From: Schizochytrium sp. TIO01 | Taxonomy: Eukaryota > Sar > Bigyra > Thraustochytrida > Thraustochytriidae | DNA length: 64,000 bases | Assembly (NCBI GenBank): GCA_004764695.1 | Contig: SMSO01000032.1 | Span: forward strand, 5,269,483-5,333,482 | Reading direction: 5' to 3' | Part shown: positions 1 through 64,000 of the stretch, piece after piece | Layout: each line of letters begins with the position of its first letter | Numbering within the stretch: position 1 is the first letter of the stretch | Notes under the pieces: generated by a model | The model's input: only the letters and a program-made list of their open reading frames with translations | Told to the model about the DNA's origin: nothing | Database searches by the model: none | Made by a program: the position numbers and the translations under genes

Positions 1-1
1 C

Positions 2-328
2 GACATGATCAAGTCCATCGTGGACGGAGGTATGTCTGTGCACAAACGCCCATTCACCAAGGGCCGGCTCTTTGTTGTTTTCCGTGTTAACTTCCCGGAC
101 TCGCTCAGCGCACCCCAGATCACCGCACTCAAGTCCGCTCTCCCTTCCTCCGGCAGCGAGAACGAGACCATGCCTGAAGGTGAGATGGTTGAGGAGGTCT
201 CCATGATGACCGCCTCTGCTGATCAGATCGGACAGGTCTCTGCATCCGCCTCCCACGGCAACGCCTACGACTCCGAGGATGAGGACGATGGCCACGGTGG
301 CCAGCGCGTGCAGTGCCAGCAGTCGTAA
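2..328 (+). CDS. Type I DnaJ/Hsp40 co-chaperone (DNAJA/Ydj1 type), C-terminal part only
   Basis: This is the last 108 residues of a type I J-protein; the J domain, Gly/Phe region and zinc fingers lie left of the window. Seen: the end of the second substrate-binding beta domain with KGRLFVVFRVNFPD, which matches the conserved RLxxxFxVxFP block of DNAJA1/Ydj1, then an acidic/Gly tail and the C-terminus VQCQQS. The last four residues, CQQS, form a CaaX box, and DNAJA1 ends almost identically, so the protein is expected to be farnesylated and act on the cytosolic face of membranes with Hsp70. The frame is open to the window edge, so the Met at position 5 is internal. The family is secure; the exact paralogue cannot be told from the tail. 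Confidence 0.92.
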   Translation, partial: DMIKSIVDGGMSVHKRPFTKGRLFVVFRVNFPDSLSAPQITALKSALPSSGSENETMPEGEMVEEVSMMTASADQIGQVSASASHGNAYDSEDEDDGHGGQRVQCQQS

Positions 329-476
329 ATTAATCATATGCAGCCAGCCAGCTAGCCAGCAAGCCCGTTTCCCTCGCTGCTGATGCTGATGCTCAAGCTC
401 AAACTGCTTCTGTTATGGCGTCCATTAAACACCGCCTTGGAGCCGTACTAATACAAGTAGTATATTAGGAGTGGTA

Positions 477-562
477 GAGACAGCAGCAGCAGCCGCCGCC
501 GCAGTGGAAATCGTAGTAGTAGCAGTAATAGTAGTATTAGTAGCAAGAGCAGCATCAGCACT
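477..562. repeat. Imperfect trinucleotide repeat (CAG/CCG/GTA)
   Basis: Runs of cagcagcag, ccgccgcc and gtagtagtagcagtaatag in the 3' flank of the DnaJ gene. Low-complexity DNA with no evidence of coding. Confidence 0.8.
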
Positions 563-923
563 GCTGGTCTCTCCCCTGGCATCATATTTTCATTTTATTG
601 ATGATCTCTGTATGAATTATCAAAAATGAATGCTATGGTTGGTGAAGAGATCTCTCTGTATGCACTTGTCTTCTTGCTCACTTTTCTACATTTAGGCATG
701 CACCCACTTTGCCTGGCATTGTTTGTCCAAATAGCGCTCAGTCGAACCCGGCGCGCATCTATGTTGTCTCCCCTACACACTCCCCTTACTTACACGCTTT
801 GCGTGCAAACTCAATCACCTACATACTTACACACACTCTTCCACAAACTCTATTCTTTCTCTATGATTCTCTTATTCAACCTTTCCCCCTTCCTCCTTAA
901 AGCATATCATCTATTCGCCTCGG

Positions 924-1337
924 ATGGCCGGGAGTGCAGTTGCTGCGTGCCAACATCTCTGCCTTTTTGCTGAGGTAATGTTATCATCCCCTCTTTCGAC
1001 TATTACTTCTCTTCTTTCCTCATCAAGCTCGAATCGCTGGTTTATCCAACTTTATCTTTGCATCACAGGAGTTGGAGCTGTGCATGAGGTAGAGGCGCCG
1101 ATTTGGAACGGGTATTCTTTTCTACTCGCAAATAGAGCAATGGGACCTTGCTCTTTATGCAGTTGGGTATTCGCTGACCGTGTGCTGCCCTTATTTCTCT
1201 GTTTCCCCTTTGAAAGCTTACCTGTGAGCCTGCGTATTTTATTCACTTCCTCTTCTACCACTGTCCTATGTTCGTGCGGAAGCATTTCAGATTTCTGCCT
1301 GTATTTTGCAATACAAAATGTCCACCTAAGGCAATAA
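924..1337 (+). CDS. Doubtful small ORF with possible introns
   Basis: An ATG at 924 follows a pyrimidine-rich leader and opens a 17-codon stretch ending at 974 before a plausible donor (gtaatg). A good acceptor (tttgcatcacag) ends at 1068. The next piece, 1069-1088, reads ELELCM in frame and then needs another splice to avoid a stop at 1090-1092. Further intron-like segments follow, for example gtattcgctgac...ccctttgaaag at about 1168-1217. The unspliced frame is also open to 1337 but has poor composition (Ser/Leu/Cys-rich). No domain is recognised. It could be a short spliced gene, a non-coding transcript or chance. Confidence 0.15.
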   Translation: MAGSAVAACQHLCLFAEVMLSSPLSTITSLLSSSSSNRWFIQLYLCITGVGAVHEVEAPIWNGYSFLLANRAMGPCSLCSWVFADRVLPLFLCFPFESLPVSLRILFTSSSTTVLCSCGSISDFCLYFAIQNVHLRQ

Positions 1338-2148
1338 AAGATGAACGTAGTACAATTAAACCTATCACAGTGTAAGCAAGTATTCATACATCATCACTTT
1401 CTGCTGATTCTGTATCTTAAGATATCCAAAACCAAACAATGAAGATCGACTTTTTAGCGTTTCAAGGTTAACTAGAATCGTGCAAATTATTTCAGAAGCT
1501 TTATTCTCTTTTTAATCTTGCTTCCCCGTATTTCCTTCCAATATATCTCAATCAAATCTCAACCTTTTTGAAACCTGTGATGCTTGTTTCTTATCACCGA
1601 CTGAATCATCTTCTGTCTTCTTGTTTAACTAGTCATGAGTACTTTGTTCGGTCGTGATATTGCATTTCTGGTTTGACACTGGAAAAATAACATGTGTTAA
1701 TGATAACTATATATACTAGATAGCCTAGTGCATTAAAAAAATTAATGATAAAGAAAAATGATGATTATTATCATGATTGGATTTTTAATTTTTAAACAAA
1801 ACAAAACAAAAGCAAAACGTTAATTTTAATTTTGAAAAAATGCAGATAACAAAAACCAAAAAAACATGGTTAATATTCCATCTACTCTGCTAATGTATTC
1901 TCGAATCATCATACAATCATCGTGCCACGACACGAATATCCACACGAGCTTCACGTGTGCGTGGGATGATTTTCTACTCCTCAAATGCACAACAACGTAA
2001 TTATGACAAGTGTCAGAGTGCCTCCATCTAACATTTGTTTTATTCAGTGAGAGGCGCCGTGCAAATTAGACCACTAGCATGCGTACATGTATAATATTCG
2101 TAGCAATTGACCACGACCTATCCTCTCTACCTTCAGGATCCATGGAGT

Positions 2149-3915
2149 TTAGGTAACAAGACGGCTTGCACGCTCCTGTACTGCCCTAGATGAGTGAAGA
2201 ATCTCAGCTGCCTCAGCAGACTTTTCAACTTTCTCTCGCACGCGGTCCGTCATCTCAGTTTCAAAGACGCGGATGGCTTGCTCGAGTGGTTTGACACTTG
2301 CCAAAAGACTAGCCAAAGACATGGCATCCATCAGTGCTTGGTTCGCACCTTGACCCTTGAATGGGCTCATAGGATGCACGGCATCGCCCAAAAGAGTCAC
2401 ACGGCGGTTTGGGTCAAGACACGGAATAAATGCTGTATCCGCATCCACCTCAGGGGGCGCTCTATCGTAAGCTGGGTAACCGGTTACATCACAGGCTTGG
2501 GTGTTCAGTAGCAGATCGGGTACGGGGTCGTGCCACGAAGAGCAACGACGTTGTGCCTCTTGCAAAAGCGCCACGGGGCCTGCAGCGCTGAGTGCTTTTG
2601 CTTCTTCAAGTGGCATGGGAAAGCTGAGTTGCCACATTGTGACGCCCTTTGTGAAAGGCATGGTGTAGATCCGCGTCTCGCCACCGAGCGTTTGAAACAT
2701 CTTGTCGTCTGTGAGAAGGTGCGAACATGGGGCGCGACCCAAAATTACAATCAAACCCAAGTACCGTGGCTCCTCGGTACCCATCTTCTGCTGGCGGACC
2801 TTGGACCAAATGCCGTCGCAGCCCACTACAAGGTCGGCGTCTACAGTGAACTCTTTGCCGCCTTGTGAAACATTCTCAAAGGTCACCTTGAGTGGTGCAG
2901 AAGCACTTTCTGCGCATTTGGCGTCAGCCATGACCACATTCTGTTCGTTTTGGTCCTTATCCATGTCTGTTTCACAGCTAGCAGGCCCAGAAGTATTAAT
3001 GGCAGCCTTGCCTGTGGCCTCATAAGAGCGAAAACACGAGCCCCACTTCACCGTACCGGGCTCAAGCGCATCATAAAGCATCTGACGCACAGTTTCACGA
3101 GGAAGTTGAATATTGAACCGCTGTTTGTCAGGCGGCTTTCCATTTGAAAGTGTAGAACAAGTCGTCGAGTGACACTTACGGCCGTATTCGTTAACAATGG
3201 TGCCATTCGGCAAAAGTGAAGCGTGCGAGACAGGCATGGCTCCAAGGTTGACAAGATCTCTAAATCCAAGCCTCCTGAGCGTGTTTGACGCCTGTTGCAT
3301 CGTGAGTGCATACCCTTGCGCTCGCGATCCAAATGATGGATCCCTCTCGTACACTGTGCACGGAATCTCTCTCTGCTGCAGCGCCAAGGCCAGAGCGCAT
3401 CCTCCGATGCCTCCGCCCACGATCACGACCCTTGGGGCATTTACAGGAGCATACTCCGGCACAGATTCTGGAAGAGGCTTGTTCCGTATGCCCACGGTGA
3501 CGCCAAGTCCATTGCACTGCTTGCACACAGACAACGACTGTGCAAGCCATTGTCTCACCTCCTCCCGATTCTCAGGTTGGCGCTTCGTAAGACTCGAGGT
3601 TACCGAACCACCATTATCACACCTGGGAGCGTTTTGGGATGACTGGAGGTTGGAGTTGTTGGCGGTTTTAACATCGTTGTTCACGTTCTTAGGTGTATTG
3701 TCACCGCAAGATTGGGCCTCGAGCTCTTCACGCTGGCGACGCTTGAGGTGCTCAATGGCACCGGCATTGCCAGCCTCGGCAGCCCTGCGAAGAGCATCAT
3801 CGCGAGCCTCCTTGAGCTTGCGCTTCTTGGCACGAGACGGGTTGAAGGCGGAGATGCGAAAACCGCGAGAAAGGCAGGCGCCGCACGCCCGAACAGCAGA
3901 AGGAGGTGTCGCCAT
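2149..3915 (-). CDS. FAD-dependent aromatic-ring-type monooxygenase with Cys-containing N-terminal extension
   Basis: A 588-residue flavoprotein monooxygenase of the PHBH/salicylate-hydroxylase/UbiH superfamily. Seen: the dinucleotide fold VVIVGGGIGGCALALAL (GxGxxG at about residues 167-172) followed by an acidic strand end (YERD), the DLVVGCDGIWSKVR 'DG' motif, and the FAD ribityl-binding motif LLGDAVHPMSPFKGQGANQA near the C-terminus. Family members use NAD(P)H and O2 to hydroxylate aromatic or isoprenoid substrates; the substrate here is unknown. The first ~160 residues are extra: C11/C14 (CGACLSRG), a basic alpha-helical stretch, a polar linker, then CKQCNGLG at 131-138. The four cysteines could make a zinc site (inference). 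The start ATG at 3915 has a purine-poor but normal context (ctccATGG). No signal peptide or membrane segment is evident. Confidence 0.9.
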   Translation of the reverse strand: MATPPSAVRACGACLSRGFRISAFNPSRAKKRKLKEARDDALRRAAEAGNAGAIEHLKRRQREELEAQSCGDNTPKNVNNDVKTANNSNLQSSQNAPRCDNGGSVTSSLTKRQPENREEVRQWLAQSLSVCKQCNGLGVTVGIRNKPLPESVPEYAPVNAPRVVIVGGGIGGCALALALQQREIPCTVYERDPSFGSRAQGYALTMQQASNTLRRLGFRDLVNLGAMPVSHASLLPNGTIVNEYGRKCHSTTCSTLSNGKPPDKQRFNIQLPRETVRQMLYDALEPGTVKWGSCFRSYEATGKAAINTSGPASCETDMDKDQNEQNVVMADAKCAESASAPLKVTFENVSQGGKEFTVDADLVVGCDGIWSKVRQQKMGTEEPRYLGLIVILGRAPCSHLLTDDKMFQTLGGETRIYTMPFTKGVTMWQLSFPMPLEEAKALSAAGPVALLQEAQRRCSSWHDPVPDLLLNTQACDVTGYPAYDRAPPEVDADTAFIPCLDPNRRVTLLGDAVHPMSPFKGQGANQALMDAMSLASLLASVKPLEQAIRVFETEMTDRVREKVEKSAEAAEILHSSRAVQERASRLVT

Positions 3916-5626
3916 GGAGTCCTACCTGCCTTGCAAGCGTCTTGGCTGGCTAAACGCTGGCTAGATGGCTTACCCACTGGCTGGTTTACTCGACACTCGG
4001 CAAGCAGCGTGCTCGCCTGGAGGCTGCGCGCACTGGAGACCCGCTCGAGGTGCGCGGTTTCAGAATTGGGCTGCGTGAGCTGGTTTGCGATGGATGCTCC
4101 GTCGCATTACATTCCACTTATTTTCCCTCATATGAGTATTACTGTTAAAGGAGAATTCGCTCTGCTACAAGAACTTCAATACTCGGCCGTCCAAAACAGC
4201 GTCTGAAGTGGACAAAGCTTGCTCGCGCTCAAGTTCGGTCATCAGAAAGACTTTCCTAGTTTGAAGAGTGCCATGAAACCTTCTCCGCATCAGGACTGCC
4301 TTCACGGTTTGAGTCTGCGGAAGAGTTGATCTCCATCCCGCCTCTATAAAAAGAAAGAAAAAGAAGTTGTTGAAGCAGAAACAGTAGGGGGACGAAAGGA
4401 AGGTGTCCGAAGGGACGATGTGGGTGGCTAGGGACGCAAGCACAAATTGAGAACTGAGCGATCTGGAGAACTGGAGATCTGTGCATATGGAGTTCTGCGG
4501 CAACCTGATCTGGCCTCGCAAAGGGGTTGGCTCTAGCCCATTGGGGATGGCTATAGCACGATAAAGGCTAGTCAGCATGAGAACATTGACGGTTGCTGAA
4601 TGCCGAGTGAAATACATCACGAAAGGGTCACCAGAGACCAAATGATTAGAAAGGATGGACAAGATAGCTATTTTAATTACCATAGATAAAGAGTGATTTG
4701 CTGACAAAATGAACTGATCAAGGAGGTGCACGAGACTTATAAGATCGTAAAGTTTGACTTTGCAAGATGAAAACCGATCAATACTTCCACGATGCTATTT
4801 ATGTACATGCCACATGTGGAGGTCGATTTTAGCACCTATGCTTGATCAAGCGTCTCTTTTCTTGATCAAGCAAAGAGTTTCAGGAAAAATTGAAAGAGAT
4901 GGAAAAGGCGAAACTACCTTGCCTCAACAAATCAATTCGTTACATCTTGCACTGCTCCTGTTTCTGATCAACGCTGTTAGACGGATCGCATAAATGCATA
5001 TTGGCTGCCTCACAAATTATGATGGCAACAATCAAAATCGAGGCACCCTCAATATACAACGCAGAACAAAGTTCGTTTCCTCCATTTATCGGTGCTAGCT
5101 TTGAATGCAGCTCTGAAGAGGAGGTATTTGTTTCGAATTATTATCACGACCATAAACATTCCGTCCTATGCCAGAACAGCAGTAGCTATCAATTGATGCA
5201 AAAAGCTTGATAGCTTTGAAAAGGTTGGGGAAACCAACTTCAACTGAAGAATTTAGATCTCCAGGTCGACATAATAGTAACATCTTTACAATTATTATTC
5301 GTTATATTAGCAATAAAGATGAAATGAGATCAGAGCGTCGACTACAATGACCACCCTGCTCTGCACGCGCTGACATGGCTGCATTAAGCCACCACTGCTC
5401 GTCAGAACTCCATCATAGCGTAGTTGTGCGACTGCCTCGACCTCAGGAACGCTACGGGATGGACACGAAACCAAGGAAGTTCCTCCCCCCCGACGTCAGT
5501 GGATAATGTGAAGAATCTTCTTTTGAGCAATTGGAGGGACCTTTAAACTTGCCTGGAAACAGAACCCTTTTCAGCGCTGCGGCTGAGTTGCGGACGGCCG
5601 CGCTCGTGTGGAGGGCGCATCCCGAG
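3916..5626. other. Intergenic, 1.7 kb, between divergent genes
   Basis: Divergent 5' region shared by the FAD monooxygenase and the kinase-like gene. A minus-strand open frame (4731-4165, 188 codons) is mostly Ser/Phe-rich. Its last ~25 codons (MTELEREQALSTSDAV..., ending at 4165) have protein-like composition, and an ATG at about 4341 opens a second short polar frame, so a small spliced gene is possible. I could not join the two in one frame, so no CDS is called. Confidence 0.4.
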
Positions 5627-6859
5627 ATGGCAGGCGTTCTAGCTCTAGTTAGAGCTCTCGCAAGTCTCACATTTCACTGGGTTCGCATAGGCCTGTTGGA
5701 AGGCGGCTTCGTGAGATCATGGACTGCCATGGCCATCCCAGCACCACTCTCAGTATCTTTCCTGCGAGCAGAATGCAAGGCTCGGCCGTGTAATAACCAA
5801 GCTGGACATGCACTTGCAGAGGTAGAATCTGCGGACGAAGAGAACCTTGACGGTTCCAGAGTCGGCGTCAAAGGCGTCAACGGAGAAACCTCGAGACTTC
5901 TCGTTGTGTCTGGCAGCGACCCTGACGAGACGTTGCATTACATTGTCAAAAGACCCCCTCCTCTAAATTCTGACACCCGACAAGTATCGAACTTGCAGCG
6001 TTGGGGCGAACGTGAATGCAGATTCTATACAGAACTTGCCCCGCTCACGCCGTGTCGGACGCCTCAGTGTGCGTTGGCGTCCATGCGCAATGGAGGCAAC
6101 TACGTGTTGGTTTTGGAGGAGCTAATGTCTACAGAGTGGTCAACTCATCACGAAAGCCAAGGACTCAATGTAGATCAGGCTGCTGCTGCTCTCGAATCTA
6201 TTGGCACTGTGCATAAGTATTTCCGCGGAAATCCCGAACTTGATCGCTCATGGTTACCTGTTCTTCCCGTCCAACTCCCACTTGTCCCAATACTTGTTGA
6301 CCACTTGAAAAAAGTATGGCCAATTGTCAAAGATCTACACCATGAAGACATTCCAGAGGAAATTGTAGATAAGGTTGATGATCTAGCTCAGCACTATGAG
6401 GAACTCTCTAACCGCATTGCCGCGGCACCGCGAACTCTCTTACATGGAGATTTCCGTGCTGAAAACATGCGTTTTCGATCCTCCAGCTCGGCATCTGGAA
6501 TTGGAACTGCCACTGGATCAGATATGCCTCAGGAGGTTGCAGTCTTTGATTGGGCAATGTGTTCAAAAGGAAACGGTGTCTACGATTTTGTGTATCTCCT
6601 CTCCCTCTCCCTTTCTGCCGAAAATAGACGTGCGTGGGAGCCCAAGCTAACCAAGATATATTGCGACGCTGCTGGTATTGCAAATGATCAACATTTCCAA
6701 GAGCAGAAAAGGGTTGCTGTTTTGCTCATCTTTACTTCTTACATATTTGGAGCGCCTGCTGGGGTGCAAGATCCGGCTATGAAGCAAACTCACACAGACG
6801 GCTTTCGCAGTCTCTGTGATGCTATCCACGATTGGTTTGCTCTTGAACTTTTGTCATAA
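5627..6859 (+). CDS. Kinase-like phosphotransferase (APH / CHK-kinase-like family)
   Basis: About 410 residues from the first in-frame ATG (5627). Seen: a lysine in YIVKRP (about residue 108) as candidate ATP-binding Lys, ERECRFYTEL (alpha-C-type helix with a Glu, as in 'E..FY' of this family), VLVLEEL (hinge region), the catalytic loop LLHGDFRAENM with D275 and N280 (HGDxxxxN), and VAVFDWAMCSKGNGVYDF, whose FDW Asp (about 308) is the metal ligand. This pattern defines the aminoglycoside-phosphotransferase/ecdysteroid-22-kinase/choline-kinase-like clan, which phosphorylates small molecules; the substrate is unknown. The first ~35 residues are hydrophobic and may be a membrane-associating or targeting segment. 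It converges with UBA1, with 231 bp between stops. Confidence 0.8.
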   Translation: MAGVLALVRALASLTFHWVRIGLLEGGFVRSWTAMAIPAPLSVSFLRAECKARPCNNQAGHALAEVESADEENLDGSRVGVKGVNGETSRLLVVSGSDPDETLHYIVKRPPPLNSDTRQVSNLQRWGERECRFYTELAPLTPCRTPQCALASMRNGGNYVLVLEELMSTEWSTHHESQGLNVDQAAAALESIGTVHKYFRGNPELDRSWLPVLPVQLPLVPILVDHLKKVWPIVKDLHHEDIPEEIVDKVDDLAQHYEELSNRIAAAPRTLLHGDFRAENMRFRSSSSASGIGTATGSDMPQEVAVFDWAMCSKGNGVYDFVYLLSLSLSAENRRAWEPKLTKIYCDAAGIANDQHFQEQKRVAVLLIFTSYIFGAPAGVQDPAMKQTHTDGFRSLCDAIHDWFALELLS

Positions 6860-7090
6860 TCATAACCATGCTTTACTTTTGGCAAGACTTGAGAAAATGG
6901 AAAGATGATATCGAAAAGTCTTTACGTTGTTTTATTTGCACGAGTCTTAAATTTTATATATTATATAAATATAATCTCTTTTAAAAATACAGTTGTTTCA
7001 GGTATATTTATTTTTTTTAATAAGGGGAAAAAAAGGAAAAAAGCTTTTGTTACTGTTATATATAAAAATTCAAAGCATCGAGAGGAAACC

Positions 7091-10000
7091 TTAAGCATCA
7101 GCTTGCCAATCAATACGGCATGCCGGCGGAATAAGCTCATCCTCATCTTCCTCATCGTTGAATTCTTCATCATCTTCATCGTCTTCGTCGTCCTCAGGCT
7201 CTTCAAAGTCGCCATCTACGTTCAACATGATAAAATGAGGTGGGTTGCGTCCAACAACAGTTTTGTAGAGCTCTGCAATAGGCGTATCTAGACGGTCCTC
7301 CTGTCCGAAAAGGTCGTTGTATAGGGTAACATCTCCATCAGTAGAGATCGTGTTAACTTCAAAGTTGTAGGCATCTAGAAAGTGATCAAGAATCTCCTGA
7401 ACTGACAGGTTGCCTTCTAAATTTTCCATCGTCCAAATAGAGATCTCATGCTTTCCGAATTTCCGCGTCTTGCATGGTGTTGGCTCGAACGAAGCGTACG
7501 AGTTTGTTGCCAAATTCAGGTTCATCGCCCGGAAACGCTCAATAGGAGGATTGTCTTCGTGAAAGAGCTTGAATAGTTCGAGTGCGATTGCACCAGTAGT
7601 GGCAGCAGTAGTGGTTGCAATAGCCGGAATAATCCGTCCAACAATGCGCTTTGCTTCAAGCTGATCTACAAGAGGAATCGAGTACGATCGAGCACGGATT
7701 GCACCAGCGGCATAGACCACGTCCATGTGGAGATCAAAGTCCTTTTCAAAGACTTGTGGGTGTATCTCTTTCGGGAGAGGTGCAGACGTGAGTTTTGCAA
7801 GTTCTTGCTCGTAGAGTTCACTAGTCGAAGCAGAAGCAGCCTTTGCCTTTTCTTCTTCTTCTTTCTGAAGCTTCTTTGCCTCTTCATCATTTTCTGGCAC
7901 AACAACAGAATCGTCCGCTTGGTACTCAGGCAAGGTGTCAAGCTGCTCTAGCAATTCGCGTACCTCATCGACAGGCACAGAAAGTGACTCTCCGCCATAA
8001 ACCTGGGCAAAAAGGTTTGCAGCAGCCACTACAAACTTGAGGTGAAGATCATCTTCAGCGTTGAAGGTCTCTACATGAGGTGCCCGACGCTTACCAGACC
8101 AAAAAAGTGTACCCTGATCATCAACAGTCTTATCAAGCGGATGTACATGCAAAAGTTGCTTGATCTTGTTCACAAAAAGCTCCTCAAAATGCATCCGGGC
8201 AAGTTGCACACAGATGCGACGCAATTTAGTTGTGTCTCCATTGCCCTGTGCAGCCTCCAAAGCTGGGCCGAGATCAACATTATATGGGAATAGCTTCTCC
8301 GGGTGATCTGCCGCGCATGGTCCACGCAGGACAGCACGAGCTGTACGTACACGAGCTAGTTTGGTGCTCGGCTGACGATCTACCTCTGCGGTGTATGCGT
8401 CAGGAGAACCGGCCTCCAGAAACTCACGACCCTCTGCTGGCTCCAAGTTAAAAAACTTCTCAAAGACAGCGTCACGAGCCCATGCGAGCGTATGTTCGAT
8501 CAAGTTGGGATATGCGTGCAATGTACAAGCGGGAATATCTTCACCACCTTCGTCCTGAACAGGATCAGACCCGTAAGATTCTGTGAGGCCAGGCACCACA
8601 GGCAATGTATTTGCTTTCGTACCTAATGTACCACTTTCTAGCAAGGGCTTTCCATGAAAGACGCATTTCGAGTCAACGTACAAACGAGCTGTCACATTAT
8701 CCAGCGCATTGACAACAACATCCATACCCGACCAAAAGGCATCATTAAAGGTAGACTCTGTATCTGGGGCCACTTTGAGCTCCATGGCCTTTACTTCAAA
8801 GTCTGGGTTCATGGCTTCTGCCTGGGCAGCAGCCACAACTGACTTCATCTTACCAATATGTTGCGAACGGAATAGAAACTGGCGATTCAAATTGGAGAGC
8901 TCAATGGCATCCATATCAGTCACAATAAACGATCCACCCTTGGACTTTCTTGATACACCCATAAGTGCCATGTTTTTCAGAGTTTCGCAGCCAAGGGCTC
9001 CTGCTCCGACCATGAAGGCCTTGAGAGAACCAATTCGTTCCTGGAAGTCCCAGCCAAAGACTGCAGCTTGGCCACAGTAACGAGCATCAGGAGATTCAAG
9101 AGTATTGCCACTGAGATCCTCTAGAGAAGGAAAGCGAGAGCCAATTTGGTCCTGCGGTGGGAGCGACTCTGGAGAGGCAAAGTGAAGCCATTGTTGCAAT
9201 GGCGTGAACTTGCCAGAGCACGCTTTCAGCGCTTCCTGAGCTGCAATCCCTCCTAAATAAGCTGCCATAGGATTGATCTGTCCTGCAGCACCACGGGCAA
9301 GTTTCTGAAAGAGTTCTAGGTCCTCAATAGAACCGCCGGGAAGATTTGCTAGCTCAGAAGCTTCTGATTCGTTGCCAGGCTGCGGCAAACGTCCTTTCCT
9401 TGTTTGAAACTCCCAGAGGCGCATGAGAAATGAATGAAGCTTTGCGGGTCGTTCAAAGTCTGTCCAGTCATTTTGAACGCAAGGTGGGTTGGCAAGTGTT
9501 TCGCTCAAGGAGGCAAATTCCAAAGTAACCGGTTTCTTAACTTGCTCAAAATGTCCACCGCCTGAGTAGGCTTGTGCCGACACAGAACTTTCAACATCAA
9601 CTGCAAAAGCTAGTCCGTCTACGTTTTTGCCATCGCTATTTGTCACTTGTACTGTCCTAACACGTCTGGGTTCCCCATCATTGAGCGCATCCAGTCCTCC
9701 AAGACCACGGAACTTCACAAAGTCTCCATTTGCAAGTCCATGGTGTTTGTCATCAGCAGTGGCTAAAATGAGCTCCTTGCCATCTTCCGAGGTTTGTACA
9801 TCGACAACAATGCCCTGCTTGTTTAACTCGCCATCTGGGTCAACCACTGTGAAGTGAGGACCAAAGTCGCTAAACACGTACCCGTACAGGCCATATGTCG
9901 CAGCGGCAATGAACGCCACAGACTTAGGCTGGCAGTTGTGGCAGAATTGTGACAGACTCTCAGCGCGAGACTTTGTCCCGTTAACAAGAATAACGACGTC

Positions 10001-10351
10001 GAATTTCCCAACGCCCTCCTCGTCCAATGTGAAGTCCTCATTAGAGATGCGATCCAGCGTAACTAAAGCGTTTAACTCAGCCAGCCTGGCCATTGCAGCG
10101 TCCACGCGGCTAGAGCCGGCCTTGACATCCTCTTCGGATACAAAGAAATTAGCACTGAGGTCTCCAGCCTGGCAGGAGGCCCCATCGTCAACGAGAGTTA
10201 GGGCGTTGACGCCAGCGAGCATGATGTTCTTGGCGATCTCCACGCCAAGGCCGTTCAGGTCACCAGCGAGGGCGACGCGGCATGACTGGAGACGCTCTTG
10301 GGCCTCTCTCCCTAGCACGAACAGCTGCCGTGAGTACAGCTGTTCGTTCAT
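7091..10351 (-). CDS. UBA1: Ubiquitin-activating enzyme E1
   Basis: A full-length E1 of 1086 residues in one uninterrupted exon; animal and yeast UBA1 are about 1020-1060. It adenylates ubiquitin with ATP and passes it to E2 enzymes through a thioester. Domains in order: inactive adenylation half (from MNEQLYSRQLFVLG, about residues 1-170), first catalytic-Cys half-domain, active adenylation domain with MVGAGALGCETLKNMALMG (about 446-465) and DMDAIELSNLNRQFLFR, second catalytic half-domain with IPACTLHAYPNLIEHTLAWA whose Cys is at about 609, and the C-terminal ubiquitin-fold domain. After it comes an acidic tail (EEPEDDEDDEDDEEFNDEED) longer than usual, ending in a short Trp-containing peptide. 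An acidic/Lys-rich coiled insert also lies near residue 810. The start is the first ATG in frame with the conserved N-terminus. Confidence 0.98.
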   Translation of the reverse strand: MNEQLYSRQLFVLGREAQERLQSCRVALAGDLNGLGVEIAKNIMLAGVNALTLVDDGASCQAGDLSANFFVSEEDVKAGSSRVDAAMARLAELNALVTLDRISNEDFTLDEEGVGKFDVVILVNGTKSRAESLSQFCHNCQPKSVAFIAAATYGLYGYVFSDFGPHFTVVDPDGELNKQGIVVDVQTSEDGKELILATADDKHHGLANGDFVKFRGLGGLDALNDGEPRRVRTVQVTNSDGKNVDGLAFAVDVESSVSAQAYSGGGHFEQVKKPVTLEFASLSETLANPPCVQNDWTDFERPAKLHSFLMRLWEFQTRKGRLPQPGNESEASELANLPGGSIEDLELFQKLARGAAGQINPMAAYLGGIAAQEALKACSGKFTPLQQWLHFASPESLPPQDQIGSRFPSLEDLSGNTLESPDARYCGQAAVFGWDFQERIGSLKAFMVGAGALGCETLKNMALMGVSRKSKGGSFIVTDMDAIELSNLNRQFLFRSQHIGKMKSVVAAAQAEAMNPDFEVKAMELKVAPDTESTFNDAFWSGMDVVVNALDNVTARLYVDSKCVFHGKPLLESGTLGTKANTLPVVPGLTESYGSDPVQDEGGEDIPACTLHAYPNLIEHTLAWARDAVFEKFFNLEPAEGREFLEAGSPDAYTAEVDRQPSTKLARVRTARAVLRGPCAADHPEKLFPYNVDLGPALEAAQGNGDTTKLRRICVQLARMHFEELFVNKIKQLLHVHPLDKTVDDQGTLFWSGKRRAPHVETFNAEDDLHLKFVVAAANLFAQVYGGESLSVPVDEVRELLEQLDTLPEYQADDSVVVPENDEEAKKLQKEEEEKAKAASASTSELYEQELAKLTSAPLPKEIHPQVFEKDFDLHMDVVYAAGAIRARSYSIPLVDQLEAKRIVGRIIPAIATTTAATTGAIALELFKLFHEDNPPIERFRAMNLNLATNSYASFEPTPCKTRKFGKHEISIWTMENLEGNLSVQEILDHFLDAYNFEVNTISTDGDVTLYNDLFGQEDRLDTPIAELYKTVVGRNPPHFIMLNVDGDFEEPEDDEDDEDDEEFNDEEDEDELIPPACRIDWQADA

Positions 10352-11549
10352 GGTGGTGCTCACTTCGACTGCTCTCCACACTCGCCGATGCTCCGATCGT
10401 TTTCCAGATCAATCTTTGTTTGCTTCGTGAAGCCAAGATTTTTCGAAGATAGAATTTCGTTCTAAGTACAATAGGACACACATGGAATCACTTGCAAATT
10501 CTTCAATAAATGAATGTTCGCTCCTTCGCCACCTCCACCTCCAAGGCCACTGGCTTTCTAGAAGTACAGAACCTAGCTTCTGAGGTTTGCGAGTTGGCCG
10601 ATCGACTTGCGATTTTGTGCGGCGCTCGAGCTATTGCTGTCTTTGCCTTCTGATCGAAGAGCGATCATGAGATACAACTTCGTTCTGCGAAGCACAGCAC
10701 TCTGTGGTACGACCTCCCATGTAATTCACTATCACCCTATGAATTGAATATGTACTCCTATTTTGGATACAGAACCTAGTGCAAATTGGGCTGCATGCAG
10801 CAGCGGCGTTCAGGCTTGACGTCTTGAGGATGAAGATCCGATACTTACAAACGTGCAAAGCAATTTTAGCACAAGACATTCGTTCCAAGCGACGAAAAGC
10901 CACAGAGATTTTCATGATTCACAATTTACCTAACCTTACCAACTCGCGGGTTTACGCTGGATGATGCCCGAGAACCACAGAAGAACGATTGAGGAACCTC
11001 GAGAGATGTTGCGAACTTTAGGTCCCCGAAGTCATGCATGATGAATAAAGAAAGCCGCCAAAGTCTTTTTCTTTTTTCTTTTCTCGAAGTGAAATGAAAC
11101 CTTTTAAATAATTCAATTTTTATTCGTAAATTATTTTTAAAAAAAAAATAAGAAGAAATATTTATATAACAACTATACATGTAGTTAATTGAGTTTTTTT
11201 CCTTTTTTTGGTTAAAATTAATACTAAAAGCCTCTAGGCATGCCAGTCGAACTTTATTAAAATTTTCAAGAAATAAAAACTTATGTATCAATGTTTAATT
11301 TTAGAACAGAAAAGAAAGAAGTGTTATAAATAAATTGAAGAGCGAAAGGTCAAAAAGATGAAATATTTCTTACCTCGACATGCCTTGGTAAATTTGCTTC
11401 AAACAAAAGCGAGGGATAGAAAACCAGTTCGTGCTTCGAGGGACTCCGCGGTCGAAATAAGATGTAAGTTATGCTGCCTCTTCAGGAACTTAGCCATCAG
11501 AATCGATCTTCATCATGGTAGCAGGGCTTTATCAATCTGTCAATCATCA

Positions 11550-11622
11550 TTGATTTGATCGATCGATCGATCAATTAATTGATTGAATAATTGATTGATT
11601 GATACTAACTGATTGATTGACT
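11550..11622. repeat. GATC/GATT tetranucleotide repeat
   Basis: gatcgatcgatcgatc followed by aattaattgattgaataattgattgattgat and gattgattgact. The GATC part is self-complementary. Confidence 0.85.
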
Positions 11623-14600
11623 GGTGTGTTTTCGTCTTCTACCTACGGAGCCATCGAAACCAACAACTCCATAATAGCCACAAGAGGAAACGAAACCGCT
11701 CAGGGACCAGGGAGATGGATGAGAACTCCCTCATCAAGACCAGGTCGCCAAGGACACAGAGAGCTGCAGTGCTGAGTTGTCTGATCACAATGGTGCCTGA
11801 ATAAGTAAATGAGAACTAAACAGACGAATTCGTGAACAAAAAAGCAAATGGAGACGAAGGTAGAGAATGAAGACAAAAGAAAAGTGCAACAATTGGTTGG
11901 CTCTTCTGGTGGCTGGGAAGCAAGCGAATCTTGAACAAGCGCGTGGGCGATACGTACAAGTTATGCTAACCGTGGATATACACAGCATTCTTGCAAGTTT
12001 CTTTCACAAGTTGCCGAGGTACCTAGACTTGATTGAAAACTTTAAGCCGTGATCCGATGGCCATGACCAGTTCATCGTTCGCTACCAAAGCTGCAATGCA
12101 AATTGCAATGAAAAGTCGAAGTCGAAGTTGAAGTTGCAGTTGGAGATGTTAAGGCTCGACAAGGTCAACAAACATCGCACCATTGGCGAGTGGAGGTGAC
12201 ATTTCATGGCATGGCCATAATAATGGCGATTGTGACTGGTGCAGCTTGAAGCTGGTGCATAGGGTGTCTGGACATCGGGTTTGGATGGTGACTGGCTGGC
12301 TGGCGTCCTAAACAACCAGGGGACAGTGAGCATACAGGCCGCAATTAGTTGTTTGAAGGAGGTTGGGCGAACTGGTATGGTGAACTTGTCACACACTTGC
12401 GAGTCGCGACAAAGCTGTCACAGAAGCTTCTGTTAAAAATCTGACTGGTTGCCGACCAGATTGATGCGAGACGGAAGGAGCAGATCTTCTAATCCTTGAT
12501 CGATTGTTACTTGGTTTGGCTGTCCATGAAGTTATCATCACCGAAATCTCTTTGTGTTCTCCAAGTTGTTCTTATTCTCTCTTGCTTTTTATTCCTCTTT
12601 TCACTTTCCTTTGTTTTCCCTGCTTGTTGTTGAGTGCTTTCGTACAACCGAGGGCGCATTGATGATGAGGGCGACCATCATGATCATTGAGTAAACAACG
12701 GCGGTGTTGTTGAGTTCCTGGCTACTTACTTTTCATCCACAACAAAAGAACATAATCGCAGTTCGGGTCCCGGTGATCAGCAAACGTTCGTTGGAGCAAC
12801 AGAGTATATGAATTTGCAGGGCGCTTCTGCGAAATGAGTGGTAGGTAGTCTGGTAGTATGATACTTCAACGCTAGCAAAATAAGGAGTTTAATCGTGTAG
12901 GTACTATGAGATAAGGTAAATAGAAAAGCAGATCTCGGCGACAATTTAAAACCCGATGCGTACTACTAAAGGTGATTCATTCGACTTTGATATTTGTAGA
13001 AAAGAGGAAGTCTGGGATATTGAACGAAAATGGGGAGACTTTCTGATACATATTAACAGGGGCCATTTCTAAATGCCAGTCTCCAAGAAGCTGATTGTTG
13101 CGATAACAACTATGAGGTTTTTTCGGGGGTCGGTGCATTTCCAATATCGTGGTCTGATAATCAAGCCAAGGGTGCTTCCCTATATAGGAATGACAGTCCA
13201 CAAGGCTTAAAACTTTTATATAAAATAAACGTTTTCTCGGCAGGCTTCCAATGTTGACAACTTCACTTCCAAAGATCGCTTCATAGCCTGGTTGTACTCT
13301 TTTTTTTTGTTTAAAATTTAAGGGAGTTAGGGCTTCAAGTATTGGTCATTTACTAGCGGGCAGATCACATATTATGCAAAGGCGCTCAGCTTCGCAATGA
13401 CTAATTGCGTATTCTCGATATTAGCAATACTGTTTCGATCTTTTCATCAAGCCAATGGCATCACAAGTTGACGACTACTACCAACTTTCTTTCTCAAGCA
13501 AACTGGACGATATAACTCAACTTCCAGCCAAATAAGCTTGTGCTCCTCATACATATTTTTGCTAACAGGTTGAATATCTTTCCAGACTGCGAAAACTGCA
13601 CAATTCTGTAAACTTGCAGCCGAGTCTTTCGAGTTTGACTATCCTAAAAGTATCGTGCGATTTTAAATGTTACCTTACTCAAACAATTTATCAGACAAAT
13701 GTTCCTGAAATATTGAGAGGCTGCTCTAGCTAACCCCCTACACCTCGTCAATAGCAGTATAGCCATCGTTGCATGCTTTTCTCTCCCCTTTCTCCACAAG
13801 AGGAACAAATTACTTTGCCATACATCATCAGAATTTTGCAGCCCAAACTCTTCAAAATGACCAATACAACAGACACGGGACCGTGCCAGAGTACCTTACA
13901 TATCAATACTGTGCGAGCGTCAGATTCAAATAACCATATGATGGCTATCTTTTTCTTATCTCGTGCTTTGTGTTAGCCATGGTATTGGAATTGACTTGCG
14001 ATTGTTCTAAGCAGCACTGCAATATTTAGAAAGGTTTAATGATCTTGCTAATCTCTAGCTTACGATGGAATTGCTAATGCTGCGCTGTTCTTCTCTCTGA
14101 ACAATCCTGTGTTTTTCGAGAAAGCCACACTACAGACACAAGCCAAGTAGCTGTCCACCAATGTATGCTCTAAGATTCAAGTCTGAATATTTTGTATTAG
14201 AAGCCCCTTTTAACGAAGTACACGATCCTATGTACATGTTTTTGTAGTGAATATTCATGAGGACCTCTCATTCACAAACGCGCAAGCATTGCGGCTACCG
14301 CCTTGCGCAATTGTCAGCAACCCGGCTTTGGTTAATTGATCGCAAACCGCGCGCACTCTTTCAACTAAGGGCTGCTTGCCTTTCCAAACGCACCCATCAT
14401 GAACCAGATTGATTTGGGTGTTTGAGATTCCTTCGCGCAAATACAAATGAATATATATGCACGTGCGTGATCACGAAGAGATAAATTTACTATAGAGAGA
14501 CTCCACTGCAGTCTAGGTATTCATAGGTACCGATGTTATCGAGAAGAGTTTACAAAGCGATAGAAATTCGAGTCTCACTCGTCAGAGGTCAGGTTTAAAA

Positions 14601-15859
14601 GTACGTCTTTAAAACACAGATACACTAAGTCGAGGTGGAAATCGGTTTTTCGCTACAACAATAACGATTGGTGGTCTCTGAAGGGCACTTAAAGTTTCAG
14701 ACGCAAGGCCGTCACATCCGTGGCAGTGGTGAACTCTGTTATTCATGAAGACCCTTCGTCATGGTTGATCAACTGCAACATTTCTTCGCCTCTTCGATTC
14801 CCACTATTCTATCTTGGCAGAAATCATGTGGTGGGCGGGTAATCGCAGCCCGCTGCATGTTCTTCGCGATCGAAAGGAGTCCTTAAGGCCACCGCGCCAT
14901 AACAGCGAACACCCTTTGAAGCCTTCAACAAACCAGTTTCACTCACTATGCTGTCCCACTCCGAGTCATTTAGTTGGTTTTGAGAAGAAAATGTTGGTGT
15001 TTTGTTTTAATATACTAACGATTCAAGAAATAGTTTTATCATTTTTTATTGAAAGTGTCAAAGGAAGAGTATCAAATGTGTTAGTTAGTTAGTGGAAGAA
15101 GGGTGACGCTGTGGAAGAAGCATCATAGGAGGCCACGGACTGTAAATGGTAATTCCTCTGAGGAAGAAGGCGCTTGATCGAATCTGGGACAAGAGCGTAT
15201 CATGGCCCCCTATGCCTTGCACCACAAAGTGTTTTACAAGCGCACTGGGGTGCACACGGGAAGAGTATGAAAGGCTTCCTTATCTCGAGGATTCACCACT
15301 GAGACTCTTTGAGAGGACATGGGCACCTGCAGGCCCCCTCACATCGCTCTCTGGCCAGTGCTGTCTAATTTACGAACTCACAAAACTTGATCGCATCTTT
15401 CCTCTTAGGGCTACTATGGCCACTGGACTTTTGTGTCGCAGAGATACAGTGAGAGATCTATTTCCATCTCCCATGAATATCGCAATTCGATGAACGAGAA
15501 GATTCGACCTCACAATATACCCCCCTGCACTATAAAAATCACACCGCCCTTCGACTCTGATCCAACCCCTCAATCCATCCTATCTTGCATGTTTATGTGA
15601 GATATGTATAGGGTAGTTTGGGAGTGTTTTATACGAGAATACTACTATTGGGGGGCAGGTATGGTGTTTGGTGGTTTAGATCTGTTCTTGATTCACAGAA
15701 GGTGAGGGGCCCGTGGTCACTTTAATATAGAGGCTTTTACCTCTTCGAATAGCTACCTTCCATTTGCTGTAAACTGTGTTCTGTAGATAATTTTTGAAAT
15801 ATCTCGAGCTCTATAATGGGCACAACAAAGGTCTATGGAGTATATTCAGGTTTTAAAAG

Positions 15860-15861
<2 letters not shown>

Positions 15862-15902
<41 letters not shown>
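15862..15902. repeat. ATT microsatellite, about 13 units
   Basis: An uninterrupted run of tta/att units in the gene-poor region. Confidence 0.95.
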
Positions 15903-15920
15903 TAATATTCATATTTATGT

Positions 15921-15938
15921 ATTTATTTATAAATAAAT
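15921..15938. repeat. 18-bp perfect AT palindrome
   Basis: atttatttataaataaat reads the same on both strands and is followed by further aaat units. It lies 18 bp after the ATT microsatellite. Confidence 0.85.
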
Positions 15939-17076
15939 AAATAAATCGATGTGTTCTATGTGAAATTGATTTCTTTTGAACGAGACGGAGATCAGGCAAA
16001 AAAGCGACTTGAGAAACAATAGCTAAGAGCTACGGCGGATATGCGGATTGGCTGTTTCCTGGTCCGGCTATTGATCACCTCGGTACCTTTCGTAAGCCTT
16101 CTGAACAGTGGCACCCAAGCCGTTTTCATTCTTTCCCTTTCTGCTTTTTCATTTCCATTTTTCACATTTTATTTTATTTTTTAAATAAAAAATAATAATG
16201 GTGTTTGTATATTTCTCTGTTCTTATGTCATTCATATTTTAGTATGGAATAAAATAAAAAAAAATATACAAAGAAACAAAGAAACAAACTTGTAAGGTAC
16301 CGTACCTTGTAATGCCTATTTTTTTACAGTTGGCTCTGTTGCGATTGCTTTGTTCGAGTTTGTCTCTAAGTCGCAAATTCAATGGACCAAACGCCCAAAG
16401 GTTAGGAGCAGACAGGCAACAACCTCGTTTACTCATTGATTCATAGCGAGGTGATGCTTTTTTCGGTCGTTTCTCTCTCGTTCCATCATGTACGCGAGGT
16501 TTCTGCTGCTTATGTTTGAGTCGCTGCAAGCACAATCTCATGATCTTCTCCGGGTTGCATTACATTTCTTGCACACCTGTCAAAATTCCATAAACTGTCG
16601 AATTTCCACTTTGAGAGCTCTTTTCATCCACCGCCACAATATTTTGGAGCTCACACTGTTTTAGCGATGCATGGGTCATAACTATGCAAACACTGCATTC
16701 TTTTCTTCCCGGTCTCATTTTCTTGGTATAAATGGCTCATCTCGAAGGCATTTAGTCCATTTGACGTCTTGAGAGATCGAGGCGCTGCCTACTACGAAGC
16801 CAAAAAGAAGTTCACGAGCCTCGCTCCGAGACTGAATTTGCAAAACAATTCTACTCGAGATACTACGTTTGCTGTGAGTGACGGTGCCGATACCTTTGTA
16901 GAATTCTTCAAGCGCGAGATCGCGTTGAAGATAATTAGTTGTCCTCTGGGAGCTCGATTTGATGCTGCTGCTGATGATGATGATGATGATTTTCTCCTTG
17001 AATTCTGCAGTTCTCTAGCTAGAGCGACCGAAGGGCGGGAATGCAGTAATATGGAAGGCAGCGACGATCATTGTCT

Positions 17077-17104
17077 CTCCTTTCCTTTCCTTTCCTTTCC
17101 TTTT
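17077..17104. repeat. CCTTT pentanucleotide repeat
   Basis: About five tandem tttcc units. Confidence 0.9.
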
Positions 17105-17583
17105 CTCGGACCCCGATCTTTCGATATTTGATGTATTGAAGTTTTTTGTTTTGTTTTTTCATTCTACGGTGCGATGAGAGTATTTCCATCTTCCATTTCA
17201 TTCCCAAAATACGATATATGTATTTAAAAATAAAAATAAAAATAAAAGTCAAGTTGATCATTAGATCTATAAATTGTTAATTAAAATAATACTATTGGTC
17301 TGTGTTAAAATTATACAGGGAAAATGTTATTTTTAAAATTTATTATTTTAATGTTAATTTGTTTTTTAAATAAACTAGGAGTGTTCGAAACTAATTTTAA
17401 ACTCTTGGAACAAAGTAGAAATGTACATAAACACGCATTACAGATCGTGAAACAATTACCTAACTTCAAGTATCAACAGGCTGCTTGAGAAAGAAAAAAG
17501 AAAAGAACTTGAAAGAGAGAGAATATAACTATTGCGACAATTGTTTATGGAGACTCTTTTTTGCCTTTTCTCATTCTCTCAAT

Positions 17584-17606
17584 TCTCTTTCTCTTTCTCT
17601 TTCTCT
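17584..17606. repeat. CTTTCT hexanucleotide repeat
   Basis: tctctttctctttctctttctct, a short pyrimidine-only tract. Confidence 0.85.
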
Positions 17607-17823
17607 GCGCCATTCGAGCAGCGGAGCGGGGAAGCAGACACGCAGACGCCCAGGTGCGTAGCCACGCAGCTACACAACCAGAACCACTGGGGCTTGAAGA
17701 CCAAGGGATTCCCAGAGCGCTGCTGAGAAACTGTGTATAAGCTAAAGCACGGCGCTGGATAGATTCAGCCTGGCATCGGCTTGTGGCGTCTTCATCGATA
17801 CAACTAGCATCAGCATATTTCGA

Positions 17824-18009
17824 CTACTGACGAAGTTTTGCAGCTTTTACAAGGCCACAAAACCTGTTCTTGTGTACAAGAGCATCACATTGTTTGCAGG
17901 GGATCTTGGTAAGCTGCGAGTTCCACACCCGGGCCGAGCCGCCGTAGACCTTGTGGAGGGACGCAGTGGGACTTTTAGAGCAAAAACAACAGTGCTTCTC
18001 TTCTTTCAT
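17824..18009 (-). CDS. Small Cys-rich, possibly zinc-binding protein (61 aa)
   Basis: A 61-residue ATG-started frame with a metal-binding-like layout: HCCFC near the N-terminus (a CxxC or HCxxC pair), about 29 residues containing LHKVYGGSARVW, then CKQCDALVHKNRFC, that is CxxC, a spaced His and another Cys. The second half resembles the CxxC...H..C ends of LIM, B-box and C1 fingers. It ends in a basic tail. It lies head-to-head with the GARP factor, whose ATG is 322 bp away. It may be complete or an exon of a longer gene. No family is assigned; the spacing of Cys/His is the only support, and the opposite strand also has an open frame here. Confidence 0.4.
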   Translation of the reverse strand: MKEEKHCCFCSKSPTASLHKVYGGSARVWNSQLTKIPCKQCDALVHKNRFCGLVKAAKLRQ

Positions 18010-18331
18010 TACTTGGTGGTTACTGGCAGAATTCGTTTGCCAGAACAGAACTTCGCGTTGTTCGGCTGGCTAAGCTTGTGTTTACGACACTTGCAAACTT
18101 AGCCAGGAAAACCTTCGCCGAATTTGTGAAAGTAATCCGCGTCTTTATAGCCATAACAGTGGACCGAGTGTGCGTGAGTTAGAAAGCTTTCTCACACCAG
18201 TTTGCTGTTCACAGCACTCTACTTGACTCAGTACATTCTGCGCTGTATCGACGGCACGTCAACTTCAAAATTCTGTTTGAAGAGATCTTGTGAAAGACTT
18301 CACTCGCACAACCATACCAGCTCCACTAGCC

Positions 18332-19777
18332 ATGCACCCACAAGGCAGTACAGCTGTGAGCACGGCTACAGATCCTGCACATACGTTAAAAGCGCTTGAA
18401 CCTCTGTACGCAGAACTAAACAAGTCTGGAACCCCCGTCGTCACCAAGGATAGCGCAAAACAAGCATTCGCCCCGCCACCCACGACAACCCAAAACACTG
18501 TTAGTATTCCTACAACGCAAAAGGAGGCTAGCGAATTCGAAGAGGAAAAGTCTGCTAGCGGCGAAACCCCATCGTCTGCAGGAAGTGCAGCTGGAAACAA
18601 ACGCAAAGCGCCAGCCAAGAAGAAGCGAAAAGACTCTGGAGCACCAGATGGTGGTAATCCTGCTGGAAAGCGTAAGCGTTTTACCTGGTCCGACGATTTA
18701 CACAGGCAATTCATGGCTACAATTTTTGATATTGGACTCGCTAATGCCAAGCCTAAATCAATTCTTCAGAACATGCGCCACATCCCTACAAATCTCACCA
18801 CAGAACACATCAAGTCGCATCTACAAAAGTACCGCGCCAACTCAAAACGTACACAAGATCTTTTCCAACAGCAGTTCGAGATTGCCAAGCGGCAGGCTGA
18901 ACAGTATAGCGATGGCAAGGCACTAAACCCAGTCTTTCATGCCTACCCAATGCCCATTGGAAACTACCCTATTGGTGACGTAAGCTTTCTTGATGATGGT
19001 TCAAATGATGCTCCGAACTTACATACACAGTATGGCGGAGCTCCTTCAGGAGCTGGTCCTTACGGCAACCAGCACCAAGGTGTTCGCTCTGAGATGATGA
19101 ACCCTAGTGTCTACGCAAAGAATACCCCTCAAATGAACCCAATGATGACTCCTCATCAGCACCAGATGCAGCACCAACATCAAATGCAGCACCACCAGCA
19201 CCACCACCAGCAACAACGTTCACCACATGCACCTCTCGGAAGTGCGGCCATGTACAGTGGCCAAGGCATGTCTGGCTTTCATAGGCATGATTCCGATTCC
19301 ATGCAAAAGGGAGATGCGTCGAACGGAGTCGGATCAGCGAACGAGAACAACGATATGGTTTTTGAGCAAATGGAAGTGCAAATGCGCATTCATGCCCAAA
19401 TCCAGCAACAGCATGAAATTCAACAATCTGCTCGTATTTCCTCTTCTGCTAGAGCTGCAGATGGAAACCCCAATTATGGTCAACAACAACAACAACAGCA
19501 AAACCCCGCGGCGGCTTCCCCTCCTCAGCAACGTCACATGAATTCGGCAGCTATTCAGGGCGCAGGCCCAAGCGGAGGAAAGATGGCCCGCATGAACCAT
19601 GGTCTGCATGGTATGGATTCAGATCTCTTCACCAGCTTGGACCAAAACACGTTCCCGTCGCCGTTCCTTGGTGCTCTTCCACCTGAAAAGCCTCTCACAC
19701 CTCTGTCTTTGAACGATGCAGCCAAGATTGACGATGTCGACGGTTTAGAGGAAGATTTGTTTGATTTCCTACACTAA
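18332..19777 (+). CDS. GARP-type Myb transcription factor, SHLQKYR class
   Basis: A 481-residue protein from the first ATG (18332). Residues about 113-175 form a GARP/Myb-like DNA-binding domain: KRKRFTWSDDLHRQF at its start and TTEHIKSHLQKYRANSK in the recognition-helix region, the hallmark of plant ARR-B/PHR/GLK factors and of related protist proteins. A basic stretch (NKRKAPAKKKRK) just before it is a likely nuclear signal. There is no receiver domain, so it is not a type-B response regulator. The C-terminal half is low complexity: Gln/His-rich (positions about 265-300), Met-rich and poly-Gln near 390, ending in an acidic EEDLFDFLH peptide that could be an activation motif. Targets are unknown. 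One exon. Confidence 0.88.
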   Translation: MHPQGSTAVSTATDPAHTLKALEPLYAELNKSGTPVVTKDSAKQAFAPPPTTTQNTVSIPTTQKEASEFEEEKSASGETPSSAGSAAGNKRKAPAKKKRKDSGAPDGGNPAGKRKRFTWSDDLHRQFMATIFDIGLANAKPKSILQNMRHIPTNLTTEHIKSHLQKYRANSKRTQDLFQQQFEIAKRQAEQYSDGKALNPVFHAYPMPIGNYPIGDVSFLDDGSNDAPNLHTQYGGAPSGAGPYGNQHQGVRSEMMNPSVYAKNTPQMNPMMTPHQHQMQHQHQMQHHQHHHQQQRSPHAPLGSAAMYSGQGMSGFHRHDSDSMQKGDASNGVGSANENNDMVFEQMEVQMRIHAQIQQQHEIQQSARISSSARAADGNPNYGQQQQQQQNPAAASPPQQRHMNSAAIQGAGPSGGKMARMNHGLHGMDSDLFTSLDQNTFPSPFLGALPPEKPLTPLSLNDAAKIDDVDGLEEDLFDFLH

Positions 19778-20841
19778 ACGGAAAGAGCTTAGCTCACAAA
19801 ATATGGTTCTGGCATATGAAGGCACCCGCATCATCATTACCCCAACAACGTGAGCAACACACAAACCAGACCAATCTGAAATCCGAAAACACACAATAGG
19901 GAATCCAAGTGGGTGCGCCCTTTATCTTCTGTCAATGCTGCTACTTGTCCTAACGTACACTGTCCTGTGGAAATGTAACAATAAAACAATAGGCCTACAA
20001 CAAGCTTTTCTTGCAAGCAGCGTACCCTAGCATGTGGAGGTTGCGTAGTGAAAATCTGGAAAGGTTCTGTTCATGTGCATTATTGTTGCGTTTCCTGTTT
20101 GATATATAGAATATGTCCATCGTGGTAGTTTTTCTATCCACCTTTACTTTTCTTCCTTTGAAAAAAACACCATCCTATCTCCCCTTCGTAGTTTACTGTC
20201 TCTTACTTTTTTACTTTTTCTGAAATGAATTTTAACATCTTTGATAAATCCTTTCCAGTTATTCTTACGCGCTTGATTTTTTTCAAAGCGTTGAGTGCTA
20301 GAAACCTCGCTCCTCTGTCCCTACTCGATGGCTCGTTAGACAAAACTAATAAAAAATACTACCACGAGGCACACCGTATGGTTCTAAAATATGAACCGAA
20401 GATAACATGGTTCCTTTGGAAAACTATGATATATTTCAATTGATTTAAAATGTCTGCTTCAGTTTTCGGTGCGATGAAAACTCAACGGAGGACATACACT
20501 AATAAGGTGAATTGTTCCTTAATTCACGACTTTCTGCAGCTTATAGTAGGAAGCCGAATAGACAAATAACAACCGCAGCAGCTCGTCTTCGAAAGATCCA
20601 AGATGCCTACTTTCAGACTGCAGCATCACTAAAAAGCTATGAATCTTCGACAAATTACTTGCAATAGTATTTTCATTGGCTGTGTGCATTTGTTCTCTTT
20701 TATAAACTCTAGTAGTTTAGTTGCAAGATTGCTACGCAAATATACCTGTTCAAATAAGATCTTTCTAAAGACTGGTACCAAATGCGTAATGGCTGGTGCA
20801 GGAAATCTTTTCAAAGTTACCCATAAAAGTGCTTACATTAT
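19778..20841. other. Intergenic, 1.06 kb, between convergent genes
   Basis: Shared 3' flank of the GARP factor and the sorting receptor. An AATAAAA near 19980 may be a poly(A) signal. Otherwise AT-rich with nothing recognisable. Confidence 0.6.
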
Positions 20842-22674
20842 TTAAGATAGTTCTACAACATGTTGATAGCCATCGCGGTTCCGACGCGGTGGTGCCTCCT
20901 CATCGCCAGACTCATCCGCTTGACGGAAGCTTGATCGACGATTTCCGAAACGGGCTTCGCCAGCCTCACCAGCCATGCCATCAGCATCAAGACGAACGTA
21001 TTCGCCCACAATGTTACGGACATCCTCGTGAAACTCAGCACGCATACGCGCATTCTCACGTTTACGGTAAAATGCAAAGCCACCAACAAGCAACCCAACA
21101 ACAAAAATAAGCGAGAACAAAAGAGTGCCCATAGAAACGCCGTTACTGCTTGAAGTTGTAGACGCCGAAGATGAAGTGGAGTCACCAGATTTGGCACTTT
21201 CAGGAGCATATTGTAAGCAGGTTTCCACAAGGGCCGCATCAACGTAAAGACCCACATCTGTACTTTCCACACATGGGCAGAACTCAGGAAGAGCACTATC
21301 CTTGAAACCGGCACAAAGGGCAACTAAAATATCTTTGAGGTTGGAGCCAAACTCAATCATCTTTCCATTAACAATGACCGTGGGCAATCGAATGATCTCC
21401 ATGTTGCTGCGCTTAGCAAGCTCTGCTTCCATAATGCTGTTTGCACCATCATTGTCCCCGTAGCCACCACTCTGAGTAATACAAGCAAGAGTTTTGCTCA
21501 TGTCAAGACCCATGTCTTGATGAACCTGCTTGGAGCAAGATTCTTTATACGGGTTTTCCTGATCTTCATCCTCACCAGTGCAGTTAGAAGCAAAACGCGA
21601 GATATACTCCCACCACTTTTGCTCACCTGCACTTTTACTAGACTCTGCCGCATCAGTTACAAGAATCTTCCAGAGACAAAGTTGGCGAAGGTTCTCACGA
21701 GAAATATCTGCACCACTGATTCGACCTATGCCAAGACCATCCGGGTCATAATGACAGTAGCGACCACCATTGTGGCATGCATCAAAACAATGTGACTCAC
21801 CATTTGAAGACAGACACCCGAGCGTAGATCCATCATAGACAAACATATGAGGGGTAAACGAGGTCTTGGGTTCCAAGAGTGGACTGACATTTTCGTACCA
21901 GAGCTGTTTGGTAAAGATATCAGCATTGAGAATAGAGCTCATCCAGATCTCGTATTCAACCTTACTTGCCTGTGGGAGATTCCATTTAAGGTCGATCAGG
22001 ACCTTCTGATCAGTGGGGTGCGAGTTGACAGCACAATTTACATCAGTAATAAAGCTTCCAGTAGTGAGTTTGGTTAGGGAACCGGGTGTAAGGCTTTTCT
22101 GTTGCTCGAGACACTCTAATAACCGTAAACCATCCCAACGGGAGATAATCATACTGGGGATATGTACATTGTGGTTTACACCACCCATGTAGCTGAGGGC
22201 GTCTATGCCAGCGCAGTTACCATTGTTGCAAAGAGTTTTGCAGTGCTTCACAAACGCAGAGGTGGTCGTGCTGGCTACCATGTTAGACTTGAGACACTTG
22301 TTCTCAACCACGATGAGACCCTTAGCTCCCACCAAATCCTGAGCGTACACTGCTTCTTGCACAAAACGGCACTGAGACCAACCCATTAGGAGCAACACCT
22401 CGTCACTAGCCGTATCAGAATCAGGAAGCTCGACAGGACAAGGAGATGTCGAGGTTGAATTGGATCCTTGAACTAAAGGTGTAATTTTTGCAATCTCTTG
22501 ATTATGCACACCGAAGTTAGCGCTGCCAAAAAGCGCACTCCGGTGCACGATATCGCCCTGGAGCGTCGATGGGTAGATGACCTTGAGTTCACTAGCACTG
22601 TTCTGAGCGTTCGCAGAGCAAAGCGAAACAAGTAGGATCGCTGTAGCAAGCGCAGAGCTCTTCATATTGACCAT
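20842..22674 (-). CDS. Vacuolar sorting receptor-like type I membrane protein (PA domain)
   Basis: 610 residues. N-terminal signal peptide (MKSSALATAILLVSLCSANA; Met 4 is an alternative start), then a protease-associated domain to about residue 200 (LVGAKGLIVVENKCL). The central Cys-rich region matches plant vacuolar sorting receptors (VSR/BP-80): YEIWMSS, FTPHMFVYDG, CHNGGRYCHYDPDG, ENLRQLCLWKILV, CSKQVHQDMGLDM and RLPTVIVNGKMIEFG. A Ser/Thr linker leads to one membrane span (about 515-536), a basic stop-transfer, and a cytosolic tail with YVRL (559-562) that fits a YxxPhi adaptor signal, comparable to the YMPL of plant VSRs. Such receptors carry soluble hydrolases from Golgi to vacuole or lysosome. 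The EGF-like repeats of plant VSRs are not evident, so the protein is shorter. Confidence 0.88.
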   Translation of the reverse strand: MVNMKSSALATAILLVSLCSANAQNSASELKVIYPSTLQGDIVHRSALFGSANFGVHNQEIAKITPLVQGSNSTSTSPCPVELPDSDTASDEVLLLMGWSQCRFVQEAVYAQDLVGAKGLIVVENKCLKSNMVASTTTSAFVKHCKTLCNNGNCAGIDALSYMGGVNHNVHIPSMIISRWDGLRLLECLEQQKSLTPGSLTKLTTGSFITDVNCAVNSHPTDQKVLIDLKWNLPQASKVEYEIWMSSILNADIFTKQLWYENVSPLLEPKTSFTPHMFVYDGSTLGCLSSNGESHCFDACHNGGRYCHYDPDGLGIGRISGADISRENLRQLCLWKILVTDAAESSKSAGEQKWWEYISRFASNCTGEDEDQENPYKESCSKQVHQDMGLDMSKTLACITQSGGYGDNDGANSIMEAELAKRSNMEIIRLPTVIVNGKMIEFGSNLKDILVALCAGFKDSALPEFCPCVESTDVGLYVDAALVETCLQYAPESAKSGDSTSSSASTTSSSNGVSMGTLLFSLIFVVGLLVGGFAFYRKRENARMRAEFHEDVRNIVGEYVRLDADGMAGEAGEARFGNRRSSFRQADESGDEEAPPRRNRDGYQHVVELS

Positions 22675-25070
22675 GATGTTTTGATTACGAGCAAATTTAG
22701 AAACAGGTTTACTACGATTCTTTTCGAAACAAAATGCTAAATTGACGAATGAACCTATTTAGTCAACTGACAGGCAATTTCTTATTCTTCTTCCCCGTTT
22801 AGAGATGACGTTAAGATCGGGATGTACCTCCGCACCCAATTCTTTGTGCTTCTCGCCGCAGGCTGCTCCCGTTCAACGACTGGTCGAAGCCCTATCTAAG
22901 CTATGGGCTCTTTCTCTATCTTGTACTCGTCTATCTTGCTTTCCGAATCTTCGCTCCTTACGCAGACGTCAACTGAGTAGGATAAGCAGAGCAGAGCTCG
23001 TCAGCTGCCTACACGGGTCACCAACAAAGACCAGGACGCGGTTCTGCAACCGTACACCCCGCAACCACAGGTTGCTGCCTAAGCCTATCGGACTCGCGCG
23101 GACTGCGATCGCGGACTGCTTTGTTCTGAGCATTCGCTCACTCTTCTAAATGATTCTTCTCTTTCTCATTATCTCAAGTTCTATGCCAGATCCCTAAAGT
23201 ATCCGCTAACCAGTTCTAGTACTCTCATTCTTATTCACGAAAGCGCAAAGAGAAACTAAAGTTACTACCGAATAGGTAGGTACTCGTACCGCTAGTTTCT
23301 CGCTGTGGCATTCTGCAATTGCTGTCGTGGGCCCCAATGCAAGAAGCTGACTAGTGAGCGGTGTGGCTTCCGCTCCTTGTTCTGGTCTATGCGCTCCCTC
23401 TTAGGCTGCTGGATTGCCTCTGCATCGTGGTTCATGCATTGTTCCACAAGGTTGCAGGCCAAGTAGTTTATTTAGTATATTTTGGACGATGATACCCGTC
23501 ATCTTCTACTTCTATAGTAAACCGTATACTTTCGTGCCTAGTGATCTGTCGAGGACGATTTTAGTACGAATCAAAATACAAAATACAAAAGCCTGAGAGC
23601 CTAGTACGCACCTAATTGAATCAGTAGAACTTCTACCGTACTAAGGGAAAGGTTTAGCTGGACACTAGTATGAAAGCGTAGTATACGATAGGAATTCTAA
23701 ATAGGCAAAACTATTGGTTTAATTAAAAATGAAATAAAAGTGTTTTAAAAGTGTTTTAAATTAAAATTAACCAAAACATTTATCCCAACTATCTATAGAT
23801 TGTGCGAGTAAAACATCGCAGCAACAGTTGCGATCTGCACACCATTATATATAACGTACAAAGTAGGCAAAGCGTAACCTATCTCCATTAAACCAATGCA
23901 CTGCATTCAAGAGCCTCGGCTTAGTCGGACTTCAGCATCTGATCTCCAACGCGGCTTACCTTTAGAGAGGGAGTTCACAACAAAAACGAAGAAACAGATG
24001 CGCCCTTCTACCACAAACCCTAAGAGGTCTAGCTAGCTAATAAAAATACTTGTGCTAATGTAATTATCATAGAACAATAAACAATCGATGAATTGAATTG
24101 GTTAAGAGGATTGAGGTTCGACTAAAGTTTCTAATAGGTCTGATATATAGGCAGTAAATATTGTTCATTGATCTTTGATTTTTGACTCGAAGACGACTCC
24201 GCTCCGACCCAGCGCAGCTTCCTCCACATTGGCCAAAGCTAAAGCTGAAGGCCCTGGCCATTGCAAGCTCGACTGGCATCCGGTACGTGCAACCCTGGTT
24301 GTAAGCAGTGTGCGTAACGGGTTGCTTGCGCACGTGCTTCCTCTAGAGTTGGTACTCATCGGTTGTGGCGAAAGCCCAATTGGAGCGCAACTTGGACGAC
24401 GGGAACAGAGCGAAACTTGCAGGAAAGGCCAACTGCAAGCTCTGAATAAAACGGAAGAAGGCGCCTTTGTCGCGTGCTGCCACGTGTGATGAAAGGCCGA
24501 GGGCGACACTGATTGGTTTACTTCTGAGGCCCTTGTGTCTAACTTTCAGAAGGATCACAAGAGGGAACGAGATCCAAATCTCGAAGAATATATATTAAAG
24601 AAAACACACAAAAACTAGAATTTAGTGAACCACGCAAAGCATAATCACGCCAAAGGTATTGGCTATCAATCATTACACTGGATAGTGTTAAGCTAAGGCA
24701 GACCTTTTCTTTGATTGGCATCCTGCTCCTTCTACTTTGAGCACATTTATAGTCATTGTAATTGATTAGTGTGAGGAGAACTTGAAGAGAAAGGACAGAG
24801 CACGGAGGATTTCCTGTAATTTCTTCAGTTCCAAGTTGCCATTGCCTAAGTTTAAAACAAAACAAAAAGGTTGGCCTGACTTACTGAATTTCTGCGTTCG
24901 CTTCATTTTTGTTTTTCTTCGCCGGTGTTTAAAAAAAAATTGGAGTTGGGAGAAATCCACATCAGCTTTGGGGTATTTATTATTCCCTGGGCAAAATTGG
25001 ATATCCTCATTTTTCTTTATTTTGACTATTAAAGATTTGCAAAGGTAAAATCTGCGACAAGCCAAAGAGC
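22675..25070. other. Intergenic, 2.4 kb, between divergent genes
   Basis: Divergent 5' region of the sorting receptor and the glycosyltransferase. It contains a direct repeat of an 11-mer (aagtgttttaa, twice, near 23738-23760). Open frames at 22805-23149 and around 24067-24509 lie on overlapping strands and look non-coding. No RNA gene recognised. Confidence 0.55.
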
Positions 25071-26672
25071 ATGCACGAAAACATAACTTGGAGTGGCAGT
25101 CGCCAGCATGCACGGAGGAAAATATGGCTTGAGCGAGAGCTTACGAGAAGATCTGTGCGCGATACAGCAGCTCTGGCAATTCTGGCACTGTTTGCACTTT
25201 CTATAGGACACCCTTTGGTGATGGGAACATCATCACCATGGTACGTAGTGACTGCGGAATTAGCAGGGCTCATAGCGGTTGCAGCTCTTCTTATGAAAGG
25301 CATGGGATACCTCGCTGAGCCATACATCTATCGGCACGAAGCTGCTGGCCCACCATCTCGCTCAAGAGTTCCACAGAGGCTTACAATTCTTGCCCTTGGA
25401 ACCCGTGGTGATGTTGAGCCTTGTCTTGTTCTTGCAGCTGGGATACAAGAGCGACCTGGCATGGAGAATTTGCAAGTTGTAGTCTGCGGTCCAGCAATGT
25501 ACCAATGTCTTGCAGAACAATATGAAGTGGAGTACCGATCCTGTGGTGTAGATAGACTTGAAGTAACCGCAGCCTGGGCGCAAGCAAAAAACTTGCAAGA
25601 CTTTATTGTTCACGCAGCAGAAGCATACAGTGAGAAGTTCCAGGATATTGCAGATGCATTTTGGACTGTATGCTGTGAAAACCAAACTGATATTGTTGTA
25701 GCAAGTACATTCGCTGTCCACTTCGGCATCCACATCGCGGAGGCACTCAGCTGTCCGTTTTGGGCGCTCAAGTATGCGCCAGAAACACCCTCGGCCCAGA
25801 GCCCTCCGTTTGGGTGCACAACTTGGAAGACATTCCCTTTTAACTTGGGCATTGTTAACAAGAGCCGGCACTGGGCTCGTCTAATCATGGCGGTTCTGGC
25901 ATCTCAGAAGGTCAACTTTAGCGATAAGCAAAATAAGTTCCGAGAAGACAAGCTTCAACTGCCGGATATGTCTCTTGATATTCTCGAGCGTCTGGGATCA
26001 AAGCTGCATGTACTTTATGCCTATAGCCCAGCCTTGGTGAAGAGACCGGACGATTGGCCCAAAACCCATTACGTGACCGGATTTCTTCTTGATCAGCCTC
26101 GTGAGCTTTCACCTGCAGAAAAGAAATCGCTCACTCAGATTCGAGCCTTTGTCCAGCAGTCTAAGCAGCCACCCATTTGCGTATGCTTTGGAAGCATGCA
26201 CACAGCAACAGATGTTCATATCCTACAGACATGTGTTGAAGCAAGCAAGCTGGTAGGTCGACAGTGTATCATCGTTTCCTCGGTTCGCCTTGCAGAATAT
26301 GAGGCGGATCCTAAAGTCTTATGCGTCAGTGAAGTTCCGCATGACCATCTTTTCAGTTTGTGTCAGTGTGTCATTCACCACGGAGGAGCCGGAACAACAG
26401 CTCGCGCCTTGGTGCATGGGCTCCCTACTTTGATAATTCCTGTGTTGCAGTTTTACGATCAAGTAGGTTGGGCGATAAGTGTAGAGAATCAAGGTGCGGG
26501 GATTCATGTGCCAGCAAATAAGGTTTTTTTAGAGATCATCCAAAATTCTTTAATCAAATTACTCGACCCCGCGCAGGGCTACAAATCTCGGGCGGAACAG
26601 CTAGGGCGGCAATTCCACAACGAAGACGGCGTTGCCTTAGCCATACAATGCTTGTTTGGCTACTCAAGCTAG
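25071..26672 (+). CDS. Sterol 3-beta-glucosyltransferase-like UDP-glycosyltransferase (GT28/UGT type)
   Basis: 533 residues. The N-terminal domain begins about residue 104 with LTILALGTRGDVEPCLVLA, the GTRGDVxP signature of sterol and rhamnosyl glucosyltransferases, followed by FALKYAPETPS-type acceptor-region sequence. The donor-binding domain contains PICVCFGSM, then VPHDHLF, VIHHGGAGTTARALVHGLPT (HHGGAGTT) and VLQFYDQVGW, matching the UDP-sugar motif of UGT80/Atg26-like enzymes (HHGGxGTT, D-Q). They transfer glucose to the 3-OH of sterols. Before the catalytic part there are two hydrophobic stretches (about 27-45 and 55-80) that may anchor it to a membrane; there is no GRAM or PH domain as in fungal Atg26. 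The acceptor could instead be another lipid. Confidence 0.85.
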   Translation: MHENITWSGSRQHARRKIWLERELTRRSVRDTAALAILALFALSIGHPLVMGTSSPWYVVTAELAGLIAVAALLMKGMGYLAEPYIYRHEAAGPPSRSRVPQRLTILALGTRGDVEPCLVLAAGIQERPGMENLQVVVCGPAMYQCLAEQYEVEYRSCGVDRLEVTAAWAQAKNLQDFIVHAAEAYSEKFQDIADAFWTVCCENQTDIVVASTFAVHFGIHIAEALSCPFWALKYAPETPSAQSPPFGCTTWKTFPFNLGIVNKSRHWARLIMAVLASQKVNFSDKQNKFREDKLQLPDMSLDILERLGSKLHVLYAYSPALVKRPDDWPKTHYVTGFLLDQPRELSPAEKKSLTQIRAFVQQSKQPPICVCFGSMHTATDVHILQTCVEASKLVGRQCIIVSSVRLAEYEADPKVLCVSEVPHDHLFSLCQCVIHHGGAGTTARALVHGLPTLIIPVLQFYDQVGWAISVENQGAGIHVPANKVFLEIIQNSLIKLLDPAQGYKSRAEQLGRQFHNEDGVALAIQCLFGYSS

Positions 26673-27076
26673 GTTGGACGGGCATGGTGACAGAGCAAAA
26701 CTGCAATCAGTTCTTTTTAATAGAACCAATCTTCCGCAGCCAGTTTTGTGCAAGACAGTCTATTCACAGTGTAACGATATTCCTCATCGTTTCAATATCT
26801 TCATTACATTTGGAGGTGAAAGGGTGACATCTCTACTTTCAAATTTGTTTTCTTCTTTCATGCTAGCAGTAATTTTTCGGTAAAATATTTAACAGTGTCT
26901 CTCATGGAGTTTGGCCTCTTACATTGCTATGGTGTAACCCAAGCTTTAATTGACCTTGAAAAAAACAGCACTTTCACAAAGCACAAAAATGTAATACTTG
27001 TATTGCCACACAGCAACAGATTTAAAGAGCCTTCGCATTTTCAGACATTGTGTTATAAAAAATCAAAAGATGCGAG
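26673..27076. other. Intergenic, 404 bp, between convergent genes
   Basis: Shared 3' region, AT-rich. Short frames have no recognisable content. Confidence 0.6.
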
Positions 27077-28150
27077 TCACATCGCTTGGCGGGGTACTCC
27101 AATAGAGGCCTCATATTGCGAGATGAACTCGTCAAGCTGCTCGGTGTGTCCTCCCGTGGCAAGTCCTTTAGGGAGAGACTCAGGTCTTACGAGGTCAAAA
27201 ATGAGGATAATGCGCTCTTCGTCTGAGCCGTTAAAAGCCTTGTGCATCTTACTGTCATCAAAGACAAGAACGTCTCTTTCCTTATGGGGTTGGATCTCGC
27301 CTTCGACCCACATGCCGCAGCTGTTAGAGAATTTTTCCGTATTCGGCAAGACCAGAGGAAGGTGGCAGCGCAGCACATAATTAGCTAGATCTGCCCAGCC
27401 CTGGTGCGAGGAGAGTCGAGTACGTGGCCCAAGCCTTGAGAATAGCACAGTGCGCAAGCCGGGGATTTTATTCAAAAGACTCATTGTTTTAGGGCACGCG
27501 AGGCAGTTGCCTTCAATGAGCTTGGTCCTCTTGGAATCCCACGCTGGAAATGTATGCATGAGCGGGATCACTTTCCAGTCACCATTTTGATCATTCGCAG
27601 AGTACAGCTTATACTCGGGCCACGGACACCACCTTCCGCTCGTAAGAGTCTTCATTTCTTCGACAATATCATCGTAGTTGTCAATAAGGCCTTGGATCTC
27701 AGGGAAATACTCGCGCCAATCGTAGTATCTAGGCGCTACTTCATCCTCCTCGTCTGAGGAGATATCGCTGTCACTGAGCTCGTCCTCTTGCACATTCACA
27801 TTTTGAAGATCTGGATATTCAGTGGCCTCGGAGCTCGAGATTGTCGATGCGATCTTACCAACAGACGAAGAAGCCGCTCCTGCAGTGCTCCCGTCAGGGC
27901 CCTGCTGTGAATGGTCGCTCTTGTTTTTTTTGTTAGGCGAGGTAGTCTCATTAGACTTTGGCAAGCCGGCACTCAGCTGCAATTGGGCAAGGTACTCGAT
28001 GTAGGCAGCATACTCTTCGTCGTCCTCGTCAAAGTCTTCATGGTCCTCGAGGTCGCTACCGCCGACCCACTCCTCGTTGATCTGGCCGTCCCTGTAGATC
28101 CATTCTCCCCCATCCTCAGCGCTGGCTCCAGCCTGACTATTAAACTCCAT
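27077..28150 (-). CDS. Aspartyl/asparaginyl beta-hydroxylase-domain protein
   Basis: 357 residues from the first ATG (28150). The first ~150 are acidic and Ser-rich (DLEDHEDFDEDDEEYAAYIE; SDSDISSDEEDEV) and predicted disordered. The C-terminal half is an ASPH-type 2-oxoglutarate/Fe(II) dioxygenase domain: WKVIPLMHTFPAWDS, TVLFSRLGPRTRLSSHQGW (first metal His), LRCHLPLVLP, MWVEGEIQPHKERDVLVFDD and DSKMHKAFNGSDEERIILIF (second His, and the Arg that binds 2-oxoglutarate). The family hydroxylates Asp/Asn or related substrates. Unlike vertebrate ASPH there is no membrane anchor, signal peptide or TPR region, so the protein is probably soluble. Substrate unknown. Confidence 0.88.
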   Translation of the reverse strand: MEFNSQAGASAEDGGEWIYRDGQINEEWVGGSDLEDHEDFDEDDEEYAAYIEYLAQLQLSAGLPKSNETTSPNKKNKSDHSQQGPDGSTAGAASSSVGKIASTISSSEATEYPDLQNVNVQEDELSDSDISSDEEDEVAPRYYDWREYFPEIQGLIDNYDDIVEEMKTLTSGRWCPWPEYKLYSANDQNGDWKVIPLMHTFPAWDSKRTKLIEGNCLACPKTMSLLNKIPGLRTVLFSRLGPRTRLSSHQGWADLANYVLRCHLPLVLPNTEKFSNSCGMWVEGEIQPHKERDVLVFDDSKMHKAFNGSDEERIILIFDLVRPESLPKGLATGGHTEQLDEFISQYEASIGVPRQAM

Positions 28151-28980
28151 TCTATTGTAGCCTCCCTTGCGAGTCAGTGATCTTTGCAACGGGGACCTGC
28201 GCCCGGCGGCCCTGCTAGGCGTGTTCGAGAAGAGATGAACTTTGAGCTGGGAAACTGATTATGGATTGCCAAGTTGGTTTGTTAAACCTTACACATATAA
28301 AAGCGCTTTCCTTCTTCAACTTCTTCTCTTCTTCTTCTCCCTTATACTTCGTCCTTTTTCTTTTACATCACTCTCGCTATTTATTAGAAGCTACTCCTAC
28401 GAATCAATCCTTTCATGCGCCTTAAAGGAGTCCACTTAGACTCTGGCAACTTAGCACGGGAGAACTTCTTTCTCTTCGCGAGTATTAGGAATCTTCGCCG
28501 CTTCTTCAGCTTGTAGTATGGATGGCGCTTGAAGATGTCGGCTATCCTCGGAACAGATGTGTGAATTGCCGAGCGAAGGCATTTAGTGCCAGGTCGAGGG
28601 AGAGGATAATTATTTTCTTGAGACGTGCAGCGTGCGTGGCCAAGTCATTAAAACAGCTGAAGAAGTCTTGGAGTTGCATGGTTTTCTAAATTCGGCTTCT
28701 AAAACGATCTATTAGATTCTCCACGGCCATGGAAAGGAATTGAGGAGAGCGAGTTTAAAACGCAAGATTATTGAATTGATACAGCAAGTAAGAGAGGAAG
28801 GTAGTGTAACTTATTACGATAGGCTGGTGAAATGAATTCTTGTGTTTCACTCGCAGTTGAGGCATGTTTGCAGAACACCAAGGAATCAACTTTACATTCA
28901 AAGCTTTCAATAAGTGGAAACGGATGTTTTCAGGCAAACGAAACTGATGCTTTGCTTCATCTTTCAAACAGTACCTTTAA

Positions 28981-29013
28981 ATAATTAATTAATAATTAAT
29001 TAATAATTAATTA
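28981..29013. repeat. Three perfect tandem copies of an 11-bp AT-only unit
   Basis: ataattaatta repeated three times without a mismatch, ending 32 bp before the ATG at 29046. Each unit contains the palindrome aattaatt. Confidence 0.95.
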
Positions 29014-29045
29014 AAAGTTAGTGACCTTGTGAGAATCGGAATAGA

Positions 29046-29271
29046 ATGGAAACTTCTTCTCCAAAAGAACAGCGCAACAACAATGATCGTACTTCAAATG
29101 CTCTAGAACACTCATTTAAGGTAAGTAGAGCAGCCTGATAGAAAAAACCAGAAACAAAAAACTATTGAGCATCTTCAACATTGCTTTCTAGCGTATATGC
29201 ATATCTCTTGAAGGTACGTTGCACTGCAACTAATCTCTTTCATTTATATGTGCTTAGTTGCTGTGATATAA
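29046..29271 (+). CDS. Possible tiny spliced ORF (36 codons, two short introns)
   Basis: ATG at 29046 opens 25 codons (METSSPKEQRNNNDRTSNAL...) ending exactly at a consensus donor, AAG|gtaagt (29120/29121). Intron 1 (29121-29191, 71 nt) ends ttgctttctag. Exon 2 (29192-29213, 22 nt) reads RICISLE and ends AAG|gtacgt. Intron 2 (29214-29257, 44 nt) has a branch-like ctaat and ends tgtgcttag. The frame continues for four codons to TAA at 29269-29271. Both introns look better than chance and keep the frame, but the 36-residue product matches nothing I know. It could instead be a spliced non-coding RNA or the 5' end of an alternatively spliced gene. Confidence 0.3.
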
Positions 29272-30119
29272 AATCCCATAAAATTATTCCCCTGATCGAT
29301 ATGTTTGGGATTATTATTCTTGTCGTTCATAAAAGGTGTGACACAACACGTCAGCTATAGACTAAAGAATGATAGTTTAATGCAACACGTATATGTTGCC
29401 CTACCATACTTGCAGAAGTAAACTACAGAATGGAGCAGGCATGCGTTATACATGGAAAAACAAACTTCGTGATTTAAAAAAGCGTACATGATAATGATTA
29501 AGCAAAAAACTACATTGACCACAACAGATCTCCTCTGCAGTAAGTGTGGTGTGTTACTAGATCCTAGAACAAAGTTGTGTAGTGGCAGGCACACAGAGAC
29601 CCTTGGACTTTAAAGATGCGATAGTCTTGCAACCGATCAAGTGATAGAACGGCGCCCCAACGAAACTATTCGTCAAGGAGAGCTTAAGCAAACAGACCGA
29701 CCGACTTTTATCCTTCAGGTTTGTCTCAGAAGCCCCACAAGATTGTTTGCAGAGACCGAGTTTCTGAAAACGCAATAAGGGGTTATAATATGACCAAGAA
29801 GAGTCGTGGGAAGCAAGGAATAGTGACCCTTATGGGGTTTTACTAGTAGGGACTTGTGGCCGACAGGAAGACATGCATGCATGCAGGCAGGCAGAGATGT
29901 TCATGGGACAAAGGACGACTTAAAACAAATAATATTGTACCAATCAACGAGGAAACGGGCGATAAACACATCCAAAAAACTCACCCCTTCCCTTCACTTG
30001 AGCTCCAGTCAGCGGGGTTTTCGTCTGATTAGCAAATTGCTCTAAAAGCGAACGACTGAGTTGGTATAAGTGCGTGGCTGAGTGACATAATTGACTGACT
30101 GAGTAGGTTGTGTGAAAAT

Positions 30120-31061
30120 CTACTTGATCTGCGCTGAGGATGTAGCAGGCGTAAGGAATTTCTCATACAGCGTCCAGGTAATAGCCATATTAAGCGGTCT
30201 TCTCAATAGGCGCGGCCCAAGACCTTGGCCAAAACCAGCCAAGCCTCGAGTTCGCCAAACCGACATTGCTCCCTCGTACAGCGAAAGGTCGTTGTTCAGT
30301 TGCAGCGTAGTCCTGAGCACGTCAAATGGTTGAGAGATAACCGTCGCTACCACTGCAGCCAGTCCCGCCGCTGCTAAGTTTACGAGCGTCTGCGAGACCT
30401 CCACGTCCGCGGCCGCCGCCAAACTTCTGAATCGCGGCTGGAAAACCGACTTATAAAACATCAAATACAGCCCCGTCGAAGGAATATCTCTCACAAGTGT
30501 CGGTACAAGCCCTCGAAACAACCCTGGCACGCCTTCTTCACGCGCAATACGAGCCAGCATATTGCCAACACCAGGCACATGCACGTCTCTTGTGTACTCA
30601 TACCGCGTCTTGACTACTCCCAGTGGGCAAAGCAAGGTTCCGGCTACAGACCGTGCCAGAGCACCCTCAAGGAACACTGTGAGCTTAGGGGCGGCGTAAT
30701 CGTCTCCACGACGACCTTGAACGACGTCAAGGATGGAGAAAAAGACACCAGGGCCGATTGCAGCGCGCATGAGCGTGGGTTTGAGGCCACGCCAGAGGCC
30801 AGCCACGCCGTGGTCAGCGATGATGCCACGAAAGGCCTCACGCGTGGAGACACGGCCAGTGGTGACTGGACCGACAAGGTCAGGACTTCCGGTGGTGACA
30901 ACACCTTGCTGGCGCGTTTTGAGAACATCGAGAGGCTGCAGAAGAATAGCAGCAGCCGACCCGCTCATGGCACCCTTGTAAAAGGCCTCCAAGACGCCGC
31001 CATGCTTAGCCTGTACGCTAGAGGCAGAGGGCGCAGCGGAGGCAGCGGCAGAGGAAGACAT
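30120..31061 (-). CDS. SLC25A38: Mitochondrial glycine carrier, SLC25A38/Hem25 family
   Basis: 313 residues, the usual carrier length, with three repeats and six membrane spans. Carrier signatures: LLQPLDVLKTRQQG in repeat 1, LLCPLGVVKTRYEY in repeat 2 and ISQPFDVLRTTLQL in repeat 3. The second signature lacks the usual acidic residue, as in SLC25A38 (PITVIKTRYE), and the following GLVPTLVRDIPSTGLYLMFY is close to the human protein's TLLRDAPFSGIYLMFY block, which makes the subfamily call specific. SLC25A38/Hem25 imports glycine into mitochondria for 5-aminolevulinate synthesis, the first step of haem formation by the Shemin route. An Ala/Ser-rich N-terminus of about 25 residues precedes the first repeat. 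Single exon. Confidence 0.9.
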   Translation of the reverse strand: MSSSAAASAAPSASSVQAKHGGVLEAFYKGAMSGSAAAILLQPLDVLKTRQQGVVTTGSPDLVGPVTTGRVSTREAFRGIIADHGVAGLWRGLKPTLMRAAIGPGVFFSILDVVQGRRGDDYAAPKLTVFLEGALARSVAGTLLCPLGVVKTRYEYTRDVHVPGVGNMLARIAREEGVPGLFRGLVPTLVRDIPSTGLYLMFYKSVFQPRFRSLAAAADVEVSQTLVNLAAAGLAAVVATVISQPFDVLRTTLQLNNDLSLYEGAMSVWRTRGLAGFGQGLGPRLLRRPLNMAITWTLYEKFLTPATSSAQIK

Positions 31062-32272
31062 GGCGGGAAAGCAGGGGGTTGTCTGGCTCAGCTACCTGGC
31101 TGCCGCACCTCGATCTGACTGGCTGCTGGCGAGGAGTACGGAACTGCTTGCCTGCCCGACAGGGAATCACGAGCCGAGGGAATGGCGAAAGAGAAAAGCC
31201 ACGCAAAACTTTTAAATTACAAATGGTGCAAATGTAATGGGGTTTGGAGTAAACATCTCACTATAGATGGTCCAGTACTATAGCGTATAACTAACCAAAT
31301 CTATGGCAGAGTCAGCATTTTTTCCGAAATAAATAAGTAATATCCGGCGTCGATGGACGAAGAACCTTGGAATCAAAACCTAGTACCACGGATGACAAAG
31401 CGGCACGAAGTAGGCCTGCAGGATGGCCTTCTCACAGTCAGTCCCTTAGCTCAATTGGCCACCCCAAGAAAGATGCGGGAGAACGTGCCTCACAGGCACG
31501 GAAGTTCTAGTGCTACCAAACATAAATATTTACCTTTAGTAAGATGATCGCAAAAGGTTGCGCGCTCCATCAGGCAAGGCGAGGAACTTGCTGTCAGTAT
31601 ACACGACACCAAATGATAATATAAACTGCTGCACCACCCCTTGCCTCTTTTCGAATGAAGGGTTGGGCTCACGGCAGACGTTTCGCTAGGCGCAAAGAAA
31701 GCAGGAAAGACAAGCGGCCCGCGGCTTCAGCGGCCAAAGAACTGGCTCACTAACCAAGCCGCCAACTGATGCTTCTACCTGGAGCTCCGCAACAGGCCGC
31801 AGGAAGCTGTCGGAGACCGACCCGATGCGAGGTCGGCCATTGGAAGACGCTCGCCCGATTCTATATACGCCCCCTACCTGCCAAGAACCACAGCGGTGAG
31901 CCACTGCAAGGATTTGATAGGAATCAGAGGAGCTGATTCATGATGATATTGTACAAACAATCAACAAAAAGAAGTCATCTGTGTCAAAAGTGACTTCGAG
32001 GACCCCGCAGTATGTATGGGTGTGTACCGTGTTTGTTTTTATTTAATATGACATATGGAAACTATGATAGCACTTAATGAGGCAAGAACCGAGATCCAAG
32101 CGACTTGTGAAGACAAATTGGGGAATAGATGAAAGCTAATTTATAGACCTTGGGCAACTAGACATGAGACCAGTTTATAGATATTTGCAAAATCAGGCGG
32201 ACCGCGATGGCTATGCGCTGGAGGCTGGAGAGCAGAGGTTACTCGTTCACTGTCTTGGGTAGTCTGACTGAT

Positions 32273-32476
32273 TTAGTGCTTGTTGACGGAGTCAGAAGGG
32301 CCGTGGGAGTTGGCGTTGTGGCCGCAAGTGCAGGTGTTGGTGGAGTTCTGCGTAAGGCACTTGTCGCAGTGGGCGTTACTTCCGTTGTGGCGCTCGCAAG
32401 TGGGACCACCCTGGGATCCAACAGTCTTAGAGGTGTCAGGGAAATAGTCCTTGCAGTCACACTTGGTGCACGTCAT
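32273..32476 (-). CDS. Small Cys/His-rich protein (67 aa), possible zinc knuckle
   Basis: An ATG-started 67-residue frame beginning MTCTKCDCKDYFPDTSK and later containing CERH, HCDKC and CTCGHNANSHGP. Nine Cys and several His in so short a protein, spaced CxxCxC...CxxH...CxxC...CxCGHxxxxH, suggest metal binding. The pattern resembles the loose CxCxxFxP...CxxCgHxxxxH motif I know from unannotated protist proteins. No signal peptide or membrane span. The overlapping opposite-strand frame is hydrophobic and probably a shadow. Function unknown; it may be complete, since start and stop fit the Cys-rich block closely. Confidence 0.5.
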   Translation of the reverse strand: MTCTKCDCKDYFPDTSKTVGSQGGPTCERHNGSNAHCDKCLTQNSTNTCTCGHNANSHGPSDSVNKH

Positions 32477-33000
32477 CTTGCTTGAAGTTTTAGGCTTGCT
32501 TTTACTTTTCTAGGTTGGTTGTGCTTGGGATCTTCGAAGTTGCGGGTTTGCACTGACAGCGTGGCGCCCGGGCGGGGATCTCTGCGCCTTTGAGCCCAAC
32601 TTCGAGATCGCCAAGGTCAAATGTCGGAAATCCGGATGGAATGCGGCAGCGCTTCAGCATAGCTTCAACTCGAAGAATTCACGAGAGGCTCTCCAAACCG
32701 TTGGAGAGGCCCTGCGAAACCATGCGAGAACGCGCAACCCGTGGATAAGCATCGCTTGAAAAAGGTCTGCAGCTGTCCTGGTCCACTCATACGCGTCCAT
32801 ACAAGGTACCATTAAAAATAATGATAATGATCACTGCACCATGAAAACCCCCCGCTAAGTGGACCCGCTCAAGATGCGCAAAGACAGAGGCAGTGTGTCT
32901 TATACACTATCAACCGTGTTGGATACAGTAAGCAGATGCCCCATGAAGCATGATCTTTACACAAGTTATTTTGCATTTGTTTATTGAATATATCTATATT

Positions 33001-33189
33001 CTAATCTTCATCATCGCTACATGTCGATAGGCCGCCCAGCGTGAAAACAATAGAGGCAATGCAAGCAAGATAGTTGACGGCAAAGGCAGCGTCTGGAAGA
33101 GACTGTCCCTGCAAAAGTTGCGTTTTACAACTGCAAAGGCGCGTCCACCTTGAAGTTGATTCTTTCTCGGCATGACATGTGATGCACAT
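33001..33189 (-). CDS. Possible small membrane-protein exon (62 aa)
   Basis: The frame starts at ATG 33189 (MCITCHAEKES), has scattered Cys, then AAFAVNYLACIASIVFTLGG, a plausible membrane span, and ends in an acidic tail (TCSDDED). The open frame extends upstream without an ATG, so this may be the last exon of a spliced gene. No family recognised. Confidence 0.25.
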   Translation of the reverse strand: MCITCHAEKESTSRWTRLCSCKTQLLQGQSLPDAAFAVNYLACIASIVFTLGGLSTCSDDED

Positions 33190-33880
33190 GAGGCTCCCCG
33201 TGAAGTTGCCCGCCCTACATAAAACTAGAATATCGTAATAAAAGGTCTGGGTGTAGATAGATGGAATGTGCCAAAACAACCAAAGAAGAGCGATGCAAGG
33301 ACTCAAGAACCCTCAAGAACCATCTCAAAACTAGGTTGATGGCTCGCCAGCGCATACATGAGTCAGATGCGTGATATTGTTAAGAGACCTAGGAGATCAT
33401 CGAGACCTCGGTGGTATGTGAGCTATATTTCAAACCTTGGACCTTGAAGTATCTCTAGTGTCAAGGATACATTGAATCCGGTACAAACGATATCCCAGCA
33501 ATTTACGCAAAACATACAGGCTTGGCCACGAAATTAAAATTATGAACAGAGGCTGTATGCATTATAAGACGAACGCTTCCTTGTGCACAGGCCCTGAAGC
33601 TTCAAAACCTTGCGCAGAAAGACTGGGCAAATTTATTGAAGATCTCGATTATTACGAACGAGTTGTCAACGCTTGCGATTTTAAATGGCTACAAGTTGGT
33701 CTTCTCTGGAAATTTTCTTGTATCAGGTAAAATCAGCATCGTAATAATATTCGAAATGATTGCAAAGATGATGACACAAATTTGCTTCGTATATTGATTT
33801 GCCCGGGTCTCTTCTAGAAGTACAGCCACTTTGCACACGCCAAGAGGAGCGTAGTTTCGTACCAGAGCCTCTTCGCTGGT

Positions 33881-35428
33881 TCAGAGTGGGCCTTCCTTGA
33901 GAGCGCCGAGAATATCGTTCTCAGTAACGTCTTGAATTAGGTCCGACTGCAATTGTTGCCTCCGAAGACCGATGTCAGAAGCTGTGGCGCGAGAAGCTCT
34001 ATATCTCGCTCGAGCCACAGATCCACGGTGCATTGCCTGGAGCTTGACGGCAGCTTGCTCGGATTCGCGAATGCTTGCGCGTACGGATCTCCCACGATGA
34101 AGAGCCTGGATCTTTCGGGCAGCAGCAGCATCATTCTGAGTGGATGGGCTAGAAGCTCCAGTTTTGCGCCTTAAAGATGCTGCAGATGACGGCCTTGCAG
34201 ACTCTGGCGTTTTGGTTCGCTGTCTGCCCTGCAATGTCGAAGATACAGTCCCAGACACTGTGCTGCTACGCTTGCCAACGCCCTGGTATTTGTTGAGAAT
34301 GGAAGTCTTGCGTTGACGGTGACCTCGCATGGTCGCTTGAAGTTTAACTGCAGCATCAATTCGCTCGTGGCGTTTTTGGTCGTACACGGTCTGAGTAACA
34401 TGGCGGCGATATTGTGTCTGCACAAGTACCGACGCGTTTTCCATCTTTTGATGAATGGCACGCTGTTTTGCAATCTTGGAGCGAAGCATGTTTTGCAGCT
34501 TCGTTGCGGCTCCCAACTCTTCACTTGCTTCGCGAAGCAGGGTCCGGACTACCCCAACAAATTTTTGGTCCAGTCGACGCCGCACATAAGCTTGAATTTT
34601 GGTTGCTGCCATATTTCGCACAGTTTGCTCAGCAGCGTGGAGCTGCTTGCGATCATAATGCGCTCGAAATCTTGACTGTATGACCACCACTGCCTGTCGC
34701 TCCCGCTCCTCACGTAAATATGATGCTAAAACCCTCACTACCTTTCGAGCAAGATACCTACGTATAAAGCACTGAAGGCGGGTTACAATAGCGTTCAGCT
34801 TTGTACCAGAGAGTCGCGACGCTGCAGATACTTTTGTGCGTCGTGTTTGTAACCCTGCAGCACGATCTGTCAGTCTTTGTAGCTGCGCTATTTGCCTTCG
34901 CAAAAGTGCCTTGCGACGCAATAACTCAGCCGCTTGCAACCCTGCAAGTTCATCATGGAAATTATGAACTGGTACGTCTTTAAGCAAACTGTCTTCCTGC
35001 CGGAGGTCTCTTCGCCGAGTAAGATATCCACGCCCAACTGCCTGAATTTGAGTTGCAGCATATTGCTCAAGTTCCGCACGAAGTCGTCGTTCATGATGTA
35101 GACGATCAAGAAACAGCTTGCGCTCCACGGCAAGCTCCCTATTTAATTTAGCAGCTGGTACGCACAGGCTAACTGGACCTGGACCACGAGCTTTGGAGGC
35201 ATTATTCTTGCGAGATTTACGTCCCTCAAAGTTGTCATTGTCTACATCGTGACCTTGATCAAGGAGCTTAGCCAAAGCTGCAGCGCTTGAGGCGGAAACT
35301 GGTAGAAGCGATGTTGTGGGCGCAATTACATCAGACCTTGTTGCCCTGTTTGCAGTAACGTAAGTCAGAGACAGTGCTGCTACAGGTTTAGGCCACAGTC
35401 CTACGGACAAGCCTATGGGACTCGACAT
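33881..35428 (-). CDS. IQ-motif repeat protein (about nine IQ motifs)
   Basis: 515 residues from the first in-frame ATG (35428); the frame is open for 28 more codons upstream without ATG, so the N-terminus is uncertain. It contains about nine IQ-type calmodulin-binding motifs, for example TQIQAVGRGYLTRRR, VVIQSRFRAHYDRK, TKIQAYVRRRLDQK, VKLQATMRGHRQRK, RKIQALHRGRSVRAS and VKLQAMHRGSVARARYR, separated by basic helices, with a Ser/Thr-rich linker near residue 390. IQ arrays bind calmodulin or centrin and occur in myosin-like, ciliary and spindle proteins (ASPM, IQCD and others), but no motor, CH or kinase domain is present. A cytoskeletal or flagellar role is plausible but unproven. Confidence 0.75.
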   Translation of the reverse strand: MSSPIGLSVGLWPKPVAALSLTYVTANRATRSDVIAPTTSLLPVSASSAAALAKLLDQGHDVDNDNFEGRKSRKNNASKARGPGPVSLCVPAAKLNRELAVERKLFLDRLHHERRLRAELEQYAATQIQAVGRGYLTRRRDLRQEDSLLKDVPVHNFHDELAGLQAAELLRRKALLRRQIAQLQRLTDRAAGLQTRRTKVSAASRLSGTKLNAIVTRLQCFIRRYLARKVVRVLASYLREERERQAVVVIQSRFRAHYDRKQLHAAEQTVRNMAATKIQAYVRRRLDQKFVGVVRTLLREASEELGAATKLQNMLRSKIAKQRAIHQKMENASVLVQTQYRRHVTQTVYDQKRHERIDAAVKLQATMRGHRQRKTSILNKYQGVGKRSSTVSGTVSSTLQGRQRTKTPESARPSSAASLRRKTGASSPSTQNDAAAARKIQALHRGRSVRASIRESEQAAVKLQAMHRGSVARARYRASRATASDIGLRRQQLQSDLIQDVTENDILGALKEGPL

Positions 35429-36261
35429 GACACTCGCCTCAGCCCAAGCGGCGACTCTGCCTACAGTTCCTTGCTGCCTTGGTCTCTTGCAGTGTCTCAA
35501 ACTAAGCTCCACTTCCCATGATTAACATACTATCTGTACTTTTACTATAATTTGTATTTAAAATAAAAGTCTTCTTTCCGCAACGGATAGGTATATAGAT
35601 TTAGAATAGAAGGGTCTTACCAAAGTGCTAAGAGGAAGTACACATACCATGCATTTCCCCTACGGGATAAGCATATGAGAAGTCATCAGCTTTCAGAATA
35701 GAGCGTGATGTAGCTCTGGGATGCACTTCATTTATCGTATAAGCTTTCTCTTCTGCTGCTGATGAACTGTCTCAACAGTGCGTATTGTTTTGGAAAAAGG
35801 GCAATCGACAAAATCAAACAAGAAGTACTTGGTTAGGTAGAATTAATAGCCTAGAGCTGGTATTGCGTAAACAACTCAAGCACACAAGAAGTAAGTGAAA
35901 TTAAAAATAATAAAAAAAACTAAAGAGAGGTCAAAAGTTTGTATGTATGTTTTTTGTTTTTGTTATTTAACGCAAGGGATCCTAAACAGAGGATCGACGC
36001 AGCCCATGCTGCTATGAGCTAAAGAGCAGCTTCTCCAAATGAAATAAGTAGCAACCTCCACAATATCGAGCAGACCTTAATTATGATTTTGGAATGTGGG
36101 GCACATTGAAGTGCTCAGCAGCAGGTAAGAAAGTAGATTGGTTTGCATATATATGATGTAGTATGCTAAAGACCTATCGTCGTGTGCAATACATGTTGAT
36201 GCGAAAGAGTGAACTTCAGCATTGTGAAGAATAAGAGAAGAGAAATCAAAAGTCCAATCAT
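35429..36261. other. Intergenic, 0.83 kb
   Basis: Between the start of the IQ-repeat gene and the stop of RTF1, both on the minus strand. AT-rich; includes a T-rich tract near 35950-35967. Nothing recognised. Confidence 0.6.
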
Positions 36262-38238
36262 TTACTGAGACACCTTCGTGTATTCAGCAAAACTGAGGAC
36301 CAACTTGGTCTTGCGGAGCTCCTTCTCAGACACTACACCGGGCAATCGAGCAAGGCCAAAAATGTCAAGACCCTTCTTACTTGTTCCGGCATGCAAAGCT
36401 GAGTTCGGGGCAGAGCTAGAGTCTGCGGACAAATCAATGTCAATAGATACTTGTGCATGCACAGTGGAAGCATCGACATTGGTCGACCGGCCTTGCTGAG
36501 TGCCAGGGCGAAGGCCAAGTTCGTCAGCAAGAGAGCGCTCGCCTCCATTTACACCACCGTTTGCGCCAGGGTTTTGAATGTTTGCCGTGTCGACAGCCTT
36601 ATCGATAAGTGCATCACTGTCCTTGGCTGCCATCGCTGCACCATCCTCCTCGCCTCCTGTGGACCACAAGTTAACAGGACGCGTGGGCTTTCGAGCAAAA
36701 GGATTCCAAATCGCAGCACCAGTTTCATCAACAAGTCGCGCTTGTGCGCTACCCTTAGCGAAGCGGTTAAGTTTAGCATTGCGAGCATTCACAGTTATGG
36801 TCGATATAAATGTTTTGTTGACGCGTGCATTACGTTCACGTTGAATTTCGCGAACCTCCAGAATTCGCCGTTCCACCTCCGCAACAAGATCAGCATTAGC
36901 TTCAGCCTTTGCAAGCTCGAGCTCGCGCTGGAGCTGAGTAAGCTCAGCAGCAAAGTTCACAACCTTGGAGGTCCGAAGGCGGCGCATCTTGCGCTTCTGA
37001 ATCTTGCGTTGGACCTCCTCGTTGGTCAACTGGTAGTTTGAGACAAGGTCCTTGGTGCGCGCTGCCCAATCCTTGGCATCCCTCTTGCTTGGGGCCTTCC
37101 GCGGCCAGAGTTTCTCTTCCTTCATGGTCTCCATCCAGAGCTCATATTCGCTTGCGGTAATTGGACCGTTCGAGATGCGATCGAGTTTCCAGTTTCGTGA
37201 ACTCGAGCCAAAAGCAAGGTTCAAGACCTTGTCGACTCCTTTGGCCTGTTCTACATCATACTCTGCGCAATCATCGACGCCAATGACCTGGCAGAGGCGA
37301 TAGGTGCGTCCATGGGCCGAGGATCCAAGATAGAGACGCACAAAGCTGTTCTTGACAGCTTGCTCAAAGTATGGCTCCAGAGCCCATTTTGCCAGAACTG
37401 ATCGAGTGAGCTGCATGCTTAGGACATCAGGAAGCTCTACTGGAGTCTTCCTGAGCTGTGCATCAGCCTCACTCTCCTCCTCGTCACCATAACCACGGCC
37501 ACGCCCTCCACGACGTCCACCGCGGCGTCCACCATAGCTACCTAGGGAGTCATCATCACTTCCCATGGAGTCGTCATCATCGTCGTCTTCATCTTCACTG
37601 CCGAATACATTTGTCTTACTCTTGCGCTTTGCCTTATTATTGGTAAGCCGCTTTCCGCCTTTCTTGGACTTCTTGGCACGTCCTTCTTCGTAGTCAGACC
37701 CATCGTCATCCTCCATGTCGTCGCTGGACTCGGACTCAGATTGTGATGGGATGGACTCATCCTCAGAGTCAGATACTGCCGGCTTAGACTTGGGCTTCGA
37801 CTTCATCTTTTGGAGGGCTTTAATCTCCTTCTCGCGTTCCTCCTTCTCGCGCTTCTCGAAAAGGTACGCCTCGCGCTCTAGCTCCGTCATCTTGGACACG
37901 TCCTTCTTATCACCATCCTTGAGCTCTTCTTCCTCGTCGTCGTCCTCCTCCTCAGATTTCGCAGAGGACGATTTTCTCGCAGCTGATGATGCACCTGCCT
38001 TGGAGCTCGAGCTTTTGGTTGCCTTTTTAGTGTCCTCTTCGTCGTCGCTATCGTCCTTGCTGCCCTTTTTGTCGCCGTCAAACTCCACTTCGGACTCAGA
38101 TTCTGACTCCGAGCCAGAGGAGGAGTCCGAGCCGGAGGAGGAGGAGGAGATCGAAGACTCGTCATCATCCATTGCCTTCTTGCGCTTCGCCGCGCGGGAT
38201 CCCGCGCCGCCTGCGCCGCGCTTGCCGTTGGAGCTCAT
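36262..38238 (-). CDS. RTF1: RNA polymerase II-associated Paf1-complex subunit RTF1 (Plus3 domain)
   Basis: 658 residues. The N-terminal 260 are highly charged and Ser/Asp/Glu-rich, with KMTELEREAYLFEKREKEER at about 117-136, which corresponds to the conserved helix of the histone-modification domain that stimulates H2B ubiquitination by Rad6/Bre1. An Arg/Gly stretch (GRRGGRRGGRGRG) precedes the Plus3 domain (about 265-375): ELPDVLSMQLTRSVLAKWAL, FVRLYLGSSAHGRTYRLCQV, LNLAFGSSSRNWKLDRISN. Plus3 binds phosphorylated Spt5 and keeps the complex on elongating polymerase. A basic helical region (about 405-480) follows with the TxxELxxLQRELELA coiled coil. Length and order match animal and yeast RTF1. 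Single exon; start ATG at 38238. Confidence 0.95.
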   Translation of the reverse strand: MSSNGKRGAGGAGSRAAKRKKAMDDDESSISSSSSGSDSSSGSESESESEVEFDGDKKGSKDDSDDEEDTKKATKSSSSKAGASSAARKSSSAKSEEEDDDEEEELKDGDKKDVSKMTELEREAYLFEKREKEEREKEIKALQKMKSKPKSKPAVSDSEDESIPSQSESESSDDMEDDDGSDYEEGRAKKSKKGGKRLTNNKAKRKSKTNVFGSEDEDDDDDDSMGSDDDSLGSYGGRRGGRRGGRGRGYGDEEESEADAQLRKTPVELPDVLSMQLTRSVLAKWALEPYFEQAVKNSFVRLYLGSSAHGRTYRLCQVIGVDDCAEYDVEQAKGVDKVLNLAFGSSSRNWKLDRISNGPITASEYELWMETMKEEKLWPRKAPSKRDAKDWAARTKDLVSNYQLTNEEVQRKIQKRKMRRLRTSKVVNFAAELTQLQRELELAKAEANADLVAEVERRILEVREIQRERNARVNKTFISTITVNARNAKLNRFAKGSAQARLVDETGAAIWNPFARKPTRPVNLWSTGGEEDGAAMAAKDSDALIDKAVDTANIQNPGANGGVNGGERSLADELGLRPGTQQGRSTNVDASTVHAQVSIDIDLSADSSSAPNSALHAGTSKKGLDIFGLARLPGVVSEKELRKTKLVLSFAEYTKVSQ

Positions 38239-39037
38239 GGCGAATTAGACGACAGAAGGAATGAATATGCCACGAGACGCGAGTGAAGACAGAGAGAAAA
38301 CGAACAGAGACTGGCCCAAGGGATGATACAAGTACCCTCGCGCCCGCAAACGCGAGAGAGCTTCTGCAAGTGGGCGCGAAGTGCCACAAGCGACGATGCA
38401 GAGCACTGCAAAACCTGATTGCCCGCCGCAGCCGCAAATGGGCTGTTGATAGTTTGATTCTAACTATTCACTCCTTCGAATAATATCTGATACAGCTCCA
38501 AGAGAAGAACAGAACAAAAGAGAACAGAACAGAACAGAAAATAAAAGAACATATTGTAGATCAGAACAGAACGAAATATGTCTTATCACATCTGATATGG
38601 AAAGCCAACTGCGCAACGCAAAATGCAAACGGATAGATTGCACGCGGAGGAAGGCTTGCGAGAAATGGATACCCATATTGAGGCGTAAGTTAAGGAATGG
38701 TTAAAAGGAAGAATAGGAAAGGGTATGAGATGTACTGATGTTCAGTCTTTTCTCTGGTGGCGTGGCAAAGGTTTGAGGATCGTGAAACTCTTGACCAAAG
38801 AGGTCTGAGCGTGTTTGGCGAATTCGAGGGCCGGCCAAATATATTCTAGGAAGGTTGGGATATGCGAGGTTGAGAAGTTCTAGCAGAGATATAAAGGTGT
38901 GTTCTGCGTTTTGGGTAGTCACACGATCGAACCCTGCAGCGCGTGCCTAGAAGATTTGACGTAGTACTGGAATTACGACGTAGTACGCAGGCAAGGCTGC
39001 GCGAAGAAGATTGAGAGAACTTTAAAGGGCGAGGAGA
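38239..39037. other. Intergenic, 0.8 kb, between divergent genes
   Basis: Divergent 5' region of RTF1 and the LRR gene. Contains an AGAAC repeat (38502-38540). No clear TATA box. Confidence 0.6.
38502..38540. repeat. AGAAC pentanucleotide repeat
   Basis: Imperfect tandem agaac units (agaagaacagaac, then agaacagaacagaacag). Confidence 0.85.
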
Positions 39038-40315
39038 ATGGCCAAAGGCAAGAGTGATGCCAAGGCGAGCGCTGATGGTACGTAGTCGAACAGAGAGAAG
39101 TAACTAGGCAAGATCACATGAAAAGGGTACCCCAGGAACAAAGTGCCACCTATAGACCCATCTCAATTCGAGTGGCGCCTCAGAGATGGACTAACAATCG
39201 AAATTTGGGTTTGTTATGGACCTCATACAGATGGAAGCGCTGATCCAGTGGCGTTGCTCAGAAACTATGCGGTAGTCTGCAAGTAAGTTTCTCCAAAAAT
39301 GATCAAAATGCACATAGCAAGAAATGTGAGAAAACTAGTGCTAATGAATGCCTTACGCGTAACATCGTAAATAACACAAATATCTGACATTCCAAACATT
39401 AGGTTGTACGGTATCAAGCCTCATCCGGATGTAGTGGAGTCTATCGAGACGGAGGGAACCTTGGACCACATTTGCGTAGATGCTGAGCTTGGACCCATTG
39501 GTACCCAAGCAGTGACGAAGGCTTTGAGTGCCACTGCAGAAGGTCTTGGTGCGCCATACAAGCAGCTAACAACACTTCGACTGTTGCGTTCAAATGTTGG
39601 AGAGGAAGGAAGCCGCGCTGTGGCTGAATATTTACTTATGGGCAAGGGGCCAGAAACAGATCGTATTTGTATCATGCAATTTTTACAGCTCCTAGACTGT
39701 AATATTACTCCTCTTTCATGCCAATATCTGAGTGATGCACTCGCCATCAATCGAACTCTTTTGACTCTAAACCTTGATCATAACACTATGCTAGGTAGTG
39801 CTGGGCTAAAAGCTCTAGCAAATGGGCTATGTACAAACAATGTAATCAAACGATTGAGTCTTGCTTATTGTGGAATTGATGAAAATGCTGGACGCCCAGT
39901 GAAAAACATTTTGCTCACTTTAGGATCTCAGCTTGAGGAACTTAACCTGCGTGGAAACTCTCTTGGTCCTCAAGGGTTGCAAACCATTGCACGTGCGCTG
40001 GCGGTAAACAAAACTCTTCGATCTCTTGACTACAGTGATAACGCTGTAGAGCTCGATATCCCAGCACTTTTGGCGCTTGCTGATGCACTCAAGGTGAACA
40101 ACACTCTGTTAGAGCTCAAATTTGATGAAAATCCCATTGGTGAAAAGGGTGCTCAGGCTCTATTTGATACTGGGGTATTTGACAAAAAAGAAGGCAATAC
40201 GAGCCTTAAAATTTTCACCGTGGATGTTAAAATCCCGGAGATGCTCTTCGAAGCTTTGTTCCGTGGAGGCGGTGGAGGCGGTAAGAAAGGCGGTAAAAAG
40301 GGTAAAAAGAAGTAA
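39038..40315 (+). CDS. Leucine-rich-repeat (ribonuclease-inhibitor-like) protein, three exons
   Basis: Proposed join: 39038-39077, 39126-39282, 39403-40315 (369 residues). Exon 2 ends TGCAA|gtaagt and joins exon 3 at ttag|G to read VVCK-LYGIK, a clean in-frame splice. Intron 1 (gtacgt...aaaag, 48 nt) is inferred because it keeps the frame and avoids stops; its acceptor is less certain. The body has six to seven LRRs of the RNI type, such as LLTLNLDHNTMLGSAGLKAL, IKRLSLAYCGID, LEELNLRGNSLGPQGLQTIA and LLELKFDENPIGEKGAQALF. It ends with a Gly run and a Lys tail (KKGGKKGKKK). Such proteins are interaction scaffolds (T-complex-associated/flagellar LRR proteins, RanGAP-like). No catalytic residues of RanGAP are obvious. 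Function not assigned. Confidence 0.75.
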
Positions 40316-40610
40316 AATGATTATATTGCATATACAAATATATTCGTCTTCGCTCGCAAGTTTTCTCGCAGCACATTTGACATGCTGTGATGCGCTTGGA
40401 TTTATTGAGAGAAAATTTAGTGCAAATCAGTCCAATACATGATTGTCATGTCACATCATTTGGAAGCTGAAAAAATCAAAGCCCAAAAATATGAACCTCG
40501 TTGAACAAATGCAAACTAATAAATCAGATTTCAGATTTCTTGGCATCCACCTTTTTTAGGAAAAAACAAAACAAAAGCAAAAGGCCTCAGGGCAGCAATA
40601 TGAATTACTA

Positions 40611-41753
40611 TTATTTTCGAGGCTGTCGCGCATCAATGTTAGGTTCTTCCATACTACCATATGTGAGAGGGCGAGGTATCTCGCCCGTTCGGAAAGTTTT
40701 GAGCAACTCCCCTGCTCCTCCAGATAAAAGTTCTTTAGCCAAAGCTTCTCCAAGGGCTTCAGGTTGGTTTTGACTGCCGATCATGGCCTTCTCAACAAAT
40801 GAGGACCCATCAATTTGAAGCACAATGCAGGAAAGTTCAAGTTTATCATCCTGCAGAACATTGCTGGACACACCAAGAGGAATTTGACAACCACCCTGTA
40901 AAGCACGAAGTAACGCACGCTCCGCAAGGCATCTTGCTGTTGTCTCTGGGTGCGATAGTGATTTAAGAAGTTTGATCGTACGTTCATCGTTAGCTCGGCA
41001 TTGCAGGCCCAGCGCACCTTGCCCCACGCTATACATGAATTTGGGAGGAGTCAGTACTTCCTCAATACGATTTTCAAAAGAGGGGCCAAGCCGCTTAAGT
41101 CCAGCCACAGCCAAAATGATGGCGTCGAACTCTCCACTATCAAGTTTAGCAAGTCGGGTGCTTAAGTTTCCGCGCACAATATCTACTTTGAGGTGTGGGT
41201 AATCTCTCAAAATAATGGCTTCCCGACGAACAGAGCTTGTACCGATCTTTGCGCCCTTAGGAAGGCCAGCAAGGCCACCTTTGCCGAGATGCTTCTTGTG
41301 AACAACAAGTGCATCGTGCGGTTCTTCTCGCTCTGTAATGGCTGCAAGGATAAGGCCATCGGGCAAGGTCGTGGGCATGTCTTTAAGGCAGTGAACCACA
41401 GCATCGTATTGACCAGACAGAAGCCCTGCCTCAAGCTCCTTTGTAAAGACACCTGGTGTTTTTGCAGCAAGGTCTTTCAAAGATTCTCCCAAGGTTTTAT
41501 CACCGAAGGATTGCACTCCTTTTTGAACTTTCACGTTGAGCCCCGGATGCCGTTCTGTGAGCAGCTTTTGGATGTGCCAGGTTTGCACCATCGCGAGGTC
41601 ACTCTTCCGGGAGCATATCAACAAATCAGAATGATTATTCTCTACAGAGTTTTTATATTCTTTATTTGCCATGCGTCGCATTCGCATCGTGAGTAACGTT
41701 GCCAACGTTGCCAAAGCCCAGCCGAGCTCTGTCGTAAAGGATTGTAATTCCAT
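40611..41753 (-). CDS. HMBS: Hydroxymethylbilane synthase (porphobilinogen deaminase), copy A
   Basis: 380 residues. HMBS polymerises four porphobilinogens into hydroxymethylbilane in haem synthesis. Seen: CSRKSDLAMVQTWH at the start of domain 1 (the usual RIGTR is replaced by LICSR), KLLTERHPGLNV, FTKELEAGLL, the catalytic Asp in HCLKDMPTTLP (D125; most enzymes have HS before LKD), GTSSVRREA, RGNLSTRLAKLD, VGQGALGLQCR, and the dipyrromethane-cofactor Cys in LQGGCQIPLG (C289). Before the enzyme there is a hydrophobic segment (about residues 9-23, LGWALATLATLLTM) followed by RMRR, which looks like a membrane anchor or uncleaved signal; typical HMBS is soluble. It follows copy B on the same strand, 941 bp downstream, and the two are clear tandem duplicates, with A the more divergent. 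Confidence 0.95.
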   Translation of the reverse strand: MELQSFTTELGWALATLATLLTMRMRRMANKEYKNSVENNHSDLLICSRKSDLAMVQTWHIQKLLTERHPGLNVKVQKGVQSFGDKTLGESLKDLAAKTPGVFTKELEAGLLSGQYDAVVHCLKDMPTTLPDGLILAAITEREEPHDALVVHKKHLGKGGLAGLPKGAKIGTSSVRREAIILRDYPHLKVDIVRGNLSTRLAKLDSGEFDAIILAVAGLKRLGPSFENRIEEVLTPPKFMYSVGQGALGLQCRANDERTIKLLKSLSHPETTARCLAERALLRALQGGCQIPLGVSSNVLQDDKLELSCIVLQIDGSSFVEKAMIGSQNQPEALGEALAKELLSGGAGELLKTFRTGEIPRPLTYGSMEEPNIDARQPRK

Positions 41754-42694
41754 GCTTGACAGGGCGTGGCAAACAAAAACTCAGGCTTCCTGAGCCCTAG
41801 TTTAAGAGTCTGTGTCAAACCGCCTCTGTATGAAGTAGCGGTACGAATTGATTTCTGATTTACAACAGCTGTGATCAGGTTTTTTCTTCATCTTCTAGAT
41901 CTTTGCAGCAAAGCGCAAAATGCCTCAGATATGAGAATTGTATCGAGCACGAGTCGCACTGAATAACAAGTGTTTCTTTTTAAATTTAAAAAAAAGAAAA
42001 AAAAAAAGCACACAAAGAACCATGCTAGTGGATCACAACACCAAAAATACATATAATATAAAATGCAATCGAAAACTCGGGCAGATTTAATCTTGAAAGC
42101 TATTAAGTCAAGAAGCTGAATCAATTTAGGTAGGTACAAACTTGATTAAGTCCTTCTTACTAGTGTTATTTAAGTTACTGTTAGGTATTCTAAAGAACGT
42201 TACCTGGAGCAAAATGTTAGTTCTTTGGAATAGTGCGTCACCACGTTTTAGTATTCCATAGGACGTTGGTTCACTATAACACTCCGTTTGACCATGCTTG
42301 CAACTTTTGACGAGATCATGGATATGCTGGGCTCAAGAACTGAAACCGTCAAATAACACCCTTTAAAGTCTTCATATAGGCTATTTGAAGAACAATTTGC
42401 TATTTGCTAGGATAAAGAACACTAAAGACCTAAATCATCGGCAGCGATAAGGGATCAATTTTAGTTATTTGTTTAGTCTTTTCCGTGTATTCATAAATGT
42501 GTGAAAGTTGAAGAAGCACGCAAAGAAGATGAGTGTGAATTGCGTCCAAAACAATCAAATGGGATAGGATTTTTTGATCAACTGGGTACATCATTGCGAA
42601 GCCTTGCATACAGTTATCTTTTTCTCAAACTCCTTACTTTGAGGTCTTTGAAAAGACAACAAATGCTTAGTTGTTGCTGTTCCCAAGGTTCTAT
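41754..42694. other. Spacer between tandem HMBS genes, 0.94 kb
   Basis: Contains an A-rich tract at 41985-42008. No ORF of note; presumably the 3' end of copy B and promoter of copy A. Confidence 0.6.
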
Positions 42695-43864
42695 TTACTG
42701 ACGGCGAGCCTCCACGTGTGGGCTCTCGGCACTGCCGTAGGTGAGAGGGCGAGGTGCCTCGCCAGTCTTAAAGCTCTCCAAAAGCTTTGCAGCACCTCCA
42801 GTGAGTAGGTCCTTCGCGAGTGCCTCTCCAAGTTGTTCCGGTTTCGACTGCTCTCCCACCATACTACGTTCAACAGACTCAGATCCATCCTCCTTAAGGA
42901 TAACACACTTGAGCTCAAGCTTGCCCTCAGGAAGGATTTCGGTGGCAACTCCAAGAGGAACCTGGCAGCCTCCCTGAAGAGTACGCAGGAGAGCACGTTC
43001 AGCAAGGCATCTTGCGGCAGTCTCCGGGTGCTCAATAGACTTGAGCAGTTCAATGGTACGCTTGTCGTCGGCACGGCATTGGAGCCCAAGAGCACCTTGG
43101 CTGACACCGTACATGAACTTTGGCGGGGTAAGAATCTGCTCAATGCGAGCCTCAAATGAGGGTCCAAGACGCTTAAGACCTGCGACAGCAAGCACGATGG
43201 CATCGAAGTCGCCGGCGTCGAGCTTGGCGAGACGAGTGTTCACGTTACCACGGCAAATGCGGACCTCGAGGTGGGGGTAGTCGCGGCGGATGATTGCCTC
43301 GCGACGCACAGAACTTGTTCCAACGATGGCGCCCTCAGGGAGGCACTCAAAGCCACCCTTGCCCCGGTACTTTTCGTGCACGACGAGAGCATCGTGGGGA
43401 TCTTCACGCTCCGTAATTCCGGCAAGAACGAGGCCCTCAGGGAGGGTTGTAGGCATATCTTTGAGAGAGTGGACTACGGCATCGTACTGACCGTCAAGAA
43501 GGCCAGCCTCGAGCTCCTTGGTGAAGAGTCCAGGAGTCTTTGCAGCAAGAGTCTTCAGGGATTCGCCGAGAACCTTGTCACCAAAAGACTGCACACCCTT
43601 CTGGACCTCAACACGAAGGCCAGCGTGCTTTGTCGTCAACAGGTTTTCGACGTGCCAAGTTTGGATCATTGCAAGATCGCTCTTACGAGAGCCAATGCGA
43701 AGCGCCTTGGAAGGAGACGCTGAGTTTGCTGAAGAAGAACCCGAGGCAGATGCTACCTCAGAAGAGGAGGTAGCCTTGATCTTGCCATTCTTTCGTACAC
43801 GGATCGCAACAATCACGGCAAGAACTGTGACGGTCCACAGCGTGGAAACACAGAAATGAGGCAT
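42695..43864 (-). CDS. HMBS: Hydroxymethylbilane synthase (porphobilinogen deaminase), copy B
   Basis: 389 residues from the ATG at 43864. Canonical motifs are intact: ALRIGSRKSDLAMIQTWH, FTKELEAGLL, HSLKDMPTTLP with catalytic D136, GTSSVRREA, RGNVNTRLAKLD, VSQGALGLQCR and LQGGCQVPLG with cofactor-binding C300. This copy therefore looks fully active. The N-terminus is unusual: a hydrophobic segment (residues about 7-21, STLWTVTVLAVIVAI), a basic cluster (RVRKNGK), then about 20 Ser/Ala-rich residues before the enzyme. It could be a membrane anchor; a bipartite targeting signal (signal plus transit-like peptide) is the alternative, although no ASAFAP-type Phe motif of stramenopile plastids is present. 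Divergently transcribed from the RRM/NOL8-like gene. Confidence 0.96.
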   Translation of the reverse strand: MPHFCVSTLWTVTVLAVIVAIRVRKNGKIKATSSSEVASASGSSSANSASPSKALRIGSRKSDLAMIQTWHVENLLTTKHAGLRVEVQKGVQSFGDKVLGESLKTLAAKTPGLFTKELEAGLLDGQYDAVVHSLKDMPTTLPEGLVLAGITEREDPHDALVVHEKYRGKGGFECLPEGAIVGTSSVRREAIIRRDYPHLEVRICRGNVNTRLAKLDAGDFDAIVLAVAGLKRLGPSFEARIEQILTPPKFMYGVSQGALGLQCRADDKRTIELLKSIEHPETAARCLAERALLRTLQGGCQVPLGVATEILPEGKLELKCVILKEDGSESVERSMVGEQSKPEQLGEALAKDLLTGGAAKLLESFKTGEAPRPLTYGSAESPHVEARRQ

Positions 43865-44570
43865 CTTCACAGCACCTCTTTATCTCTCACCTCTTCTTCG
43901 TGATAAACTTTTAGAAGGCGCAAAGCTTTGCAATTGCACGATTCCCAACAACTAGTCTTCCTCCTGCAGGCTAACCAGAGCTACTGCGAACACAAAGAGC
44001 CAAAGAAAAACCACGCAGGATCCCCTATCCGCGTAGAAGTCGGCCCAGCCTACGCCAGAATCGATTCTACCGCACTCCAAAGCGCCTCGCAGCCCCAAAT
44101 GAGCGAGAGCAAGAGCCTACTCTTGCTCACTCACTCCCGTGCAGGAACGTATAGAACCTATGGAACTTCAGGAACGTTTTGCTTGGGTGCCATTCATTCA
44201 TTCAACTTAACATGAATTTTGACAACAAATGAGTGAATACGGGAATGAATGATTGCTTGATCGAAGTGGTCATAAATTCTGAGAATCGTTGTCGCTGCCA
44301 TTTCACAGAGCCTGATTGCTGCGAGTCTCGGCGTGCTGCGGGTCTCGAGCCTCACAAAGTGTCCGGCACGATCCTCAGAAAGGCTTGCGCAATTAGACTT
44401 CTTCGTTCACTGGCAGCAGTGGAGGAGATTCATAAAGACCTGTAGCAGGAGTGCGCCTGGCGAGAGAACTTCTTGACGTTGTGGAGACCGCGGTATAAAA
44501 TCGAGAGTTGAACTGGACACTTGTAGAGCTTTCAATTTCGTTTCCATAAAACTTTACCTTGATTGGAGCA
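43865..44570. other. Divergent promoter region, 0.7 kb
   Basis: Between HMBS copy B and the RRM gene. Contains a TATA box for the right-hand gene and an inverted repeat (cattcattc near 44191 and gaatgaatg near 44242). Confidence 0.55.
44494..44500 (+). promoter_or_regulatory. TATA box upstream of the RRM/NOL8-like gene
   Basis: TATAAAA, 71 bp before the ATG at 44571, with a CRE-like tgacgtt about 20 bp upstream. Position suits a Pol II core promoter with a short 5' UTR. Confidence 0.5.
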
Positions 44571-46121
44571 ATGTCCCGCATTTATGTGGGAGGACTTCGC
44601 CACCCAGTGGATCAGGATGGCATTGTTGCTCTACTGTCCCGGGCACATGGAGTAGATAACGTCAATGATGTTGAAATCAGGGAAGGAGGAAACCCTCTAG
44701 AGCAGGATTGCTATGCCTTTGCAAATGTGGAGCCTGCCAATGCAGCGGACTCAGTCGTGAGAACCTTCAACAAATGCAAATGGCGCAAGCTGGTGCTTAA
44801 GGTGGAAAAGGTCAACCAGGGGGCCTTCGAGCTTAGCAGATTAAAGACACCGCAAGGTTTCGTGCAACTGCCAAGCACCCGTAAACGCGGCCGTCCTGAA
44901 GCCGAAATCATCCCTCTCTCTAGCAAACCAATCCGTGTACGGCGCCGTGAAGGTCAACGCAACATCGTGCAAGTTGCATCAGACCGCCGCAACCAAATGA
45001 AGGTCGACTTTGACAGTTCAGACAGTAGTGACAGCGATGACAGCGACGCCAGCAGTGAATGGGGCGTTGATTTCGCGGATATGTCGTCTCCTAAACCTGT
45101 TGAAGAGGAAGTCCCTGAAGAGCCAATTGATGAAGCTAAAGCTGAGCGTGTTCGGAGACGTTTGCAGGCCTTTGAGACTGGTATCACTCCCAGCCAGGAA
45201 GACGAGGAGGCAGAGGCAATTGATTCAGAAAACACGCAACTTCTTGGCATGCTTTCTTCCCTTTTGCAACAGGGAGCAGCATCAGCAACCAAAGAAGAAC
45301 AAGAGTTTGCTGAGGCGTATGGCATTCGCCGTGAAAAGAATTCAAATGGAGGTCCTGTGTCGCAAGGTGCTGGCGTTGTCAATTTCCTCAATGAAGAGGA
45401 AGAGAAAGCACTTAATGTCGCGACGTCGAAGGCAGAATCAAGTGTCGTCAGCTTCCTTGGCGAAGATGAGGAAGAAAATCTCGCCACGGCCTCGAAGACC
45501 CCTGGTGTCGTTAGCTTTGAGAGTGACGAAGAGGATAGCAGTGAGGCACTTAGCGCGCCGGCTCCGCCTAACGGTTCGCCTGCACCTGTTGTAAATGAGA
45601 ATCGGAAGTCAGCTGTCAATGTTCAACAGGAAGATGAGGATGTTACCATGGAAGACAGGAATGGCCATGAGGCAGATTCCGAAAGTGCCCAAGAAATTGC
45701 GAATGCTAATTCTGAAAACAGCGATGGAGCCCCTAAAACTAAGCTTCGAGGAATTTTTGAAGACTTTCTAGCTAATAAGGATCAGGCTTCCTCCTTCTCC
45801 CTATTTGGGGGGGCATTTGAAAGTGATGCTGTCGCAGAAGTTGTAGATCAACAAAACCAAGATGAAGTTGAGAAGGCAAACGAGGATATCCACACCAAAC
45901 AAGTGGATATTGCACCAGATACAAAAACATTCCGCATCGCAGATATTATCTCTTCTGTGGACCGCAGCGCCGCGAAGTTGTGGCCAGTTTCTCCTGCCAA
46001 ACGCTTCCAACGTCGTGGTAATTATGAAAAAGAGTTTTATAATACACGAGAAACTCTGTCCAATCTATTCCGCAACCGGGCAAAACAAGCGAGACGCCAG
46101 GCTCAAGCTGATCTGCACTAA
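44571..46121 (+). CDS. RRM protein, probably nucleolar NOL8-like
   Basis: 516 residues from ATG 44571. An RNA-recognition motif opens the protein: SRIYVGGLRHPVDQDGIVAL (RNP2 = IYVGGL) and a degenerate RNP1 around CYAFANVEP, followed by FNKCKWRKLVLKVEKV. Such an N-terminal RRM with a 'NKCKWRG/K' strand is typical of NOL8/RRM proteins of ribosome biogenesis. The middle is acidic and Ser-rich, with three spaced repeats of a VVNFL/VVSFLGEDEEE/VVSFESDEE motif. The C-terminus has FRIADIISSVDRSAA, then KLWPVSPAKRFQRRGNYEKE and a basic helix (FRNRAKQARRQAQ), reminiscent of NOL8's end, where the last segment binds pre-ribosomal factors. The NOL8 assignment is inference from architecture; the RRM is clear. 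Confidence 0.75.
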   Translation: MSRIYVGGLRHPVDQDGIVALLSRAHGVDNVNDVEIREGGNPLEQDCYAFANVEPANAADSVVRTFNKCKWRKLVLKVEKVNQGAFELSRLKTPQGFVQLPSTRKRGRPEAEIIPLSSKPIRVRRREGQRNIVQVASDRRNQMKVDFDSSDSSDSDDSDASSEWGVDFADMSSPKPVEEEVPEEPIDEAKAERVRRRLQAFETGITPSQEDEEAEAIDSENTQLLGMLSSLLQQGAASATKEEQEFAEAYGIRREKNSNGGPVSQGAGVVNFLNEEEEKALNVATSKAESSVVSFLGEDEEENLATASKTPGVVSFESDEEDSSEALSAPAPPNGSPAPVVNENRKSAVNVQQEDEDVTMEDRNGHEADSESAQEIANANSENSDGAPKTKLRGIFEDFLANKDQASSFSLFGGAFESDAVAEVVDQQNQDEVEKANEDIHTKQVDIAPDTKTFRIADIISSVDRSAAKLWPVSPAKRFQRRGNYEKEFYNTRETLSNLFRNRAKQARRQAQADLH

Positions 46122-46606
46122 GCAAAACCCTTGTAAAAGCAGTGGGCGGCCTCGTATTTCCTTGATATTAATTTTCTTCTATAGATTCGCCCATTTAGTC
46201 CCTTTTCTTTTGTTTAGCAGGTTTGTTTTATTAATCGAAAATTGGAAAAACAAATATAAAATTAAGATATACAGACTTTGTCTACTTTCTTCTAAGAATG
46301 AAAAGGCATTTCAACAAACGTGAGATTCCACGGTATTGGTAATTATTTCTTCAGAAATTCAGTGGCTAATTTAAATTTGTTATAATCATTGTAAAGCAGA
46401 AATGCCGTTGAGGAATGCATACATATTATCATGAACAAATTTACAATCACCATTCTGACAAGACTTTGAAAAAATTAGTGCAGCATAATTTCGATCTGGT
46501 GTTTCTGGTCATTTTCTTTCTTTTCGATACTTGAATATATCCATGAAGGCCTTTAACCTGCTGAAAATGTAGAAGATTAGGCTGTGAATTTAAAGAAAGA
46601 ATTATT
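46122..46606. other. Intergenic, 485 bp, between convergent genes
   Basis: AT-rich shared 3' region; nothing recognised. Confidence 0.65.
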
Positions 46607-48193
46607 CTACTTTCCAGGAACTATCTCTATAGAGTGTTCGCCAGCGCAAGCGCGAACAGATAATATTTGGTCAAAGCTACCAATAGATATTGCATCTACC
46701 AAAGTAGCACAGAGCATATCGGATCTTGATACGTTGTCTTGTGCACTACTCTCAAAACAACTCTGTGCAATTTGCTGTAAAGGATTCATAATATTACAGA
46801 GACCTGGAAACCGCAAGTCTATTTCAGAGTTACGAATAATTTCATGAGAAGGTGCACGATATGTCGCAGCAAGCTGTATATCGACGCCAGAAAAGGTAAG
46901 ACTTTCTTGAGTTAGCCATGCAGCTAAGGTCTCTACGCCAGGCCAAAATTTGACGGTTCCACTTAATTGATCGATCCAAAAATCTTTGTCTACTTCACGA
47001 GAGAAGAAACTAGTCACTCGAAGAACCTCTTTCGACTTATCCTGGAAACCCACCTTAGTAGCGATATAACCTGGTACTTGCTGCAATTCTGGATTAAGTA
47101 CAATATCAACAGCCTCTCGTATAAGATCTCGCAGTTCGGTTGCATCAAGAGGCTCAATAGCTAAATCTTCGGCATCTTCAACGTCTTCTTCTTCATCTTC
47201 ATCTTCATCGTCGTCGTCATCATCACCACCAGCATCATCTTCTTGTCTCTCATCTCCATAGTCTTTCCCTTCGATATTTTCTTGGGCCCTTTTTGCAGCT
47301 TCTCTTTTTCGTCTGGCATCTTTTTCATTTCTTGCTTGTTTTCGTACCTCTTCGCGAGCTCGCGCTCGAGCCTCTCTACGTTTACGAACTAAAATATCAC
47401 GAAGAGGAGTTATCGTCGATAAGCTAGAAATGTGTAGGTCCACACTTATACACGCGTTCGGCTTAGGTGCGACCGCTCGAGCGCCAACTTCTTTCAAAAA
47501 GTTGGCTGCTCCTCCCAAGTTAGTCCGCAATGATATTACTTTTGCTTCACTAGGGTTAATACGCTGCCATTTACCGTACTTTACACGGAGACGAAATTCC
47601 CTTGAACGCTCTTCCCTTAATACAGATTTCCAAAACCATGCACGGTGCTTGCGAAGGTAGCCAAGTGCTTGGATCTTTAAACGAAGAGGCCAAAACTTCC
47701 ACAATGGCCAGTTTACATTTTCTAGCCCGCACTTTTTCTTCTCAAGATCAACTGGAAAGTTAGCGGATAGCCAACCGAGGAGCCAAGACTTGGTGATCAC
47801 TTTGAACCCGTCACGCATGCAGTCTTCAACAATGCGCTGGATAGCTCGGTGCTCCCTGCTAACAAAAGCATGTCTTGTTTTATACAAAAGCACCTGAATC
47901 CAACTTCGTTTTAATGGCCACTCGTCCTCAAGCTCCTTGATCTCTTCTTTGTTGCCTCCAAGAAGGTCCACGCCCTGAAGGAGTTGTTCCTTTCGATTCT
48001 CTATCGCAGCTGCTTCAGCTTCTGCGTTCTCGTCTCGAGGTGCCTCTGTGTGCAAGAATGCCTGCAAGTAGTCCGTGTGATCAATCCCAACATCTGACAG
48101 CGCGAGGCTAGCATCCCGCAAGGCCTCAATAACCTCCTCTCGTTGTTGCAGTAGCGTCTTTATCTTAGCTTCCGCTCCTGCCTTTGATGACAT
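46607..48193 (-). CDS. Unrecognised charged protein, 528 aa
   Basis: An uninterrupted frame with a clear ATG start (48193) and protein-like composition. I do not recognise the family. Seen: an N-terminal helical region (KIKTLLQQREEVIEALRDAS), a Trp/Arg-rich segment around 130-200 (DGFKVITKSWLLGWLSANF; WPLWKFWPLRLKIQALGYLR; RAWFWKSVLREERSREFRLR), a basic coiled stretch at about 270-310 (RKRREARARAREEVRKQ), an acidic run (GGDDDDDDEDEDEEEDVEDAED) near 320-340, and a more globular C-terminal third. The Trp-rich region and basic-acidic layout suggest a nuclear or RNA/protein-scaffold role, but this is a guess. Convergent with the RRM gene, divergent from the LMBD1-like gene. Confidence 0.85.
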   Translation of the reverse strand: MSSKAGAEAKIKTLLQQREEVIEALRDASLALSDVGIDHTDYLQAFLHTEAPRDENAEAEAAAIENRKEQLLQGVDLLGGNKEEIKELEDEWPLKRSWIQVLLYKTRHAFVSREHRAIQRIVEDCMRDGFKVITKSWLLGWLSANFPVDLEKKKCGLENVNWPLWKFWPLRLKIQALGYLRKHRAWFWKSVLREERSREFRLRVKYGKWQRINPSEAKVISLRTNLGGAANFLKEVGARAVAPKPNACISVDLHISSLSTITPLRDILVRKRREARARAREEVRKQARNEKDARRKREAAKRAQENIEGKDYGDERQEDDAGGDDDDDDEDEDEEEDVEDAEDLAIEPLDATELRDLIREAVDIVLNPELQQVPGYIATKVGFQDKSKEVLRVTSFFSREVDKDFWIDQLSGTVKFWPGVETLAAWLTQESLTFSGVDIQLAATYRAPSHEIIRNSEIDLRFPGLCNIMNPLQQIAQSCFESSAQDNVSRSDMLCATLVDAISIGSFDQILSVRACAGEHSIEIVPGK

Positions 48194-49195
48194 GCTTATT
48201 TCCTAAGCCACCTCACGGCGCTTCTCTCTCCATGGCACGTCCTCCAACGTAATACAATTTTCCCGACTTAAGGCAACCGTCAAAAGCTTCTTGTTCCCGT
48301 AGACTACCTCTTCCAACCTTCCCTAGATCTTTCAACAACCGGGTCGTCAATGCATATATAGATATACTACTCTAAAACTGGTCTAAACCACTGACTCTTC
48401 ACAATACGCAGCTCAGTCCCAGTCCCCGTCTCTTCATCTGGAGCACCATGGGAGCCCAGCAATTTGGTAATGCAAGTGTAACGGGTCTCGCTCGCTCGCG
48501 CGCCAGCCTGCCATAGCTCCTTCTCTCTTCGTGGCCCTTTTCTATCTTTACCCTTTCTTCAACTTATAGGCCTAAGTACCTCTTATTACTAGGCCTACTT
48601 ATTAACATGAAGATGCTCGGAACACCTGCTTCTTCGCCTATAATTGACCGTGCTCACTTGCAGGCAATTCACGATCGCGATCGACGGTTGGCTCCACCAA
48701 GGCGGCGGTGGCCCTCCCGATCTCCTGGATCTTTCCTTAGAGGCTCTCGCGAAGCCTTGCGGCGCTGCAGGTCGCCCGCCATCTTACTAGCGGCTGTTAA
48801 TTCGTTGATTTGGCCGTCGAACTTTTGCTGAAAAGGTCTTTGTCTGCTAAGCCTTGCAAGGCACCGGAAAACATCCTCGTGCCGGCAACTTCTGGGGGGA
48901 TAGCAGTCAGCTGATTGTTTGTTTGGGAAGCTTAAACCTCCTCACCTAGACATATTCTCTTGGGAGAAATTTACAATCTACGGATTGAGCCAGCTGGCGA
49001 GGCGACTCATAATTTGCACACAATTCGCGAGCCAGGTGTTTGTCTGAATCAGCAAGCTAGCTTGTAGACGGTGGTCCAAGTATTGCTCTTTTGGAAAAGA
49101 ACTTGACTCTGCTCAAAGCTGTTTTGATTAAGCTCACTTAGATTTGAGAGCGAGCTGTTGTTGTGTAGATTAAAAAGAGGAAGGGGGCGGAGATC
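48194..49195. other. Intergenic, 1.0 kb, between divergent genes
   Basis: Contains a possible short exon at 48449 (ATGGGAGCCCAGCAATTTG, then gtaatg) and an acceptor-like cttgcag near 48663, downstream of a tatatagata run at about 48355. Joined, they give only about 31 codons. A 74-codon Arg/Pro-rich frame overlaps. No gene is called. Confidence 0.4.
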
Positions 49196-50932
49196 ATGGT
49201 GGATGTGTGGCTTGTCGTCCTTGCCGTTGTGGTGCCGTTTGTAGCGCTGATATTCAACTATTACCTCATAGTTTACTACCAGCACCCAGATGACAGAAAC
49301 ACGTCATGGTTTCCGAAAATAGTTGTTTTATTAGGATTAACAATTGGCATGGTAACCGTTCTTATCGTACCTTTTGATGTTGCAAATCAGGGCACGGAAT
49401 ATGGCTGTGGCGTTCTTACAGATCTCGACTGTGGTGGACTTGACCTGTTTTGGGTTTGGCAAGTTGCATTCTTGGTTATTGGTGTCTGGGTGCTACTTTT
49501 TATCCCTTATACCATCTTTTTCTACGAATCATTCGACTATGAGACTCGCACCTCTTGCCAAGCCTGCATTGCGTCCTCGTGGATGAACGTCGGTATTACG
49601 CTCTTTTTCGCAGCTGCATTCGTAATCACCTACTTTTTCTTGCGCTATACGGAGCCTCCCGTTGAGAACTACTTAGCTACCGAGGGTTCTTTCATCACAT
49701 GTTCCGGTGGAGTTTGTGACGGCATCGTTCTGGACTCTAGCATTCCAGGTCTCAACGCAACTTCATCCTCAATTAAGTTTGGCACTCCTGTGTTGGTGTT
49801 TTTGCCAGGTTTTCTGAGTTTCATTGGCTGGTTCCTGTTCGCTCTTTACGTCGGCATTGGTCTTGCAGCACTCCCTGTTGACATGGTTCATGGATACGTC
49901 TACCGGCCCAAATATATGAGTGATAAGGATTATGCTGACACCAAGGTAGGCATTCAGAAGCAAACGCAGGACCTAATTGATGCTGGCATTAAGCTCCTAG
50001 ACCAAGCGCAGAAGGACGAAGACTACGAGCACAGCGTCACTGCATCGGTCTCAAGTGTGTTCAATTTTCGCAAGTTTCGCCGTCGCAGAGAAGAAAAGTC
50101 TCTTTATAATGAGTTTAAGCAATCCGTGGTTGAGCTGGAAGAGGAATATGAAGCCCTGAAGTTGTGTCACGAGAACTGGAAGAATTTCAACCCATTTATC
50201 CCGTGGTGCAAGCTGATTTTTGGAATTATTGGCGGCTTGGTGTCTATTCTTTGGATTCTTCAGATTATTCTCTACAATTTGGCTCGTACGCCATACGGGC
50301 CGGAGGGTGTGCCGGTCGTCTATCTTTTGAATGACATGTTCACAGCAGCAAGCAAAGAGATTCACTTTGCCTTAGTTGGTACGATCTTAATTGGTGTTTT
50401 CTCCTTCTATCTTCTCTTTTGTGTCATGAAGGGTAATGAACGCTTTGGATTGCGCTTTTTTATTATCGAAATCCACCCTCTCAAATGGAATGGAACTTAC
50501 ATGAACTCATTTCTGGTGAACGCCTCATTGTGTCTTTTATGCATTGCACCACTTGTTCAATTCCTGGCGTCTACATTGTCAAGCTATGTAGTGATGACTG
50601 AATTGGATGCAATTTTCGGCGTGCAGATTACCTACATGATTTTCTTCAAGTGGTTTTTCGAGAACAATGTTTTCATTATTGCCACGCTCGCTATTACCCT
50701 CATTACGTCAATTTGGCTCATTTTCTTCCCTGCAAGTAAGAGTGTGCGCCAAGCAAAGTTTTTGGCTAAGAAGATTGAGCAATTTAAAATTCAGAACGCA
50801 GAACGTGAAGCTGAAGAGCGTCTTCTGAAGAAGCCTCCTAAGCCATCCACCGTATCCGAGTCTGAAACAGAAGGCAGGAGAGTCTTTGCTGATGATACTG
50901 CTGCCGAGACTGATGAGCTTCAGCACACTTAA
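49196..50932 (+). CDS. LMBR1-domain polytopic membrane protein, LMBD1-like
   Basis: 578 residues with about nine membrane spans. LMBR1 features: N-terminal span then FNYYLIVYYQHPDD, a second span ending VLIVPFDVAN (compare LLPVDIF in LMBD1), an aromatic VWQVAFLVIGVWVLLFIPYTIFFYE span, a pair of spans enclosing an extracytosolic loop with candidate N-glycosylation (NATS), IGLAALPVDMVHGYVYRPKY (LMBD1: GMSALPLNLIKG), a long cytosolic helical loop (about 235-320; VVELEEEYEALKLCHENW), and four C-terminal spans followed by a charged tail ending in Asp/Glu/Thr-rich sequence. LMBD1 cooperates with ABCD4 to export cobalamin from lysosomes; other LMBR1 proteins are lipocalin receptors or regulators of endocytosis. 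Assignment to LMBD1 rather than LMBD2 is by length and tail and is moderate. Confidence 0.82.
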   Translation: MVDVWLVVLAVVVPFVALIFNYYLIVYYQHPDDRNTSWFPKIVVLLGLTIGMVTVLIVPFDVANQGTEYGCGVLTDLDCGGLDLFWVWQVAFLVIGVWVLLFIPYTIFFYESFDYETRTSCQACIASSWMNVGITLFFAAAFVITYFFLRYTEPPVENYLATEGSFITCSGGVCDGIVLDSSIPGLNATSSSIKFGTPVLVFLPGFLSFIGWFLFALYVGIGLAALPVDMVHGYVYRPKYMSDKDYADTKVGIQKQTQDLIDAGIKLLDQAQKDEDYEHSVTASVSSVFNFRKFRRRREEKSLYNEFKQSVVELEEEYEALKLCHENWKNFNPFIPWCKLIFGIIGGLVSILWILQIILYNLARTPYGPEGVPVVYLLNDMFTAASKEIHFALVGTILIGVFSFYLLFCVMKGNERFGLRFFIIEIHPLKWNGTYMNSFLVNASLCLLCIAPLVQFLASTLSSYVVMTELDAIFGVQITYMIFFKWFFENNVFIIATLAITLITSIWLIFFPASKSVRQAKFLAKKIEQFKIQNAEREAEERLLKKPPKPSTVSESETEGRRVFADDTAAETDELQHT

Positions 50933-51259
50933 TTGCAAAATTCCAACCCATTGACGCATTGTCGTATGCCCAGGACAGAATAAGATGGTACCAACGAAAA
51001 GTTATCCGCCACCTGCCTTTTGTCACTCGTAACACTAAATTTATCATACTTAAAACATGTGGCTAACTCAATTTAACAAAAGTATTTTTCTAGGTACTTG
51101 AATCGGGGTTTCTTGGTAGAAATATCTTATTCGTGCAGCTTTATTGGCATTTAATGAATGTAAAGTTACACTAGCTTGCATCGCTGTTTTGTAGGGTGGC
51201 GAAGGAAATGAAACCTCATTAGCTTGCGCATCGTCATAGATTTGATAATATTTTCTCTT
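50933..51259. other. Intergenic, 327 bp, between convergent genes
   Basis: AT-rich shared 3' region; nothing recognised. Confidence 0.65.
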
Positions 51260-51970
51260 TTAAGCAAAAATCATATGTTGCAGACTTAGAGCAGCAAGGG
51301 TGAACATAGCTGCCTGAGTCAAACGGTGCGAAGCTACGACGATCCAATGGTCTGCTCGCTGCTCTAGTTCTGTTTCAGGAAGGAAAAATCCATACGGGCG
51401 GGCATCCACAGATCCGCTATGGTGAAAATGCATATGTGATTGGGCGCACTTGGAGACATATGAAGGGAGCACTCGTTCAAGTGCTTCAGCAAGCTCGCCC
51501 CCTCCCCGACGATGAGCAATCAGGTCATGGCAGACGAAATAAGAAATGCCATATAGTGTGAATCCTATGGCCATTCCGAAGGATATATCCTTCACGAGGG
51601 TTGGTGGGGGCTGAAATGAGGCAGCCATGGTGGGCACAGAGATAAGTGCAAAGAATACCACAAACCAGTCATTAGCTTCGAACCATCCTTTGCGCATGAC
51701 CTTTTGTGTTCCCTTTTCTCCTGGCTCTGACATCAGCGGAGCACTGAGGTTATGGTGGCTGGAGTGGATCCACCAGAGCCATTTTGCGTGCCATAAATCG
51801 CGATGCAAAGTCCGTGCTCCGATTTCCATGTCAATTGTCACAACCAAGGCCACAAGCACGCGCAAGAAACTCCACTCACCATAAAATAGTGCAATAACCA
51901 AACCAGTAATTGTACTGATAAGTCCTCCCAGCGGGAAAAGAACCCTAGCCCGAGCGAGGGAGGATACCAT
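51260..51970 (-). CDS. crtZ: Carotene 3-hydroxylase of the CrtZ/fatty-acid-hydroxylase superfamily
   Basis: 236 residues, membrane-bound di-iron hydroxylase. The His motifs are complete: HRDLWH (H56, H61), HSSHH (H69, H72, H73), HDLIAH (H148, H153) and HMHFHH (H179-H184). Their order and the LHRDLWHAKWLWWIHSSHH block fit bacterial and plant CrtZ-type beta-carotene hydroxylases (H-x4-H, HxxHH, HxxxxH, HxHxxHH), which add 3-OH groups to beta-ionone rings to make zeaxanthin, or astaxanthin when a ketolase is present. Four hydrophobic stretches surround them. The N-terminus runs directly into a membrane span without a plastid transit peptide, suggesting ER or other non-plastid location. Sterol or sphingolipid hydroxylases share the fold, but the compact size favours CrtZ. 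Confidence 0.83.
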   Translation of the reverse strand: MVSSLARARVLFPLGGLISTITGLVIALFYGEWSFLRVLVALVVTIDMEIGARTLHRDLWHAKWLWWIHSSHHNLSAPLMSEPGEKGTQKVMRKGWFEANDWFVVFFALISVPTMAASFQPPPTLVKDISFGMAIGFTLYGISYFVCHDLIAHRRGGGELAEALERVLPSYVSKCAQSHMHFHHSGSVDARPYGFFLPETELEQRADHWIVVASHRLTQAAMFTLAALSLQHMIFA

Positions 51971-53501
51971 TGTGTTGGAGATACACGATCAAAAAAGACC
52001 CCAACCCTTCGCTTGAAGTATCTTGTTGATTTATCGTGATGTTTTCTCTGTGTTTTTCATTTAACCTAAGTATCACTTGGTGATGCTTGTAGAAGTGGAA
52101 CCAAATATCACGTTACTGACTGAAGTTCTATATTTCCCTAGTCAGAGACTCAGGCACAAACTACGTTTTTGACAACTTTGCGTTTTGGTTTTGCTCGATT
52201 CTTTCCTCGGTCCTCTCCAAACCTTGCTGCGGTAAAGATTGTGCAAACCAGCTATAAGCGACTATTACTACCACCTCCTCTCGTTGTTTTCGTTGTGTCT
52301 TCGTGAGAGTCGCTGGCCAAGATCTTTAACGCACTCTTGGTTCCGAAGAGCTCTTCGTTCCTAGCTACTGTATTGATACAGTCTCTAACACAACAGACAA
52401 GTTCTCAGCGAAGCAGGGCAATGTAGTCGACGGCAAGTTAGAAGGTCGCAAAGGGTTTTGCCCAAATGTCTCTAGCGATAAACGGTGCAGAAACAAGGAT
52501 CGCGTCGCTGGGATCTTAGTTCTGAGTTATTTTTTTATGAACAAAAAATATAAACAAGCGTATGATGACTCTGGCGACTATTAGATTTAGCTCTAGCTAT
52601 GCTATACTACCATGGAAAGTCACTTCTAGGAACCCACACAACACTCATAGGAAAAGGGCCACTTTCGAGAACCCAAATGTCTCCGAGTAGTCGCTCTCAC
52701 TTGGAGTTCGCCAAGGTACTTGCTTGCACACAACTTGTCAATGAACATCAATAGAAATATTGAAGTTGTGACTCTGCCTGATTGGTGTTATAAAACAGCC
52801 CTATGACAGCAACCGCATCCTTGGCTTCTAATTTATACCGTCTCATTCATCACAGCACTGCCCTGCAAATGCTACTTCTGCTAATACGTGCTCAACGCAG
52901 GGGGCGTTCTATTGAATACATGTTGAGTAAAGACCACGGTACTTTTGCTCATCAGGTCGAGTAGAATAAAACCATGGCACGCCTCTATTCATCGAAGTCC
53001 GTTCAACATATCTATCAAATGCCATTCTGACACGCCAGTAGAAGAAATGCTTTACTGAGACGGTATTCTACATTCTCCGCATTCATTCACTTTCCAAATT
53101 AAAAAGACACCGCTAGAATCCTCTAGAATGCACAAACTCCTTTATCTTGTCCCAAGAGTCATATGTTTCTGCCCTTCGCACTTCATACCCAAATCCCATC
53201 ATGAAACCTGTGGATTTGTTTTGGCTTTCTAACCCTGCTGCACCAGCATCGGCTCATCATGACACATGCAAATGAGTTATACGCCCTTTAATACTAGACT
53301 ATTTATTGATTTACAGTATACTGCGATAAGTGATACTGTAGACAATCCGCCTATAAGTCAGTTTCTGATTTCCTCCACGTCGACTGTGCCGTCTCAATCT
53401 TGGAGAAATCAAGCCAAACTAAAACCTAGATCAGATCAGGCAGCTAGCTCTTGAGCTGGCCAGCGCAGGTCTTGTACGTGGCAAACTTTGCTGCGTCAAC
53501 A
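51971..53501. other. Intergenic, 1.5 kb, between divergent genes
   Basis: 5' flank of the carotene hydroxylase and COG8. No ORF of note. A gttatttttttatg run near 52526 was checked as a Pol III terminator, but no matching RNA gene was seen. Confidence 0.55.
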
Positions 53502-56030
53502 ATGTCGGAACCTGTCCAAAGCCATGATGGCGGCTCTGGCAGCTCCGGCGGCGGCGGCGGCGACTTCCTAGCATCTGCAGTGGGCAGGCTGGGTTTAGGC
53601 GATCTCAACGCAGAGCCGCGTCGTCTGCAAGCCTCCATCGACGCTCTTGACAGCGAGCTCAAATCCCTGTCAGTGCAGCACTACGGCGTCCACCTTCAAA
53701 GTGCCAAAGGTGTGGCAGCCGCATCTCGCGGGTGTAAGCTTGCTGCAGAAAATGCCAGCAAGATTCAAGCGCAGCTTGCCGGGCTATCATCTTCCCTGGA
53801 ACGGTTCAAGGGGCTTGGCCGGTGCGTAGCAGATGCGCACGCAAGGAATCGGCAGACGTTAGAAAAACATGTGCAGCTCATGGAGCTTCTGCAGATTCCG
53901 CAGCTCATGGATACGTGCTCTCGGAACAACCTTTTTGACGAGGCGCTCGATCTCGCCAGCTTTGCAAGCACTTTGCAGAGACGCCACAGAGCTCTCGCGG
54001 CTACTGCAGGCATTGAAGAAGAGAAGAGCGAATATAATCAGATTCAAAATGGTACTAGTCTGGAGTTTGAGATGAAGATGCGGACGGGTACGGATAAAGT
54101 TGAAGATGTGGAGAAGCTGAAGTTTATGGGATACTCTGGGCAAAGTACAACAGGGCAGCCGGCAAAGGAACAGGAAATGAAGAGCAAAGGAGGAACAGCA
54201 ATTATTGATATGATTGCTGGAGATGTAAACCGGTCAGCATCGCACATGAGGAAGCAAATGCTGCAACAGCTACGGCAACAGATTAACTTGCCAACGTGTT
54301 TACGTATCATTAGTCTGCTTAAGCGACTTGATGCACAAGAGCGCGTCCGACGCGCAGCAACGTCGCCTGGGGGAGCTGCAGCAAGCGAAGCCTCTGCACA
54401 TGCTGATGAAATCCACCTTCGTTTTGAGTTCTTGGACTGTAGGGATGCGTACATTAAGTCGCTGGCTGCAGAGGATGCAGGATCGTATGTCACACGGCCT
54501 TATCTGAGTTCGCTCAAGCTTATTGAGCGGTGCAGAGTAAACTGGTTCGATGTAATCACTCAATACAAGGCTATCTTTGCATCAGGAGACAATATCTTAC
54601 AAGAGCTTGAGGAAGATGGCGGTATTCTCGCTCGGTGGGTCTCGGGAAAGATGACAGACTTCCTTTTGGTCCTCGAAGGTGCCATTGGTAATATTGACGA
54701 ATTTAGCTCCCTAGCAAACGTTTTGGAACAAGCTATGAAATTTGGTCTCAGTCTTGCACGTGTAGGCGCTGACTTTAGACCGCTTCTTATGGAGCCTTTT
54801 AAACGCCGTATCTTTGACCTCATGATTAATTACTGGCAACAAGCCATTGAACGTGCTGTACCATTACTTGAATCAGGGGACTGGGGCAGCCCTCTGCCGC
54901 TTCCTCGCGCCTCTGCTATGAAGACCTCTGACCTTGCTAACAGTAAGAATCATGCTGATCAAGATGGCAAGGCTGCTGCTGAAGAAGATGGTACAGTAGA
55001 GGACGAGGCAAATGGTGATCAGGAATCAACTTCACTATTACCTCCTCATGAATTGCTTGAGTTTCCCGTTATCGCCGAGGCTACCAACATTCTCCTCACT
55101 TCTTTCAATGAGCTTCGCCAATGTGCAACTCCGATTGTGGCCTTAGACCTTGGTCAAGTTCTGGCATCTCAGCTCGAAAAGCTTGTAGAAGCAGTGCAAC
55201 ACTTCCGCGACAACAACGAAAAAAATCTCGAGAAGAATTCTGAATTGTGCGAGCGGTACAACCGTTTGTGTGAGGTTCTTGGTCACGTGTTCTTAATGCA
55301 TATTCAACGTTGTTTCGATGCAGTTTTTCACCGCGCCAAACTCACTCGTGCGGTGCGTTCGTTTATTCCAGTTACTGAGACACGGGATGCCATTATCTCT
55401 CTAAAGACTGTGCAACAGGAGGACTCTCTTTCCCGGTCCTCCGCCGCCGCGGCTCCTAAACCTCCTCCCTCGTTCTACGCCGATGCAGCTCGTGATTCCA
55501 TAGAGATGGTACAAGAGGCAGCTGGGGAAGATGATCTTTCACCTTCCAGCGCTGACAATGATGAAGAAGCTGATAAATCTGAGCTCCCAACCATGCAAGA
55601 ACAACAAACTTCGCCGGAGTCTCTAATTGCCCGTGATAGTGTAGTTTCTGATAATAAAAACGGCATGGTTGACGAAGATCAAGATGGCGAGGACAGCAAC
55701 ATTGACGGTGAAGAACACGCTGAGATCGAAGCGGAGGAGGAAGGAGACGATGATGCTGGTAGTGTGAAAAACGAAGAAGAAGAAGAAGATGATGAAGATG
55801 AAGATGAAGATGAAGACGAAAATAATGATGAAGAAGATGAAGAAGAAGAAGAAGATGAAGAAGAAGAAGATGAAGAAGAAGAAGATGAAGAAGAAGAAGA
55901 AGAAGAAGAAGAAGATGAAGAAGAAGATGATGATGATGATGATGAAGATGACGAGGAGGATGACGAGGAGGAAGAAGACGAGGACAAAGAAGGAAATGAC
56001 AATGACGATGACGATGAACTTTCCTCATAA
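53502..56030 (+). CDS. COG8: Conserved oligomeric Golgi complex subunit 8, with long acidic tail
   Basis: 842 residues from ATG 53502 (human COG8 is about 610). COG8 is a lobe B subunit of the COG tether for retrograde traffic within the Golgi. Seen: the N-terminal Dor1 helix region (VGRLGLGDLNAEPRRL, LKSLSVQHYGVHLQSAKG), LLQIPQLMDTCSRNNLFDEA (human: LLEIPQLMDTCVRNGYYEEA), LQQLRQQINLPTCLRIISLL, LRFEFLDCRDAYIKSL and RVNWFDVITQYKAIF, all diagnostic. A linker interrupts the body at about 490-525. The last ~100 residues are nearly pure Glu/Asp, encoded by GAA/GAT/GAC repeats; this tail is not part of the family and may vary in length. Convergent with PMS2. Confidence 0.95.
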   Translation: MSEPVQSHDGGSGSSGGGGGDFLASAVGRLGLGDLNAEPRRLQASIDALDSELKSLSVQHYGVHLQSAKGVAAASRGCKLAAENASKIQAQLAGLSSSLERFKGLGRCVADAHARNRQTLEKHVQLMELLQIPQLMDTCSRNNLFDEALDLASFASTLQRRHRALAATAGIEEEKSEYNQIQNGTSLEFEMKMRTGTDKVEDVEKLKFMGYSGQSTTGQPAKEQEMKSKGGTAIIDMIAGDVNRSASHMRKQMLQQLRQQINLPTCLRIISLLKRLDAQERVRRAATSPGGAAASEASAHADEIHLRFEFLDCRDAYIKSLAAEDAGSYVTRPYLSSLKLIERCRVNWFDVITQYKAIFASGDNILQELEEDGGILARWVSGKMTDFLLVLEGAIGNIDEFSSLANVLEQAMKFGLSLARVGADFRPLLMEPFKRRIFDLMINYWQQAIERAVPLLESGDWGSPLPLPRASAMKTSDLANSKNHADQDGKAAAEEDGTVEDEANGDQESTSLLPPHELLEFPVIAEATNILLTSFNELRQCATPIVALDLGQVLASQLEKLVEAVQHFRDNNEKNLEKNSELCERYNRLCEVLGHVFLMHIQRCFDAVFHRAKLTRAVRSFIPVTETRDAIISLKTVQQEDSLSRSSAAAAPKPPPSFYADAARDSIEMVQEAAGEDDLSPSSADNDEEADKSELPTMQEQQTSPESLIARDSVVSDNKNGMVDEDQDGEDSNIDGEEHAEIEAEEEGDDDAGSVKNEEEEEDDEDEDEDEDENNDEEDEEEEEDEEEEDEEEEDEEEEEEEEEDEEEDDDDDDEDDEEDDEEEEDEDKEGNDNDDDDELSS
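55780..56010. repeat. GAA/GAT-rich repeat encoding the COG8 acidic tail
   Basis: Long run of gaa, gat, gac and gag codons. It creates artefactual Ser-, Leu/His- and Lys/Met-rich frames in other frames and strands. Confidence 0.95.
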
Positions 56031-56611
56031 CTTGAATAGTGAAAACCATTTTAACACCTATAATATGAAGCAGAGCAAGAGAATAGTACTTATGAAAGCA
56101 TAGGGTTCGCAAACGCCCGTTGCTGATATGTGGTTTGTCAAAATACCGAATGAACTTAATTCATCGAATTTCAGTGCTTAGATGCCGTTCGGTGACAAGC
56201 TTCTTGAAGGCAACGCATGACTTATCGAAACTGGCTAGTTCACGCACATATACATTTACAAAACTGCATATCTATTCATATAAACTGTAATGAATTTGAG
56301 TTGCATTTTCGTTATCCTTAATTTTTTTAAAAAGGCATCATAAAGCATCTTGTGGTTTGTCGCAAGAGAGATGTAACAATCGCGCAACCTGTTCATTGGT
56401 TGTACCTTTTGTGAAAATGTAGAATTATGCAAGTGAAAAGGCAGACATGAGGGTGAATCGAGACCAAATACCTCACACTATAATTAAAATTTAGAGCAAC
56501 GAAGTGTATTACTGAATTATCTGCTGAGATTATGTGGTTATTTGGTTCCTTCTCACATCGATTCTAAATCTCCAGTCCTGACGGTGCCACGATAGCACGC
56601 GAAAATATGAC
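56031..56611. other. Intergenic, 0.58 kb, between convergent genes
   Basis: AT-rich shared 3' region; nothing recognised. Confidence 0.65.
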
Positions 56612-59600
56612 TTACTTGTCACTTGTGATGGCCTTTTGGAAGGATGTATACAGTTGGGGAATGTCAATTTCTGAGCAAGATTCATGCAGAGAACTTAGGT
56701 CGCACATATACCGCATCGTTGGACGGCCATGCGGACAATTCCATGGTTGTTTAAGTTGGGGCATGTTACGTAAAACCTTAAACATCCTTGCCCGATCTAA
56801 GTCTCGACCAATCATAATAGCCTTGCGACATGCACGACTAGCAAACATCGCGCGTGTACGCGGCAATTGGGGCGGCACATACTTGAGTTGCTGGCGCATC
56901 TCAACAGGCGGAGGTGGGTTCTCGCGTAGAAGAGATGCTAGCTCGCGAACATCCTCGGGCCCAAATTCGGTTTTAAGACTGTGCGGGATACCAATGAGCC
57001 GCAGTTTTTGGGTTGTGCCATCTACCTCTCCAATAGTGTCGTCTGGTACCACGTCATTATCTGACGTGACCAAGGACATCAAAGATCTCTGCTCCACCTT
57101 GTCGTCTTCCTTTTTCCCAAGACTATCTTGGCTTTCCTCTGAAGCAAAACGGAATCCATTGTACTCAAAGATGTCTAAGTTATCCCGAACAACTTGAGCG
57201 TCAGTGGCGCTGAGCTCCACTGGAAAAGGACGCATCAGAGGTTGATGCTGGATCTTCGTCGTAATTTGTAGAGTCTCAAAAAGGTACTTCTCGTCGCATG
57301 CATGTTGATCGAAAATAAAGAGATCTTGATTGAAGCGCCCAATAATGAAACCCTTGTTGAACTGACCAATAACCTCCACTTTAGCAAAATCTTGCTTACC
57401 AAAGACTCGCTCAGAACTTGTAGCTGATGTAGACTCCTTTTTTACTTCAGAGTCTTGAGCTTCCGAATCAAGACTTGGAACTGCGAGCGTTGACGATGAA
57501 GTCCCGCCAATGCCTTCCTCTTCTTTACCCTGTGCAAAAGAGTCAATATCGTTGCTACTAGTAGTACTGTTATTCCCAACGCTGCTTGCCTTGGATTTGT
57601 CTTGCTTCAAATTCGAGTATCCGCGGATAAAAGGCTTAACACTACCTTCTTTGAAGAGCTCATCTGCAAGGCTGGCAAGTGAGCCTACTTGCATTGCTGT
57701 ATACTCGGTACGCACACGCTTCAAGTTAGGAAGTACAATTATATCGCCACTTTCTTCTGGCGTCTCAGACTCATCTGGATCTACTGATTTTGTACGCTGG
57801 CGATGGTCCTTTCTTCTATGCGCGGGAGCCTCCATATCGCTCTCATCACTTGCTTCGTCAGGGCTATCATCCCGGCGACGGGAACGTTTCCGATTACTCC
57901 GCATGTCACTCTCACCTCCGTAATGGGCACTAGCTAACTCGAGCTTTGTTTGACCAGGTTCGGCTGCTATGCGGCGATTGGGACGAGCCTTTGGAGGAGG
58001 CATTGAACGGTCCACCTCAGGCCCTACACCACCTAGGCGTGCAAAAGAGAATGGGTTGGATTTGTTTAAAGAACTTTGACGAGTCGGTCTTTTGTTGGCT
58101 TGTAGGACTTCTTCTTCTTCTTCTTCTTCTTCTTCCTCAACTTCGCTATCACCATTGGCTTTGGATTTGTCATCGTCATTTTCATCAATAACTTGTCCTT
58201 TCACAGATTTAGTAGGAGAAGATAGCTTCTGCGTCGGTTTAGGTACATCAACCATTTCCACGTCATCGTCCTCATCGCTTTGTTGTTGCTCGTCATTATT
58301 TGCGACGTTGATCTCTACACTCTTTAGCTCCTCCTTTTCGTTATTGTCCTTTTCCTCATCTTCCTCATCTTCATCTTCCACCATAGCAAGGATCCTGTCT
58401 ACCGAGGTTCTGATATTAGAAGCTTGGCTATTACCAAACAATTCTCGATCTAAAGTACTCAAAGATCCTGAGGAGCTATGGTTAGCAGAGCCCTCATGTT
58501 CAACGATAACATCTCTACCGCTGTTTGAGTCGTTAGAATTTGTCAAAGGGTTGCCTGCGTTGCTGCTTCTAGGAGGCTTTTGCAGTGGTGCTTTATTGAA
58601 ATCATTTGATTCCATCTGACTTGCAGAAATGAGTTCTTCATCGTCAATGTCGTTCGATGATTTTTCTGCAATAGCCTCTTCCTCTTCTTCACGGACAAGC
58701 TTCCTTTGTGAAGATCGTTCGTACTGAGATTCGGTTTCTAGAACAGATGCAGAAGAAGATATAACAGAAGACGGGCCAGTTTTGGATGCCCGTGGTGTCT
58801 CCCACATATCTGCAACCGTTTGGGATTGCGATATAATGTTTGCATCACGTTTCCATAAGTCTTCAAATAGGTTTTTAAGTTGCGCAAGCAATACTTCCTC
58901 ACCCACTAAGAATACTTCCCGTTTATCTGGTGTTACATTAATGTCATAGGAACCAGGTGGCACTTTCCAATTGAGGAAAATTGCTGGTTTATGCTTCATT
59001 TCATGCTGACGATAGACGCTATTGATAATTCGCGAGCCTTTCGGGAAATCAACTGGACGACCATTCACGAACCAAAACTGTCGGTCGCTACTGCCAAGCC
59101 CAATACCACCGCCTACTTTGGAGACATACCCCTCCAGCTTAATTTCTCCGGTAGATTGACAAGGATTATTTTCACCGTTGCTCCCTTCTTTATTGAAGTC
59201 ACTTACTTTGACATCGTCTTCAGTTTCTTCAGAGTACCCCCCTTGCATAAGGCTTTTGTTGGATCTAGACCGTAGAATATCGTCGGTGGACCGCATGCTG
59301 TTGTTGCGTAAACCATCTTCTGATTGCAGAACCATGTCGATGGGTTCTAAGCTTTTGGCAAGACTAGCTCCAAAAACGGTTTTGATGTTAGCCTGCATAC
59401 AATTGCCACCAGTAGTATGCAGTATAGTTTTTTTATTGGTGGCAGAAGTCATTTGCACACAAGAGATTCGCACTCCGCTACTGATTATGGCATATGCTTG
59501 AAGATTTAGAAGCATCTTCGAAAACTGAGTTTTGATTGTACGTTGAAACTCCCGACGACGCACCGGAAGGGTTGAAAAGAGATCAGAAATAGTTACTTGC

Positions 59601-60427
59601 GTTCCAACTGTGCGTTGTTGAGGTGTCTCATCTAGAATTGTGCCGTCTCTGCGGAACGTCGCTCGAATACCAGCGATATCATCTTCTGTGCGCGTAAAAA
59701 CCTCAATAGATCCCTCAGGACAAAGGTCGCATAGAGAGCTGAGCGCTTCGCCACGGAAACCGAAGGAATGTACAGCTGCAAGATCCTCAAAGGATGAAAT
59801 CTTAGAAGTCCAGTGTTTTTGCATCATTTTCTCTAAGTTTGATCTCGCCACACCCGAGCCATTATCTGCGACCGTGAACTTTTCCAAACCCTGCCTCCAT
59901 AATGTAACATGAATTCTGGTCGCACCAGCATCCAATGCATTTTCCACGAGCTCCTTAACCGCTGTCGAAAGCGAAGTCACGACCTGTCCGGAGCACATTC
60001 GGCGTACTACTGACGCCCCAAGTGAACTGATTTCGCCCTTTTCCGTAGGAGTCGGGTGATTCTCAGATTCATTGTCATCGATATCATCACCTGGAGCATC
60101 GCCATCACCATCTCCATCTTTGGCTTCAGTTTTTGTTGTCACAGAGAATCTATTGTTTGAAGGTTTCCCTCCCGAGACTTGCGAATTGGGCGGTGTTTCC
60201 GTGGTTCCGCGGTCCAATGCTAAATTCTTACTTGCCTTCAAAGCTTCCGCTTCGCCTTTGAGTTCGCCTGACGCTCCGGAGGTAGCTTGACTCGTGAGCT
60301 GTTGGTATTCTGTATCTCCACGACTTCCCAGAGAGATCCCGTTCGCGGAGTCGTTTTTCAAAGTAGATCCTCGTGGTGGTTGGGTTGGATGTGGATTGGC
60401 GATGCCACCAATATCATCTTCCGCCAT
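56612..60427 (-). CDS. PMS2: DNA mismatch-repair endonuclease PMS2 (MutL homologue)
   Basis: 1271 residues from ATG 60427 (human PMS2 862). The GHKL ATPase domain is complete: RRMCSGQVVTSLSTAVKELV, ENALDAGATRI, VADNGSGV, FGFRGEALSSL and TLPVRRREFQR. The C-terminal MutL-alpha endonuclease domain has the metal-binding DQHACDEKYLFE (D1040; DQHAxDExxxFE), the ACRKAIMIG motif and CPHGRPTM, all matching PMS2, so it should nick DNA when paired with MLH1. The linker between the two is about twice normal length, very acidic and Ser-rich, with an eleven-Glu run (58107-58138 on the DNA) and basic patches (RSNRKRSRRRDD). It also has 83 acidic/Gly residues before the ATPase domain. Single exon. Confidence 0.96.
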   Translation of the reverse strand: MAEDDIGGIANPHPTQPPRGSTLKNDSANGISLGSRGDTEYQQLTSQATSGASGELKGEAEALKASKNLALDRGTTETPPNSQVSGGKPSNNRFSVTTKTEAKDGDGDGDAPGDDIDDNESENHPTPTEKGEISSLGASVVRRMCSGQVVTSLSTAVKELVENALDAGATRIHVTLWRQGLEKFTVADNGSGVARSNLEKMMQKHWTSKISSFEDLAAVHSFGFRGEALSSLCDLCPEGSIEVFTRTEDDIAGIRATFRRDGTILDETPQQRTVGTQVTISDLFSTLPVRRREFQRTIKTQFSKMLLNLQAYAIISSGVRISCVQMTSATNKKTILHTTGGNCMQANIKTVFGASLAKSLEPIDMVLQSEDGLRNNSMRSTDDILRSRSNKSLMQGGYSEETEDDVKVSDFNKEGSNGENNPCQSTGEIKLEGYVSKVGGGIGLGSSDRQFWFVNGRPVDFPKGSRIINSVYRQHEMKHKPAIFLNWKVPPGSYDINVTPDKREVFLVGEEVLLAQLKNLFEDLWKRDANIISQSQTVADMWETPRASKTGPSSVISSSASVLETESQYERSSQRKLVREEEEEAIAEKSSNDIDDEELISASQMESNDFNKAPLQKPPRSSNAGNPLTNSNDSNSGRDVIVEHEGSANHSSSGSLSTLDRELFGNSQASNIRTSVDRILAMVEDEDEEDEEKDNNEKEELKSVEINVANNDEQQQSDEDDDVEMVDVPKPTQKLSSPTKSVKGQVIDENDDDKSKANGDSEVEEEEEEEEEEVLQANKRPTRQSSLNKSNPFSFARLGGVGPEVDRSMPPPKARPNRRIAAEPGQTKLELASAHYGGESDMRSNRKRSRRRDDSPDEASDESDMEAPAHRRKDHRQRTKSVDPDESETPEESGDIIVLPNLKRVRTEYTAMQVGSLASLADELFKEGSVKPFIRGYSNLKQDKSKASSVGNNSTTSSNDIDSFAQGKEEEGIGGTSSSTLAVPSLDSEAQDSEVKKESTSATSSERVFGKQDFAKVEVIGQFNKGFIIGRFNQDLFIFDQHACDEKYLFETLQITTKIQHQPLMRPFPVELSATDAQVVRDNLDIFEYNGFRFASEESQDSLGKKEDDKVEQRSLMSLVTSDNDVVPDDTIGEVDGTTQKLRLIGIPHSLKTEFGPEDVRELASLLRENPPPPVEMRQQLKYVPPQLPRTRAMFASRACRKAIMIGRDLDRARMFKVLRNMPQLKQPWNCPHGRPTMRYMCDLSSLHESCSEIDIPQLYTSFQKAITSDK

Positions 60428-61216
60428 GCTGGGCAACGAGTGAAGCAAAGGTGCAGTCACAATGTGAAAGTAGCTACAAGAGTATTTCCTTAGTACAATC
60501 GATTGGGGCCTCGCTCGCGCTCCACGATCGGAGCCCAATCTCGAGCCCTTTTGCGTGTTTCAGGTTTGCAAGAACGCTGAGAAAAAAGAAAAAATACATT
60601 GGAGAGAAAATGAAAGAAAACGAAAAATGCGTTTTAAATTTTTAATATTTTTTTTTAATGTTCGATTCCTCTATATGAAATAACAACTCGCTTGGACAGC
60701 TACCTACTACTAAGTATCATGAAGGAAAACTAGGCACTATGAGATAGGGAGCTTCAAACTTTCTGCTTTCCCCTCCATGCGATGATATATGTTGATAGAT
60801 GTCTGGCGTATTTGGGCCAAGTCAAGGCAGAATTTTCGCTTGAATGCTAGCTCGATATTGTATCCTAACCTAATTTTCCGGTACAATTGGAACTCAAGAC
60901 CGTTTAAAGGTTAGGCAAGTCCCTCTACTAGATTCTAGTTTAGCAACCTGATGTCTCAAGCAAGATGGCCATTCGTAATCCTCGCAGCCATACTAATGTA
61001 CAGAATATATCCATTCCTTTTATTTAAAACAAAAACAATCGACTAAACAGTTTGTAAACTATCAAGACCACCTAGTTGCAGGATGGGGCAAGATAACTTA
61101 CGGAGAGTAATAAAATAATTGAGCATTAACGAAGGGGTTGTAGACAAACCTGGCTTAGATCGAGAATGCATAATCTTCTTTCCCCTTCTTCTTGTGTATG
61201 TATTTTGTACCCAGTA
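60428..61216. other. Intergenic, 0.79 kb
   Basis: 5' flank of PMS2 and 3' flank of the CLC gene. AT-rich with an A/T run at about 60640-60658. Nothing recognised. Confidence 0.6.
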
Positions 61217-62752
61217 TTACGGTTGCTGCGTTCTACGCTTTTTGGCAAGACCCAGCAGACCAAGAAGTAGGCCAAAGCCACATGTTGTAAGGTGTGCCAC
61301 AACACAAGAGAAAAAAATTGGCGTAGCTTGGGAAGGGCCGAGATTGAAGCTAAATGCAATCATGAGAAGAAATGAAACTGGCATGGGGGCCAGTGCTGCT
61401 GGGAGTGCAGCAGTGAAACAAGCATTTGATAGGAGGAGTGGGAGGACCTCCGTATCTTCAATGAATAGCGCTAGGCTATTCCCGAGAGCAGATCCAATAA
61501 AAATCATAGGAAAAATTGCACCACCAACAAAACCGGAGCCTTTGCTTACTCCAAAGGCTAAAGACTTGGCAAAGCCTGAGATGAGGAATGTTGTGGGATC
61601 AAGTTGTTCTGCCCAAGCCAACTTTACCATACCAGCAGTCTGAGTGCTACCGCTCCCTATGATGAGTGGTGCCCACACCATGAGACAGCCAATTAATGCC
61701 CCACCAACAACTGGAGAAATGATGGTGGCAACTCGCTCGTTCTTAATCACACGTTCCTGGAGTGCTAAAAATAGACGTTGACAAATTCCAGCGATTATTA
61801 TGTGCAGAAACGCCACCAGGCCAGCCACTGAGCCGATAAGTCCACCTTTGAGTGTATCTCCCGACTTGAATTGATATGTCAGCGACAAAGGATTTAATGG
61901 CAAATATGCATCATTCTTCAGTGCAAAAAATACACCGAAGGATGCAGAGGCTGCAAAGGTCATCATGACAACTGCTCGCATATAGTTATGATGCATCGTT
62001 TCCACGCGCCCGATCTCTGTCATTGTAGTAACAGAAATGATAGGACTTGGAAAGAGGCTTCCCATCGCACCAGCCATAGCATTGACAACATTTTGCTGTG
62101 ACATAGTCTTGTCTAGCCCTTGAAGTTCGGACCATGCCTGGGCAAGGCCTCCTCCTAGAGACCCCATGGCCGCCTCAGGACCAAGCGATACACCAGCAGA
62201 AAGTGACACTAGGGATATGAGCACTATTTTTGGTGCTTGAATTGGGTCCACATGTTGATCTTTAATTTCTGCAAAGAATCCACGCAAGTTCCGCGGGAAT
62301 TTGACAAGCACCTTGAGCATACCGACCAAAAGACCCATGGCAGACGTAAAGAGGACCCAAATCCACTCACCATGGCCAATCTGGACCATCGCAAGCGTAG
62401 AGGCCTCGGGGTGTACACGAGAGTCAGAAAATACCGCAACCTGAGCACGCTCGATACACTCAAGATACACATATGCAATAGCACCCATACAGGTTCCAAT
62501 CGCTACGCAAACAACGACATGTTTCCAAAACGAGATCTCCATAGCGTACGCAGGACCTGTTGGTAATTGGTCGCTGGCATTTGGATCTACGCTCAAGCAG
62601 TCATCAGCTCTGTCCTCTCCAAGAAGCGGAGTCGCGAACCCATCCACACTTGAGTCAGAACTATCGTCCAGGAAAGTGCTTTCCTGAACCGCAGCAACTC
62701 TGTGCTGCTGTTGTTCCTGTCCAGCATCACCCAGGCCCACGTATTCCCCCAT
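61217..62752 (-). CDS. CLC-family anion channel/transporter, short form
   Basis: 511 residues from the first ATG (62752); the frame is open 40 codons further upstream. A soluble acidic N-terminus (about 70 residues) is followed by about ten to eleven membrane helices. CLC hallmarks: VSLGPEAAMGSLGGGL (the helix F motif, with the gating Glu in GPEAA) and GSGFVGGAIFPMIFIGSALG (the GxFxP motif at helix N). The usual GSGIP of helix D is not seen, and there are no C-terminal CBS domains, so it belongs to the bacterial-like CLC group rather than the eukaryotic CLC-1/CLC-7 types. Ends in a basic tail (KKRRTQQP). Anion conductance or H+/Cl- exchange cannot be told from sequence. Confidence 0.85.
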   Translation of the reverse strand: MGEYVGLGDAGQEQQQHRVAAVQESTFLDDSSDSSVDGFATPLLGEDRADDCLSVDPNASDQLPTGPAYAMEISFWKHVVVCVAIGTCMGAIAYVYLECIERAQVAVFSDSRVHPEASTLAMVQIGHGEWIWVLFTSAMGLLVGMLKVLVKFPRNLRGFFAEIKDQHVDPIQAPKIVLISLVSLSAGVSLGPEAAMGSLGGGLAQAWSELQGLDKTMSQQNVVNAMAGAMGSLFPSPIISVTTMTEIGRVETMHHNYMRAVVMMTFAASASFGVFFALKNDAYLPLNPLSLTYQFKSGDTLKGGLIGSVAGLVAFLHIIIAGICQRLFLALQERVIKNERVATIISPVVGGALIGCLMVWAPLIIGSGSTQTAGMVKLAWAEQLDPTTFLISGFAKSLAFGVSKGSGFVGGAIFPMIFIGSALGNSLALFIEDTEVLPLLLSNACFTAALPAALAPMPVSFLLMIAFSFNLGPSQATPIFFSCVVAHLTTCGFGLLLGLLGLAKKRRTQQP

Positions 62753-63573
62753 GGCACACCGCCTCGCTTCTGCCAGATCTATGTAAGCGCTGGGTGTTCC
62801 TGATTTCGAGTTTGATGACAGCGTGGTTCTTTGGAAAAGATCAAAATGCTGAAGATGGGACGCAATCTCCAACCTATGGGTTGCTTACATCTAAATACAA
62901 GGGGACTAATTGAGGATTGCGCAGAAGACGAGGCCAATTGTAACTTTGGCCATATAAAGAGAGAATACCCTGCTAAAGACATGTTTTCCCGCTTTGCAAG
63001 TGATTCTACACAAAAGATATGATTTATGGTAGTACATCGTTGTAGGTATGTCTTACTTTGTTTTTCCCAAAAGAAAGTTCGGGTTTTACCGCTTTTCGTA
63101 TCTTGTAAAACCTATTTAGGCTCAAACTAACACTTTTTTTTAATTTCAAAAGGAAACAAAGTTCTATCCAATGTAGAGCAGGAACATGTGGCAAAACATT
63201 TAACAGCAAATGCGAATATATAGGTTGATGTGTCTACCTCCCACAGACTTAGGAATTGTAGACCAATTCAAATAGAAAGTGTTTTGTATGAGAACGAAAT
63301 AATATTGAAGAAATTAAAAAGAAAGGAACTTTGGAAGATGGACAAATGCGCTAACCAAAACAGAAGGTTTGCGAGTACCAATCTCGAGCTTACATGGTGG
63401 ACAGGAATAGAATCTAAGGAGATGCGAGAATAAAAACGTGTGCTCGCACAGTACCTGGAAAGGCTTGAATTGCCTCAATTGCAATAGCGACAGGGTGTGG
63501 CTGACAAGGGAAAGAACCTGAGTCGAAGTAACGTAGCCGTACGAGATTGCCTGTAACAGGGCACAATACCGAT
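62753..63573. other. Intergenic, 0.8 kb
   Basis: 5' flank of the CLC gene and 3' flank of the last gene. No protein recognised. Confidence 0.6.
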
Positions 63574-64000
63574 TTAAGCCATATCTGAGCTTGAGTCAGA
63601 AACAGCTACAATATGATGCTTGGAACTTGTGGATGCCAGCTGTCGGAAACGGTTGCGACGTTGCTGAGTAAGTGCAACTTGGTCTGCGCGGATGACCTCC
63701 ATTTGCTCTTCGAGAAATTTAGCGCTGACAATGCCCTGGGTAGCAAGCTCAGTAATGTAATGGCGCTGATACTCAATGATAGCATTTGCCACCTTGATGA
63801 CGTGTACTTGCTTAACAACCTCGATATCTGACTTCTTGGCGAGTGCCAGGAGCTTTTCTGCGCGTTTACGTAAAAGACGCGACTCTTTAATCACAAAGGC
63901 CTCCTCAGCTGTGTCGATACTCACATCGTCACCAACATACTCGGCTAGTTTTGCTTCTGCATGGATGTGTGCCTCAATAAAACATGTTGCCATGTATACC
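63574..64000 (-). CDS. C-terminal part of a gene running off the window, possibly a Na+/H+ exchanger tail
   Basis: An open frame of 141 codons continues to the window edge without needing a start; the Met near 63993 is probably internal. It is largely helical: TAEEAFVIKESRLLRKRAEKLLALAK, then ANAIIEYQRHYITELATQGIVSA and KFLEEQMEVIRADQVALTQQRR, ending with a Ser-rich tail (SDSSSDMA). The HYxxxLxxxGxVxxxxLEExxxxIxxD pattern resembles the first cytosolic helices after the membrane domain of CPA1/SOS1-type Na+/H+ exchangers, but no membrane helix lies in this part. This is a weak assignment; any coiled-coil protein tail is possible. Confidence 0.6.
   Translation of the reverse strand, partial: VYMATCFIEAHIHAEAKLAEYVGDDVSIDTAEEAFVIKESRLLRKRAEKLLALAKKSDIEVVKQVHVIKVANAIIEYQRHYITELATQGIVSAKFLEEQMEVIRADQVALTQQRRNRFRQLASTSSKHHIVAVSDSSSDMA

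Follow-up and report, generated by a model that had tools for sequence, protein, structure and literature searches.

The window analysed here, a 64,000-nucleotide stretch of the Schizochytrium sp. TIO01 genome, carries two complete hydroxymethylbilane synthase (HMBS) genes on its minus strand, arranged head-to-tail with 941 bp between them. HMBS-A (42695..43864) and HMBS-B (40611..41753) are single-exon open reading frames of 389 and 380 aa, respectively, whose proteins are 69% identical, and a genome-wide search (64.06 Mb, 37 contigs) revealed no further HMBS genes. Each copy contains both Pfam domains of HMBS, far over cut-off, and against the hemC profile TIGR00212 (cut-off 164 bits) the two score 306.7 and 301.4 bits. 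Their closest PDB matches are human HMBS, and comparison of the human type with the plant type gave 256 versus 171 bits. The first-pass annotation had placed tandem HMBS genes at 40611-43864; complete same-strand reading frames over exactly this span, with profile scores above cut-off, bear this out.

The catalytic core occupies residues 55-355 of HMBS-A (42800..43702, minus strand) and residues 44-344 of HMBS-B (40722..41624, minus strand). In an alignment that also includes human HMBS and a pair of bacterial relatives, the motifs VVH[SC]LKDMPT and GGCQ occur in both copies, with the catalytic Lys-Asp (KD of VVHSLKDMPT in HMBS-A) and the dipyrromethane-cofactor Cys (of GGCQ) retained. HMBS-B alone has a Ser to Cys change three residues before the catalytic Asp (VVHCLKD), and its activity may differ. 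The pair shares with human-type cytosolic HMBS (EC 2.5.1.61) a full core that contains both Pfam domains and keeps the catalytic Lys-Asp and the cofactor Cys, but departs from it in an N-terminal hydrophobic and basic extension, in a conserved 25-residue C-terminal tail and in being encoded by two tandem copies. The tail is FKTGEAPRPLTYGSAESPHVEARRQ in HMBS-A (42698..42775, minus strand), with its counterpart in HMBS-B at 40614-40697; its pattern, TGExPRPLTYGSxExP over about 25 residues, is common to both copies and absent from the two aligned bacterial relatives.

The two cores differ by a dN of 0.20 with synonymous sites saturated, from which it follows that the duplication is old and that both cores have been under purifying selection. 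No similarity was detectable between the 5' regions of HMBS-A and HMBS-B, and the dN of the N-termini is high (1.15).

Some other genes may be mentioned. A mitochondrial carrier gene lies some 10 kb from the two HMBS genes (30120-31061, minus strand), a linkage that could be due to chance; its product appears to resemble SLC25A38/Hem25, the glycine importer of heme synthesis, sharing 33% identity with a human sequence over 284 aa. A His-rich reading frame (51260-51970, minus strand; HRDLWH, HSSHH) looks by eye like a carotenoid or fatty-acid hydroxylase, and a PfaA-type PUFA synthase is encoded in the same genome, as suits a thraustochytrid of the Aurantiochytrium/Schizochytrium type.

Ahead of its core, HMBS-A bears a hydrophobic segment, CVSTLWTVTVLAVIVAI (residues 5-21; 43802..43852, minus strand), then a basic flank, RVRKNGKIK (residues 22-30; 43775..43801, minus strand), and a Ser-rich linker to residue 54. 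The corresponding parts of HMBS-B are the segment LGWALATLATLLT (residues 10-22; 41688..41726, minus strand) and the flank RMRRMANKEYK (residues 24-34; 41652..41684, minus strand), which contains Met25 and Met28 and has Met23 just before it. Five basic residues lie C-terminal of the segment in each copy, and neither has a Lys or Arg in front of it (residues 1-21 of HMBS-A; before residue 24 of HMBS-B); the HMBS-B segment is preceded by the acidic residues E2 and E9. The HMBS-A segment is of transmembrane grade, with a best 19-residue Kyte-Doolittle value of 2.08 (residues 5-23) against at most 1.30 in the remainder of the protein and an approximate insertion dG of about -1. An AlphaFold prediction for HMBS-A, a poor model from a 4-row alignment (mean pLDDT 54), shows residues 7-27 as a helix and gives the linker at low confidence. 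The HMBS-B segment is marginal: its 19-residue Kyte-Doolittle value of 1.05 is no higher than that of its own core, it has only 13 uncharged residues, and its approximate insertion dG is about +2.4 over 19 residues and +0.5 over 15. The description of both N-termini as hydrophobic-then-basic is thus right as to layout, and for HMBS-A also as to grade, but with HMBS-B below the usual transmembrane thresholds it is overstated as a claim about membrane segments.

Upstream of Met1, the two HMBS genes have in-frame stop codons at distances of 5 and 9 codons. The second Met of HMBS-A is residue 66, within the core and beyond the conserved RKSD; since a start there would delete core residues, translation must begin at Met1 unless an upstream exon has gone unseen. 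In HMBS-B, Met23, Met25 and Met28 are possible later starts, each giving a protein that lacks the segment.

The N-terminal segments of the two copies are, judging from their residual similarity, homologous. Their local alignment score exceeds that of shuffled sequences (P 0.001) and of shuffles preserving the hydrophobic and basic blocks (P 0.035), and they share the pattern W..LA...RxR[KR]. When neutral drift of the HMBS-A segment was simulated to the divergence of HMBS-B, an equally hydrophobic segment free of charged and polar residues remained in 1.6% of runs (P about 0.016), a result that is no more than indicative, as the simulated drift sets out from one of the present-day copies and not from the ancestor. 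The first-pass annotation had taken the kept layout as an argument for function. Homology and a hydrophobicity that beats drift favour this argument for HMBS-A, whose anchor is probably real and functional; for HMBS-B, with its marginal segment and later Met codons, an anchor is uncertain.

A similar N-terminus occurs elsewhere in the pathway. The genome encodes ALAS, one ALAD, one UROS, one UROD, one CPOX, a PPOX and a ferrochelatase. The single UROD gene, outside the window (G000:C30:3616329-3617375, L004), encodes a human-type core (427 versus 211 bits against the plant type) behind an 80-residue N-terminal extension that begins MSSGHDLSASWTSLAGALCAGAAMGAGVMIAAAR. This extension contains a hydrophobic, Ala/Gly-rich segment with a 19-residue Kyte-Doolittle value of 1.86 and no Lys or Arg before it; its basic flank is weak, a single Arg immediately following the segment, and Met24, Met29, Met38 and Met64 are alternative starts. 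The resemblance of the UROD segment to that of HMBS-A, as read from the two N-termini, is new here. In a small background sample of 59 reading frames, drawn from scattered regions of the same genome and from the window, four carried just one hydrophobic segment at the N-terminus, in each case preceded by Lys or Arg, as in secretory signals, and none of the 59 had the HMBS/UROD layout of a segment without preceding Lys or Arg. The binomial probability that two of the four cytosolic steps would have such a protein is approximately 0.002-0.03 at rates of 1.7-7%, a post hoc comparison on a small sample.

On inspection, ALAD, UROS and PPOX have no leader, and ALAD and UROS have no hydrophobic segment of this kind. 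In CPOX, a hydrophobic stretch comes after a basic presequence, an arrangement resembling that of an intermembrane-space leader, and exon 1 of the ferrochelatase gene looks like a presequence. Leaders of mitochondrial type on CPOX and ferrochelatase, and none on ALAD and UROS, point to a mitochondrial-cytosolic pathway. ALAS (G000:C34:4578029-4579234, L009; outside the window) has in its N-terminus KCPF and LCPHM, which we take to resemble the heme-regulatory CP motifs of animal ALAS.

From these data we infer membrane insertion, topology, choice of membrane and channelling as follows. HMBS-A, and probably more weakly HMBS-B, would be an ordinary human-type HMBS with an uncleaved N-terminal signal anchor, in which, behind a short N-terminus free of basic residues, some 17 residues would form a hydrophobic helix that spans or dips into a membrane. 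The basic flank would keep the following part of the protein cytosolic by the positive-inside rule, given that no basic residue precedes the segment and several follow it, and a flexible linker would lead to the normal catalytic core in the cytosol. The same orientation is suggested by the description of UROS as always co-localized with PBGD and UROD (PMC8233740): as UROS has no signal here, the catalytic domains of its partners should face the cytosol. That the enzyme is membrane-attached, one of two options offered by the first-pass annotation, is fairly likely for HMBS-A, where the transmembrane-grade segment is strengthened indirectly by that of UROD, and weakly supported for HMBS-B. The UROD segment also raises the chance that the middle section of heme synthesis is membrane-tethered.

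The likeliest membrane for HMBS and UROD would be the mitochondrial outer membrane. By a published rule (PMC4010795), signal anchors are sent to the outer membranes of organelles when their Wimley-White value is below 0.4 and at least three basic residues follow the segment; the rule's calibration covered plants, mammals and yeast rather than stramenopiles, and we apply it assuming the octanol scale. UROD (about -0.17, but with its weak flank) and HMBS-B (0.14-0.40, five basic residues) fall on the side that favours an outer membrane, subject to that calibration, while HMBS-A (0.41-0.45, five basic residues) falls on the boundary between ER and organelle. It is on this boundary that the best-surviving alternative rests, namely that HMBS (and UROD) are anchored to the ER or to the lipid-droplet surface with the active site cytosolic, as are cytochrome P450s, whose short uncharged N-terminus, hydrophobic helix and basic flank have the same layout. 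HMBS-A lies just above 0.4, but UROD and HMBS-B lie below it, and a hand-over to CPOX would make more sense at the mitochondrion; we consider an ER or lipid-droplet location unlikely, though the most serious of the competing readings. That the proteins have uncleaved signal anchors and cytosolic catalytic domains, with the mitochondrial outer membrane a likelier site than the ER, seems to us an evenly balanced proposition.

Alternatively, the N-terminal stretch may not be an anchor at all, HMBS-B and UROD being made as soluble enzymes from later starts, or the segment binding membranes weakly or simply being tolerated. Met23, Met25 and Met28 in the marginal HMBS-B, Met24, Met29, Met38 and Met64 in UROD, and the high N-terminal dN (1.15) would all fit, but no later Met of HMBS-A is usable, hydrophobicity has been kept against drift, and the single-copy UROD has the same layout, so that we regard this as a decidedly unlikely account of the data.

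Import of HMBS into the mitochondrion, whether to the matrix or to the intermembrane space, we hold to be improbable. Mitochondrial-type leaders do occur on this genome's CPOX and ferrochelatase, but HMBS-A and UROD have no Lys or Arg before the segment, HMBS-B has acidic residues there, and none has an amphipathic basic presequence. An organelle-targeting signal in the sense of a matrix presequence, the second option of the first-pass annotation, was rejected accordingly on the Lys/Arg-free residues 1-21 of HMBS-A and on E2, E9 and the lack of Lys or Arg before residue 24 in HMBS-B. Furthermore, UROS and ALAD carry no signal, and the unstable product of an imported HMBS would be separated from UROS.

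The plastid sense of the same option, a relic or active bipartite signal composed of a signal peptide and a Ser-rich transit peptide, is very improbable: the hydrophobic segment and Ser-rich linker of HMBS-A resemble such a leader, and HMBS and UROD of diatoms and Chromera carry them (PMC11914136, PMC8233740), but HMBS and UROD here are human-type and not plant-type, UROS and ALAD have no leader, ALAS is present, and the genome search gave no match for glutamyl-tRNA reductase (GlutR_N) or LytB, a missing match falling short of full proof of absence. Oomycetes, also heterotrophic stramenopiles, are reported to have a PBGD that groups with the eukaryotic nuclear type (PMC5115734), which likewise speaks against a plastid signal.

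Known HMBS had been described in the first-pass annotation as soluble. This is correct for the mature enzymes, but hydrophobic leaders were already known from diatoms and Chromera, where they form the signal-peptide half of a bipartite plastid-targeting sequence (PMC11914136, PMC8233740). The Schizochytrium proteins are like these plastid enzymes in having a hydrophobic leader ahead of the core; there, however, the leader sits on an alphaproteobacterial-type enzyme, and here on a human-type one, in a genome where neither a plastid heme gene nor LytB was detected. In their short N-terminus, single moderately hydrophobic segment, basic flank and catalytic domain expected in the cytosol, they resemble Tom20/Tom70, Arabidopsis hexokinases and Cbr1, and P450s, but, unlike in those mitochondrial outer membrane and ER signal-anchored proteins, insertion of HMBS is a prediction from sequence. 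The ALAS-PPOX-FECH mitochondrial heme metabolon offers the idea of spatially grouped heme enzymes, but concerns the inner-membrane and matrix ends of the pathway, not HMBS or UROD.

A scan of GTDB yielded only two bacterial HMBS matches, both without an N-terminal extension, and a scan of IMG/VR yielded none. In the literature searched, we found no paper on thraustochytrid heme enzymes and no HMBS or UROD with such an N-terminal anchor.

Hydroxymethylbilane that is not acted on immediately by UROS cyclizes spontaneously to a useless isomer. Channelling of this product by a membrane-attached HMBS, as the first-pass annotation had suggested, is possible. Were the anchors in the mitochondrial outer membrane, hydroxymethylbilane would be made, and uroporphyrinogen decarboxylated, alongside the mitochondrion, and coproporphyrinogen III would be set free close to CPOX. 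More tentatively, HMBS and UROD, each tethered by its own anchor, with soluble UROS between them, might form a surface metabolon that limits hydroxymethylbilane loss and feeds coproporphyrinogen III to the intermembrane-space CPOX. The route of coproporphyrinogen III from the cytosol into the mitochondrion has been described as unknown (PMC7140478). If true, the tethering of HMBS and UROD would provide a natural case for testing whether the cytosolic half of the pathway is organized at the mitochondrial surface. The C4-type mitochondrial-cytosolic gene set, with no match for glutamyl-tRNA reductase or LytB, is also useful for tracing the evolution of heme synthesis in non-photosynthetic stramenopiles.
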